IMG/VR virus record: IMGVR_UViG_3300037343_000029
Coordinates: 1-41,752 of that record
Source of the DNA: a virus
DNA length: 41,752 nucleotides
Strand: one strand, 5' to 3'
Shown here: piece after piece, positions 1 through 41,752 of the stretch
Layout of the letters: every line of letters starts with the position of its first letter
How positions within the stretch are numbered: position 1 is the first letter of the stretch
Position numbers and translations under genes: made by a program
Notes under the pieces: generated by a model
The model's input: the letters and a program-made list of their open reading frames with translations, nothing else
Told to the model about the DNA's origin: nothing
Database searches by the model: none

Positions 1-935
1 ACGGTCTTACCAGCATTCAAAGCTTTTTTGCTTGCAGCTGCCTTGTCTACCTTAGGTATAATGCTCTCTGGCGCACCTCTGGACGAATCTGCGCCTGACC
101 AGTCTCCGACCTTACTCATCTGAGTCGCAGTGTTTCCTACTGGCTCAACTGTTACGGACCTCTGCTTATCGCTAGGCCCTATAGGTCTTTCGCTCTTGCG
201 TACTCTTGGAGTCCCTTGCATGCCCTTCTTAACGGCACGGCGCAAATCTTCTCGGGCTGTTGGTGTGCCCGTTACTCCTACTGCCTCACTGTTCTCCATG
301 TTTCGGATAGTGAGAGCTGCTCGTTTAGTAGGAGTGGCAGTGTTTCCAATAATGACCTTCTTAGGGTCCTTCCCCTTAGCTCGGAAGGGGCTAGGGTCTG
401 TAGTAATGTGCAATAGCTCTTCACCAGCAGAAAATTTAAGCGGGTTACCATTGACACTGTGAGTAACGCTCGTGTCCATTGACTTGGGAGAAAGTTCACC
501 CAAGTGTTTCATGGCAGTGTTTATACCCTTACCTGCATCTTGGAGGTGTCCCCAAGCTTCAGATGTTGCTGAGGTCTTCTTAAGACGAGCTTGACCTAAG
601 TCTCCTGAAGCGGTGTTCAGACTGTCTGCGGCTGAATTTAAGGATGGGTGCTGTCCTCTGGAGGACAAATCTCTATGTAATACGCTTAAGTTTTGGTGTA
701 ATACACTAGCGATGTCTAATGCGCTGTTCATTCCCACGGTTCTCTTACCTAAAACTGCGTCAGCGGACTTCAGCTGCACGTGCAGAGGAGTGTCGGGCAG
801 CTTTGGGCGGCGATTGCCTGATGAGGACGGCTTTACGATGCCAGACTCGTCTAAGAGATTGCTTGGAACGTTAACGGGGTTATATCCGCCGCCAGCTCCT
901 GTTGAACCCTGACCAAATTCAGTATTTCTAGCCAT
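1..935 (-). CDS. Partial hypothetical low-complexity protein (C-terminus beyond left edge)
   Basis: An open frame starts at an ATG at 935 (protein begins MARNTEFGQG) and runs without a stop through base 1, giving at least 311 residues. It is rich in Gly, Ser, Pro, Asn and Lys. An alpha-helical stretch at about residues 55-150 has regular hydrophobic spacing; the rest looks disordered. I recognise no family. It is the last visible gene of a run of similar disordered proteins (945-2606), which suggests a shared role, possibly as virion-associated proteins, but that is a guess from context. The full length cannot be known from this window. Confidence 0.8.
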   Translation of the reverse strand, partial: MARNTEFGQGSTGAGGGYNPVNVPSNLLDESGIVKPSSSGNRRPKLPDTPLHVQLKSADAVLGKRTVGMNSALDIASVLHQNLSVLHRDLSSRGQHPSLNSAADSLNTASGDLGQARLKKTSATSEAWGHLQDAGKGINTAMKHLGELSPKSMDTSVTHSVNGNPLKFSAGEELLHITTDPSPFRAKGKDPKKVIIGNTATPTKRAALTIRNMENSEAVGVTGTPTAREDLRRAVKKGMQGTPRVRKSERPIGPSDKQRSVTVEPVGNTATQMSKVGDWSGADSSRGAPESIIPKVDKAAASKKALNAGKT

Positions 936-944
936 TATCTACCC

Positions 945-1328
945 TTAAATATCTTGCAAGCCATTGCGTGAAGAGCCTGAATAGCTCCCAACTCCACCTG
1001 AATACCAAGAAACTCGCGGCTCAGTATACACTCTGTCCACTGTCACCACATCGTCAATTCCTGGCTGGAAGCGGACCCCAAAACCAAAACGGTCTGGGAA
1101 TAATCTAATCTGGGGAAGAGGAGGGCGAACCAGTTTTTGCAGCATGGCTGCGGGCATGGTTGCGGCAAGAAGTGCCTGCTGGGTTAAACGCTGTTCGTTA
1201 GATGCCCACGGGCCAGTATACGTCCATCTAGGCTGTACTACATCACTAGGCTCTCCACTACGCCAAGGCTTAGTGTGGTCATACACGCCATCAATTTGTT
1301 GCCCTGCTGGGACGTTAAAACCTGACAT
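945..1328 (-). CDS. Hypothetical protein, 127 aa
   Basis: ATG-started frame beginning MSGFNVPAGQQ. It is rich in Gly, Pro, Arg and aromatic residues. The middle (about 50-80) contains an Ala/Met/Leu-rich helix followed by a PPLP segment, and the C-terminus is Ser/Gly-rich. No family is recognised. It sits directly after the 175-aa gene (1 base between frames) and before the partial gene at the left edge, in a unidirectional run of disordered small proteins. Tight packing and direction support a real gene; the function is unknown. Confidence 0.75.
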   Translation of the reverse strand: MSGFNVPAGQQIDGVYDHTKPWRSGEPSDVVQPRWTYTGPWASNEQRLTQQALLAATMPAAMLQKLVRPPLPQIRLFPDRFGFGVRFQPGIDDVVTVDRVYTEPRVSWYSGGVGSYSGSSRNGLQDI

Positions 1329-1329
1329 A

Positions 1330-1857
1330 CTACTTCCAGACTGGCTTTAGATAGGCCATTTGGTCAGCTCTGCGTATGTTTATAGTTCCTGGACTATCCG
1401 ACCTCATGTTTGACTTTCCGTCATTTACAAGGTGCGGTGCAGGAGTTAGATGCCACATAGGAGCAATGCGAGGAACACGATACACCTTGGCTTCTGCATC
1501 ATACTTAGCAGTCATCTGTCGTTTAATACCCATGTCAGCGTTGAATGAGGGCGACCAGAAGTAGGAATCGGCTCCGATTCGCTCACCTTTGTGGACTCCA
1601 CGCTGATACGCCTTTTGATTTACACGGTTCTTGATGCTATCCAACAGGCGGTCATCACGACGCGAGCGGATAGTGCCGAGGTACCCATCTGGATATTCGG
1701 CGGACGGTACCCTACCTGTTCCGATACGGATAGCATCAAGGTCTCCGCGGGCTACTGGTGTTCCAGAACCGCCTTGGTTGTTATACCCATGAAACCCACC
1801 AGCGCCCATAGACTGCCAGTTTTGGCTGGGTGCAAAAGAGTTATAATCTCCTGGCAT
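1330..1857 (-). CDS. Hypothetical protein, 175 aa
   Basis: Begins MPGDYNSFAPSQNW. The N-terminal 40 residues are Gly/Asn/Ser-rich and likely disordered. The central part (about 45-110) is charged, with several Arg/Asp-rich turns and a YFWSPSF segment, suggesting a small folded region. No family recognised. Its ATG shares a base with the stop codon of the upstream 93-aa gene (TAATG at 1857-1859), so the two are probably translationally coupled. Confidence 0.75.
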   Translation of the reverse strand: MPGDYNSFAPSQNWQSMGAGGFHGYNNQGGSGTPVARGDLDAIRIGTGRVPSAEYPDGYLGTIRSRRDDRLLDSIKNRVNQKAYQRGVHKGERIGADSYFWSPSFNADMGIKRQMTAKYDAEAKVYRVPRIAPMWHLTPAPHLVNDGKSNMRSDSPGTINIRRADQMAYLKPVWK

Positions 1858-2138
1858 TAGTTACCTCCAGGATTGGATGGGTTAGCAGTACTGCTGTCAC
1901 CAGCGCCATAAACGCTTCCACGGGTGCTCTTACTGTAAGACTGAATCTTTCCTGGAGCAAGCTCACCTGTTTTGAATACGAATGAGCCAGATTGCTGGGT
2001 TTCTTTCTGGAAACCAGTCATCTGATGTGCTTGGGGAATGCCTGCAGAACCTGAGTTCTGCTTAAAGTCGTCAAAGTTAGGCCCAGACATAGAGCCTGTA
2101 CGCATTTGTGCGTAGGAGTTGCTTCGGTTACCGTTCAT
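1857..2138 (-). CDS. Hypothetical disordered protein, 93 aa
   Basis: Begins MNGNRSNSYAQMRTG. The composition is dominated by Ser, Gly, Asn and Gln, with no obvious hydrophobic core, so it is probably disordered or folds on a partner. A good GGAGG-type ribosome site lies just upstream. It overlaps the next gene by one base in a TAATG junction. No known family; only its place in the left-end cassette of similar proteins can be described. Confidence 0.7.
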   Translation of the reverse strand: MNGNRSNSYAQMRTGSMSGPNFDDFKQNSGSAGIPQAHQMTGFQKETQQSGSFVFKTGELAPGKIQSYSKSTRGSVYGAGDSSTANPSNPGGN

Positions 2139-2150
2139 AACGGCTACCTC

Positions 2151-2606
2151 CTAGTACTGGTCGTTGACAGCGTCCATAAAGTTTGGGTTCTGGCGGCCCT
2201 GAACTGAAGGAATGGTCCTAGCGTTTGCCATAGTTGGGCCTGCAGTTGGGTCAACAGTAGGGGTGTAAGGAACTGACACTCGGTAAGAAGCGCCAAGGCG
2301 TTCTTGAGGAATGTTGGTTCTATTAGCCTTACCGCCTGCGGTTGGGTCCATTGACTGAGTGCTCTTCTTTGGAACCATGGTGCCTCTTTTAGCCATGTCC
2401 TGTACTGGTGACATTGCTTCGTCTGCTCCATCCATCATGTTATCTCCTACTGAAACTCGGGGGCTATTCTGATTGGTAGCCATTTGATAGTGCTCTTCTG
2501 AAGTTGCGTGGGTTCTACCTGCTGTAGGGCCAGCTGCTTCAAGGTGGTTAGAGGGAGCCCCCATGCGGCGGCGCATTGCGTGTCCCATGTCAGTCCATTT
2601 AGCCAT
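2151..2606 (-). CDS. Hypothetical protein, 151 aa
   Basis: Begins MAKWTDMGHAMRRRMG after an AAGGAG ribosome site with 5-base spacing. It is rich in Met, Pro, Thr and Ala and contains a repeated VDPTAG/MDPTAG phrase (around residues 87-92 and 118-123). No hydrophobic core or enzyme motif is visible. A second open frame in the same place (2144-2431) is a shadow. The ribosome site and codon pattern favour this frame. Function unknown; it heads the left-end run of low-complexity genes. Confidence 0.75.
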   Translation of the reverse strand: MAKWTDMGHAMRRRMGAPSNHLEAAGPTAGRTHATSEEHYQMATNQNSPRVSVGDNMMDGADEAMSPVQDMAKRGTMVPKKSTQSMDPTAGGKANRTNIPQERLGASYRVSVPYTPTVDPTAGPTMANARTIPSVQGRQNPNFMDAVNDQY

Positions 2607-2648
2607 GACGACTCCTTAAATAAAGTGTAATACCAGAATACGGCGTAT

Positions 2649-2951
2649 TTAGCTTGCTGTAACGGTAAAGACTATTGCGCTTATTTCGCCATCTCTGGAG
2701 TCAATAGTTGTAAATCCTGGTTTGCAGGTTAGGTCAAGACCACGTGGTGCGGCATAGCCTCTTGCAATAGCAATGGCTTTAACGGCTTGGTTTACAGCGC
2801 CTGCGCCTACTGCGCGTATCTTTACTTGCCTAGTGTCGTAGCAAGCGTGGGCAATTGCTGACGCTACGGACTGGGGGTTTGACCCTGCAGAGACTCTTAG
2901 GAAGGGTTCTTCGGTTTTTGGTAGAACTACATTCTCGGGTGTTTCACTCAA
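2649..2951 (-). CDS. SpoVS/Alba-like protein
   Basis: This 100-residue protein matches the small SpoVS family (stage V sporulation protein S; Alba-like fold). After a 16-residue variable N-terminus comes FLRVSAGSNPQSVASAIA, then the family hallmark AVGAGAVNQAVKAIAIARGY, then APRGLDLTCKPGF, the same order and spacing as Bacillus SpoVS (86 aa). SpoVS proteins are thought to bind nucleic acid and affect sporulation or cell division. The start is a TTG at 2951 with a weak AAAGG site 9 bases upstream; no in-frame ATG exists before the conserved core. It is flanked by recombination genes, so a nucleic-acid role in infection is plausible but inferred. Confidence 0.85.
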   Translation of the reverse strand: MSETPENVVLPKTEEPFLRVSAGSNPQSVASAIAHACYDTRQVKIRAVGAGAVNQAVKAIAIARGYAAPRGLDLTCKPGFTTIDSRDGEISAIVFTVTAS

Positions 2952-3011
2952 TTTATGCGCCTTTGTTGTCGATTTAGTGTGCCTGCCTCAACAACAATGA
3001 TGACATTAAAC

Positions 3012-3614
3012 TTACTGAGAGTCTCGGTAATCTCCGTTTATAATCTTCTCTAATACTTCTTCTTCAACCTTGTTAATACTTATGCCAGCAGCGATTCTGG
3101 CAAGGGCGTAAGAGTCTGCGGCGTTGTCATCATTGAACTCAATGCCCCATCTCTTATAGATTTGCATTAGCATCTCTTGTTTCTTAGCATTTCCCTTACC
3201 AGCAGCGTACTTCTTTAAAGTCATAGGGGGAATTTGTAAGGGGGTTCTGAGCGTTTCTGCAAAAGGAACAACGGAGTTTAAGTTACCGTCAAAGTAGTCC
3301 CAGATGGTGAGCTTTACCAGCCCTGCTAACTCCCCTAGCTTTAAAGCAGAGAAAGAAGCAAGCACTGTTCCCTCCATGGCAATCTCCGTTATGCGACAGT
3401 TCTGATTATCTAGAAAGTCAAATTTGTCTGACATCCAAAAACGAATGTCGGACAATCTACGAACTCCTGAGTAAGGAGACTTATACACCCATGTCTCATA
3501 AGCTTCTGGTTTAGCTACATTCAGAGCGGTCAAGGCAAATCCAGTTAGAGACTGGTCAATTCCGATGGCCACTTCTCCTGAGAGTAGACCTCCATCAAAT
3601 ACTTTTTCAGACAT
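3012..3614 (-). CDS. RuvC-like Holliday junction resolvase
   Basis: This 200-residue protein has the RuvC/RNase H-fold pattern: GIDQSLTG with the first catalytic Asp at residue 20, IAMEG with Glu81 at the end of the next strand, a Lys-rich segment KKYAAGKGNAKK, and a C-terminal DDNAADSYALA with Asp162/163 and Asp167. Such enzymes cut four-way DNA junctions before packaging or during recombination. It overlaps the end of the upstream gene by 8 bases. Phages of this type often place the gene with recombinase and single-strand exonuclease genes, as here. Confidence 0.88.
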   Translation of the reverse strand: MSEKVFDGGLLSGEVAIGIDQSLTGFALTALNVAKPEAYETWVYKSPYSGVRRLSDIRFWMSDKFDFLDNQNCRITEIAMEGTVLASFSALKLGELAGLVKLTIWDYFDGNLNSVVPFAETLRTPLQIPPMTLKKYAAGKGNAKKQEMLMQIYKRWGIEFNDDNAADSYALARIAAGISINKVEEEVLEKIINGDYRDSQ

Positions 3615-4155
3615 TAGGAACCTGTGGTATACAGCTCATGTCTTGAAGCCCTTCAAATGGAACCATGAAGTTATCTTTACCATAAGGGGCTACGAACTCG
3701 GGCTTAACACAGTCTCTGCCGTATGCCCAACCAATAGCACGAAAAGACGGAGTCTTGTAACCGTCAGAGGCAGAGCGCCTTGTCTTCATTTCGGGGCCTC
3801 CCACCATCAAGATGTACACTTGATTTGGGTCGTCTACACCCTCTTTATAGCGCAATGCGTATTTAGGAAGGTCACTCCTGGTTTTAGTAAAAGAGTAACG
3901 AATCTCGTATCCTGGAATGTCTAGCTTGCTTTTAAAGGTATTAACGTGTGGAACAAACTCGGAAAGGCCAAACATTCTTGCTGCAGCCAGTTCAGATGCA
4001 GCTGCAATCATGTGCTGCCAAGACTCCCAGATGTCGCCCTCAGAGTAGTTTCGATTACGCTCTGGTTGACCAAGCATGGGGAGCTGACGTTCCCAGCCAA
4101 CTTTAGCTGCGATTGCTTCTTCCGCAGGAGTAAGAGAGTATACCCATCTAGCCAT
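3607..4155 (-). CDS. Phage PD-(D/E)XK-like conserved protein
   Basis: 182 residues. The order ASELAAARMFGL, then VNTFKS, PGYEIRYSF, YKEGVDD, VYILMVGG and FRAIGWAYG matches a widespread phage family in which E-AAA, VNTFK, D-YQVR, DxDDxxxVLV and GWI are conserved. I recall this family as having a restriction-endonuclease-like fold. The Glu at the ASELAAAR helix and acidic residues after the VNTF strand could be part of an active site, but the canonical ExK lysine is not clear. Hence nuclease activity is uncertain. Its 3' end overlaps the RuvC-like gene by 8 bases. Confidence 0.65.
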   Translation of the reverse strand: MARWVYSLTPAEEAIAAKVGWERQLPMLGQPERNRNYSEGDIWESWQHMIAAASELAAARMFGLSEFVPHVNTFKSKLDIPGYEIRYSFTKTRSDLPKYALRYKEGVDDPNQVYILMVGGPEMKTRRSASDGYKTPSFRAIGWAYGRDCVKPEFVAPYGKDNFMVPFEGLQDMSCIPQVPNV

Positions 4156-4176
4156 TGTGCCCTCATTCTGGTTCGT

Positions 4177-4437
4177 TTATGCTGCTGCTTCTTTTGCGCT
4201 GACTGAGTGAATCTGCTTAACTAAGTTATTCAAGTTAGAGTGTCGGAATCCAGACCAGTGCTGGTCTCCAGCTACTACTACTGGCGCAGAAGCATACCCG
4301 AGTCCTCTGACCATTTCCATGGCAGTCTCGTCCTTAGATAAATCGACAACATCGTAGTTAACCATGCCTTTTGTCAACATCTTCTTGGTAACTTCGCACT
4401 GTGGACAAGAAGGGGTGGTGTAAACAGTAACCTGCAT
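4177..4437 (-). CDS. nrdH: NrdH-like glutaredoxin
   Basis: 86 residues from the ATG at 4437, which has an AGGAG site 7 bases upstream; a longer frame to 4491 lacks support. The thioredoxin fold is shown by QVTVYTTPSCPQC (redox pair Cys11/Cys14), a cis-Pro segment ASAPVVV and the NrdH-typical SGFRHSNL end. NrdH passes electrons to class Ib ribonucleotide reductase. No reductase gene is in the window, so it probably serves the host or an off-window phage enzyme. A short Ala-rich tail follows the fold. Confidence 0.88.
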   Translation of the reverse strand: MQVTVYTTPSCPQCEVTKKMLTKGMVNYDVVDLSKDETAMEMVRGLGYASAPVVVAGDQHWSGFRHSNLNNLVKQIHSVSAKEAAA

Positions 4438-4478
4438 GGTAGGTCTCCTAGAGATATAATGGGGGGATAGAGTATCCA

Positions 4479-4943
4479 TTATACGGACCAATTGGTTCTG
4501 GTTGACCTCAAGTCATTAGACCTTCTGGTCAACTCTCTACTAACAAGAGATAAATCTCTTTCATAATTAGAAAGCATCATTTCTACGAGCTTTCTGTACG
4601 CATATTTCTCTTCAAACTCAAGTGCCAAATCTTGTACATCTTGGTCAATTGCAATCTGGGCTTTTACTAAAGTGATTCGCTCGCCCTTGATTGCTGTGCC
4701 CATCTTTTGTACTAGTAGCTTATTCTCAAGCAAGTCTAGTTTTCTCTGAGATGTGCGTTCGTCTAGTTGAGCCATAGTAAGAGTGGATGCGGCATAATCC
4801 GCCCAAGCAGTCAGGATAGTAAACTTCTCCCCTACCTGCTCGCTACTCAGCATAGTAATGTCTGCAGGAAGTTTTATGATTTCCATGTCAGGCTTTTGAA
4901 TTGTTAGCCCTAGGTCTTTGAGCTTAGCGACTATGTCAGACAT
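4479..4943 (-). CDS. Hypothetical coiled-coil protein
   Basis: 154 residues from the ATG at 4943, which overlaps the stop of the upstream nuclease gene as TAATG; the longer frame to 4973 lies inside that gene. The protein begins MSDIVAKLKDLG, and from about residue 35 to 145 it is strongly helical and charged, with heptad-like spacing. There are no Cys or motif residues typical of enzymes. The coupling suggests it is made in step with the Cas4/RecB-like nuclease and might assist it, but this is context only. Confidence 0.8.
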   Translation of the reverse strand: MSDIVAKLKDLGLTIQKPDMEIIKLPADITMLSSEQVGEKFTILTAWADYAASTLTMAQLDERTSQRKLDLLENKLLVQKMGTAIKGERITLVKAQIAIDQDVQDLALEFEEKYAYRKLVEMMLSNYERDLSLVSRELTRRSNDLRSTRTNWSV

Positions 4944-5785
4944 TATTCTGCGTATCCGTCGCACTGCTTGCAAGTACCGCCTACGTTGTTATTGCACTTA
5001 GGCTCTTGGTTCGTCTCCACTGCCTTAACAACCTTTTCAGCACCTTCAAACACATGGCGAACAATCTCGTAGTCACCTTTAATAGTGAACTCTTTGTAGT
5101 CTTGGTCTGCCTTCAGCTCATAAAGAAAAACAATCTCATCTAATTCGTGACCCATTCTCTTCATAAGCTCTAGGTACACCTGCCCCTGTAGGATGTGAGA
5201 GCGGAAAGGACGACGGACATTTCGCCATGCATCCATGAAGTCTTTAGCATCTGCAAACAGTGCTGGCTCTTCGGCTCTAATAGTTCCAGGCCCAACCGAC
5301 TTAATCTCAATCAAGCAGTCGTTACCCAGTCCTTTAATCCAGCCGTCAGTGTGTCCTTTAATACGTAGTTCTGGGTCTTCTAAAGTTACTTCAGCGTATG
5401 TTAAGTCAGTACTCTGGCAGTGCTCGCAGTTAGAGGGAGACGTCCCCCAAGTAATCTTCTTGCAGATTTGGCATGCGAACTTGCCGTGTAGTACACCCAT
5501 CTCTTGAAACCAAGTCTGCCACTTTGCGTGGATGGCATGGCCCTCGTCAAAGATTGACTGAAGGCGTAAGTTTGGCTTCTCGTAAATACGGTCATGACCA
5601 CGTAGTAGGAAGTAGCTGGCGCGACGGCACCAGTCTTTCTTTATCATGTCGGATGGGTGCAAAACTGTGTAGTCTCGGTCTCCTGCAGGACGAGAGAGCA
5701 GGTGGCGCTCTATATCTCCTACCAAACGACTCTTAGTTCTTTTAGCATCTAAAAACTTCTTTAAATCAGTCTGTGTTACTGACAT
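4943..5785 (-). CDS. Cas4/RecB-like PD-(D/E)XK exonuclease with Fe-S and Zn motifs
   Basis: 280 residues. The nuclease core shows Asp147 in GHTDGW, Glu160 and Lys162 in LIEIKS, and the QGQVYLEL (QxxxY) motif at about 200-207. Cys53 in DWCRR plus Cys264, Cys272 and Cys275 near the C-terminus form the four-Cys Fe-S pattern seen in Cas4 and AddB-type nucleases. A separate Zn knuckle (Cys105, Cys108, Cys120, Cys123) is inserted before the active site. The likely role is ssDNA end processing in recombination together with the RecA-like protein at 6671-7702. No CRISPR repeats or cas1/cas2 are present, so it is not evidence of CRISPR. Its start overlaps the WhiB gene by 20 bases. Confidence 0.88.
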   Translation of the reverse strand: MSVTQTDLKKFLDAKRTKSRLVGDIERHLLSRPAGDRDYTVLHPSDMIKKDWCRRASYFLLRGHDRIYEKPNLRLQSIFDEGHAIHAKWQTWFQEMGVLHGKFACQICKKITWGTSPSNCEHCQSTDLTYAEVTLEDPELRIKGHTDGWIKGLGNDCLIEIKSVGPGTIRAEEPALFADAKDFMDAWRNVRRPFRSHILQGQVYLELMKRMGHELDEIVFLYELKADQDYKEFTIKGDYEIVRHVFEGAEKVVKAVETNQEPKCNNNVGGTCKQCDGYAE

Positions 5786-6119
5786 TAGTTGCCCTCTCTC
5801 GTTCCTTAAAGATGTAATCCTTAAGGGTCATCTTACTCCTATATTGCTTTTGCCATTTTCGCACAAGAGCATTTCTCTCTCGGTGGGACATCCCTCCCCA
5901 TACTCCGTGCTGCTCATCTGTAGTTACTGCAAACCACAAGCAGTTTGCCCTTACTGGACAGGGAGATGTCCCTTTGGGGCCATTGCAGAAGACTTTTGCT
6001 TTAGCAGCAACCCTGTTATAAAGTGCCTTGTCCCTAGGTGGGTAGAATATCTCAGTGTCTGCACCTGCACAACGGGCATCGACTCTCCACGTATGGTCTA
6101 TACTTTCATCAAATATCAA
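5766..6119 (-). CDS. WhiB-family Fe-S transcription regulator
   Basis: 117 residues with the WhiB signature: four cysteines (Cys17, Cys45, Cys54, Cys60), the G-V-W-G-G turn at 72-76, and a basic C-terminal tail with RKWQKQYRSK. The family is a set of actinobacterial [4Fe-4S] regulators that bind the principal sigma factor. Phage WhiB proteins such as that of TM4 repress host whiB genes and can block superinfection. The second and third Cys are separated by eight residues here rather than the usual two. The start is assigned to TTG 6119 because no ATG or GTG lies upstream of the conserved core; no good ribosome site is seen, so the start is uncertain. Confidence 0.9.
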   Translation of the reverse strand: MIFDESIDHTWRVDARCAGADTEIFYPPRDKALYNRVAAKAKVFCNGPKGTSPCPVRANCLWFAVTTDEQHGVWGGMSHRERNALVRKWQKQYRSKMTLKDYIFKERERATNVSNTD

Positions 6120-6426
6120 GTTTATGCACTAACTCCAACAGGTCGGTTTCTAACATTACAATGTAGTCTTCCCCGTCTAAGTGCATACCAAAGACTGGGG
6201 TTCGCCCGTCTAGAATTGCCTCAGTTGTTATCTTCTTTAATTCTGCAGAAGATATTGTCTTGGACTTTTTTCCTGTCCACTTATGCTCAATCAGAAGGCT
6301 ATCTGACCTCACGTCTCCTTTGCGAGACCAAAAAGCTCCAGAAGCAGCCGTAGTAGAACCGCCGATAGCTTTTGCTATCCGCTTTTCATGTTTCTGAGAC
6401 TGCTTCTGTCCCTCTGATTTAGCTAT
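6109..6426 (-). CDS. Small PD-(D/E)XK (resolvase-like) nuclease, apparent AUA start
   Basis: The conserved core is GGSTTAASGAFWSRKGDVRSD followed by LLIEHKWTGKKS, a nuclease pattern (Asp in KGDV, Glu-x-Lys in IEHK) known from small phage resolvase-like proteins. A GTG at 6312 would start after the catalytic Asp and destroy the enzyme. The frame stays open upstream to 6456 but contains no ATG, GTG or TTG. An ATA at 6426 gives MAKSEGQKQ, sits 5 bases after a strong GGAGG, and overlaps the previous gene's stop (ATAGCTAA), so it is the best start; the protein is then 105 aa. Alternatives are a +1 frameshift from the upstream gene or a sequence error. Function is likely junction or nicked-DNA cleavage. 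Confidence 0.7.
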   Translation of the reverse strand: MAKSEGQKQSQKHEKRIAKAIGGSTTAASGAFWSRKGDVRSDSLLIEHKWTGKKSKTISSAELKKITTEAILDGRTPVFGMHLDGEDYIVMLETDLLELVHKLDI

Positions 6427-6661
6427 CAGAGCCTCCGCGTGATTTAATTGCTCGCTCTACCAGCTCCACTGCTTCTTCCCAAGCTACGAAAAGAGGACTG
6501 CTTACAGACTTAGCTCCCAATTCGCGGAGCTGAAACTTGTGTGCTAGCTCTTTTAACTCTGAAATAACGGCTTTGTTAATATCTGAACTACGCTCTACGT
6601 TCATGAACTCTTCGTACATGTCTTCATCTTTAGATGTGTATAAATCTTTCATCTTTCCCAT
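6419..6661 (-). CDS. Hypothetical acidic helical protein, 80 aa
   Basis: Begins MGKMKDLYTSKDED after AGGAGG with 5-base spacing, an excellent ribosome site. It is mostly charged and helical, without Cys or enzyme motifs. It ends SRGGSDS, where the Gly-Gly codons double as the GGAGG ribosome site of the next nuclease gene. No family recognised. It lies directly after the RecA-like gene and 8 bases inside the small nuclease gene, so it belongs to the recombination operon. Confidence 0.8.
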   Translation of the reverse strand: MGKMKDLYTSKDEDMYEEFMNVERSSDINKAVISELKELAHKFQLRELGAKSVSSPLFVAWEEAVELVERAIKSRGGSDS

Positions 6662-6670
6662 TTTGTCCTC

Positions 6671-7702
6671 CTAGATAATTGGGTCATTTACTGCTAGTAC
6701 CATACCACGAAGTTCTTCTATTAAGTCAACTTCTTCTCGAAGTGACGCAACGAAGGCCTCTTGTCCCTGCCACTTGCGCTCACCATAGTAAATCCATCCG
6801 CCACGGCGCTCGACAATATCTTTAACCATCACCATAGCAGCTACTTCTCTTGCAACATCGAAGTCACCTGCAAAGTTCATCCCTGTGTCTTGGAAGTAAA
6901 AGTCAACGTAAGCAACTCTCTGCGGTGGAGCAGTCTTGTTCTTTAGAATACGAATCTTAATACGCTGTCCTACACGGACTTTATTAGTACCTGTTCCTTC
7001 TTCAATCCATTCGTCACGACGGACTTCTGCACGAGTAAAGTACGCGTAGTCTTTGCCTTGACCTCCAGGAGTAGTGCGGGGGTCTCCATGCATTACACCA
7101 ATCTTCATGCGGTACTGGTTGATGATGATACCTAGAATAGGGCGCTCAGCCTCTATGAGAGAACGCTTCATAGCTGCGCCAGCTTTACGGAAGAACTTGT
7201 TGGTGATGAGAGCGCCACGTCCAACAGTCATCTCGTCCATGCTCTTCTCATCCTCTGGTCCTGGAACCAATGCGGGCAGAGAGTCGATGACAATACAGTC
7301 TATGGTCTTAGAAATTGCGAAGGCCAATACAGCGTCATACGCTTCTTCCATAATGTTTGTCTCAATGACAATCACTCGGCTAGTATCTACTCCACACATC
7401 TCAGCATAAGCTGGAACCCATTGCTCAGCTGCTACCCACACTGCAATAAACTCTGGGTTAGCCTTTTGATTAGCAGCAACAGTCTTTAGGGCAATAGCGG
7501 TCTTACCATGCGAAGGCTCTCCGACTAATTCATGCCATTGGTTAGCAGGGTAGCCTCCACCTAGTACATAGTCCAAAGTGGTAGAGCCTGTAGTAAATCT
7601 TTCCAAGAGGTCTGCACGGATGTCCTTGCCAATTACGACACTGCCATCTCCCAACTTCTTGTTAATCTGCGCCATAATCTTTAGCGCTTCTGCGTTAATC
7701 AA
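6671..7702 (-). CDS. RecA/UvsX-like recombinase
   Basis: 343 residues. Walker A is GEPSHGKT at 61-68, Walker B CIVIDSLPA at about 135-143, followed by a glycine-rich L1-like region and an INQYR segment, in RecA order. It should coat ssDNA and drive strand exchange in recombination-dependent replication and repair. The start is TTG 7702: AGGAGG lies 5 bases upstream and no ATG occurs until residue 10, inside the conserved N-terminus. The TTG overlaps the end of the 57-aa gene. Neighbouring nucleases and the RuvC-like resolvase fit one recombination module. Confidence 0.9.
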   Translation of the reverse strand: MINAEALKIMAQINKKLGDGSVVIGKDIRADLLERFTTGSTTLDYVLGGGYPANQWHELVGEPSHGKTAIALKTVAANQKANPEFIAVWVAAEQWVPAYAEMCGVDTSRVIVIETNIMEEAYDAVLAFAISKTIDCIVIDSLPALVPGPEDEKSMDEMTVGRGALITNKFFRKAGAAMKRSLIEAERPILGIIINQYRMKIGVMHGDPRTTPGGQGKDYAYFTRAEVRRDEWIEEGTGTNKVRVGQRIKIRILKNKTAPPQRVAYVDFYFQDTGMNFAGDFDVAREVAAMVMVKDIVERRGGWIYYGERKWQGQEAFVASLREEVDLIEELRGMVLAVNDPII

Positions 7703-7868
7703 GTTTTCCTCCTCTGATTAAATCTAGTACACGGATTTTTACGTTATCTGGTATCAGTAAGTCTAGCTCAAACCAAGCCATAATACGATTGCGCTCTGCT
7801 TCTTTGCCAAGCTCATACCCATCATCAAAATGATTTCGTAAGTCTTCTAAGTGACCATCAGATATCAT
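7695..7868 (-). CDS. Small hypothetical protein, 57 aa
   Basis: A short frame from ATG 7868 begins MISDGHLEDLRNHF and contains DGYELGKEAERNRIMAWF, a G-x-x-x-G-x-E-x-E-x-x-R-I pattern often seen in small phage proteins (also in the 62-aa gene at 8098-8286). It ends RGGKLD. Its ATG overlaps the stop of the DUF3310 gene (ATGA) and its stop overlaps the TTG start of the recA-like gene. The AGAGGAGG encoding its last residues is the ribosome site for recA, suggesting translational coupling. Function unknown. Confidence 0.75.
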   Translation of the reverse strand: MISDGHLEDLRNHFDDGYELGKEAERNRIMAWFELDLLIPDNVKIRVLDLIRGGKLD

Positions 7869-8101
7869 TTTTCATCCTTGGCCATCAATTGCAATTTGGC
7901 AATCTCATCTTTAATGTAAAAGATTGATTTCTCTAGGTCTTGTATGGTTTTAGTGGGGTCTTTGAGCCCAGCCCTCCACAAGTATTTCATGGCATTACCA
8001 ATGTTGTAGTTTCGGTGTCTTAGAACCGTAATGGCCTCTACACCGCTTGGGTCTGAGGTGTAGTGCTTTGGGTAGTTTACTAAGTCTTCTACAGGCTTCA
8101 T
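7865..8101 (-). CDS. DUF3310 family protein
   Basis: 78 residues. The pattern VNYPKHYTSDPSGVEAI, then NIGNAMKYLWRAGLKD, then DLEKSIFYIKDEI is the DUF3310 family signature. These small phage proteins were once annotated as nucleotide kinases, but the activity is not generally established. The gene overlaps its neighbours on both sides by ATGA junctions, so it is in a coupled run with the 62-aa and 57-aa genes. Confidence 0.85.
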   Translation of the reverse strand: MKPVEDLVNYPKHYTSDPSGVEAITVLRHRNYNIGNAMKYLWRAGLKDPTKTIQDLEKSIFYIKDEIAKLQLMAKDEK

Positions 8102-8286
8102 GAAACGGGGGCCGTTACGTGGCCTTTAATAACCAGTACGGCAGCATACTGCCCGTTCTTTTTCAGAAGTGAGATGATTCTGCTCTGCTCTTCTTCTCTG
8201 CCTGCAATAACTCCGCGCTGGGCAGCAGCAACGTAGTGCTCCGCAGCAACGGTTAGTGTAAGTGTGGCCTCAGGTAGCTTATCCAT
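8098..8286 (-). CDS. Small hypothetical protein, 62 aa
   Basis: Begins MDKLPEATLTLTVAAEH and contains QRGVIAGREEEQSRIISLL, the same G-x-x-x-G-x-E-x-E-x-x-R-I helix pattern as the 57-aa gene at 7695-7868, so the two may be distant relatives. It shares a TAATG junction with the upstream zinc-ribbon gene and an ATGA with DUF3310 downstream. No function recognised. Confidence 0.75.
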   Translation of the reverse strand: MDKLPEATLTLTVAAEHYVAAAQRGVIAGREEEQSRIISLLKKNGQYAAVLVIKGHVTAPVS

Positions 8287-8663
8287 TAGTTAACCCTTCC
8301 TATGATTCCTTGTGGATTGTAGTTATTTCGAGTGTCATTGCCTCGGGATGCTTTGGTGTCTCCCACAACGCTGGCTCCTGTTAGGGAACCATACTTACTG
8401 CCCGACTGCTCCATTGGGTACCCGCACTCGTAGCAACGAGGCTTAGAGCCACCAAAACCATAGTAATTGTCAGAACTACAATCAGGGCATAAGGTGGTCT
8501 CTAAGGCACTCTTAGCTTTTGCTTGAGGAGTTGCGGGAGGAGCGGGAGTGAAGGTCGTCATAGGCTGCTGAGAGGGTGCTTGAGGCATGTTCTGCGTCCT
8601 TGCAGCAGGAGTAACTGGCTGTTGGTCTTGGAGCTTCTTTGCCCACCAGTCCGCGTTGCTCAT
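8286..8663 (-). CDS. Zinc-ribbon protein with disordered linker, 125 aa
   Basis: From ATG 8663 (MSNADWWAKKL), which overlaps the upstream stop as ATGA; the longer frame to 8771 lies inside that gene. A short N-terminal helix (DWWAKKL) is followed by a Pro/Gln/Thr-rich linker (about 15-55), then a Zn ribbon with CPDC and CYEC pairs (about 58-80), then a Ser/Gly/Asn-rich tail. Small phage proteins with this DWWAKKL-linker-ribbon layout are common in actinophages; their function is unknown, though nucleic-acid binding is plausible. Confidence 0.8.
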   Translation of the reverse strand: MSNADWWAKKLQDQQPVTPAARTQNMPQAPSQQPMTTFTPAPPATPQAKAKSALETTLCPDCSSDNYYGFGGSKPRCYECGYPMEQSGSKYGSLTGASVVGDTKASRGNDTRNNYNPQGIIGRVN

Positions 8664-9070
8664 CGATACCTCTTGGGTATCTGTAGAAGCCCCATGTCTA
8701 CTAGCTGAGCTAGTGTGCCTAAGATAGCTGCCTGTGAAACTTGCTCCATAAGTTTGCGGCTTTCCCACCACATTTCGTCAGGTACTTTAGGGAATTCTGT
8801 AGGTAAGTTAGTACGCTGGTACTCAATTGCTCCTTGGGATAAGGACTGAGAATAAGCGTAAATTAAAGGCATGAGATGAGAAATTTCATCTAAGCGCTTT
8901 TCACTTTCTTCTTCTTCCTTATCCGCCACTTCTTCGCTGATAGACCCACACCCAAGAATCTGGCTAATCTCATGGGCGTCATTAATTTGTGAGTCTAAAA
9001 GGAAGCCTCTTAAACGAGCCGTTAGCTCTGCAATAGAAGGCTCTATTCTATTCTTTCTAAACAATCTCAT
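8660..9070 (-). CDS. Hypothetical protein, 136 aa
   Basis: From ATG 9070 (MRLFRKNRIEPS), which overlaps the polymerase stop as ATGA; a 5-residue longer frame lies in the polymerase gene. It is helical and acidic in the middle (DKEEEESEKRLDEI at about 51-64), with a later TEFPKVPDEMWWESRKL segment. No known family. Coupling to the DNA polymerase gene suggests it is expressed with the replication set. Confidence 0.78.
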   Translation of the reverse strand: MRLFRKNRIEPSIAELTARLRGFLLDSQINDAHEISQILGCGSISEEVADKEEEESEKRLDEISHLMPLIYAYSQSLSQGAIEYQRTNLPTEFPKVPDEMWWESRKLMEQVSQAAILGTLAQLVDMGLLQIPKRYR

Positions 9071-11070
9071 TTTGCCTCTCCCCACTTGTCCACTATATGT
9101 GCGTCTGCAATAAGTGGCACTGTGATTTGTTTTAGTCTAATGCCTTCCATGGACAATTTAATAGCAGCAAGCGTTTCTTCTGCACGGTCTTCTGGAGTAA
9201 TAGTAACTAATTCGTCATGAACAGTAAGAACCACGTTGATGTTCGGCTCATCTACAAAGCAGGAGTGGGCTCGTACAATAGCTAGCTTCATGATGTCTGC
9301 AGCTGAACCCTGAATAACAGTGTTAAAGGCTTGGCGTTCTGCACGTCCAAGTAACCCAAACTCACGGCTCTTTAGGTCAGGAATGTACCTACGACGCCCA
9401 AACAAAGTCTCTACGTAAGGGATTGGAGTGGTCTGCTTTGCCATGCGAAGAACCTCAGCTTTATACTTTGAAATAGAGGAGAATCTCTTCTCGAAGTCTG
9501 TCAACAACTTTTTAGCTTCGGGCACAGTACAGCCAACTGAGTCTGCAATTTTGTCAGGACCTACTCCATATGAGATAGCTAAAACAAGTACTTTCCCTGC
9601 TTTGCGGTCTACCCCCATAGTGTCACCGATGGTTGTGTAGATGTCACCGCCTTCTAGGTAGTTCTTCATAAGGATAGGGTCCTTTGAAAGGGACGCAATA
9701 ACTCTAGGCTCAATCTGTGAGTAGTCAGCGACTACAAGCTTGTGACCTGGAGGGGCAATAAAGAGATTACGGATTAGTTTCCCATACTCACCAGAGCTAG
9801 GGATATTCTGCAAGTTAGGCTCTGATGACGAGAACCTGCCCGTCTCGGCTCCGTGCGCTTTAAAGTTAGTATGGACACGACCATTGATAAGAAGAGACTT
9901 CTTGGTAATAGTCTTCTTCTTACCGTTGGTCTCACGCTCTACTTCTCCGCCTTTATACGGTGTTACGTAAGTAGTCATAAGCTTATTAAGGTCTTGGTAC
10001 TCTAATAGAGCGTCTACTAAAGCATCCTTACCTCTGAACACCTCTAACGCATCCGCGCTCACTGAGTACATGTTTGGTGAAGGGTCTTTCCCTGCGCGAA
10101 CTGCTTCTTTGCCTTTAGGGGTAAGTGCGTTCTTAAACTTTTTGTTGGGGCGGAGTCTAATTTTGCCAGTAGCGTCGTTCTCCTCAAAGAGGAGCTTCTG
10201 CTTTACAGGAATAGAGTTAATTGCAAAGACTTCGCCAGCTTCTTTGAAGGCCTTAGCCTTAGCAACTTCAAGGTCTGTGCCAATTTGCTCTGCTAAATTA
10301 TCTAGTTGTTCTTGGTCAATGTAAGCGCCAGCCAGCTCCATGTCACATAGTGCACCTAGAACATCCATCTCTAGCATCCATACGTGACGTAGTGAGCCTT
10401 GAATCTTAGGCTCTAGTGCTCTATAAAGCTTCCAAGTAACCTCTGCGTCTAGGGCAGAATACTTAGCAACTTCATCAAAAGAATGCTGAGAGACGTCAGT
10501 ACCGACGCCTTTCTCAATGTCAATACCAAGTTCCCGTTTAACGCAAGACTGTAGGCCTAGGTCAAACTTGTTTTGATTATTGATAATAAAGGCAGCCATG
10601 AGAGTGTCAAAGTATGGCTTGGGGGCCACGACTCCGCGGTAATACTTAGCGATTGATTTGAGGTCGAACTTTACGTTGTGACCAATCTTTAACTTGTCGC
10701 TAAACATAAGTGGCTTAATTGCGGCAAAGACTTGTGCGGGAAGCAACTGCTTAGGAGGTTCCTCAAACTGCGGTACCCAACGCTCTTTATTCTTAGAGAA
10801 GTGTGAGTCGGTAAGGCTCTTGCCCTTGTCAATTTGAGTTTGCCCAGCTTTTAATAAAGGCTTGGTATGAAACAAGAACTTACCGTTTGGGTGACCCATC
10901 GGTATTACATCTGTACGACCCTCAGTCGCAAATGAAATCCAACATACGTCGTTGATAACAGGGAGAATGCGGTGCTCTCCGATTGTTTCTACGTCAAACG
11001 CAAAAGCGTCAACGGCCATGTAATGGTCTAGGAACTCTTTTAGCTGTTCCTCATTTGTAATAACGTTCAT
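9067..11070 (-). CDS. polA: Family A DNA polymerase with 3'-5' exonuclease
   Basis: 667 residues. The N-terminal exonuclease has Asp26/Glu28 in FDVET, HNVKFDL and YSALDAEVT (Exo I-III). The polymerase domain has motif A VVADYSQIEPR (about 446), motif B RKAGKVLVLAISYG (about 488-501) and motif C VLTVHDELV (about 617). There is no 5'-3' exonuclease domain, as usual for phage replicative enzymes. The residue aligned to E. coli Phe762 is Leu (counting R754, K758, L762, Y766). It is likely the replicative polymerase, working with the helicase, primase and ssDNA-binding protein encoded upstream. A 13-bp hairpin lies just upstream of the gene. Confidence 0.95.
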   Translation of the reverse strand: MNVITNEEQLKEFLDHYMAVDAFAFDVETIGEHRILPVINDVCWISFATEGRTDVIPMGHPNGKFLFHTKPLLKAGQTQIDKGKSLTDSHFSKNKERWVPQFEEPPKQLLPAQVFAAIKPLMFSDKLKIGHNVKFDLKSIAKYYRGVVAPKPYFDTLMAAFIINNQNKFDLGLQSCVKRELGIDIEKGVGTDVSQHSFDEVAKYSALDAEVTWKLYRALEPKIQGSLRHVWMLEMDVLGALCDMELAGAYIDQEQLDNLAEQIGTDLEVAKAKAFKEAGEVFAINSIPVKQKLLFEENDATGKIRLRPNKKFKNALTPKGKEAVRAGKDPSPNMYSVSADALEVFRGKDALVDALLEYQDLNKLMTTYVTPYKGGEVERETNGKKKTITKKSLLINGRVHTNFKAHGAETGRFSSSEPNLQNIPSSGEYGKLIRNLFIAPPGHKLVVADYSQIEPRVIASLSKDPILMKNYLEGGDIYTTIGDTMGVDRKAGKVLVLAISYGVGPDKIADSVGCTVPEAKKLLTDFEKRFSSISKYKAEVLRMAKQTTPIPYVETLFGRRRYIPDLKSREFGLLGRAERQAFNTVIQGSAADIMKLAIVRAHSCFVDEPNINVVLTVHDELVTITPEDRAEETLAAIKLSMEGIRLKQITVPLIADAHIVDKWGEAK

Positions 11071-11094
11071 AAGTGCCCCTTAAGAATGGTGTTT

Positions 11095-11140
11095 GGGGAG
11101 GCCACAAGGATGGATAAGGAGGGAGTATTGTGGCCTCCCC
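11095..11140 (-). other. Perfect 13-bp hairpin upstream of the polymerase gene
   Basis: GGGGAGGCCACAA (11095-11107) is repeated as its exact reverse complement at 11128-11140, with a 20-base pyrimidine-rich loop on the transcribed strand. It is in the 88-base gap between the ssDNA-binding and polymerase genes. No T-run follows on the minus strand, so it is not a standard intrinsic terminator. It may be an RNA processing or attenuation element, or a protein-binding site. Confidence 0.7.
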
Positions 11141-11158
11141 TGTTAGCGATGAGCTGGG

Positions 11159-11815
11159 TTACGAAGTAACCATCTGACGAGCGACTGCAAGCATCTCTTC
11201 ATGGGGGCTCACGAAGATGGTGTCCACGTCATAGCGGACAGCGTTGATGGCTAGTGTGTCTAGGTCGTCAGCATCCAGCTCCCACTCTTCTGAGAGCTCT
11301 GATGAACGCACACGGTCAATAGCATACTGTGTGTCGCGACCAGTGCCCTTACGAGAGATTGCCCAGTAGTACTTGCTCAAAGGCCCACGGCGTGGGTCTT
11401 CGTGTGCAGCTTGAAGCTGACGTGCAAGGGTTACTGCGGCAGTAAGAACTTGGACATTTACTTCCTCGTCGCTAACGACAAGGACGTTAAAGGCAACCTT
11501 TGAGCGAGGAGTGTCTCCTGCAATGTTGCAAAGGGGACAGGTGTCTCCTGTGCAAACAAAGGAACGACGTCCTTCGCTACGGTCTACCCAGTGCTGCTTA
11601 TAAACAGCGAAGGGCTCTTCTTCCAAGAAACGGACGAGGCGAGCATCTTCTGAGAAGCGAAAGTCAGTGGGGTACTTGCTTTCACCTTTTGACTTTGAGG
11701 AAGCAGTAACTGCTCCCCATCCAGCCTGAACGGTTGTTCCGTGCTTTGGTACAGCCTCTACAACGTCATCAACGAAGTAGCTTTGTGCGTCAATCTCGGG
11801 CTCAATAATGGCCAT
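11159..11815 (-). CDS. Single-stranded DNA-binding protein (OB-fold, Zn)
   Basis: 218 residues. It matches the phage ssDNA-binding group with a Zn knuckle (FVCTGDTCPLC) between strands of an OB-like core (DFRFSEDARLVRFLEEEPF, then KVAFNVLVVSD, then KYYWAISRKGTG). The tail is less acidic than in classical SSB. It should protect ssDNA at the fork and contact polymerase and recombinase. It has its own ribosome site and lies between the MerR-like gene and the polymerase. The family call rests on pattern memory, so the exact group is uncertain. Confidence 0.72.
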   Translation of the reverse strand: MAIIEPEIDAQSYFVDDVVEAVPKHGTTVQAGWGAVTASSKSKGESKYPTDFRFSEDARLVRFLEEEPFAVYKQHWVDRSEGRRSFVCTGDTCPLCNIAGDTPRSKVAFNVLVVSDEEVNVQVLTAAVTLARQLQAAHEDPRRGPLSKYYWAISRKGTGRDTQYAIDRVRSSELSEEWELDADDLDTLAINAVRYDVDTIFVSPHEEMLAVARQMVTS

Positions 11816-11830
11816 GTTAGTTTTCTTTCT

Positions 11831-12328
11831 TTAGTCGGAGTCGTTACTCTTTGATTTGGTTACAGCATCTCTCCAGCGGTAAGTGATTACTTCTGTGAGA
11901 TTCTCTAACGTGTTCCATTGTACACGTGCTGAACCGATTAACCCGCGTTTTGCGAATTCCTCTATGGCAATGTTAATAAGCTCTCGTGTGTATACACGAT
12001 TGCCGTTAACTTTTTTGCCGTTCAGCATTTTAGAACGGAGACGATAGGGAGCATTAGGAATGTATCCCTTTTGCTCCCAGTTTCGGATAGTGACAATCTT
12101 CTTCTCTAAGGCCTGTGCTAGCGCCCCAATAGTAAAGAGTTCTGTCGCTACTCCTCCCAAGGATTTAATGGTGGGGTTTGAGTCCCAGCCGTTAGATTCC
12201 CCGAAAGCTTGTGCCCTATTCTTTTGGGCGGTTGGATTGTCGGAGCGGCGGTCATGACGAGAGCCTGGAGCCTTGTCCAGTCCCTCAAAAGATTTGAGGA
12301 TATCGTCCTCACCGCGCATTCCTGGCAT
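11831..12328 (-). CDS. MerR-like helix-turn-helix protein
   Basis: 165 residues from ATG 12328, which begins MPGMRGEDDILKSF and lies one base after the upstream stop; the longer frame to 12361 is within the previous gene. Residues about 65-130 show LFTIGALAQALEKKIVTIRNW, then EQKGYIP and GNRVYTRELI, a MerR-type winged HTH with recognition helix and wing. The N-terminal 55 residues are polar and disordered. There is no effector-binding Cys. It probably binds DNA to regulate transcription or replication, but the target is unknown. Confidence 0.78.
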   Translation of the reverse strand: MPGMRGEDDILKSFEGLDKAPGSRHDRRSDNPTAQKNRAQAFGESNGWDSNPTIKSLGGVATELFTIGALAQALEKKIVTIRNWEQKGYIPNAPYRLRSKMLNGKKVNGNRVYTRELINIAIEEFAKRGLIGSARVQWNTLENLTEVITYRWRDAVTKSKSNDSD

Positions 12329-12329
12329 G

Positions 12330-12773
12330 CTACTTCTTTGGTGCTCGTAGTGCCCAAACAATGACTACTGGGAACATCTCGTCAATTTCTTCTTCAGTGA
12401 TGTTGCCCTCATAGTGAGCTGCCATTAAAGCGTCTTCGTCAATTACACGCACCATCTTGTAGACAGCGTCTCCTAGATTGTTAGCAAGAATAATCTCTTC
12501 TGCTTTTTCTTCATCTAGCTTTCGAGTTGAGCGACGTTGCTTCTCTAAACGAACAGCCCCATCAATTGGGGAGGAAAACTCGTACTGCATGTTTCCGTTG
12601 CCGTCCTCGTAGCCCTCATTGTCCACAAGCTGCATCAAGACATCGCGCAACTCTTTCTTGCGCTCATCTAATGCGGTAATGCTTTGAGAAAGCCTTATGT
12701 ACTCACGAATTTGTGAGTCGGGATTGCTTGGGTCATAAACTTCAATTGGTTCTTCTGGAATTACGTTAGCCAT
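12330..12773 (-). CDS. Hypothetical coiled-coil protein, 147 aa
   Basis: Begins MANVIPEEPIEVYD after a ribosome site AGGAGG-like. A helix rich in Arg/Lys/Glu (about 20-50: SQSITALDERKKELRDVL) is followed by EGYEDGNGNMQYEF and an RSTRKLDEEKAEEII segment. I recognise no family with confidence, though the layout resembles phage proteins next to helicase genes. It is between the SF2 helicase and the MerR-like gene in the replication operon. Confidence 0.78.
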   Translation of the reverse strand: MANVIPEEPIEVYDPSNPDSQIREYIRLSQSITALDERKKELRDVLMQLVDNEGYEDGNGNMQYEFSSPIDGAVRLEKQRRSTRKLDEEKAEEIILANNLGDAVYKMVRVIDEDALMAAHYEGNITEEEIDEMFPVVIVWALRAPKK

Positions 12774-12782
12774 TTAATCCTC

Positions 12783-14333
12783 CTAGATTAATTTGTCTGT
12801 TAGAAAGTTTATAAGACTTCCTACTGTTAAGTCAACTCCTCCTTTGGAGTTGATGCCTTCACCGTCAAGAATTGCCCCTGCGATGTTGGACTTCTGTTTT
12901 AGCGTATCATATTGTCTCTGCTCTATTGAACTTTGAATAAGAATGTCTTGAATCGTAATACTGGGCCATGTGCTGGATGCACGATTGATACGACCGTTGC
13001 GCTGAACTGCGAGTCCTGCTGACCATGGTTGGTCAAAATTGACGAGGAGGTTTGCTTGGGGAAGGTCAACACCGTAGCCTCCTGCGTCAGAGCTGACGAG
13101 GACTTTGACTTCTGGATTGGTTTGAAATTCAACTTTGGCACTTTCCTTCTCTTTTGCGTTTAGCTCTCCTGTATACCCTACCGCTCTGACATTTATAGAA
13201 GCTAAGGCAGAGACTATTTCGCTGACAGACTTTACGTAAGAAGCAAAGATGACTGCCTTGTAGCTTCCGTCAATGTCTAAGTGCTCTTTAATGTACTTTA
13301 TAGTGACGTCTAACTTTGGCTGCTTGGTGACAGCGAACACACTTTCTCCTAGAGAGTTTATAAAAGCACTTCCCCCTTCGTGCTCAGCAAACAGAGTAGA
13401 ACTGTGCTGTAATAACTTAGGGCTGGAGCACAGCATTCGTAGACATGTAATCCTGGACATTATTTGTCCCCGCAGTTCATTGGCAGGGTCTCCTGGCTCA
13501 TACATTTGGCCGTAGTGCACTGCAACGTTAAAGCTAGCCCCAAAGGCCTCTCTAGCATCTGCAAGCAAGGTAAGTAGGTCTCCTGCAATTGTGTTGTAAA
13601 GTAGCTGCCCCTTTGAATCTAGGGGCACAAGTATAGGTTGGCGGTATATAGCGTCAGGTAGATAAGGTTTTACATCTTCGTCTTTTTGACTTTTACGGAC
13701 AGAAGCCTTAGATAAAGTCTCATGTAGTACTTGAAGGTTTCTATATCTGTCTACCCCTCCGAAGTGATTGCGCACTATGAAGGTCTTGTCAAATAAGTCA
13801 AAACGTCCTAGAACAGTGCTATCTACAAATTGCATAATAGAATAAATTTCTTCTGGCCTCCCATTCTCAATAGGAGTTCCAGTTAAGGCAAATTTAATTG
13901 GTACTTTCTTGGCAAGGTCTTTGACCTTCTTAGCCCTCTTTGCCTTAAATCCCTTAATAGCAGTGGCTTCATCACAGACCATTGCGTCTATTTCAAACAA
14001 CTTCAATGTATCCCAGTCGTTTATAACTTGCTCGTAATTCATTATTACGTAGTCATAACTCAGAGCGTCTACGTATTGCTTTTCGCGTTGCTTGGGGGTT
14101 CCATCTATAACTATGGCCGTAGAGTCACTAAACTTCTCAATCTCTTTCTTCCATTGGTATTTTAAGCTGGAAAGACAGAGTACTAAGGTTAGCTTTGGGT
14201 CTAGTTCTTCTATGGCTGCAATGGTCATGGGGGTTTTTCCTAAACCCATTTCGTATGCAACAAGGATTCTCTGCTGAGAAACCATCTTCTCTACAGCATC
14301 TATTTGGTAAGGCTTAAGTGTTCCTATAAACAT
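12783..14333 (-). CDS. SNF2-type superfamily II helicase
   Basis: 516 residues from ATG 14333 (MFIGTLKPYQIDAVEKM) with GGAG 9 bases upstream; a TTG at 14348 gives five extra residues but has no ribosome site. Walker A GLGKT at 30-34, DEAT box at 121-124, TGTPIENG, and C-terminal motifs SSDAGGYGVDLPQA and QRNGRINRA define an SNF2-like DEAD/H ATPase. It likely moves along duplex DNA to remodel forks or protein-DNA complexes. It overlaps the end of the primase gene by 20 bases. Confidence 0.9.
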   Translation of the reverse strand: MFIGTLKPYQIDAVEKMVSQQRILVAYEMGLGKTPMTIAAIEELDPKLTLVLCLSSLKYQWKKEIEKFSDSTAIVIDGTPKQREKQYVDALSYDYVIMNYEQVINDWDTLKLFEIDAMVCDEATAIKGFKAKRAKKVKDLAKKVPIKFALTGTPIENGRPEEIYSIMQFVDSTVLGRFDLFDKTFIVRNHFGGVDRYRNLQVLHETLSKASVRKSQKDEDVKPYLPDAIYRQPILVPLDSKGQLLYNTIAGDLLTLLADAREAFGASFNVAVHYGQMYEPGDPANELRGQIMSRITCLRMLCSSPKLLQHSSTLFAEHEGGSAFINSLGESVFAVTKQPKLDVTIKYIKEHLDIDGSYKAVIFASYVKSVSEIVSALASINVRAVGYTGELNAKEKESAKVEFQTNPEVKVLVSSDAGGYGVDLPQANLLVNFDQPWSAGLAVQRNGRINRASSTWPSITIQDILIQSSIEQRQYDTLKQKSNIAGAILDGEGINSKGGVDLTVGSLINFLTDKLI

Positions 14334-15303
14334 AGGCTGGTTCTCCAATAAGGGCAGTCTTAGCGTTCTCGATGCCCCAAGAGATTTCTTCGTCAGTCAT
14401 ATCTCCTGGGTCTTTCTTAGTGCTGTCCCCGTAGTTAAAGAAGAATAGATTCATCCCGTACTTCCTGGCCCAGACTATCATCTGCTCAGAAGCCTTTTTC
14501 CCAGAAGCATCTAGGTTGGGATTATCAAACGCTGCAATAACTTTATTAGAGAACCTAAGTAGCTTAGCCTGTTCCTCTGACACTATTGCTCCAAAAGTAG
14601 CCACTGCGCCTCCGTAGCCAGCGGTGTAAATTCGCAGGCAATCAAGGGGTGACTCTACAACTATGGCTACATCTTCTAGCTGCTTACTGACTCCGAATAA
14701 AGTTTTAGACTTCTGCACTCCTGCAGGACGATTCTTAAAGGTACGGTCTAGGGTTCCTTTTTCTTGCCACCCCATGAGTTTGTTTCCGTCAGCTGTTCGT
14801 ATTGGAAGAATCCAAGTTGAAGTTCCGTGGTTCCAAACCACGCCATAGTGCTCTGCAGCTAAGTCGCTGACTCTTCTACTTTCTAATGCGTCAAAAGGAG
14901 GATAAACATAGATAGCTAAGCGAGCTTCCGACATTGGTAAAGGTCGCGGTGGAGGCATGATGTACTGAGGTAGCTTCCCAAAAGCATCTTTAAGCTCATC
15001 AATAGATATCTCGATTGCTGAGGCTAGCCACCCGTTTCCTGCAGAGTAGTCATACTGCTGGCGAGATTCTCCCCATAAAGTTACGTAGAACTCTTTAATG
15101 TCACAGACTAACTGGACTAAGTTTCCTTTATACCCACAGGAGAAACAGATGTGCTGCCCAGTCTCCATGTGAATAAACCAAGAAGGATTGTTATCTGGCT
15201 CCCCTGTAACACGCTCATGCATTGGGCAGATTGCTTGGGAGTTATCCCCCTTTTCGTCATACTCAATGCCTAGTGCTTGTAGTGCTCTAGTTACTCTGCT
15301 CAT
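14314..15303 (-). CDS. DNA primase (CHC2 zinc finger and TOPRIM)
   Basis: 329 residues from ATG 15303, which forms TAATG with the helicase stop; the 333-aa version starts inside that gene. A Zn finger (Cys26, His29, Cys53, Cys56) is followed by a linker domain, then a TOPRIM domain with VVESPLDCLR (about 214) and AFDNPNLD (about 257). It makes RNA primers for the polymerase. Primase and helicase are separate genes, unlike T7 gp4. The start is coupled to the DnaB-like helicase. Confidence 0.9.
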   Translation of the reverse strand: MSRVTRALQALGIEYDEKGDNSQAICPMHERVTGEPDNNPSWFIHMETGQHICFSCGYKGNLVQLVCDIKEFYVTLWGESRQQYDYSAGNGWLASAIEISIDELKDAFGKLPQYIMPPPRPLPMSEARLAIYVYPPFDALESRRVSDLAAEHYGVVWNHGTSTWILPIRTADGNKLMGWQEKGTLDRTFKNRPAGVQKSKTLFGVSKQLEDVAIVVESPLDCLRIYTAGYGGAVATFGAIVSEEQAKLLRFSNKVIAAFDNPNLDASGKKASEQMIVWARKYGMNLFFFNYGDSTKKDPGDMTDEEISWGIENAKTALIGEPAYVYRNT

Positions 15304-16559
15304 TACATGCCCCAAGGTGTGGAGCAGAACTTACAAGTTCCGTCACGCTTCTCTGATTCGTCATGGAAGCAACCTTTATCCCATAGCCATGTAATAGAGG
15401 TTTCTGCAGGTCCTGAGTTACGAGACTGAACAACTCTTAGCATGCGTACTTCGTCGTCTTCTTCTACAGGCTCTAAGCCTAGAATAACGTCTGAGTCTTG
15501 GAAGAAGGAAGAAGAGTAACCGATAGAGTCTGCAGAAACTTTTCCGCCTTTCATTTTCCACAGCAAGGTCTGGGTAGTGATAATGACAGGAATGTCTAGC
15601 TTTTGTGCAACACGCTTGAGTCCGCGAGTAATGTTAGTCAGTGCTTGTGGCGTGTTTGCTTCTCCAGTGACTTGGTCTAGCATCAAGTACACACCGTCAA
15701 CAAAGAGGATGTCTGGCTTTAGCTGTTCTGCCTTAGCAACTAGCGAGTCAATGGTCAGTCCGTTGATAGCGTCAACCATGTGAAAAGGTTGCATCGTCTT
15801 TAGGTCTTCAATCATCTCTAGGTAGCGGTCTTCTTCTGCCCCAGTAAGTTTTCCACGGCGCAAGTTTGACGCAGACAGGTGAGCACGCATAGCGTCATGT
15901 CGGAGAGCTTGCTCTCGGTTGTTCATCTCAAAGGACTGGTACATAGGAACGTAGCCTGCTTGGTGAGTGTTAATTGCTACCTTCAAGCTAATCTGTGACT
16001 TACCAGTCTTAGGTGGAGCAATCACGGTGATTAACTGCCCTCCCTGTAATCCAGCAGTAGCTTCGTCAATCTTTTCAAACCCAGTAGGGATTCCAAGTAG
16101 CTTCTTATTCTGAAGTCCCTCGTACTGAACAAACCTTGCATCAGGGTCTTTAGTGAGGTCTAGGTGAGTAGTTCCAATAACACCTTGAGCATTAACCATG
16201 GTGATGGTCTTGCTCATTTCGGTGAGAGCAGACTCGTGGTTATTTTCGCCCATCTCCCCAAGGACTAACTCAATACCATTTCTGGTAAGTCGGTTCCTGC
16301 GGAACTGAACCATCTTGTCAATCAGGTAGTCAAGAGTGTCTTCTACCTTTACCGCTTTAAAGTTAGGGAAGTTGTCTGTAACAGCAATGATGGTAGGCAC
16401 TTCGCTGTAGAGGCTGTAGTGCTCTCGAACGAAGGTCCACACACGACGAAGGTCGTCGTCTACAATCCAGTCGTCTTTAATCCCGTTTTCAATAACAGGA
16501 ATGATGATGCGGTCGTCAATAACTTTGCTGACGAGTCTGTACTCGTTGTCGTATGCCAT
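15303..16559 (-). CDS. DnaB-like replicative helicase
   Basis: 418 residues. N-terminal helical domain (about 1-120), then a RecA-type ATPase with Walker A APPKTGKS (about 181-188), a SFEMNNREQ segment, Walker B ILFVDGVYLM and IPVIITTQTLL. The C-terminus has CKFC preceded by a Cys/His-containing stretch. An AGGAGG ribosome site lies upstream of the ATG. It should unwind DNA at the fork and be loaded by the AAA+ protein at 17290-18015. Confidence 0.9.
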   Translation of the reverse strand: MAYDNEYRLVSKVIDDRIIIPVIENGIKDDWIVDDDLRRVWTFVREHYSLYSEVPTIIAVTDNFPNFKAVKVEDTLDYLIDKMVQFRRNRLTRNGIELVLGEMGENNHESALTEMSKTITMVNAQGVIGTTHLDLTKDPDARFVQYEGLQNKKLLGIPTGFEKIDEATAGLQGGQLITVIAPPKTGKSQISLKVAINTHQAGYVPMYQSFEMNNREQALRHDAMRAHLSASNLRRGKLTGAEEDRYLEMIEDLKTMQPFHMVDAINGLTIDSLVAKAEQLKPDILFVDGVYLMLDQVTGEANTPQALTNITRGLKRVAQKLDIPVIITTQTLLWKMKGGKVSADSIGYSSSFFQDSDVILGLEPVEEDDEVRMLRVVQSRNSGPAETSITWLWDKGCFHDESEKRDGTCKFCSTPWGM

Positions 16560-16568
16560 TTTGCCCTC

Positions 16569-16988
16569 CTACAGGTTTTGTAAGTCTAGTCCCCACGAGC
16601 CATAGCGTGCAACTCTGTTGGGTAAATCTATCACAGCTTTTAAGTTGGCCCTATAAGGCAGTTCTCCCACAAGGTCATGGAAGCTACCATACAGCTCGGA
16701 ATAGTTAAACGGGTTCCCGCCCCGATTATCTAAACGGTCAATGAGCTTATCAACGTGAGCTTGTGTCCAGCCATCATCTTCAAAAGCTGCCAACTCAATT
16801 GCTAACCCATACTTAAATGCTGCGTTCCAGAGCTTACTCAACTGAGCGTTGTTAAGCCCTGTAATCTTTCTTAAGCTGACTCCTTTGCGAAGGAGCTTCT
16901 TCTCTTCTATTAGTTCCGAAATAACTGCGACGTCTATTACCACGATTAATCGTGGGGGCGTCTCGTTTGAGATTTCGCCCCGTAGCAT
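16569..16988 (-). CDS. Hypothetical protein, 139 aa
   Basis: Begins MLRGEISNETPPRLIV; its ATG overlaps the stop of the SWIM-finger gene as TAATG. The protein has a hydrophobic strand LIVVIDVAVI (about 14-23), helices, and a C-terminal ELPYRANLKAVIDLPNRVARYGSWGLDL segment. I do not recognise a family. A Rossmann-like fold is possible but no catalytic set is seen. It is located between helicase and loader genes. Confidence 0.75.
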   Translation of the reverse strand: MLRGEISNETPPRLIVVIDVAVISELIEEKKLLRKGVSLRKITGLNNAQLSKLWNAAFKYGLAIELAAFEDDGWTQAHVDKLIDRLDNRGGNPFNYSELYGSFHDLVGELPYRANLKAVIDLPNRVARYGSWGLDLQNL

Positions 16989-17293
16989 TAGAGGATTTCT
17001 ACTTTTCCATATTTAATAACAAAGTCTCTAAAAGCAGCAGAGTCTTCCATGGCGATGCTTGCTTCCATAGGGTCAATCTCTGCATGAATGTGTACGGTGT
17101 AGTGACCATCATTACTCTGCATAGTCTGACGTACAAACTTAGTGTGAGCACACTTCGAGACTTTCCTAAAAATCTTGCAGGTGCACATTATTGCGTAGGG
17201 GTCATTGTGGTCAGCTGAAACCTCAGAGACACCGTCGTCTCCTAAGAACAGTTGAATAGTTCTCCAGTCGTATGCCATGCGAGCGCCTTTCAC
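16988..17293 (-). CDS. SWIM-like zinc finger protein
   Basis: 101 residues from GTG 17293 with AGGAGG 5 bases upstream and a GTGA overlap with the loader stop; an ATG at 17278 has a weaker site. CTCKIFRKVSKCAH at about residues 37-50 matches the SWIM pattern C-x-C-x(n)-C-x-H. Beta-rich HYTVHIHAEID follows, and a helical FRDFVIKYGK end. SWIM fingers bind DNA or proteins; here it may act with the helicase loader upstream. Specific role unknown. Confidence 0.72.
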   Translation of the reverse strand: MKGARMAYDWRTIQLFLGDDGVSEVSADHNDPYAIMCTCKIFRKVSKCAHTKFVRQTMQSNDGHYTVHIHAEIDPMEASIAMEDSAAFRDFVIKYGKVEIL

Positions 17294-18015
17294 TTGTTCC
17301 TCCTCAAGTCCTTACCGCCTATTATTACACGATTGAAGGCTTCGTACACGAACGAACCCATAGCTTCCCCGTATTTTGCTTTCCACTGGTCTCGCTCCAA
17401 GTTGGTAGTCACAATCGTGGGCAACCCTTTATCATAACGGGAGCGGAGAAGCTCATCAAAGCCAGCTACGTTGTAGTCGGACTTTAGCTCTTTACCTAAG
17501 TCATCCAAGATAAGGATGCGAACGTTTAGGTAGTCATGCTTTGAGCGCCCATGAAACCCATCCATGTACATCTGAAGTTCACGGCGAGTGTCATTGTCTG
17601 CCGAGATTTCATTCTTCTTGCGATTGATAAAGTCTGGTACGGTCATGTAGTAAACAGGACGGGAGGCAGCCGTGTAGTCGATAGCTGAATAGTTAAAGAC
17701 TTTGCGAGCTTTCTCAGCATCCTCTGGGAGCTTGCGAATCAACTCTGAGATTGTAAGCACCGAGTGGGTTGTCTTTCCCATTCCTGGGTCTCCGTCAAAT
17801 AGGAGTCCGACACCTGTGACCCCAAGGCCACCAATGCTCTTGATTACTTTTCCAGCTAGAACTAAATCTACCCAATCTTCAATCTCAGGGTAAGAACTAC
17901 CTAGGTTGCCCTGCACATCTTCTGCCCCCATACCAATGAAACGGTGTGGAATGTTAGATGTGTTCATAAGCCAACGTGCTTTTAAAAAACTAAGGCGGTT
18001 AATGTCATACGGCAT
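17290..18015 (-). CDS. AAA+ helicase loader (DnaC/lambda P role)
   Basis: 241 residues. Walker A GDPGMGKTTHS at about 76-86, Walker B VRILILDDLGKE at about 165-176, and a sensor region TIVTTNLERDQW, in the DnaC/IstB-type AAA+ order. It probably loads the DnaB-like helicase onto the origin opened by the initiator encoded just upstream (11-base overlap). The pair corresponds in role to lambda O and P, though lambda P itself is not AAA+. Confidence 0.88.
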   Translation of the reverse strand: MPYDINRLSFLKARWLMNTSNIPHRFIGMGAEDVQGNLGSSYPEIEDWVDLVLAGKVIKSIGGLGVTGVGLLFDGDPGMGKTTHSVLTISELIRKLPEDAEKARKVFNYSAIDYTAASRPVYYMTVPDFINRKKNEISADNDTRRELQMYMDGFHGRSKHDYLNVRILILDDLGKELKSDYNVAGFDELLRSRYDKGLPTIVTTNLERDQWKAKYGEAMGSFVYEAFNRVIIGGKDLRRNK

Positions 18016-19075
18016 TTGAACTCCTCAATTTATCCTCGTATCGCTCCATGGAGGCCCTACCTGGCATGGAGTTGTCGAAACGACGCCCATCAGAAGCATA
18101 CACAAAATCGTCGGTTGGTGTTGAATTATCTGCAAGTTCGGCAGGAGTTTGTCTGGCATCCATGCTCAAGTTCTTTAAAGCCTGCTCAAAGTTAATGCTG
18201 AAAGCCTTGAGAAAACGGCCAATAATCCAGTGTGGGTTCTTGCGACCCTCGTTGTCAATCCATGAATCTTCAAAGAACATCTCCATGATTTCAAGCTCAA
18301 TCAAGGGATTGACATCCTCGTTCTTGCGTTGTCTGGCAAGGGCTCCAGCGATGTTCTTTACGCTGAGTTGCAAGGGCATTACTGGCATTCTTGCACGCAC
18401 CTTGGCTACAAATTCTGTAGCTACATCAACCGTAGTCCACTCAGAATGAGGGCGGTCAGCCCTAGTCTGTGGGTTGTTCTTGCTTATCTTTGGGCCTTTG
18501 ACCTTCTGAGCCGCTTCATTATCAAATAAACCAAAACCGCCAACGCTGTCATCGTCATCTCCTTGCCACCGATTCACCACTTTTATATTCTCCTTTTTAA
18601 TGACCATCGGGGCCTTGGCCCCGAATAAATAAGACGTAGTCTTATTTACTATATCCTTACCAGAACTACTAGTACTACTAGTACCAGCTGTTGACCCCAC
18701 ATTTTTGTGGATGACACCAACCTCATTTTTGTGGATGGCAGGATTCTCATCCACATTTTTGTGGACGGCAGCTTCCATGTTTTCATGGTCAAAACTCGTC
18801 TCATCCACATTTTTGTGGGATGGTGAAACGAGCTCATATTTGTTTTTATGAAGTCTCCCGAGGTTTCTTTTTGTCCTCGTAGTAACGACCAGTTCTGCTT
18901 GCTCTAGCTTCCTCAGGGAACGCCGAATTGACTCTTCAGACGACTGGGCAAAGCGAGCTAGCTCCTCCATGGAGATGTCCGTTTTATTTTTTATAGACAG
19001 CGTGCAAAGGATGTCAAGCAGACGATACTCGCTAGCTGATAACGGGGTAAAACACTTCTCTTCAAACGTACACAT
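18005..19075 (-). CDS. Replication initiator, lambda O-like layout, with internal HKN repeats
   Basis: 356 residues. N-terminal winged helix-turn-helix (about 1-85: LSASEYRLLDILCTLS, ISMEELARFAQSSEESIRRSLRKLE). A linker at about 85-165 carries repeated HKNVDE-type peptides (SHKNVDE, VHKNVDE, IHKNEVG, IHKNVGS) encoded by iteron DNA. The C-terminal helical domain (about 205-320) could contact the loader or helicase. The gene sits directly before the AAA+ loader, as lambda O precedes P. The protein likely binds the repeats in its own gene to start replication. The initiator role is inferred from architecture, and sequence similarity to lambda O is not claimed. Confidence 0.75.
   Translation of the reverse strand: MCTFEEKCFTPLSASEYRLLDILCTLSIKNKTDISMEELARFAQSSEESIRRSLRKLEQAELVVTTRTKRNLGRLHKNKYELVSPSHKNVDETSFDHENMEAAVHKNVDENPAIHKNEVGVIHKNVGSTAGTSSTSSSGKDIVNKTTSYLFGAKAPMVIKKENIKVVNRWQGDDDDSVGGFGLFDNEAAQKVKGPKISKNNPQTRADRPHSEWTTVDVATEFVAKVRARMPVMPLQLSVKNIAGALARQRKNEDVNPLIELEIMEMFFEDSWIDNEGRKNPHWIIGRFLKAFSINFEQALKNLSMDARQTPAELADNSTPTDDFVYASDGRRFDNSMPGRASMERYEDKLRSSNAV
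18607..18648. repeat. Two adjacent palindromes in the putative origin
   Basis: TCGGGGCC-TT-GGCCCCGA at 18607-18624 is a perfect 8-bp arm palindrome. TAAATAAGAC (18626-18635) and GTCTTATTTA (18639-18648) form 10-bp arms around GTA. One is GC-rich and one AT-rich, separated by one base. Both are within the linker-coding part of the initiator gene. Confidence 0.8.
18696..18818. repeat. Five iterons with CCACA-TTTT-TGTGG symmetry
   Basis: Copies of CCACATTTTTGTGG occur at 18697-18710, 18751-18764 and 18805-18818, with a variant (CCTCATTTTTGTGG) at 18721-18734 and a symmetric variant CCATGTTTTCATGG at 18775-18788. The right ends are spaced 24, 30, 24 and 30 bases. The repeats encode HKN(V) peptides on the minus strand. 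The inverted arms around an A/T core are like lambda O iterons but with a different sequence. Confidence 0.88.
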
Positions 19076-19086
19076 AGGTGAACATC

Positions 19087-19350
19087 TTACCGCCTTCTGA
19101 GAGAGTCAACGACGACAGGCCGAGAAGTTACAGAAAGTACCACGAGAGCAAAAAATCCCGAGGCGAAGGTCGCGACGACCAAATGGTAATCCAAGAGCCC
19201 AAGAAGTCCGTTGGCAGTCAAGGAAAAAGGTAGAGTAAGAATAGTCTTAAGAATAGAGTCTGGTAGCCAGCGCCCTATTATCAAGCTGAGGAATGCGATT
19301 GCGCCACCAGTGGCCATGCCAGAAATGACTATAGTTAGAAAGAGGTCCAT
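19087..19350 (-). CDS. Small membrane protein, holin candidate
   Basis: 87 residues with three likely membrane helices (about 3-25, 34-52 and 55-76) and a basic tail ending SLRRR. Size and topology fit a holin, and it lies at the junction between tail and replication genes, where some actinophages keep lysis genes. However, no endolysin gene is adjacent, so holin function is not supported beyond topology. The gene has no recognised family motif. Confidence 0.7.
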   Translation of the reverse strand: MDLFLTIVISGMATGGAIAFLSLIIGRWLPDSILKTILTLPFSLTANGLLGLLDYHLVVATFASGFFALVVLSVTSRPVVVDSLRRR

Positions 19351-19359
19351 GACCTCATC

Positions 19360-21615
19360 TTACATGGTGATTGCTTTTGTCTCTACTCCACCGAACGAAC
19401 GAACTACATATGGGGTGTTAGAAGGCAAGAAATTCTCTAGCTCTTGAATCAGTCTAATAATCTTGGCTTGTTTACTCTTGTATAGATGTGAGGGGGAGTT
19501 ATTCTCTAGTTCTTCCCACACAATCCCATACTCTGCTGGAAAGTTTCCTGCAATGTAAAGGCTGGCAGCAAAGTTGGATTCTAGTTGCGCTGCTTCAAAG
19601 TTAAGAGTTCCACCAGTATTGGCGTCTGCTTTAATCTCTAGGTTGAAAAACATACTTTCAGACACATACTTAGACTCGACGTAGAAAGAAAGGGTTAGCC
19701 TCTTCCAAGTAGTGCTGACCGCCACAGGAGTTGACTGCTTTATCAAAGAAGGATTAACGCTATCAATCAAGGTGATTTTTAAGTAAACATCTTCTTCTCG
19801 AACAGGACTCTGTACGTACACAGAGAAAGTATAAAACTTCCCAGAAGGCATCCCCCCTGTATTAGTAGACGTACTAACTGTAAGGTTCTGCCCACTAGTC
19901 GGCTCTACCGACAGCATGCTATCTGCCGTAAATATATAAGGGAGCGTACTCGCGGGATAAGTCGAGGAGGATGCGTTAGCCACATTCCAGTCTGTGGTGA
20001 TAGCCGAGAGAGAAGGGTCATTTACAAAATTACTCTTGTCGGGCTGCAAAAAGATGTCCACGCTGCGAGATTCGTAGTAGCTAGTTACCTCTGACTTTGC
20101 AAACTGGAGCATGTCAAAGTAGACCGTTCCTGGCCCCTCAAACTTTATCTCTGTAGAAGCGTAGGCCGCACTCTCCACAGACACAAGGGCATTAGTTTCA
20201 GTGGCTGTTACATCTGGAGTTATTAACACATATGTGATTGTATTAGAGGTAGTAGCAGACACCAAGTACTTACCGTCATAAGGGGCACCAATTCCAATAA
20301 TAGTAATTGGAGTCCCAGGATTAACGGTGTGAGTGACTTCTGTAGTTAGAACAACCTGATTAGAAGTTACTGAGTAGTTTGTAACTGAGTAGTCTGTTCC
20401 TGGCGCAGTTCCCACAAGAGAGTACTTGTTCCAACTCACAGTGGTAGTCTGAGGAGAAGCAGTAGTGCTGCCTACTAATCCACCAGCGTTATTATACCAG
20501 TAAATTTTAGGTACTATAGACACGCTATTAGCCGCAGTTCTTTGAGCAAAAACACTAAACCTGTACTCCACACCAGCTGTTACGGGTATCCCGTATAGTA
20601 CTGGGTTATCTTCGCCGTTTCTTAAAAAAGAGTTACTTGAAGTAGCTACGGCTTTTGCCGTATAGACAGCGTCAATCTGAAAGTCCTCACCGCTAGGTGG
20701 AAGGATTGTGTCCTGAAGTTCTAGTGTGCAGTTTCCCACAGCTCTCCACCTACCAAGGCTTTCATAAAAAGTGCTGTCTTGCGAGGTAAGAAAAAGGTTA
20801 GGGGTGTTTGTGATTACTGGCCCAAAGCCAGTAAGACTTTCTATCAACGTACTTAAAGCTGCTTTAGTGCCTTTGCGAGAGTACATGTAGATGGCTTCAC
20901 GAACCATCTTCTTCTGCTGAATGATTACATCATCGGATGCGGGGGTAATCCCGTACTCATAGACTTGAAGGTCTAATATTTCTGGGCTAGAGTTTCTTCC
21001 AGTAAAGTCTGGAATCAATAAATCTGCAAAAGTAAGTAGCTCGTCAAGAGTAAATGAGAAAGCCTGAAGAAACTTGTAAAGGTCTGAGTCTGTGTCTACA
21101 ACTCCTAAAGGCGACTGCTCTTTTGAAGTAAACACTCTTGGAAGCATGCTCATAAAATTTTCATGAGTAGTGGCGAGCACTTGGCCGTCAGAAGTTACTG
21201 TTCCATGTTGTTTAGGAAGAAGGATTACTAAATCATCAGCTACGCTCCAGAGATTGTTTGCAGAGCGCCTTACCCACATGCGGTAGTAAACAAACCTGCC
21301 AGGAACTAGTCCTATGTCATTAGATAAGTCTTCATCCGCAAAGTTGTCTACACCGTCTGTAAAGAAGGAGTCTCCAAAGTTACCATCTTCGCTGTTAACT
21401 TCAAATAAAATAACACCATCGTCAGGCCATTCGGGAAACCCGTTTTGGTTTCTGACTAACCTAAGTCCGTTCAAAGCCCCCTGAGGAGGGCCCCAATATA
21501 GCTCAATCTTGTCGTAGTCAACTGCCACACCCTGGAAGGGTTCAACCGAAAAAGGTAACCGAGGTATCTCACCGTAGTAAGCGCCCCTGTATACAAAACC
21601 ACCGTATTTACCCAA
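19360..21615 (-). CDS. gpI-like baseplate protein with C-terminal adhesive domains
   Basis: 751 residues. The region about 155-275 (MLPRVFTSKEQSPLG, LYKFLQAFSFTLDELL, DLQVYEYGI, MVREAIYMYSRKGTKAALSTLIES) matches the phage tail protein I family that caps the baseplate wedge and holds fibres. About 285-530 and 545-690 look like beta-sandwich carbohydrate-binding modules (two GKFYTFSVY/YRFSVFA type repeats). It is the last gene of the baseplate module. Likely role: wedge component that also binds host surface sugars. Confidence 0.78.
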   Translation of the reverse strand: MGKYGGFVYRGAYYGEIPRLPFSVEPFQGVAVDYDKIELYWGPPQGALNGLRLVRNQNGFPEWPDDGVILFEVNSEDGNFGDSFFTDGVDNFADEDLSNDIGLVPGRFVYYRMWVRRSANNLWSVADDLVILLPKQHGTVTSDGQVLATTHENFMSMLPRVFTSKEQSPLGVVDTDSDLYKFLQAFSFTLDELLTFADLLIPDFTGRNSSPEILDLQVYEYGITPASDDVIIQQKKMVREAIYMYSRKGTKAALSTLIESLTGFGPVITNTPNLFLTSQDSTFYESLGRWRAVGNCTLELQDTILPPSGEDFQIDAVYTAKAVATSSNSFLRNGEDNPVLYGIPVTAGVEYRFSVFAQRTAANSVSIVPKIYWYNNAGGLVGSTTASPQTTTVSWNKYSLVGTAPGTDYSVTNYSVTSNQVVLTTEVTHTVNPGTPITIIGIGAPYDGKYLVSATTSNTITYVLITPDVTATETNALVSVESAAYASTEIKFEGPGTVYFDMLQFAKSEVTSYYESRSVDIFLQPDKSNFVNDPSLSAITTDWNVANASSSTYPASTLPYIFTADSMLSVEPTSGQNLTVSTSTNTGGMPSGKFYTFSVYVQSPVREEDVYLKITLIDSVNPSLIKQSTPVAVSTTWKRLTLSFYVESKYVSESMFFNLEIKADANTGGTLNFEAAQLESNFAASLYIAGNFPAEYGIVWEELENNSPSHLYKSKQAKIIRLIQELENFLPSNTPYVVRSFGGVETKAITM

Positions 21616-21628
21616 GAGTTAGCTCCTA

Positions 21629-21934
21629 TTAAGAAAAGTCAGCTTGAATAGCAAACCATGAAAAAGTAATGGATTCACTACCAGTGCCTTTTAGGTTAGC
21701 TGTAAAGCCAGTAGTGTCAACCTGAACGGTCACAGTGGCGTGATTTGTACCCGTCACCTGAACAAACACTAGCGGAGTAAATGAAAACTCAAAGCCGAAA
21801 CTGACACCTAAAGTTCTGGCCCCCGTAATTAGTGAAGTGCTCTGACTACCAGAAGCGTCAACTACTGAAGGTACTTGAGCGCCAATCTCCTGCCAAACCG
21901 AGCCGTCCCACACACGAATTCTTTTATAAGCCAT
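21629..21934 (-). CDS. Small tail protein with H-type lectin-like domain
   Basis: 101 residues beginning MAYKRIRVWDGSVWQEI. From about 40 to 101 it is beta-rich (GVSFGFEFSFTPLVFVQV, ATVTVQVDTTGF, SITFSWFAIQ), resembling the H-type lectin fold that occurs in phage fibres, including the final hydrophobic FSWFAIQ strand. It may form trimers that bind glycans. It lies between a fibre-like gene and the gpI-like gene. Confidence 0.65.
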   Translation of the reverse strand: MAYKRIRVWDGSVWQEIGAQVPSVVDASGSQSTSLITGARTLGVSFGFEFSFTPLVFVQVTGTNHATVTVQVDTTGFTANLKGTGSESITFSWFAIQADFS

Positions 21935-21944
21935 TATTTATCTC

Positions 21945-22727
21945 CTAGATGTACTGCAGCCAGACATCTCCATTTGCACCATCACTTGAAGTGGGGGCAC
22001 TGGTAGATGCGTTAACACGACGAAAGCCCATTGTTCCGACAGGAACAGAGGGGTCACTGGAAAGAAGAAGAGAACTTGCATCAAAGGGGTCCACATTTTG
22101 AGAAGAGTCTACCCAGATAGTTCCTGGGATGACTCCAATAGGGGCAGTGGCTTGATAAAATACTGTTGGCCGAGCCTCAACGAACTCTTGGATGTCAGTA
22201 CTGCCAGCTACAACTACTGAAGAAGGTGAAATGTTAACTAGAGTATTATTGAGCCCACTAATAGTTTTATTAGTAAAAGTATCTGTAGAAGAGACGCTTG
22301 GAACGTCCGCGGTGTTTAGCTGAAGCTTTCCAGAGCTATTAATGCGAGTAATAACTGAGCTGGCCGAGTTCTGAGCCTGAAACAAATCTGCTGTTTGATT
22401 AGTACGTGCACGAAGAGCCAAGTTAACAGTGCTAGTGCCAGCTGGGGTAACTACTGTTCCACCAGAAGCTTTTACTCTGTCGTTAAACGCCTCAAACAAA
22501 CCAAACTCAATGTTTTGAATTCGCTCACGAAGTGACGGCCAGGTCAGAGTGGACTGATTAAAACTTCCACTAGTCCAACCTACGTTTATTACTACCTGAG
22601 CTCCAAGAACTGTCTGCACGGAAGTAATCTCGTCGTATACCTGATTAATATCTGCAGCCAAAACAATATCAAGAAGGTCTCTCTTACGAGTAAACGTCTT
22701 GATAGATGATGGATAGGATGCGGGCAT
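21945..22727 (-). CDS. Tail fibre or baseplate-attached structural protein
   Basis: 260 residues. The N-terminus (TFTRKRDLLDIVLAADINQV, then YDEITSVQTVLG) is a pattern common at the start of actinophage and cyanophage fibre genes and likely anchors to the baseplate. The remainder is Ser/Thr/Asn-rich beta structure with TNKTISGLNNT, typical of elongated fibres. AGGAG lies 6 bases before the ATG. Position after the spike gene supports a tail role. Confidence 0.72.
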   Translation of the reverse strand: MPASYPSSIKTFTRKRDLLDIVLAADINQVYDEITSVQTVLGAQVVINVGWTSGSFNQSTLTWPSLRERIQNIEFGLFEAFNDRVKASGGTVVTPAGTSTVNLALRARTNQTADLFQAQNSASSVITRINSSGKLQLNTADVPSVSSTDTFTNKTISGLNNTLVNISPSSVVVAGSTDIQEFVEARPTVFYQATAPIGVIPGTIWVDSSQNVDPFDASSLLLSSDPSVPVGTMGFRRVNASTSAPTSSDGANGDVWLQYI

Positions 22728-22761
22728 TACAATCTCCTAAAGTATGTCTCTATTGTCTCTG

Positions 22762-23223
22762 TTATGCGCCATTTTGTAAGGCTAAGGGCATGTCTGCTTC
22801 TAGCTGCGCAATGCGGGCCTCAAAGTCCACAAGTACTTCAGCCATGTAGACCAAGGTAGCTACTAAGTCCAGCTCTTTTCTTCCATCAGAGAAGGAAGAG
22901 AACTGCAAACCCTCTTGTGAGGACGTGGTTGGCTTAATAAGGGTGTGCTTTTCAGCATTGACAACTTTTCCAAATACGCCTACCCATAAAGGGTATGATG
23001 GGTCACCACTTTCAAACATTACCCAGACTCCTTGCCCTACTGCAGGAGAAGCCGCTTTAACGCTAGCTGACTCCATAGGCCATGCCCATTGGGTAGGGAC
23101 TTTCCCCAGAATCGCAGGCACAGAGACCCTTATGCGGCGTTTACTCAAGGGGTCCTTGTTGCTAACAACTGTGCCTCTGTAGATGCCGTGGTGTTTAGTC
23201 AGCTCCCCAACTGAATTACCCAT
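22762..23223 (-). CDS. Baseplate spike protein, gpV/gp5-like OB domain
   Basis: 153 residues. HHGIYRGTVVSNKDPLSKRRIRV and later QGVWVMFESGDPSYPLWVG are the OB-fold signatures of tail spike/VgrG-type proteins. A C-terminal helix follows (LVYMAEVLVDFEARIAQLEADM). It should form the central puncturing spike together with the hub. Its ATG forms TAATG with the J-like gene upstream. Confidence 0.85.
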   Translation of the reverse strand: MGNSVGELTKHHGIYRGTVVSNKDPLSKRRIRVSVPAILGKVPTQWAWPMESASVKAASPAVGQGVWVMFESGDPSYPLWVGVFGKVVNAEKHTLIKPTTSSQEGLQFSSFSDGRKELDLVATLVYMAEVLVDFEARIAQLEADMPLALQNGA

Positions 23224-25100
23224 TACGCACTCCGTATAACATCAATGCTATAGGTTTTAGTCGTAAGACCCTCTGCAGCTGTAATAAAGATACTTACAGG
23301 AGTAGTCCCAACAGAAGTATTGACCGTTATAGTGGCACCTGATGCAGTAACAGTGTCATTAATTCTCATAATAGAGCCTGCACTAGACGTGGTTGCTGTA
23401 AGCACGGTGCTGACTGTGCCGTTAGGAACCGACAGAGTGTATGCAGACTGATTACCATTAAATCCAGGAGAAAGAGTTCCAACCGAGAAAGTCATAGACT
23501 GCAAAGTAGCGTTAGTAGAAAAGGCAGTTACAACAATGTCGTCCGACAAAGCAACAAACAGTTCATTAGGCTGGGCAATCAGTATGTTTCGCCCACTAGT
23601 GCTGCCAGCCCTATACACCGCTGTAACACGAGCATTTATAATTCCTGGTATCTGTCTAATAACGGCTTCAATTTCTTCAGGATGAATAATCGCCCCAAAT
23701 CCAATGTTTACGTAAGCGAACTCGTCCAACAATGCTTTAAGGATTACTGTGTCTAATAGTCCTTCGGAGTATTGGTCAAACTTGCTGTAGAACAGCTCAA
23801 TAACCACAGGAACGTAGGTTGGAGGGGAAACTGTTACTGAAGTGCCAATTTGGATTTTGTCTTCAAAATAAGAAACAACTTCTTCCTTAATGCCGTTCCA
23901 TTCAGGAAGAAGAACCCCCCCATCTGCAGGGTTGTCACTGTATCCAGGGAATTGGTCAACTGAGACCTCGTTTCGCTGAGGGGAAACGTAAACAGTGACT
24001 GAAGTACGAGTAGCTCCAACCGCTTTCGCTTTACCCACGTCCGCAACTTGCAGTGCAAGAGCGCTATAGTCATTTAGAGACACTGCTCGGTTAAGAGCCG
24101 TTAGTGCTAGTGGGGCCTTTTCCTTAATACTTTCATTACTTTCAGGGACTTCTCCCCCAATACCTGCAGTTGTATTAGTAAGAGTAAGAGTTGTGCTTAA
24201 ATTAAATACGTCAGTATCTGACAACCCAGGTACTTTAAATAACTCTGTAATTAAGTTGACAGCAATGTTCCCAACGGAACCACCACCAAAATGGTAAGAA
24301 GCTTTGATAACCGATAACTGATTAGGTATTGCCCCAGATACACCGTCTCCAAATTGGACGGTAACAAAGTCGTCAGCGTCTGTAATAACGGAGAAAACCG
24401 AATCAAATGGACCAAAGTCAGTTAAGTGGAGCACCTGGGTCCAGGGCTCAAAGATATCTCCATTTTGTACAAAAATACGGACAGAGCCATCTACTACTTG
24501 ATTTTCTAATAGACGGTATGACTGTTCAGGAAACCCATTAGAAACTGCAAGAAGCTCCCCCGCGATATCTTCTTCCCCACCAGAGGCATTTTCAGGCCTA
24601 TCAGCAACCTCTTCGTAATTCTTTGCCGTCGCCGTTGCTACACCTGGGTTTTGCGAAACAGAAGCAGGAACGGTAAGTGAATCTTCTAGTGTCCAGATTA
24701 AATCGAAGGTAATATCCCCTGAGTTAATAGTCGCAATAAGCTGAGTCCCGCTGGGCAAAACTACCGCACTCTCAGCTTCGTTAATAAACTGTACAGTTGC
24801 AGTAGCTGCCCGAAACCCCGTAGGAACGTATCCGTAGTTACGCGAAAGATTTAGAATAGATTGTCTCTGGGTGGCCGTGGCTAAAAAGCCTTCATTTGCT
24901 ACACGGTCAATGTAGTAGCTAACAACATCGCCCATGTAGGCGAAGGCCTCCACCATAACCACGCCGAAGTCTGCACCACTATCCCCCGTCCAACCTGGGA
25001 GAACCGTCTTAATACGAGTAATAAGGTCGCTACGTAACGAGTAGAAGTCTCGTGAGGTATAATCAATCGTAACTGGAATTTGGTTTACTGGAGTTGCCAT
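23223..25100 (-). CDS. Baseplate J-like wedge protein (T4 gp6 type)
   Basis: 625 residues. The N-terminus YTSRDFYSLRSDLITRI, and DSGADFGVVMVEAFAYMGDVVSYY, are hallmarks of the baseplate J family. The middle contains the usual AVGATRTSVTVYV and FEDKIQIGTSVTV segments, and the end has an extra domain (about 530-625) with a cadherin-like beta sandwich (TVSTVLTATTS). It forms the wedge scaffold that triggers sheath contraction. It overlaps the gp25-like gene by 16 bases. Confidence 0.88.
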   Translation of the reverse strand: MATPVNQIPVTIDYTSRDFYSLRSDLITRIKTVLPGWTGDSGADFGVVMVEAFAYMGDVVSYYIDRVANEGFLATATQRQSILNLSRNYGYVPTGFRAATATVQFINEAESAVVLPSGTQLIATINSGDITFDLIWTLEDSLTVPASVSQNPGVATATAKNYEEVADRPENASGGEEDIAGELLAVSNGFPEQSYRLLENQVVDGSVRIFVQNGDIFEPWTQVLHLTDFGPFDSVFSVITDADDFVTVQFGDGVSGAIPNQLSVIKASYHFGGGSVGNIAVNLITELFKVPGLSDTDVFNLSTTLTLTNTTAGIGGEVPESNESIKEKAPLALTALNRAVSLNDYSALALQVADVGKAKAVGATRTSVTVYVSPQRNEVSVDQFPGYSDNPADGGVLLPEWNGIKEEVVSYFEDKIQIGTSVTVSPPTYVPVVIELFYSKFDQYSEGLLDTVILKALLDEFAYVNIGFGAIIHPEEIEAVIRQIPGIINARVTAVYRAGSTSGRNILIAQPNELFVALSDDIVVTAFSTNATLQSMTFSVGTLSPGFNGNQSAYTLSVPNGTVSTVLTATTSSAGSIMRINDTVTASGATITVNTSVGTTPVSIFITAAEGLTTKTYSIDVIRSA

Positions 25101-25513
25101 GCTATCTCCTCTTGGATTGGGCTTAGTCCGTCAATAGTTGCAATACCTATTTTGATTAGATACTCAGCAGAACTAGGGGTTGCGTAACTTATTTCTACGT
25201 TAATAGTGCGAGTTTCTTCTTGTAAAGAAACTTCTACAGAGCTTAGAGATAGTAAGGGAAGAAACTGCTGGAAAGAAGTCCGCACGTCTTCTTCTATCGT
25301 ACTTAATAGAAGTTCTTCAGACTCATACATCTTGCTAGCTGCTTCACAGCCATACTTTGGGCGGTAAACTCTTTCCCCAACAGCAGTGCCAATCACAGAC
25401 CTAGCGCGGTCTTGCCAAATCTTTCCTTGGTCAACAGTTGCGGAGATTGTTCCGAAAGAGTCCACCTTAAAAGGTAAAGAAATCGCAATCTCGCTAACGG
25501 GAATTAAAGACAT
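25085..25513 (-). CDS. gp25-like baseplate wedge protein
   Basis: 142 residues. DQGKIWQDRARSVIGTAVGERVYRP and the YGCEAASKMYE that follows are the GPW/gp25 pattern, a lysozyme-like fold that initiates sheath assembly and connects wedge to sheath. The later beta strands (VEVSLQEETRTINVEISYA) are also typical. Its ATG forms TAATG with the hub gene. Confidence 0.88.
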   Translation of the reverse strand: MSLIPVSEIAISLPFKVDSFGTISATVDQGKIWQDRARSVIGTAVGERVYRPKYGCEAASKMYESEELLLSTIEEDVRTSFQQFLPLLSLSSVEVSLQEETRTINVEISYATPSSAEYLIKIGIATIDGLSPIQEEIAWQLQ

Positions 25514-26769
25514 TACCTACCACTCCAAAGACTTCCGAGTTGCGCAAACCCTTGCTCAGTTTCCGTTATTCTAGGAATCTTTTGAACAAGGGAAGTCCTA
25601 CTTGGCTTGTTTCCAGATTGAGATAAGCCTCGCAGTATTTGCTCTTCTATGTTTATTGTACCGTCACGGTTAGGCTTAGACGCTCTAAAGGGGGTCCTTA
25701 CATTAGAGCCAATACCGTCTGTTATAACTGTTGCCTCAAACTGATACTCGGCAGTTATCAAGAATATGTGTTTGCACTCTTTGACTAGCCAATACCCATC
25801 TGTGTCTGACCCCGTACCTTCAACATAAACAATATTGTATGGGGCAATGCGGGGGTCTCCTTGGCCGCTAATTTTAGCGGGAACTGTAAACCGAGCGGCC
25901 TCTGCTAGGTCTTTTGCAGCTTTTTTACTAAAGTTAGCCCCATGCACAACTTCCCTAGAATAGTCCTGGAATAATGCATTAGTAGGCTTGCTCCTAAGTT
26001 TCTGCCCTGTTTTTTTAGGACTCTCAGAGTTTGAGACAGACTTTCCAGTAAGAGGATTAACTCCTGAAGTTATTTTAACAGTGTTGGAGGGACCTCCATC
26101 TTCAATCAAATCTCCGTTTAAAATTCTAAAGCGGTCTAACGTTCTTTCTGCGGCTCCTGAGCCTGCAGGAGCTAACGGGGGAGTTAAGCTTAGTGTTGGA
26201 GCGTATGACATTCCTGAGTTTATTACCTTATCCATAGGGCGCATGTGTAGAGTAGTGCCCCGAACGTAGAGGCTGTACCCTATGCGGGCAGCTTGTTCTT
26301 GAAGCCACTGCCAATAAGTGTGTCCAGTCATTGTCAGTTGGTCAAACTTCCTAGAGCTATTTTCCCCTACAAAACTTAAGTTGAACTCTTTAGCTATTCT
26401 TCGGGCAACATCAGTAACGCTAACATTTTTAAACACCCTATTAGCACGAGCCTTTAAGACGTAAGAAGCACCAATGCAGTAAACCTTCATAGGGCGCTGA
26501 CGTTCTGCCGCGCTTGTCTTACTCACGTTAGAAACGTACCCTATCCAAGTGCTGGTATTCCCTCCTTGAGTCCATGAAAAAAAGACTGGCGTGCCTGTTT
26601 TTAATACAGAGAGCCACAAGGCGCTGGATTGTGGATAGTCCAAGACAAGAATGTCATGTTCAAATTGTTTCTGAATTAGCTCAACCCTGCCAGGCTGGGC
26701 TGTCAAAGACGGAGCAGTTGGAAAACTTGATTTATAAGTTGTCCCTCTCCGATACTTAAAACTAGTCAT
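25513..26769 (-). CDS. Baseplate hub protein (gpD/gp27-like)
   Basis: 418 residues. It has the hub pattern: an N-terminal beta domain (LVLDYPQSSALWLSVLKTG), VTDVARRIAKEFNL in the middle, a TYWQWLQEQAARIGYSLYVRG segment that recurs in hub proteins, and a C-terminal GYWLVKECKHIFLITAEYQFEATV. It should sit below the tube and hold the spike. An 8-base overlap with the LysM gene is seen. Confidence 0.82.
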   Translation of the reverse strand: MTSFKYRRGTTYKSSFPTAPSLTAQPGRVELIQKQFEHDILVLDYPQSSALWLSVLKTGTPVFFSWTQGGNTSTWIGYVSNVSKTSAAERQRPMKVYCIGASYVLKARANRVFKNVSVTDVARRIAKEFNLSFVGENSSRKFDQLTMTGHTYWQWLQEQAARIGYSLYVRGTTLHMRPMDKVINSGMSYAPTLSLTPPLAPAGSGAAERTLDRFRILNGDLIEDGGPSNTVKITSGVNPLTGKSVSNSESPKKTGQKLRSKPTNALFQDYSREVVHGANFSKKAAKDLAEAARFTVPAKISGQGDPRIAPYNIVYVEGTGSDTDGYWLVKECKHIFLITAEYQFEATVITDGIGSNVRTPFRASKPNRDGTINIEEQILRGLSQSGNKPSRTSLVQKIPRITETEQGFAQLGSLWSGR

Positions 26770-27040
26770 CGTATGGCACCCGTATCAAAGAACCTACAGG
26801 AATGTTAATAGCATCAAGTATTTCTGGATTGTAGTCCATAATTCTCCACCAGAGACTGGAGCTGCCTAGAACTTCATAAGCGATGCTCTCCATCCTGTCA
26901 CCTTCTCTCCAAGTAACATAAAAGAAGCTAGAAGTTTCATTAGGAAAAATTCGTCTAACAGTGATTAAGTTAGCGTCTCTTTTTGCATCGTATGCTCTGT
27001 ACGCAAATCCTGATGCGTATCTACTATCTGAAAAAATCAT
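26762..27040 (-). CDS. LysM-containing baseplate protein (tail protein X-like)
   Basis: 92 residues. The N-terminal half is beta-rich; residues about 42-92 (WREGDRMESIAYEVLGSSSLWWRIMDYNPEI, ending in PVGSLIRVP) form a LysM-like domain typical of phage tail protein X and the gp53-like adapters. It likely links the tape measure end to the hub. It overlaps the hub gene start by 8 bases. Confidence 0.8.
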   Translation of the reverse strand: MIFSDSRYASGFAYRAYDAKRDANLITVRRIFPNETSSFFYVTWREGDRMESIAYEVLGSSSLWWRIMDYNPEILDAINIPVGSLIRVPYDD

Positions 27041-27052
27041 CTTAACTCCTCA

Positions 27053-28129
27053 TTACCCAAATGGCCGTGCATTTTTAAAGTCATCTAAGTTAAACCCAGC
27101 TTTACCCGAAGTGGCTCCCTGAACGCCAGGCAGAGTCCCATAAGCAGAATACCCGTTGTTCGTGGTAGCCGCTTTGTCAATGTCCCCATCTACTGGATAG
27201 AGCAGGGTGTTACCTGCATAGTCTGGAATACGTTGAACTGTTATAGTCACTTCAGAAAAAGTAGGGACCATACGCTCTGTAAACAACACATGGTTAATGT
27301 TAAGGTTTTCTATTCTACCGATGTACCTAAGAGACTTACCTAAATGTAGCTCTACAGGCAGCCCTGTTAAAAACCCGATGTCTGCAGTTTTTTTATCCCA
27401 AAAAGTATTGCGACCTAAACTACTGTCAATTGTAAATCCAACAATAGCTCTAAGCAGGAACTCTATGTCATACATGGTTCCTTTATTCCAAATGTCTCGT
27501 TGCTCTGCACGGTCTGGCTTACGGCCTGCAAAACTACCTGCCCCATACTTGGACTCAATGTAGCCAGTTTTGGGGTCAAAGTACTGCATGTCATGGAGTC
27601 TATTTATAACAAGGTTAAATGTCACTGTGGAATTTCCCAAGCCACCGCTAAGGTCATTAAATCCTTCTAGCCCACTAGTGTACATAGTTGGGTCTACGCC
27701 AGGCATAAACCCGTACGACATCCCCACAGTTGTAGGGTTGTAGTGGAATGAAAATCCATAGCGCACTTTATCGGCTAAAAAGTTGCCTGCTTTTTGTCCT
27801 GAGGCTGTATAGTCCTCGGTAGTGAATTGTTTAGTCAATGCCCAAGTAGAAATCATCCCCTTGTTGGCCAAACTACTTGACCAAAGTTGAGACGCCTCAT
27901 CTACCGCAAAAGGAGCATTACTGCTGTACTTAGCTTGTATAGCTGTCCAAAAGTTCTTTTTGGCGAGGAACCCTCCCCCAAAGCTTTGAAAGTAAGCTTC
28001 TCTCGCTATGCCTGCGTTAGTTACTAAGCGCTTAAGTGTTGTAAGGGGGTTTTTGCTCAATCTTCTACTAGCTTGACTGAGCTCGCGCCTTTTTGCACTA
28101 TTGGCCCTTGCGCTGTATGGGTTTGACAT
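27053..28129 (-). CDS. Tail/baseplate hub-adapter protein, 358 aa
   Basis: The basic N-terminal 45 residues are followed by FHYNPTTVGMSYG (about 128-140), a FNLVINRLHDM segment and SLRYIGRIENLNINH with FTERMVPTFSEVTITVQRIPDYA near the C-terminus. These resemble the tail proteins next to LysM genes in contractile phages and related injection machines (Afp7-like N-terminal domain). It is placed between the tape measure and LysM genes, consistent with a hub-adapter. The family name is uncertain. Confidence 0.72.
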   Translation of the reverse strand: MSNPYSARANSAKRRELSQASRRLSKNPLTTLKRLVTNAGIAREAYFQSFGGGFLAKKNFWTAIQAKYSSNAPFAVDEASQLWSSSLANKGMISTWALTKQFTTEDYTASGQKAGNFLADKVRYGFSFHYNPTTVGMSYGFMPGVDPTMYTSGLEGFNDLSGGLGNSTVTFNLVINRLHDMQYFDPKTGYIESKYGAGSFAGRKPDRAEQRDIWNKGTMYDIEFLLRAIVGFTIDSSLGRNTFWDKKTADIGFLTGLPVELHLGKSLRYIGRIENLNINHVLFTERMVPTFSEVTITVQRIPDYAGNTLLYPVDGDIDKAATTNNGYSAYGTLPGVQGATSGKAGFNLDDFKNARPFG

Positions 28130-28133
28130 AAAG

Positions 28134-30644
28134 TTAATTCCTTGCCATGTTCGTTAAAAGAGTCTCGTCTTCTAGGCCTTGCTTGAGCATTCGTGCAAAT
28201 CTACGAGCCTCATCATCTGTTCCTTTAGCGACGGTCAGATTAATAGTGACATTATTGACGGTATCTCCACCAGCGCCTTTATTTTGACCCTTACCGTTAC
28301 GCTTACTGAGCATAGTTTTTGGCTCATTTAAGTAGTCGTTTTTATCTTCGCCAGTGTAACCATCACCACCTTGGCCCCCAGCTTTACCTTGGCTTGCTTG
28401 CCCTGCGCCTGTGTTGGCCATGCTGCCTGCCGACCAAGACTCCACACCTGCAGCAGCAGAAGAACTACCAGAGGCTTTATACCCTGTACTAGTCATCTCA
28501 AGAATGTTTGTAGAACCTGTAACAGGAAGTGCGGACTTATCTTGAGAAGAAGGGTCGTCTGCAACTCGCCCTGAACTATCCCCCATAGAAGAAGGTGAAG
28601 CTCCAGAAGCATTCTGGTTTGCATCTCCTCCGACTCCCATTCCCAGACTAGAAGCCACCCCACTTAGGTAGGGGATAGGGTCAATAGCAGTTCCCGTGCT
28701 TGCGTCAATTGAAAGTGCAAAGTGCAGGTGAACACCGCTACTTCTACCCGTTGTTCCTGCGGCCCCAATCGGCTTACCTGCTTGAATTCTTCCCTTAGTA
28801 ACAAGCTTGCTGCTTAAGTGAGCGTAGTGAGTGTGCATGCCGTTGGCGTGCTTAATCTTTACAAAAGTTCCAAATTCTCCACCGTTATCTGTGGGGATAA
28901 CTTCACCGTCTGCTGCTGCAAAGACTGTCTGGCCTAGTTTGGCAGCGTAGTCAACTCCCTTGTGCCCGTTTTTCCAAACTACATCTCCACCCTTACCAAG
29001 CTTTTGTCCAAACACCGCTGTAATAGTGGGGGGATTAATAGGATGTAATAGCTTAAATGCTTGAGGAGCTCCGCTTTGTGCAGAAGCATTAGACGTACCA
29101 GTGTCTCCACCAGTAGCTGCACCTATTCCTCCACCAATTAGTCCGCCAATACCAGCTCCAATAGCAGTTCCTGGCCCTGGCCCAAACAGGCTGCCAACCA
29201 CGGCACCAATTCCCGCCCCAGTAGCAGCCCCCGACACAAACCCGCCAGTTTTAGACTGGCCACTGCCTTCTTCTGAATCTCCTGAAATTGCGTTTCCTAC
29301 TAAATTACCTGCCATGGTTGCTACAAGACCTATACCAAATCCTTTTCCGCTAATTCCTCTACCTACAGTTTTGCTTTGGCCTGCTGTTTTAGAAGGAGCA
29401 GCAGTATATTTGCCCGTTTTTGGGTCTCTCCAGCGGCCCGCTTTATCTTGTACGGGGCCACCGCCGCCGAGACCCAAAGATGAAAGTAAACCAGGAGCGT
29501 ACCTTCCTGCTAATGCTAAAGCCCCAATTCCTCCAACAGCCGTTGCTGCCCCGCCAAACATACTGCCTGCAGCCTGTCCCACAGGGTCCCCCATAAATAA
29601 GCCTGCTCCAGACTTGATTCCACCTAAAGCAGAAGCCGCATTTCCAGCAGCTTCAGTTAAAAACTGTAAAGCAGGAGTAGCAGCTTCAATACCTACAATG
29701 TATGCCCCTTCAGCACTTTGCATAGCGCTGTCTTTTGAAGTATTAAGTTTGTATCCAGGAAGGTCTGGGTTTGCATTACCTTCAGCTTTGGCTTTATCCA
29801 TAAGCTTTTGCATTTCTTCTGGGTCAGAAAGGTCCATGTTATTGCCGCGGGACTTTTCAACAAAGAACTGTTCGTACATTGAACGTTGGTCAGCACTTAG
29901 GTTCATGGAGTCTAAGTTACGCCCTAGTGCACCACGACGTAGTGACGCTAGGGTTTGCTCTTCAGATGCTGCTCCTCTACCAGCGGTCATTCTAGAATAG
30001 ACTTCATTCATAATTTGACCTTGAGTCTTCTCTTTACCCGTCGTAGGGTCAGAGGTGAAAATTCCAAAGTTGCGGAGCATACTAGAGGCTCCTTGACGGT
30101 TAGTCATTCCTTCAATAGCCGCAGCAGCACGAGTATTTTCCATACCAAGGTACTTGGCCGCGCCACCTACGCTTCGTACAGTCTCTTGGTAGGTACTGCC
30201 AAATTTAGCGCTAGCAAACATGTTGCTTTGAGTTAGGTAAGCTGCAACCATGGCGCTTGAACCTGGAGAGGTCATAGCGTCTCGTAGTGGTGCCATAGTT
30301 GCTTGTTGAAGGGCTTCGCGGCTCATGCCGCCACCTGCACGGATAGTAGCCCCATAAAAAGAACTGGCACGCTGCATAGTGGCACCGACATTGGGCATCA
30401 TGTCAAAGCCACTGCCGATAGCCTGCCCCGTACCTTGGGCTATATTGCCCACCATGTTCATACGAGACATGGTTCTCATAGAGCCTGTGTTAGAGAAACT
30501 ACCTAGTGCATTAGAAAGAAAGTTACTAGAAGTACCACCGCCACTGCCACGAGTCCCACTGGCCGCAGTAAGGCTTTGGATGAGGCGTTTGACTTGTGCT
30601 TCTAGTTTTCCCAGTTCACTTGGGATTGATGCTTTACTAGCCAC
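28134..30644 (-). CDS. Tape measure protein with M23 peptidase domain
   Basis: 836 residues, the longest in the tail module. The N-terminal part (to about 310) is helical and Met/Ala/Gly-rich, about 320-520 contains Gly/Ala hydrophobic segments likely to enter the membrane, and about 533-660 has a lysostaphin-type M23 domain (HKGVDYA and HTHYAHLS, then GVHLHFALS) with the Zn ligands His, Asp, His. The C-terminus is Gly/Ser-rich then helical. It sets tail length and, with the peptidase, opens the cell wall during DNA entry. Confidence 0.88.
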   Translation of the reverse strand: MASKASIPSELGKLEAQVKRLIQSLTAASGTRGSGGGTSSNFLSNALGSFSNTGSMRTMSRMNMVGNIAQGTGQAIGSGFDMMPNVGATMQRASSFYGATIRAGGGMSREALQQATMAPLRDAMTSPGSSAMVAAYLTQSNMFASAKFGSTYQETVRSVGGAAKYLGMENTRAAAAIEGMTNRQGASSMLRNFGIFTSDPTTGKEKTQGQIMNEVYSRMTAGRGAASEEQTLASLRRGALGRNLDSMNLSADQRSMYEQFFVEKSRGNNMDLSDPEEMQKLMDKAKAEGNANPDLPGYKLNTSKDSAMQSAEGAYIVGIEAATPALQFLTEAAGNAASALGGIKSGAGLFMGDPVGQAAGSMFGGAATAVGGIGALALAGRYAPGLLSSLGLGGGGPVQDKAGRWRDPKTGKYTAAPSKTAGQSKTVGRGISGKGFGIGLVATMAGNLVGNAISGDSEEGSGQSKTGGFVSGAATGAGIGAVVGSLFGPGPGTAIGAGIGGLIGGGIGAATGGDTGTSNASAQSGAPQAFKLLHPINPPTITAVFGQKLGKGGDVVWKNGHKGVDYAAKLGQTVFAAADGEVIPTDNGGEFGTFVKIKHANGMHTHYAHLSSKLVTKGRIQAGKPIGAAGTTGRSSGVHLHFALSIDASTGTAIDPIPYLSGVASSLGMGVGGDANQNASGASPSSMGDSSGRVADDPSSQDKSALPVTGSTNILEMTSTGYKASGSSSAAAGVESWSAGSMANTGAGQASQGKAGGQGGDGYTGEDKNDYLNEPKTMLSKRNGKGQNKGAGGDTVNNVTINLTVAKGTDDEARRFARMLKQGLEDETLLTNMARN

Positions 30645-30819
30645 TTTGTTTCCTCACCAACCTTCCATCTTCTTTTGATAGTTCAATCCAATTTCTACGT
30701 TCCCTAGGAGTCATCTCTTTCAAGTTATCAAGACTCCAGCCTGGAAACGCCTGTGACAAAAGGCTCCACTCTCGTAGCAGCCATTCGTAACTTATCTGAC
30801 TACTGGCGAAATAGAGCAC
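30637..30819 (-). CDS. Small tail assembly chaperone-like protein
   Basis: 60 residues in the frame GTG 30819, containing SYEWLLREWSLLSQAF and GWSLDNLKEMTPRERRNWIEL, which I recall as typical of small proteins encoded just before tape measure genes in actinophages. No ATG and no clear ribosome site are present and the frame overlaps the upstream gene by 20 bases. It could be translated by coupling or by a +1 shift from that gene, giving a gpG/gpGT-like pair. The start is uncertain. Confidence 0.65.
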   Translation of the reverse strand: MLYFASSQISYEWLLREWSLLSQAFPGWSLDNLKEMTPRERRNWIELSKEDGRLVRKQSG

Positions 30820-31612
30820 CGAGGTTAATCGGCGCTACCACCTGTCCGCTGCATTCGGGACATGCAGCCTTTACCTCTTCAAAAACTGGTCCAAATGACT
30901 TCTTAGTCAACTCATCTGCAATTTTGCGACGGTCAACTAATCCAATTTCTTGTACTTGAGCTCTACTAAAGACAGGAATTCCATTAATGTCTTTCACAGT
31001 CCCCTCCAGAAGAATTGTGGTCAATTCCGCTAGAGTTTTCTCCGAGTTCATAAGAAGCTCTTTTTGAACTTTTCCATTCGGTAATACCACGGTGTACTCG
31101 GCCTTCTTACCCCTGACAGTAAACTTCCTATCAGAAATTGGGTCTGAAAGCTTGATTACAGTGATGTCTTCATCTACATCTACAAGAATGGACTTGTAGT
31201 CCTCACACCCAGCACAGTACGCTGTTAGTTCAGCCTCTGTACCAAAAGTTGCTTTGTAGATTCCAAGAAGCAAAGCGTCACGGTCACCAGCAAACATCTG
31301 TTCTAAGATGTCTTCTGTTGCAGGCAACGAACCAATACTGACGGTTCCGCGAGATAGAATACCCGAAAGTATTTTTCCTACACTGTTTGCCTTAGCGATA
31401 GCTTCCTCATCTTTTCCATTTAACTCTCTGACCTCAGCTTCAGTGATGACCTCCCCGTCGGTTGTTACAAAACCGCCAGGGAGAGTCACCGCTGTGTCAG
31501 AAGGAGGAATCACAATAGCCACAGGCTTTTCTGGTTTAGCTTCAACAGAAGCTTGGTTAACTAATTGGTTTACTAATGCTGGATTTTCTGCTGCATTTAC
31601 TGTATTTGACAC
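30800..31612 (-). CDS. Tail assembly chaperone/baseplate assembly protein with Zn motif
   Basis: 270 residues. The N-terminus (about 1-30) is disordered; the core includes VTLPGGFVTTDGEVITEAEVREL, which is followed by an alpha-helical part, a Cys pair CAGC (about 133-136) and CPEC near the C-terminus, probably one Zn site. The position between tube and tape measure genes is that of tail assembly chaperones, and the layout also recalls the T4 gp26-type baseplate family. Which of these applies cannot be settled here. Confidence 0.7.
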   Translation of the reverse strand: MSNTVNAAENPALVNQLVNQASVEAKPEKPVAIVIPPSDTAVTLPGGFVTTDGEVITEAEVRELNGKDEEAIAKANSVGKILSGILSRGTVSIGSLPATEDILEQMFAGDRDALLLGIYKATFGTEAELTAYCAGCEDYKSILVDVDEDITVIKLSDPISDRKFTVRGKKAEYTVVLPNGKVQKELLMNSEKTLAELTTILLEGTVKDINGIPVFSRAQVQEIGLVDRRKIADELTKKSFGPVFEEVKAACPECSGQVVAPINLGALFRQ

Positions 31613-31636
31613 GTTTTATACTCCTTGTATAACGAA

Positions 31637-32248
31637 TTAGAAAGCTGGGGCGGAGGTCAGTAGACCTGCGTTACCCTTTGCGGTCCAGTTGACATCAAAG
31701 CCTTCGTGAACCAAAGTGATTGCCTCAACAAACAAAGCATTGTCACCTGCGTTTAGGTCTGAGTAAGCAACGCTAGTTGGCCACGCGTTATACACTTTAA
31801 AGCGCATTGCAACGTGGTCATCTGAAGCGCTACCAGTAGCTTGAGAAGATGTTCCAGCAGAACCTGGGATTGGGTGTGAAAGTACCCTAATCTGCAAGTC
31901 TGCACGGAAGCTCTTACCTTGGACGTTTTTAGCACCACCCTGAACCGTTGCGAATAGCTGACGCATCCACTCCCAGTTCTGGTTAGTCCCTAGAATAACG
32001 CCACGCTGTAGCGAAATAGGGGCAAACGTAGTCTGTCCAGGAATCTGGTGGACAGTCGTGTTGTAGCCACCCTCACGGTAAGGGATAGAGTCAGTAGTAA
32101 CCGACAGTCCCGAAACAGAGGTGAATCCCATGGTGACTGTGTCTTTCCACTGTGCAGTGGTGTCATGAGGGATGAAGTCAACCAGAAACCTAAAGTTCCT
32201 GATTGGGTCGGTCGTTAGGTTAGACCTGTTATTAATTACTGTTGCCAT
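31637..32248 (-). CDS. Tail tube protein (T4 gp19 family)
   Basis: 203 residues. DPIRNFRFLVDF, GFTSVSGLSVTT, YREGGYNTTVHQIPGQTTF and SLQRGV form the gp19/Hcp-like tube signature also found in Afp-type injection systems. The C-terminus VYNAWPTSVAYSDLNAGD with ITLVHEGF is standard. It polymerises into the inner tail tube. A good ribosome site precedes the ATG. Confidence 0.92.
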   Translation of the reverse strand: MATVINNRSNLTTDPIRNFRFLVDFIPHDTTAQWKDTVTMGFTSVSGLSVTTDSIPYREGGYNTTVHQIPGQTTFAPISLQRGVILGTNQNWEWMRQLFATVQGGAKNVQGKSFRADLQIRVLSHPIPGSAGTSSQATGSASDDHVAMRFKVYNAWPTSVAYSDLNAGDNALFVEAITLVHEGFDVNWTAKGNAGLLTSAPAF

Positions 32249-32265
32249 TGTTTATCTTTCCTTCT

Positions 32266-33768
32266 TTACGCTGAAGTTATCTGAGACAAGTTGATGACCA
32301 CAAACTCAGCTGGGTATTGGAGAGCAACACCTACCTCAATGTGGACTTCACCTAGGCCGATAGAGCTTTGTGGGTTATTTTCTGCGTCTACTTTTACGTA
32401 GAATGCGTCAGCCTCTGTGTCTCCACGAAGACCACCTTGGTTCTTGTACTCTCCTAGGAACACAGCAAGAGAACCACGAATACGAGACCAGAGGACCTCA
32501 TCATTGTTCTCAAACAGTGCAAACTGAGTTAGGTCATTAAGCTGCTTCTTGATGAAAATCAAGCTGCGACGCATGTTGACGTATTTGTTTACAGTGCCGT
32601 CTTGCTGTAAAGTACGGGCACCCATTACTACAACTCCTACACCTGGAAGGTTACGGATTGCATTCACAGGGCTTGAGCCACTATTTAGGTTATCTAGCTC
32701 AGCACTAGTAAATGCGCTCTCTAGAGACAGTGCTCCAGAGATGGATGCACGGGTACCTGCTGGGGCCTTAAAGGGGCCATACTGCTTGTCGGTGGATAAG
32801 TACAGACCAGCTACAGCACCAGCTGGGCCGACCTTGCGGATGGACTGTGGGCTACGGCCTAGTGGGTCTGAGATGTATAGGTGTGGGTAGTAGACAGCTG
32901 CCTGACTAGAGTCAGTTAGAGTGCCTGCGTAAGTCAGCGCAGCGGATGCACTAATACCTGCGGCAGTCTCCACCAACACAAACCCGTTGTGGTCTTCTGC
33001 CCATGCAATGCAGCTGTTGTAAACAGAGGCTGCATCAGTGGCCCCAAGAGTTTCAACGATTCCTGAAACAAACAACACGAGAGGGCGGTCAGCACTGGAC
33101 AATGTCTGAAGAGCACCTTCAAACTCGCTTGCAGTTGGGTCTGTTCCGTCTGAACCACCAATAAGAGGAATTACCGCTATGGACGGAGTTCCAGTAATAT
33201 CAAGAACAGACCAACTTATGAACTCAGATTGCAAGTTAACTACGGTTTCAATAAAATCGCTTGAGTCGCGGTTGTTGAAAACCAAATTAGTATACCGCTC
33301 TAGAATAAGGTCGTTTGCAACGTTTGACCCAGTTCCTGGAACAGTCTCCTTGTAAACAGTCAAGTCGTAGTAATTAGGCTGAGTACTAGCAGTTAGTTGA
33401 ACCCTAAGGTTGTTACCGTCTACACCGCGAGACTTGCTTCCTACCGAGGAGCTGTCTTCGATAATGTTGGTAGAAGGTATCGATACTGAAGCAAAGCTGG
33501 CATCATCTGCCAGAACTCGCCTTACGTAAAGCTCATTTCCACCGTTCTGGAAGAAGTGACCTACACCAAAGGTGGCTGGGTAAGCGTTGTTGTACCCGCC
33601 AAATCTCTTAGTAAATTCATACCAAGAGGTGACGAGAGTTACGTTTTCAGTTCCTTGTGGGAAAACACCAAGAACTGCACCTGCAGCCTCCGCAGTGCCT
33701 GACGAGGCAATTGGGGCGGGCAGTAGGCGCTCAGTTATGTAAACGCCTGGACGACCGTATGCGGTCAT
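32266..33768 (-). CDS. Contractile tail sheath protein
   Basis: 500 residues. The N-terminal YGRPGVYITERLL, the GGNELYVRRV segment, the RSPQSIRKVGPAGAVAGLY region and the C-terminal VNMRRSLIFIKKQLND and FVVINLSQ are typical of phage sheath proteins. Its presence is the main evidence for a contractile (myovirus) tail. It is followed immediately by the tube gene, the usual order. Confidence 0.95.
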   Translation of the reverse strand: MTAYGRPGVYITERLLPAPIASSGTAEAAGAVLGVFPQGTENVTLVTSWYEFTKRFGGYNNAYPATFGVGHFFQNGGNELYVRRVLADDASFASVSIPSTNIIEDSSSVGSKSRGVDGNNLRVQLTASTQPNYYDLTVYKETVPGTGSNVANDLILERYTNLVFNNRDSSDFIETVVNLQSEFISWSVLDITGTPSIAVIPLIGGSDGTDPTASEFEGALQTLSSADRPLVLFVSGIVETLGATDAASVYNSCIAWAEDHNGFVLVETAAGISASAALTYAGTLTDSSQAAVYYPHLYISDPLGRSPQSIRKVGPAGAVAGLYLSTDKQYGPFKAPAGTRASISGALSLESAFTSAELDNLNSGSSPVNAIRNLPGVGVVVMGARTLQQDGTVNKYVNMRRSLIFIKKQLNDLTQFALFENNDEVLWSRIRGSLAVFLGEYKNQGGLRGDTEADAFYVKVDAENNPQSSIGLGEVHIEVGVALQYPAEFVVINLSQITSA

Positions 33769-33794
33769 ATTATCTCCTTAATAGATAGTTTAAT

Positions 33795-34466
33795 TCAGGG
33801 GGTAACGTATGGTTCCGTAATAGTTTGCGAGCCAAGCGACGAATAGTAGGGGGAAGTAGCACGACCACCAGCTCTTTCAGCTGTTGGAGGGTCAAGATGA
33901 ACACTTGTAACTTTGTAAAGCTGAGTGAACTCATCTACAGTAACTTCACTAGACACGCGAACAGTTACTGCGTTCATAAACAAACGCTTTCCTTGTTCTA
34001 TCATGTCCCGCTTAGTCAGGTCCAGCACGTCTAACCGACGGACTGTGTTGTCGTCCACTTCAAGGACGCCAAATCTCATTGGTAACTTTGTAGCCATAAG
34101 CTGTGCCATAATCTGGCGGTCATGGCGTGGGTGTCGAGCATACGAAGTTATCTGGTAGTCAATGTTGACTGGGATAGGAAGGTCTGCCTCTAAGGCGGTG
34201 TTATTGGGCGTATCTTGCCCCTCAAATAGGTAAGGATAGCGCTCAGAGCTAGTTTTACCGCGCATTTCTCTAGAGGTGTCTCTTATGACATCAACCATGT
34301 CAATGGTTACGTAAGGATAGGACTGGCTTCTAATTTCTTGGTCAGGCATGCCAAACCAAACTCCGACGTCTCTGGGGACATCTTCGCCACTTGCTTTCTG
34401 GTCACTAACTTGCATCCCAATAAGCTTTTCTCTTAGAGCCTTATCTTCACTTAGTAAGAAAGTCAA
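33795..34466 (-). CDS. Tail completion/terminator-like protein
   Basis: 223 residues. DVGVWFGMPDQEIRSQSYPYVTI, PVNIDYQITSYARHPRHDRQI, and a C-terminal TRVSSEV-like beta region occur in genes placed directly before the sheath in contractile phages. This location suggests a tail terminator that stops tube and sheath growth. It shares 4 bases with the upstream gene (ATGA). Family assignment is by context and pattern. Confidence 0.68.
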   Translation of the reverse strand: MTFLLSEDKALREKLIGMQVSDQKASGEDVPRDVGVWFGMPDQEIRSQSYPYVTIDMVDVIRDTSREMRGKTSSERYPYLFEGQDTPNNTALEADLPIPVNIDYQITSYARHPRHDRQIMAQLMATKLPMRFGVLEVDDNTVRRLDVLDLTKRDMIEQGKRLFMNAVTVRVSSEVTVDEFTQLYKVTSVHLDPPTAERAGGRATSPYYSSLGSQTITEPYVTP

Positions 34467-34774
34467 ATTAAGTCTCCTAGCTTCTCTTCTATACGGTCCA
34501 TGTAGGTAGACATCAAAGACGCCTCAGAGTTTAAGAACTTACGAATAGAGGCACTAGGCCTAATTGATTCAGAGCCAAACTCTAAAAGCTGTGCTTCAGC
34601 TACGTTAGGACCCTCGTATTTGACCGTGAATGACGAGCCATTGCGCACGATTTGGACGCTGTTAGCAGCATCTGCTGGCCAACCTGAGCTTATTAAATAG
34701 CTTCTAAGGTTTTCTGTAATAACAAAGGCAGCCTCTTCGCCAGCCTTAGTGAGTTCATCAAAAAAGTTTGCCAT
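34463..34774 (-). CDS. Neck or tail completion protein, 103 aa
   Basis: Begins MANFFDELTKAGEEAAFVI. A helix (about 1-30) is followed by a beta hairpin (VQIVRNGSSFTVKYEG) and LEFGSESIRPSASIRKFL, a pattern found in phage head-tail joining (HK97 gp10-like) proteins. It sits between neck-like and tail terminator-like genes. ATGA overlap with the downstream gene. Assignment is plausible but not certain. Confidence 0.65.
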   Translation of the reverse strand: MANFFDELTKAGEEAAFVITENLRSYLISSGWPADAANSVQIVRNGSSFTVKYEGPNVAEAQLLEFGSESIRPSASIRKFLNSEASLMSTYMDRIEEKLGDLI

Positions 34775-34973
34775 TAGGCCTGCCCTTATAAGATTCTGGC
34801 TGGACGAACTCTCGATTACGGTAACCCGCGGCTAAGCCCATGATGTAAGACTGAGGCTGTTTTGGACGATACGTAGTACTTGCTTGGTAAACTCCACGAA
34901 GGAAGTTTTCCTGGTCAGCATCGTTAAAATCAGCAACTCGTTCCCACCAAGGCTTTTCTTGAGAAGTACGCAT
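34758..34973 (-). CDS. Hypothetical protein, 71 aa
   Basis: Begins MRTSQEKPWWERVADFND after AAGGA with 7-base spacing. It contains YRPKQPQSYIMGLAAGYRNREFVQPESY, possibly a small helical bundle. No family recognised. A second frame (34832-35038) is a shadow that runs through the intergenic RNA element. It follows the cloverleaf RNA, so its expression may be controlled by that element. Confidence 0.75.
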   Translation of the reverse strand: MRTSQEKPWWERVADFNDADQENFLRGVYQASTTYRPKQPQSYIMGLAAGYRNREFVQPESYKGRPNGKLF

Positions 34974-34988
34974 AGCAGAATCCTTTTC

Positions 34989-35063
34989 AGGCGCAGGTCT
35001 AGCCGTAAGGCTAGGTAAGCACCCGCACGGATGCTCACCCTACAAGGATAGGGAAAAACGCCT
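34989..35063 (-). ncRNA. Cloverleaf-like structured RNA candidate in 5' UTR
   Basis: On the minus strand AGGCG (35063-35059) pairs with CGCCT (34993-34989) and encloses three hairpins: 35053-35049 with 35042-35038 (5 bp), 35038-35029 with 35024-35015 (10 bp, loop GTGC), and 35014-35009 with 35004-34999 (6 bp, loop TTAC). Two pairs of the second hairpin are G-U on the minus strand but would be A-C on the plus strand, which favours a minus-strand RNA. It is 75 nt but not a tRNA (no T-loop, wrong arm sizes). Confidence 0.55.
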
Positions 35064-35076
35064 AATAAATAAGGCT
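35054..35076 (-). terminator. Weak terminator-like hairpin after the HNH gene
   Basis: On the minus strand GCCT at 35075-35072 can pair with AGGC at 35063-35060, followed after one G by five T (35058-35054). The stem is only 4 bp with an 8-base AT loop, so termination would be weak. The AGGCG arm is the same one that closes the cloverleaf RNA, which makes the two structures mutually exclusive. Confidence 0.35.
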
Positions 35077-35437
35077 AAATGTATCTAGTAAGGCTGTCAT
35101 TATTTTGCCTACTCTTTAAAGAGTGGCAGTTGACACAAAGGGTCCTTAAATTAGAAATTTCATCATTATGGTGGTCTCCATCTATGTGGTCCACAGTTAG
35201 CTGGCAGTCATCTTCAATGGTAGCGGTGCACCGCATGTTTTCGCAGTAATCCTTTTTGTGAATTATGTATGGGCGCTCAGCTAGCGTCTTACCGACTTTA
35301 AACTGTCTATAGCAGCGGTAATGCTGCTTTTGATTAGGTTTTTGTTTGTAGGAAGTCTTTACACGAACATTATTGCCACAGACAGCGCAGTCTGCGAGCA
35401 GCTCATCTTCATTGATATTAGAAAGCGAATGTTTCAT
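35075..35437 (-). CDS. HNH endonuclease
   Basis: 120 residues. An N-terminal Zn pair (CAVC), a middle Cys/His-containing segment (YCENMRC), then LTVDHIDGDHHNDEISNLRTLCVNCH, the HNH motif with two Cys as Zn ligands. Such genes are common free-standing endonucleases in phages. It is the last gene before the cloverleaf RNA. No intron or intein is seen, so homing is possible but not shown. Confidence 0.85.
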   Translation of the reverse strand: MKHSLSNINEDELLADCAVCGNNVRVKTSYKQKPNQKQHYRCYRQFKVGKTLAERPYIIHKKDYCENMRCTATIEDDCQLTVDHIDGDHHNDEISNLRTLCVNCHSLKSRQNNDSLTRYI

Positions 35438-35453
35438 ACCACTTAGTTTAGTG

Positions 35454-35507
35454 TTATAAAGCTGTTTTTTTGCCGCATCTACAGTTGTTGCACTTGCACT
35501 CTGGCAT
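35454..35507 (-). CDS. Possible 17-residue Cys-rich microprotein
   Basis: ATG 35507 forms TAATG with the preceding gene's stop and opens MPECKCNNCRCGKKTAL. The C-x-C-x-x-C-x-C set is a compact metal-binding pattern. It would be the last member of a coupled relay. Very short length leaves doubt that it is expressed as a product. Confidence 0.45.
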   Translation of the reverse strand: MPECKCNNCRCGKKTAL

Positions 35508-35644
35508 TACTTTGTGCTCCTTGCTTTTCCTCTAGAGTTTTTCATGCGGTCAGAAAGCTTCTGATTTCGCTTCATCTGCTCTTCTTTTTTATAAGAAGGC
35601 TTCTTGGGGTCTAGTCCCTCAACCTTGCGTGCTGGTCTTGCCAT
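35507..35644 (-). CDS. Small basic protein, 45 aa
   Basis: ATG 35644 overlaps the preceding stop as TAATG. The protein MARPARKVEGLDPKKPSYKK continues to a Lys/Arg-rich C-terminus ending ARSTK; it is strongly basic with a central EEQMKRNQKLSDRMK helix. No family recognised. Its place in the coupled run of basic proteins supports it as a gene. Confidence 0.65.
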   Translation of the reverse strand: MARPARKVEGLDPKKPSYKKEEQMKRNQKLSDRMKNSRGKARSTK

Positions 35645-35943
35645 TACTTCTTACCTGCTCTTCTTTTGTTTTCCTTAGCGGTGTTGGCCCCATGTGCCAA
35701 AGGTCTTAAGTTACTTTTGCGGTCATCTGAGTGGTTATTGTTCTTGTGGTCTACGTCTACGTTTTTAGCCAGCTTGCGGCCAGCCTTAGTCTCATAGTCG
35801 TCACGAGCCTTATTCTTAGAAGTAGTCTCCCACCCGTCCTTAGTCTTAGTCTTAGTGACGTAGATTGGGCGGCCACCATTTTGTTTAGAGCCCTTGTACG
35901 GCCCAAACTTCTTCTTAGTACCTACTGGAATCTTTTCAGCCAT
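35644..35943 (-). CDS. Small HNH-like protein
   Basis: 99 residues. VDVDHKNNNHSDDRKSNLRP near residues 62-81 matches the core of HNH nucleases (DHxxxxxxDDRxSNLR) and is followed by a basic tail. The N-terminal half is basic and Gly-rich with no Zn Cys, so it is a Cys-less HNH type. The gene is coupled on both sides by TAATG. It may nick DNA or be a DNA-binding relic. Confidence 0.72.
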   Translation of the reverse strand: MAEKIPVGTKKKFGPYKGSKQNGGRPIYVTKTKTKDGWETTSKNKARDDYETKAGRKLAKNVDVDHKNNNHSDDRKSNLRPLAHGANTAKENKRRAGKK

Positions 35944-36188
35944 TACTTAGCCTTCCTGTGTCCCGCTGTCTTTTTAGCAATCTTCTTAGGCTGAGCTACG
36001 AATTGCTCACCTTTTTTATTTCCCGCAGCTTTAGCTCTATTGGTAGACTTCTTTTCCGCAGAGCTAAGGCTTTCCCAAGCTTTTTCAGGAAGATAGCGCT
36101 TTTTACCCTTAGAGGGTTTGCCATCCGAGGTTTTCCATTTTTCATCGCCCCAGTTCTTAAGGGACTTTTGAGACTTAGCTAAGGCCAT
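35943..36188 (-). CDS. DUF5872-like basic protein
   Basis: 81 residues, many Lys. The sequence pattern LAKSQKSLKNWGDEKWKTSDGKPS, then KKRYLPEKAWESLSSAEK and AKKTAGHRKAK, resembles the DUF5872 proteins found in many environmental phages and giant viruses. Function is unknown. It is coupled by TAATG to both neighbours, and the similar basic genes at 36188-36860 precede it. Confidence 0.72.
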   Translation of the reverse strand: MALAKSQKSLKNWGDEKWKTSDGKPSKGKKRYLPEKAWESLSSAEKKSTNRAKAAGNKKGEQFVAQPKKIAKKTAGHRKAK

Positions 36189-36385
36189 TAGTTCTTGTAA
36201 CCCCCGCCAGCTTTCTTGTACTCAGAAGCTAAAAGCTGTGCCTTACGAGCCGACCATTCGCCTGGGTCTCCACCCTTACTGCCAGCTTTAATGCGATTAA
36301 AGATAGTCTTCCTAAGCCCAGGCTTAGTGTAGTTACCTGCTTCGTTTACTTTTGACTTAGCCTTAGGCTTAGCTTTTTCAGCCAT
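36188..36385 (-). CDS. Small basic conserved phage protein
   Basis: 65 residues with 13 Lys and 3 Arg. KVNEAGNYTKPGLRK, FNRIKAGSKGGDPGEWSARKAQLL and a GGGYKN end follow a pattern I recall from many environmental phage proteins, sometimes next to or fused with DUF5872. Function unknown; basic nature suggests nucleic-acid contact. TAATG junctions at both ends. Confidence 0.72.
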   Translation of the reverse strand: MAEKAKPKAKSKVNEAGNYTKPGLRKTIFNRIKAGSKGGDPGEWSARKAQLLASEYKKAGGGYKN

Positions 36386-36696
36386 TATTTCTTCTTCTTT
36401 GCGTCAAGTCGCTTGGACATAGCAGCTGCTTTTTTCTTAGCGTCAGCTTTAGAGGAGGCCCCCCATGCCTGAAGAGACAGCAGTAGGCGAGTAGGGTCGC
36501 CGTTTGGCTTCTTCTCAGGGCCAGGATTACCGCCCATGCGAGCTAAAAACGAAGCACGACGAGGGTTGTCACCAGATTTAACAGGGGCTTTTAGATTAGA
36601 ACCAGGATTAGCTTTTTCATAAGACTTGCGGCCTTTTTCATTTAGACCACCCGACTTAGCTTTACCTTCTTTACGTTGCCATGCTTCGCTGGCCAT
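36385..36696 (-). CDS. DUF6321-like basic protein
   Basis: 103 residues. EAWQRKEGKAKSGGLNEKGR, YEKANPGSNLKAP and PRRASFLARMGG, with PTRLLLSLQAW, match the DUF6321 pattern (RKEGKNPxGGLNxKGR ... FCARMGG). Here the usual FCARM Cys is Leu (FLARM). A Lys/Ala-rich tail follows. Function unknown. Coupled to neighbours by TAATG. Confidence 0.75.
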   Translation of the reverse strand: MASEAWQRKEGKAKSGGLNEKGRKSYEKANPGSNLKAPVKSGDNPRRASFLARMGGNPGPEKKPNGDPTRLLLSLQAWGASSKADAKKKAAAMSKRLDAKKKK

Positions 36697-36860
36697 TACT
36701 TCTTCTTTGCCTTCATGGTGCCACTCTTTTTCATCTGAGCACCTTTTATGACGTCACCGCGAGTAATCTTGCCTTTGTCACTAGACATAGCCGCGAGCTT
36801 CTTCTCTTTCGGAGACATAGCCTTGCCATCAGAGGAGGCCATCTTCTTACCATGTACCAT
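36696..36860 (-). CDS. Small basic protein, 54 aa
   Basis: ATG 36860 begins MVHGKKMASSDGKAMSPKEK; the protein is rich in Lys and Met, and its stop overlaps the DUF6321-like ATG as TAATG. It is the first member of the seven-gene relay. A weak purine-rich site (AAAGAAAGAAG) precedes the start. No family recognised. Confidence 0.68.
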   Translation of the reverse strand: MVHGKKMASSDGKAMSPKEKKLAAMSSDKGKITRGDVIKGAQMKKSGTMKAKKK

Positions 36861-36896
36861 TTGATTCTTCTTTCTTTTTAGGAAACTAGAGGATTA

Positions 36897-37109
36897 CTAG
36901 CTTTTCTTTTTAGATGTAGTGCTGGAATAACGAATCTTTCCAGAAGGCTTACGGACAATGCCGCCCTTCTTGGACTTAACTTTGGCTCCACCAGACTGGT
37001 ATTTAGAGCCAGTTAGTGAAGTCTCTACGCCTGAGCTACGGGTAGTAATGTCTGCTTTACCAGCTCTGGCCCCAACTCTTTTTGTTGTTACTTTTCTACG
37101 TTCTGCCAT
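36897..37109 (-). CDS. Small basic Ser/Lys-rich protein, 70 aa
   Basis: Begins MAERRKVTTKRVGARAG and ends SSTTSKKKS. It is very basic with Gly/Ser/Thr turns and no hydrophobic core, which suggests a disordered nucleic-acid-binding or virion protein. It is separated by 36 bases from the relay that follows. Unknown family. Confidence 0.72.
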   Translation of the reverse strand: MAERRKVTTKRVGARAGKADITTRSSGVETSLTGSKYQSGGAKVKSKKGGIVRKPSGKIRYSSTTSKKKS

Positions 37110-37117
37110 GACGGCTC

Positions 37118-37690
37118 CTAAGTGGTAGTTGTTCTAGAAAGTGGTGGTTTTACTTGTGACGCGTACCTAGTAAACTGTGGGTCGTTCACTAGTTCTTCAG
37201 AGTTAACTTCGTTGCACTCAACAGTGACTACGGCCCAACGAGTGCCGAATGCGCCCCTTGGGTTTACTCTTGTAGGGGTAAATATTTGACCACGGTATTC
37301 TATGCGGTCTTTAATGTAGCTATTTGGCTCGTTTCCCACCAACTCGGGTATCAGCCGTAGAGCGTCGCCAGAATTAATCACAAGACGCATAGTATCTGAG
37401 GTATAGAAACCACGGTCATTTACTACGCTGCCACCACGAGTAATGCTTGCCATAATGGCAGGCATCTTAAATGGAAGCATCCAGCGCTTGCCTTCACCAG
37501 GAATAGAGCTGGAAACATCATAGGTGTTGTCTACGATTCCATCAAAGTTGTCTTCTAAGAAGTACTCTTGCCACCTGAACCAGTTGACATTAACACCAAC
37601 CATCCCGCCAATGTCTTCAGCTATGCCTTCGTACATTGACAAAGACTCGTAGTCTATGTCAAACCTGCCTTCGTGCTTATTACTTCTCAT
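37118..37690 (-). CDS. Neck/head-completion-like protein, 190 aa
   Basis: Begins MRSNKHEGRFDIDYESLS. The patterns NWFRWQEYFLEDNFDGIVDNTYDVSS, WMLPFKMPAIMASI and FTPTRVNPRGAFGTRWAVVTVECNEV resemble head-tail connector proteins of actinophages and T4-like neck components. The location before the tail module agrees. Function is inferred. Confidence 0.65.
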   Translation of the reverse strand: MRSNKHEGRFDIDYESLSMYEGIAEDIGGMVGVNVNWFRWQEYFLEDNFDGIVDNTYDVSSSIPGEGKRWMLPFKMPAIMASITRGGSVVNDRGFYTSDTMRLVINSGDALRLIPELVGNEPNSYIKDRIEYRGQIFTPTRVNPRGAFGTRWAVVTVECNEVNSEELVNDPQFTRYASQVKPPLSRTTTT

Positions 37691-37701
37691 TACATCCTTA
37701 T

Positions 37702-38019
37702 TTAGACTGGAGGATTATCTGCTGGGAATCCGTGCTGATGAATCTGATTCTGCTGGAACTGCCTTAAATTAACCGCAGCAGAATAGCAGTTATTAAACCT
37801 ATTCATCCAGTCATTGCCTGGGACATCCTCAGTCACACTCTGGACTATAAACTCATATTGCTCAGCGAGAACTTCTTTGAAAAAGTCAAACGCCTTATTG
37901 AAGAATTCAGGGTCCTCATCAATGTAGTCCTGGAGAGGACCATACTCAAAAAAGAAGACTATCTCGTCTTCTGCTACCACAGCTGGTCCGTTGGTTGTGC
38001 TCATAAATTTGTATTCCAT
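37702..38019 (-). CDS. Hypothetical acidic protein, 105 aa
   Basis: Begins MEYKFMSTTNGP. The acidic, aromatic centre (EIVFFFEYGPLQDYIDEDPEFFNKAFDFF) suggests a compact helical domain that may bind a basic partner. No family is recognised. It lies between the DUF6171-like microprotein and the neck-like gene. Confidence 0.75.
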   Translation of the reverse strand: MEYKFMSTTNGPAVVAEDEIVFFFEYGPLQDYIDEDPEFFNKAFDFFKEVLAEQYEFIVQSVTEDVPGNDWMNRFNNCYSAAVNLRQFQQNQIHQHGFPADNPPV

Positions 38020-38022
38020 GTA

Positions 38023-38196
38023 TTACCACTTTCCTATGGGGCAAGTTGCCTCGTGTATTTTTGTTTTAATACTCATAATGCACATGCACTCTTTGCATTG
38101 ACGAGTTGGTTTAAAGAACTTTTCACATCCTTTACAGATGTCATACCGTTCTTTAGGGTCTGTAATTATGGTTACAGAGACTTTATTATCTTCCAT
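38023..38196 (-). CDS. DUF6171-like zinc-ribbon microprotein
   Basis: 57 residues from ATG 38196 (TAATG with the fibre stop). YDICKGCEKFF, QCKECMCIMSIKTK and the terminal CPIGKW match the DUF6171 pattern (CxxCE ... CxxCxCxMxxK ... CPxGKW) known from many phages. Four to six Cys should bind Zn. Function unknown; it often lies next to structural genes. Confidence 0.8.
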   Translation of the reverse strand: MEDNKVSVTIITDPKERYDICKGCEKFFKPTRQCKECMCIMSIKTKIHEATCPIGKW

Positions 38197-39590
38197 TATT
38201 CCGCCCTAAAGTTGTCTACCGTGCTGCCCTGACGTTGAACTTGATTGCCGTTCTTAGCAATTCCTACCCCCCTAGTCCTTATAGAAGAACCAGAGTTATG
38301 GACTACTGAAGCTATTCTACTTCCACCTAAACCAGCAGCACTGTATAAAGCGACAGTAATGTTAGCCCCTGAAGTAGAGACCTCCATGCTACGAGGGTCT
38401 GAAGAAACGTCTTGAGTAAAAACCTGAGTGATAGTGCCACTTAGATTTCTAAAGATACGTATAACAGAAGGGTAAGAAGTACTAGCAGGATTAAATGTCG
38501 CACTCTGTGACTCTGAGAGCGTGCAAGTGGTTCCATTTCTAGTGCCTCCCTGAGGACAGTAGTATCCTCTTCCAGGATAAGAGCAGGTACTTCCATTCTG
38601 AGTGCTTCCGCTTGGGCAAGAGTATCCTGTTTGAGTCTGCCCCGTCTGAGTGGCAGGGTAAGAGCTGGTTGTCGTGCATGTACTTCCCGAACGAGTCCCT
38701 CCTTGCGGGCAGCTGTAGCTGGTGCTGGTGGTTTGAGTCGCAAAAAAGATGTCATCAGGGGGGCAATAAGTAGTAGTTCTAGTACACTCGTACACGACAG
38801 AGTTCGGCCCGCTGCCACTGAAAACGGGCCGACTAGAACCACCAGGGCAGCTTGAACTAGAGCTGTATGTCGTACTAGTACTAGTAGTACATGGTCTAGA
38901 CCTTCTGCACCTGTTAGTAGAGCTGGGCCCCGAGCTACCAGAAGGACAAGAGTAGCTAGTTGATGTGCTTGAAGTGGCAGGATAGCTAGAAGAAGTTACA
39001 CAGCTACTTCCACTTAGTGTGCCTCCGTTTGGACAAGAGTACGTGTAACTATATGTGGGGTTAGCACTGGTGGTGTAAGGGCCTTCATAGCTTGCTGGGT
39101 AGTTGGTTGTCCTATTGCAAGTTGTTCCATTGAGAGTAAACCCTGAAGGACAAGAATAAAAACTAGGGTTGTCCTGCTGCCTAGAACCTGGGATAGCAGC
39201 GTGCCAGTTATTGTTGTCTTGCACCCAGAAAGAAACACCAAGACCAGTGTTGCTAGGAGTATCTATAGTTACTTTATAGTCTGTACTAGCTTTATAGAGC
39301 TGTGTAAAGGCGATACCAGGACCTGCAGAGCCATCGTAAAAAGCTTGATTGTTTTGTATAGCCCAGTTACCTGAGAGCTCATTCCACTGGGAGAAGGTAT
39401 TGCTGGCAGTACCTAGGTTAGCGTCATTGGCTCTATTGAAGTTGTCTACGATTTCAGCAGAGTGCCAAATCTTCCATACACCATCTACTTTTGTATATCC
39501 GAGCGCGACTGGCTGCCAGTTACCGTTTACTTTTACGTAAGGGGCAACTACTGGTCGCTGAGAACCATCAACTTTTAAATAACCTGGCAC
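38196..39590 (-). CDS. Tail fibre/adhesin with Cys-rich CPxGG repeats
   Basis: 464 residues from GTG 39590 with GGAG 5 bases upstream. N-terminal repeats of (Y)xKVDGxWxPV type (about 1-47), then a LamG/concanavalin-like domain (about 50-140: DNFNRANDANLG, WNELSGNWAI, GLGVSFWVQDNNNW). From about 140 to 370 there are seven copies of a CP-x-G-x(n)-G-x-x-C unit such as CPSGFTLNGTTC, CPNGGTLSGSSC, CPQGGTRSGSTC. A beta-rich C-terminal domain follows (about 385-464). The disulphide-like repeats and lectin-like domain suggest host receptor binding on the virion surface. Confidence 0.82.
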   Translation of the reverse strand: MPGYLKVDGSQRPVVAPYVKVNGNWQPVALGYTKVDGVWKIWHSAEIVDNFNRANDANLGTASNTFSQWNELSGNWAIQNNQAFYDGSAGPGIAFTQLYKASTDYKVTIDTPSNTGLGVSFWVQDNNNWHAAIPGSRQQDNPSFYSCPSGFTLNGTTCNRTTNYPASYEGPYTTSANPTYSYTYSCPNGGTLSGSSCVTSSSYPATSSTSTSYSCPSGSSGPSSTNRCRRSRPCTTSTSTTYSSSSSCPGGSSRPVFSGSGPNSVVYECTRTTTYCPPDDIFFATQTTSTSYSCPQGGTRSGSTCTTTSSYPATQTGQTQTGYSCPSGSTQNGSTCSYPGRGYYCPQGGTRNGTTCTLSESQSATFNPASTSYPSVIRIFRNLSGTITQVFTQDVSSDPRSMEVSTSGANITVALYSAAGLGGSRIASVVHNSGSSIRTRGVGIAKNGNQVQRQGSTVDNFRAE

Positions 39591-39612
39591 ACCGACTCCA
39601 AAGCTTGTGTAT

Positions 39613-40665
39613 CTAGTTTCCCTTAATTAGTCGCAAATTTCCTTGTAAACGCTCGTTATCTGGCTCTAAGGCGAGCGCTTTAAGCGTGTACTCAGTAGCA
39701 AGGTCTGGGTTTCCTAAGTTCCATGCCGCGATAGCACCGATGTCATAAGGGTGAGCCCCCCAAGCAAACTCTTCACATAAGTAATCAAGAGGTTTCTCTG
39801 TGAGGTTGTCCAACACAAACACTACTTGCTCTAGTGTGGCTTCCCAGTACTTGTTCTGGTAATATAAGAAGGCAAGCTCTAGACGTGCTTCTCTTCGCAG
39901 AGGGTCTTCAAGGATAGCTTTCTGCCACCACCCTAACTTCTCGTTAAATGTATTGCTGCACTTGGCCAAGTAGCGCATAGAGGCTGCTCGTTCTGGCTTC
40001 CAGCGGGCAGTAGGCAGCGCTAGGTGACGCTTAAACTCTTCGGAAGCTTCCGCTAGTTTGTTATTAAAGAACAGTTCACGAGCATAGTAAAAAGCATTGC
40101 GGTCATCATGGGGGTCTTCTTTAACAGACTGAGCTAACAAAGGGAAGTACTGAGACCTAGGCTTTGAGTTATCTGGGTGGTGGTGTATCTCTAACTTAAT
40201 CCACTCTTGAACCTCAGCTAAGCGGTCACTAACGATTACTTCGTGTACTGGGTGCTTCCACCTGTAACCCTGGCGTCTGTGAATCTTATCGCCACCGTAT
40301 ACTAGCCCTGGCTTTTCTCCTACCCATGACCAGGTGTACTGGTATCTAGGGCGAGTAGTTTCAGGCCTAATACTCTCTAGCTCTTTGCGCCATCCTGGAA
40401 CTAAAACTTCGTCCATGTCTAAAGCAACACAGATGTCTACATCTAGAGGGATAGCCGCGAGAGAAGCATTGCGTGCGTCATCAAAGCGCCAAGGCTTAAT
40501 ACCTATTGATACCACATTGATACCAAGTGCTTTAGCTTTTTCTATAGTCCCATCTTGGGACCCAGTATCCGCAATCAGTAAGTAGTCTGCTTCTTTAGCA
40601 GACTCAAACCATGGCTCTACAAACTGTTCTTCATTTAGTGCGACTGTGTATACTGCTATCTTCAT
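39613..40665 (-). CDS. GT2-type glycosyltransferase with TPR-like tail
   Basis: 350 residues. KIAVYTVALNEEQFVEPWFES begins a GT-A fold; DTGSQDGT and CVALDMDEVL with the DxD pair Asp83/Asp85 bind the metal-nucleotide sugar. From about 190 to 345 helical repeats (TPR-like: FYYARELFFNNKLAEASEEF, LAFLYYQNKYWEATLEQV) follow. It likely adds sugars to virion or host molecules. Its place among fibre genes suggests modification of the fibres or capsid. Confidence 0.88.
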   Translation of the reverse strand: MKIAVYTVALNEEQFVEPWFESAKEADYLLIADTGSQDGTIEKAKALGINVVSIGIKPWRFDDARNASLAAIPLDVDICVALDMDEVLVPGWRKELESIRPETTRPRYQYTWSWVGEKPGLVYGGDKIHRRQGYRWKHPVHEVIVSDRLAEVQEWIKLEIHHHPDNSKPRSQYFPLLAQSVKEDPHDDRNAFYYARELFFNNKLAEASEEFKRHLALPTARWKPERAASMRYLAKCSNTFNEKLGWWQKAILEDPLRREARLELAFLYYQNKYWEATLEQVVFVLDNLTEKPLDYLCEEFAWGAHPYDIGAIAAWNLGNPDLATEYTLKALALEPDNERLQGNLRLIKGN

Positions 40666-40693
40666 GTAATGCTCCGTTATATTTTATAGCCTA

Positions 40694-40867
40694 TTATTTA
40701 TTGCGCTCTTCATCAGTTAGAGGCACACCGCTGCGGGTGTGCTGCCCTGGGCATCCCTGTCTAAAGCATGTAGGGGCTCCTGAAGTTCCATTTCGCTCTT
40801 TACGAATAGAGCCGCAGAACTTGCATTTGTCCCATTGCTCCTTAGGGAGCTGGCGATTAATTATCAA
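40694..40867 (-). CDS. Zinc-ribbon microprotein, 57 aa
   Basis: TTG 40867 overlaps the preceding stop (TTGA) and has AAGGA 6 bases upstream. The protein has CKFC (15-18) and C-FRQG-C (34-39), likely one Zn site, and ends VPLTDEERNK. No family name is recalled. The overlap and ribosome site support it as a real gene between two fibre-region genes. Confidence 0.7.
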   Translation of the reverse strand: MIINRQLPKEQWDKCKFCGSIRKERNGTSGAPTCFRQGCPGQHTRSGVPLTDEERNK

Positions 40868-41499
40868 TTTAGTTCCTTAACCCAGAGATGAATGTCTCCT
40901 ACTTGACCTAGAGTAACGTTTCCTGCGGCAGATGAACGCCCAAAGATTCTGTAGGTAACTGTTGTTCCAGAAGCTAGGCCGTGAGTATCAATGACGCTAA
41001 GAGTAAGGGCCTGAGAAGGGTCTACATAGTTCTCATATACATCGACAGAGGTAGAGCCGTCAAACCTAACAATCTTTACGTAGGAGTTATTGTTACCTGT
41101 ATTAATGGCGTACCCATTAAACGCAATCTCACATGCAGAAGAAGTCGTAGTAACTATTTGTGCTTCTAACGCAACAGCTCCTGAAGTAGTGAATTGAAGG
41201 TAAGCGCTACCCACAACAGTGTGAGTAGTTCCTGACTCATAAACATCGTACTCAGGTATTCCGTTATCCCAAGCGGTGTCGTAGTCAGTACCGCTGGCTT
41301 TTACGATAATTTGCCCAGCAGTTCCTCCAGTTGGGAACCCTGTTGGGCCAGTAGGTCCTAAAGGTCCTTCAGGTCCAGTCGGACCTAGGACTAGTGCTGT
41401 TTCTACAGTGTTCCATACAGCCCCTGTCCATACCCAAGTTCGGCTACCTGAAGTAAACTCCTCATCTAGTGCAGGAGAGTTAGGAAAATCTATAGCCAT
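40864..41499 (-). CDS. Tail fibre protein with collagen-like repeat
   Basis: 211 residues. N-terminal SGSRTWVWTGAVWNTV (about 17-32) is a fibre-anchor pattern; residues 39-53 are five Gly-Pro-x triplets, a short collagen-like stalk; then TAGQIIVKASGTDYDTAW, and a beta-rich head domain (about 80-211). Such proteins form trimers on tails. The gene overlaps the 57-aa Zn-ribbon start. Confidence 0.82.
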   Translation of the reverse strand: MAIDFPNSPALDEEFTSGSRTWVWTGAVWNTVETALVLGPTGPEGPLGPTGPTGFPTGGTAGQIIVKASGTDYDTAWDNGIPEYDVYESGTTHTVVGSAYLQFTTSGAVALEAQIVTTTSSACEIAFNGYAINTGNNNSYVKIVRFDGSTSVDVYENYVDPSQALTLSVIDTHGLASGTTVTYRIFGRSSAAGNVTLGQVGDIHLWVKELN

Positions 41500-41527
41500 T
41501 TATGCCTCTACTCTTGTTTGTGTTGGG

Positions 41528-41752
41528 TTATCCGATGACATTGATAGTGCCTACCATTGCTGAGTGGTACTGGCATTGATAGTACAAAGTGCTGGGAGCG
41601 GCAGCGTCTATCGTAAACTGAATTCCGCCTACGTCGTCACCGTTGTTAGTAACTCCAGTGTTGTATACGTCTCCTGCAGAGTATCCCGCCCCAGTGGTCT
41701 GAATCCAAAATGGGTGACCAGAAGCGTTTACAGTAAAGAAGTAAGTGTTACC
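41528..41752 (-). CDS. Partial fibre/structural protein with cupredoxin-like domain
   Basis: The open frame enters from the right edge and ends at TAA 41528; 74 residues are visible. FTVNASGHPFWIQT, NTGVTNNG and STLYYQCQYHSAMVGTI match the cupredoxin-like C-terminal domain frequent in marine phage structural proteins. A Cys and several His are kept, so a metal site is possible. The N-terminus is outside the window. Confidence 0.8.
   Translation of the reverse strand, partial: GNTYFFTVNASGHPFWIQTTGAGYSAGDVYNTGVTNNGDDVGGIQFTIDAAAPSTLYYQCQYHSAMVGTINVIG

Follow-up and report, generated by a model that had tools for sequence, protein, structure and literature searches.

Does the gene for a phage replication initiator also contain the origin at which that initiator would act? 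The question is raised by the window analysed here, an entire virus record of 41,752 bp, in which inverted repeats (iterons) lie within the gene for a winged helix-turn-helix (wHTH) protein. A first-pass annotation of this DNA had proposed an origin module analogous to that formed by genes O and P of lambda, and we followed up this proposal by comparing the window with its relatives.

Results

Replication genes of the window and its relatives

The window contains genes for a tail sheath, a tail tube and a baseplate wedge as well as a gene for a WhiB-like transcription factor (5766-6119; Pfam, E 1.8e-17). Therefore, it is a fair inference that the phage is an actinobacterial myophage, as annotated previously, with the tail genes indicating a myophage and the WhiB gene suggesting the host. 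The genes relevant to replication, and the parts of the initiator gene that encode its DNA-binding domain, are the following:

14314-15315, minus strand: DnaG-like primase (phrog_47, E 1.9e-31; Toprim; Zn ribbon)
15303-16559, minus strand: DnaB-like replicative helicase (phrog_19, E 1.9e-53; DnaB_C, E 9.2e-27)
17290-18015, minus strand: DnaC-like AAA+ helicase loader (phrog_50, E 2.5e-26)
18005-19075, minus strand: initiator gene, 356 aa, with wHTH, disordered linker and helical C-terminal domain (ORF, AF2 model, alignment of 47 sequences)
18830-19045, minus strand: winged-HTH domain, residues 11-82 (HTH_Crp_2 profile and model)
18914-18940, minus strand: recognition helix, residues 46-54, the predicted reader of the dyad arms (peak of helix-arm co-variation)

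The AAA+ loader gene that had been noted after the iteron-bearing gene is confirmed as DnaC-like by its phrog_50 match; in the window, loader and helicase are separated by two small genes. Using the helicase as the query, we identified relatives at 80 loci with 62-100% identity, among which the recurrent gene order is small gene, initiator, loader and helicase. L002 appears to be spurious as a relative. The family set used below consists of 47 initiator genes, i.e. the window and 46 relatives.

Pfam wHTH matches were weak for the window initiator and better for its relatives; HTH_Crp_2 matches 32 of the 47 members with a best E of 2e-8. The AF2 model is confident for residues 11-66, and its pLDDT is ~90 for residues 11-60, <50 for residues 99-184 and mostly ~80-96 for residues 201-310. 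In total, these observations uphold the annotation of a winged-HTH protein. The CRP-type HTH score of the window protein is 21.1 bits, which is below the curated cut-off of 27, and an effector domain was not matched. Two initiator/Rep entries, 4pt7 and 5kbj, were returned by a fold search together with many other wHTH proteins, and no entry had E <0.001. The lambda O family was neither matched by the window protein in Pfam nor present among the families listed for the 47 members; similarly, neither the window protein nor the 47 members had a Pfam match to the RepA_N domain.

Dyads in the linker-coding part of the gene

The dyads of the window sit in the linker-coding part of the wHTH gene, which is encoded on the minus strand:

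18803-18820, no strand: iteron 1 (18-bp frame), exact CCACA-N4-TGTGG core
18774-18791, no strand: divergent dyad with CATG arms, of uncertain membership in the array
18749-18766, no strand: iteron 2, exact core
18719-18736, no strand: iteron 3, a single arm base broken
18695-18712, no strand: last iteron, with counterparts throughout the 47 initiator genes
18685-18694, minus strand: TCAACAGCTG, a conserved motif immediately following the last iteron (family comparison; ATCAACAGC is kept in the noncoding spacers of L050 and L079)

Exact CCACAAAAATGTGG dyads are present at 18697-18710, 18751-18764 and 18805-18818, and a fourth copy, CCACAAAAATGAGG, at 18721-18734 has one broken base. Hence, four of the five CCACA/TGTGG iterons annotated previously stand; the arms of the fifth dyad (CATGAAAACATG, 18776-18787) differ from those of the other four. 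Elsewhere in the window, there is no exact CCACA-N4-TGTGG and a single site with one mismatch, at 41211. With exact 5-bp arms, 4 dyads were observed compared to 0.65 when the peptide was recoded with synonymous codons, and 2 of 5000 recodings reached the observed count. Alternative settings gave weak results for the window alone (359/5000 for exact 6-bp arms and 2212/5000 for 7-bp arms with one mismatch) and, therefore, the case rests on the family.

The count of a 54-bp unit differs between near-identical phages (18745-18818 of the window versus 5720-5760 of L001). L001, which is the nearest relative, lacks one 54-bp stretch flanked by matching repeats; thus, the array varies in length, which suggests that it may change via recombination between repeats.

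In the family, the site was defined as the 18 bases preceding a TCAACA-like conserved motif, with the anchor set by pattern and six offsets placed by eye. An 18-bp site with 6-bp arms and a 6-bp spacer is found at the same place in the 47 initiator genes. The arm sequence varies by clade and falls into many classes. Within genomes, arm pairing was 0.758 compared to 0.454 +/- 0.031 when right arms were swapped between genomes (0/5000). Moreover, 31 of the 47 linkers contain extra copies of their own site, compared to 9% for foreign sites. Relative to synonymous recodings, the family has more extra copies (36 versus 16.0 +/- 2.5) and better paired dyads (4.55 of 6 pairs versus 2.77 +/- 0.13). 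Genome-wide, full-match sites concentrate in the initiator gene, with one further full match across 10 genomes.

The first-pass annotation had named the absence of iterons from close relatives that keep the wHTH protein as evidence against an origin; most such relatives keep the sites at the same place with an altered sequence. Nine relatives have the wHTH without a full dyad here, either with poor pairing (L048, L049, L074, L080 and L021) or with a split gene (L050, L076, L077 and L079), and these mostly keep the right half-site. A search with one half-site pattern returned no full dyad in L048, L049, L050, L074, L076 or L080; in L079, the half-site pattern had one match, at 6703, outside the gene.

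Co-variation of recognition helix and arms

We correlated 8-residue windows of the wHTH domain with right-arm distance, given C-domain distance, in the 47 sequences. The recognition helix had the highest partial correlation of all domain windows (0.61; median 0.16; all 47). For 33 representatives, given helicase and loader distance, the peak window reached 0.667 and the median window 0.142, and the fixed helix window reached 0.656 for the right arm compared to a permutation maximum of 0.321; for the left arm, this fixed window gave 0.405. At the helix position that corresponds to E47 of the window, R occurs with C at site position 17 (38/38) and E, A or T with G (9/9). A tree-aware test of this R/C rule gave three supported independent contrasts (five in all), all of which were concordant (sign test, p 0.25). 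Because the arms co-vary with the recognition helix, we read the initiator as binding these sites, and binding of the dyads by its wHTH domain is strongly inferred. Co-variation of this kind is indicative of binding, and an operator would show it likewise.

AT-rich tract and hairpins

Downstream of the last iteron, the gene contains the following elements:

18624-18684, no strand: AT-rich tract, candidate unwinding region, overlapping hairpin 1 (lowest-GC 60-mer class; AT-biased codons in relatives)
18626-18648, no strand: hairpin 1, 10-bp stem and 3-nt loop, TAC on the gene strand and GTA on the other
18607-18624, no strand: hairpin 2, GC-rich, 7-bp stem
18590-18595, minus strand: Shine-Dalgarno-like AAGGAG ahead of a possible internal start (sequence; pattern in relatives)
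18575-18580, minus strand: GTG GTG, where the C-terminal domain may have an internal start (the C-terminal ORF of L050 and L079 starts at the matching place)

Both the AT-rich DNA beside the iterons and the palindromes after them had been annotated correctly: the 60-mer at 18624 has 28% GC, with fewer than 1 in 2000 of the 60-mers in the window being lower, and the palindromes correspond to the two hairpins. Across relatives, the stretch from the last dyad to hairpin 1 has a mean of 32% GC, and codon choice in this spacer is far from that in the rest of the gene, e.g. AGT is used for 50 of 92 Ser compared to 53 of 609.

Of 49 spacers in the family, 37 contain hairpin 1, whose stem is 9-14 bp long, and all 28 distinct sequences have 9 perfect pairs, at least 7 having been required for inclusion. 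After recoding, the mean stem decreased from 9.80 to 2.22 for hairpin 1 and from 5.20 to 2.96 for hairpin 2. Of 12 near-complete genomes, 10 have a single copy of hairpin 1, in each case in the initiator region, and two (G009 and G012) have none. Folding predictions give both hairpins on either strand, in the window segment as well as in L050. The pattern of the internal start was seen in 44 of 44 sequences by lenient criteria applied without a null model. Of all parts of the module, the conserved pair of hairpins is explained least well.

Relatives with a split or reduced initiator gene

ATCAACAGC, both hairpins, an SD-like sequence and the C-terminal ORF are all retained in L050 and L079, in which the wHTH is followed by a stop and the spacer does not code for protein; the same motif (ATCAACAGC) and the hairpins are also seen in L076 and L077. 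In L018, the C-terminal ORF (5019-5546) lies directly behind the upstream gene, with no wHTH, dyads or hairpins in between. In L023 and L081, the initiator match begins at query residue 167, near the upstream gene (ORF table and alignment), and tblastn did not detect wHTH domains in G012, the contig of L081. Because genomes of the L081 type have neither hairpin 1 nor a detectable wHTH, replication must start otherwise there.

Skew and DnaA-type elements

Raw skew shifts at the initiator gene in most genomes, and in the window (19000-25000) plus-strand AT skew flips sign near this gene. At 4-fold sites in relatives, AT skew has no step and GC skew changes gradually without a sharp step; because the AT step is missing, the raw change probably reflects gene content. 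Thus, the skew check proposed in the first-pass annotation provides no usable support once amino-acid composition is removed. DnaA-trio-like CTA repeats were considered and rejected: the spacers contain 99 CTA and 76 TAG among 1996 trinucleotides, which is little strand polarity and more simply read as AT-richness combined with ACT/AGT codons.

Discussion

With sites that are kept in place and co-vary with the recognition helix, the comparative evidence makes it very likely that the segment is a phage replication origin embedded in the gene of its own initiator and bound by that initiator. It would be of the O/P type that was originally proposed, lambda-like in its working yet not lambda's. 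In the suggested mechanism, the 18-bp dyads of the linker-coding part would be occupied by dimers of the wHTH domain, a binding for which co-variation argues strongly. The gene neighbourhood and precedents suggest that the assembled initiator complex would then melt the adjoining AT-rich tract and that the C-terminal domain would help to place the DnaC-like loader, together with the DnaB-like helicase of the phage, on the opened strands. More speculatively, the two hairpins past the AT-rich tract could be DNA-level origin elements, perhaps strand-specific loading or priming signals. A tentative extension, which we regard as rather doubtful, is an origin type composed of dyads, AT-rich tract and a fixed hairpin pair in which hairpin 1 (a C-GNA-G triloop on the non-gene strand, present once per genome) would serve the phage primase or helicase loading as a strand-specific signal; if true, one short coding segment would hold binding, melting and priming signals.

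The dyads might instead be an autoregulatory operator at which the wHTH protein controls transcription of its own operon, with the origin elsewhere. Co-variation with the recognition helix would suit any specific binding, and most CRP- and MarR-like wHTH domains have regulatory roles. However, the sites lie ~250 bases into the gene, promoter-like matches in this region are at chance level (2 versus 2.1 expected; 0 on the gene strand), full-match sites dispersed among other genes are missing from 9 of 10 genomes, and an operator leaves the AT-rich tract and the single-copy hairpin unexplained; we consider it unlikely. Recruitment of host DnaA by the CCACA arms is highly improbable. The actinobacterial DnaA box consensus is (T/C)(T/C)(A/G)TCCACA, and the five YYVTCCACA matches between 18706 and 18809 are striking in the window, but they are clade-specific: in relatives the arms become TGTTTC, TGCCTC, GTAAC, GTGTC and others, and the dyad stays.

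That dyads and hairpins act in RNA, e.g. on internal translation of the C-terminal domain, would fit the position of hairpin 2, which in the window and in split relatives lies shortly upstream of a start codon with its SD-like sequence. Such a role is quite unlikely given that hairpin 1 has no G-T among 252 pair cells (perfect pairing had been required of pairs 1-7 but not of pairs 8-9), that the iteron arms track a DNA-reading helix, that the C-terminal ORF of L018 has a start with no hairpins before it, and that no Rfam match was found. Selection on HKNVDE-like linker repeats as protein would account for copies that are in frame with a recurring peptide; however, the copies are more numerous and the dyads better than in synonymous recodings, the linker is predicted to be disordered, and the neighbouring elements are kept when untranslated, so that this explanation, too, is very improbable.

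An origin within the initiator gene has several precedents, of which lambda is one. With their 6-bp arms and 6-bp spacer, the family dyads resemble CRP-type sites, relative to which their register appears shifted by one base; the DNA-binding domain itself has weak, repeated profile similarity to CRP/FNR and MarR wHTH domains. The window initiator differs from CRP/FNR proteins in its lack of an effector domain match and in sites that are embedded in its gene. In lambda and Stx phages, the origin lies in the middle of gene O, the iterons are imperfect inverted repeats of ~19 bp, an AT-rich tract adjoins, and gene P, which encodes a replication protein, is part of the region; related phages differ in the number of iterons, with in-frame changes of the protein (PMC7466680). 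The window module shares inverted-repeat iterons in the initiator gene, probably bound by its product, an adjacent AT-rich tract and a loader gene directly downstream. As annotated previously, sequences and loader type differ from lambda: the initiator has no Pfam lambda O match and the loader is a DnaC-like AAA+ protein. Moreover, the window phage encodes a DnaB-like helicase and a primase of its own, and it has the conserved hairpin pair.

In SPP1, oriL lies in gene 38, with repeats and an AT-rich unwinding region within the initiator gene, and gp39 is the loader and gp40 the helicase (PMC6316719). The window phage similarly encodes initiator, loader and DnaB-like helicase, with the candidate origin in the initiator gene. 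By contrast, the SPP1 sites are described as direct repeats and SPP1 relies on host DnaG (PMC6316719), whereas the window has dyads and a primase gene; no sequence relation to SPP1 was found in the searches made (initiator tblastn against 50,697 phage records). In pSK41-type RepA_N plasmids, an N-terminal wHTH binds boxes that are central in the rep gene, in the part coding for a dispensable linker (PMC5703833). The window gene has the same arrangement of N-terminal wHTH and central sites in linker-coding DNA, but its product has no Pfam RepA_N match. Thus, both SPP1 oriL and the pSK41 RepA_N plasmids share the plan. In a study of mycobacteriophage RepA, the origin was suggested to lie within repA or immediately upstream of it (PMC7157519).

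No description of this module was found in the literature searched, which was a limited collection. The segment is very probably an origin of a known kind, traced here in a family whose initiator gave no tblastn match at E 0.01 when 50,697 phage records were searched. A probable origin is thereby located to within ~250 bp for a phage family that is known here from metagenome-derived contigs alone. A single DNA segment would encode protein and at the same time provide the binding array, the melting region and the hairpin pair, and relatives with a noncoding spacer still hold the motif and hairpins. The recognition-helix residues and site bases of dozens of initiators form a natural table that makes initiator specificity directly testable. 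Finally, a distant relative with 26% identity (L154, 3953-4600) lies on a contig of a MAG labelled Microbacteriaceae, which is a lead to the host; it has a dyad-like GCTC-N6-GAGC, the motif TCCACAGCTGA and the hairpin AATACTTCGTATT.

Follow-up and report, generated by a model that had tools for sequence, protein, structure and literature searches.

Probable promoter and structured 5′ leader at the start of the neck/tail operon of an uncultured contractile-tailed phage

The stretch of viral DNA analysed here (the window, 41,752 nt) carries all of its main genes on the minus strand, with gaps between genes being rare. The site under study lies in an intergenic gap of 101 nt (34974-35074), bounded upstream by a 120-aa HNH endonuclease gene (35075-35437, minus strand; PF01844, E 5.6e-6) and downstream by a 71-aa ORF (34758-34973, minus strand), hereafter p71; the sole other gap of comparable length is found at 6313-6418, which bears out the observation of the initial annotation that this genome has almost no gaps. 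On the far side of p71, the gene order continues with a 103-aa ORF, a 223-aa protein (p223; 33795-34466, minus strand), the tail sheath and the tail tube. Based on its similarity (36.9% identity) to a protein of Streptomyces phage GiJojo annotated as “tail terminator”, p223 is likely a tail terminator. The earlier placement of the site “before a neck gene” suits these following genes better than it does the adjoining p71, for which no Pfam or PHROG family match was found.

The minus strand of positions 34989-35063 can be folded into a 6-bp closing stem and three hairpins, with a minimum free energy of -36.2 kcal/mol; dinucleotide shuffles of the same strand (n=200) average -22.5 +/- 2.7 kcal/mol, corresponding to a z-score of -5.0, and none of the 200 folds as well. 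As the plus strand of the same 75 nt folds more weakly (-28.2 kcal/mol, z -2.5), the strand that carries the genes is also the better-folding one. The cloverleaf-like drawing from which the analysis started can thus be reproduced for the window itself, and the accompanying statement that the element is not a tRNA holds, since ARAGORN finds no tRNA or tmRNA gene in the window. At the gathering threshold, Rfam 15 gives no match in the window or in 15 relatives; in E-value mode on the element, it returns chance-level matches only and no riboswitch family.

Relatives were collected from IMG/VR contigs displaying the same gene order, with the sheath and p223 as anchors; one relative search reported >500 relatives, 80 of which were kept. 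These genomes share an architecture that usually begins with an intrinsic terminator, followed by TTTTC-TTT, a TANNNT box and six variable bases, and that continues with two hairpins, the long HP1 and the short HP2, ahead of a CUGCGCC-like stretch, a Shine-Dalgarno (SD) sequence and a start codon. The element holds the same locus, ahead of the neck/tail genes, in dozens of relatives. For comparison of individual positions, 38 distinct elements of group A were aligned by sequence only (alignment A3). In groups A and B, the -10 box formed part of the extraction rule, and its invariance there is thus not independent; group C (83 contigs, 49 distinct elements) was gathered by HP1 sequence alone, the box not being used. 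With a covariance model built from the element (R1), the window reaches 72.7 bits and every group-A relative has a hit at the equivalent position; members of groups B and C fall mostly below or near the limit of R1 and were identified by position and reading. The element is present in one copy per genome: R1 with filters off detects no credible second copy in the window, and on ten contigs of ~75-95 kb it marks a single locus in nine, the only second hit being weak, on the opposite strand and overlapping the first.

In the window, HP1 (35015-35038, minus strand; loop C-GUGC-G) occupies the predicted 5′ end of the transcript and is followed on the same strand by HP2 (34999-35014; CTAG...CTAG), a conserved tail CCTGCGCC (34990-34997), and HP3 (34982-34991; CCT...AGG), a weak hairpin containing the SD site AAGGA (34981-34985), which is located 7 nt before the ATG. 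Among the 38 group-A elements, compensatory changes are seen at 10 of the 11 pairs of HP1 (88.6% of cells paired) and at 4 of the 5 pairs of HP2 (72% of cells paired); RNAalifold alone also predicts HP1. HP3 is paired in 86% of cells, with both-sided change at 2 of its 4 pairs; at its innermost variable pair, 22/38 elements have C-G or U-A and 16/38, the window among them, are unpaired, and the hairpin is hardly present in group B. Over the structure as a whole, the paired share of cells is 84.6%; shuffles give 73.2 +/- 0.9%, and sliding the partners brings the figure to 51% or less. Cells in which both sides have changed number 98, versus 39 +/- 4.6 in shuffles, and the covariation score of 0.418 compares with 0.230 in shuffles and at most 0.167 in the slid versions. 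The lowest well-kept pair of HP1 starts at the predicted +1; the next pair down forms in 15/38 elements only.

The single-stranded letters that are invariant in group A are the UGC of the HP1 loop and the TG of the tail, the CC of the tail being nearly so, and GGAT of the SD region is likewise invariant in the 38 relatives. Between clades, the HP1 loop varies (RUGC, GCUGC or GNAA). Group B, read directly, keeps HP1 and HP2 with changed letters, such as GCAG/CTGC versus GTAG/CTAC, and in the 83 contigs of group C, HP1 takes the form GACGCCGGAGNAAUCCGGAACCC with a GNAA tetraloop. A pseudoknot between the HP1 loop and the UGCG of the tail was rejected, as it displays no covariation and the loop changes in the GNAA clade with no change in its partner. 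In group A, the SD is paired with a mean probability of 0.67 and lies in a possible hairpin in most members. Single-sequence folds of other leaders from +1 are mostly unremarkable (z -0.5 to -2.5), and the case for a leader RNA therefore rests on covariation. Covariance searching of related contigs finds the pairing of HP1 and HP2 conserved and the gap element kept at its locus; because these hairpins covary and occupy the same position in dozens of relatives, there is strong support for the view that the 3′ part of the 75-nt fold is a conserved, structured leader RNA.

The 5′ part behaves differently, and the cloverleaf with its four-way junction does not survive comparison. Exchanging the 3′ tails among genomes gives a closing stem (AGGCG/CGCCT) that pairs no worse than the native one; of the first hairpin (CCCTA/TAGGG), all 5 pairs form in 7/62 relatives only. 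Both were rejected as conserved features. The 5′ arms of these two helices are drawn from 25 nt that precede the predicted start and belong to a conserved, promoter-like region. There, in the window, AGGCG forms the 3′ arm of what resembles a degenerate terminator, AGCCTTATTTATTAGGCG-TTTTT (35054-35076, minus strand), and CCCTA overlaps the -10 box. The 75-nt “cloverleaf” is most likely promoter DNA followed by an mRNA leader, at the start of the tail-gene block. Among the roles put forward in the initial annotation, a structured leader RNA is retained; a riboswitch has no specific support and a packaging RNA none at all.

The promoter-like stretch is made up of an upstream element TTTAGC (35074-35079, minus strand; TTYASC in the nearest group), which overlaps the stop codon of the HNH gene, a -10 box TATCCT (35045-35050, minus strand) of the TANNNT type, and a predicted +1 at 35038 (minus strand), the first base of HP1, 7 nt after the last T of the box. 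The distance between box and HP1 is fixed: in group C, a TANNNT ends exactly 7 nt before HP1 in 45/49 distinct elements. The predicted +1 is a purine in 58/63 distinct relatives. In Mycobacterium tuberculosis, TANNNT precedes 73% of primary starts, 85% begin with a purine and no -35 motif is seen (PMC3898074). The site in the window resembles these promoters by its TANNNT box (centred 7-12 bp upstream), a predicted start ~7 nt downstream of it, a purine at that start and the lack of a canonical -35. It differs from them in that a conserved TT element precedes the box by 23 nt and in that the stretch overlaps the terminator of the upstream operon. This TT, at -29/-28 from the -10 box, is found in 34/45 relatives with a terminator and in 14/15 without a detected one; since it is kept where the terminator hairpin has been lost, it is not merely a part of the terminator. 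The 23-nt spacing is not that of a normal -35 (about 17); the TT element may be an activator site. On these grounds, the 5′ part looks like a promoter that would start transcription at the first base of HP1.

The window site matches the bipartite pattern exactly, with chance matches to this pattern also being common. A promoter-pattern scan for further copies gave few hits, mostly in coding DNA, and one plausible second site: near position 1500 of L233 (the contig behind L048), a hairpin, a T-rich stretch and TTTATCCT lie upstream of a 92-aa ORF, possibly forming a promoter of the same type with no structured leader. A phage sigma factor acting at the promoter was rejected, since no Sigma70_r2 domain was found in 10 related genomes, the nearest finding being one sub-threshold Sigma70_r4. 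An alternative role of TATCCT as an anti-SD (AUCCUU with AAGGAU) was likewise discarded, as the box varies (TACTCT, TATTAT, TATCAT) with no matching change in the SD, and T1, A2 and T6 stay, in group C as well.

In most relatives, a strong intrinsic terminator stands at the equivalent of 35054-35076; it is degenerate or absent in the relatives bearing an HNH gene, in all of which the element is intact from the box onward. An HNH-type gene ends just before the promoter in the window and in about ten relatives (L013, L032, L034, L035, L038, L041, L042, L049, L054 and L072), and TTYASC is located at or near its 3′ end. The gene was identified with a profile in the window and with tblastn in L013, and by reading the sequence in the remaining genomes. 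The HNH genes look like insertions or replacements at the terminator-promoter junction, a recurrent spot. Most relatives have no HNH gene at the locus, the element being more widely kept than the gene. In L085, the terminator and the tail genes are present and the leader is different and unrecognised (TTTTTATGCTGACACACAGCC...).

Downstream of the leader, a p71 profile matches 49/63 first ORFs of relatives. At least nine relatives lack p71; in these, after the leader comes either a mini-ORF (10-27 aa) or, directly, the next gene. Because the leader persists where p71 is replaced by a mini-ORF, it serves the operon and not p71. The genomes in which p71 is missing and a mini-ORF (e.g., MLLMPTQMVATV) follows the leader are L062, L073, L078, L095, L099, L106 and L107 (also L036, L053 and L059); some of these mini-ORFs overlap the start of the next gene, a possible leader peptide or case of translational coupling.

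The nearest cultured relatives, judged by the sheath and p223, are BRock-like Streptomyces phages (34-37% identity); the covariance model did not find the element in two stretches from such phages (L029 and L030). WhiB genes are present in 9/10 large related contigs and are treated as an actinophage marker in the literature (PMC10202952, PMC6802176), so that the host is probably an actinobacterium. A p223 profile gave no confirmed match in a bacterial genome collection.

The reading that we favour, with a probability of about 0.72, is that a contractile-tailed phage, whose hosts are probably actinobacteria, has the promoter and structured 5′ leader of its neck/tail operon at this site. A host-type RNA polymerase would start at a TANNNT promoter overlapping the end of the upstream operon's terminator, perhaps with an activator bound at the conserved TT around -40. 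The resulting mRNA would open with HP1 at its extreme 5′ end, followed by HP2, the CUGCGCC stretch and a small hairpin around the SD. Hairpins at the 5′ terminus are known to retard mRNA decay, and the leader would most likely shield the 5′ end of the long late mRNA and also set the rate at which translation of the first gene starts; mRNA stability and translation-start control are thus the favoured functions, with low certainty as to which. Folded from +1, the leader of the window is also predicted to have an alternative fold, ~1.5 kcal/mol more stable than the HP1 fold, in which the two arms of HP1 find other partners: GGAU of the SD region for the 5′ arm (AUCC) and the tail for the 3′ arm. 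This alternative dominates in only a few of the 38 genomes compared, and almost no covariation is seen in its tail helix, where 52% of cells are paired; it thus appears to be lineage-specific at most, and a conserved two-state switch was rejected as a general feature.

A broader alternative, which we consider doubtful, is that the transcript opens, from its first base, with an RNA regulator of the entire tail operon, which would be an antiterminator on actinobacterial RNA polymerase or an SD-hiding switch, expressed from a phage-specific bipartite promoter with an unusual 23-nt spacing. For antitermination, the model would be putL of phage HK022, which spans ~70 nt, forms two stem-loops and runs from the 5′ end just downstream of the promoter (PMC9378689). 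HK022 put RNA suppresses termination through RNA polymerase, at the beta′ zinc-binding domain. The present leader is similarly a short, two-stem-loop structure at the predicted 5′ end of a transcript leading into a long phage operon: HP1 and HP2 begin at the predicted +1, ahead of a very long block of genes on one strand, and cover ~40 nt, plus the SD hairpin (versus ~70 nt for put), and the leader serves this block rather than p71. It differs from putL in having no known sequence relation to it, in its variable loop and in preceding a tail rather than an early operon. A put-like RNA staying on the polymerase to allow read-through of terminators in the tail operon is nevertheless quite unlikely, as the HP1 loop differs among clades and no strong terminator stands out downstream on the coding strand of the window, leaving antitermination with no clear target there. 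A translational operator or riboswitch, in which a phage protein or metabolite would bind the HP1 loop and the CUGCGCC tail to free or hide the SD, finds some footing in the invariant UGC and TG of group A and in the alternative fold of the window, a possible two-state switch. The rarity of that fold among relatives, its nearly non-covarying tail helix and the lack of an Rfam riboswitch match all speak against it; autoregulation by p71 is unlikely as well, since the leader persists without p71, and such a reading as a whole is unlikely. In comparison, the T4 gene 43 operator (PMC3014915) also consists of an upstream hairpin with a conserved loop near the ribosome-binding site, but HP1 is at the predicted 5′ terminus, its loop is clade-variable and loss of the first gene leaves the leader in place.

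Two further possibilities involve the HNH gene. In T4 gene e and I-TevI, a late promoter lies close to or inside an inhibitory structure (PMC3014915), and by analogy read-through RNA from the HNH gene could form the full cloverleaf and be poorly translated, with RNA from the internal promoter, devoid of the 5′ arms, being well translated. As in these leaders, a phage promoter lies within a region that folds in longer transcripts, the window cloverleaf spanning both the predicted promoter and the leader, and L013, another HNH-bearing relative, can form a closing stem. Unlike in T4, the outer stem is not conserved, as the swapped-tail comparison indicates, and it ends before the SD, which would thus not be hidden; the first hairpin, too, is rarely complete. 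This timed leader is very improbable. More improbable still is that the RNA belongs to the HNH gene, as a guide-like RNA or a chance-folding homing target. The HNH ORF does end ~25 nt before the -10 box, and about ten relatives also have an HNH-type gene here, but the presence of the element without an adjoining HNH gene in most relatives refutes this as its main function and departs from the steady HNH association of HEARO/IscB omega RNAs.

No description of the element was found in the open-access literature that was searched. A promoter with a structured leader before a phage operon is a known kind of arrangement; the element itself is new, has no Rfam family and is widely distributed, with well over 100 database contigs carrying it. 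If the promoter-and-leader reading is right, this would be the first recognised operon start for these widespread uncultured phages, whose hosts are probably actinobacteria, and the timing of tail-gene expression would become testable. More generally, promoter DNA can make up half of what, in a single genome, passes for a convincing RNA fold.

Elsewhere in the window, a run of small Lys-rich and Cys-rich ORFs (e.g., MPECKCNNCRCGKKTAL) extends over 35438-36860, upstream of the tail operon, and is also seen in many relatives. Positions 38196-39590 encode a 464-aa Cys/Ser-rich repeat protein with SYSCPSG-like repeats, which is 83% identical to its counterpart in the near-identical contig L008, most neighbouring proteins being 93-100% identical; from these identities, it would be a fast-changing protein, perhaps involved in host recognition. 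Near the likely tail-fibre genes, a protein encoded at 40864-41499 contains a short collagen-like GPTGPEGPLGPTGPTG stretch.
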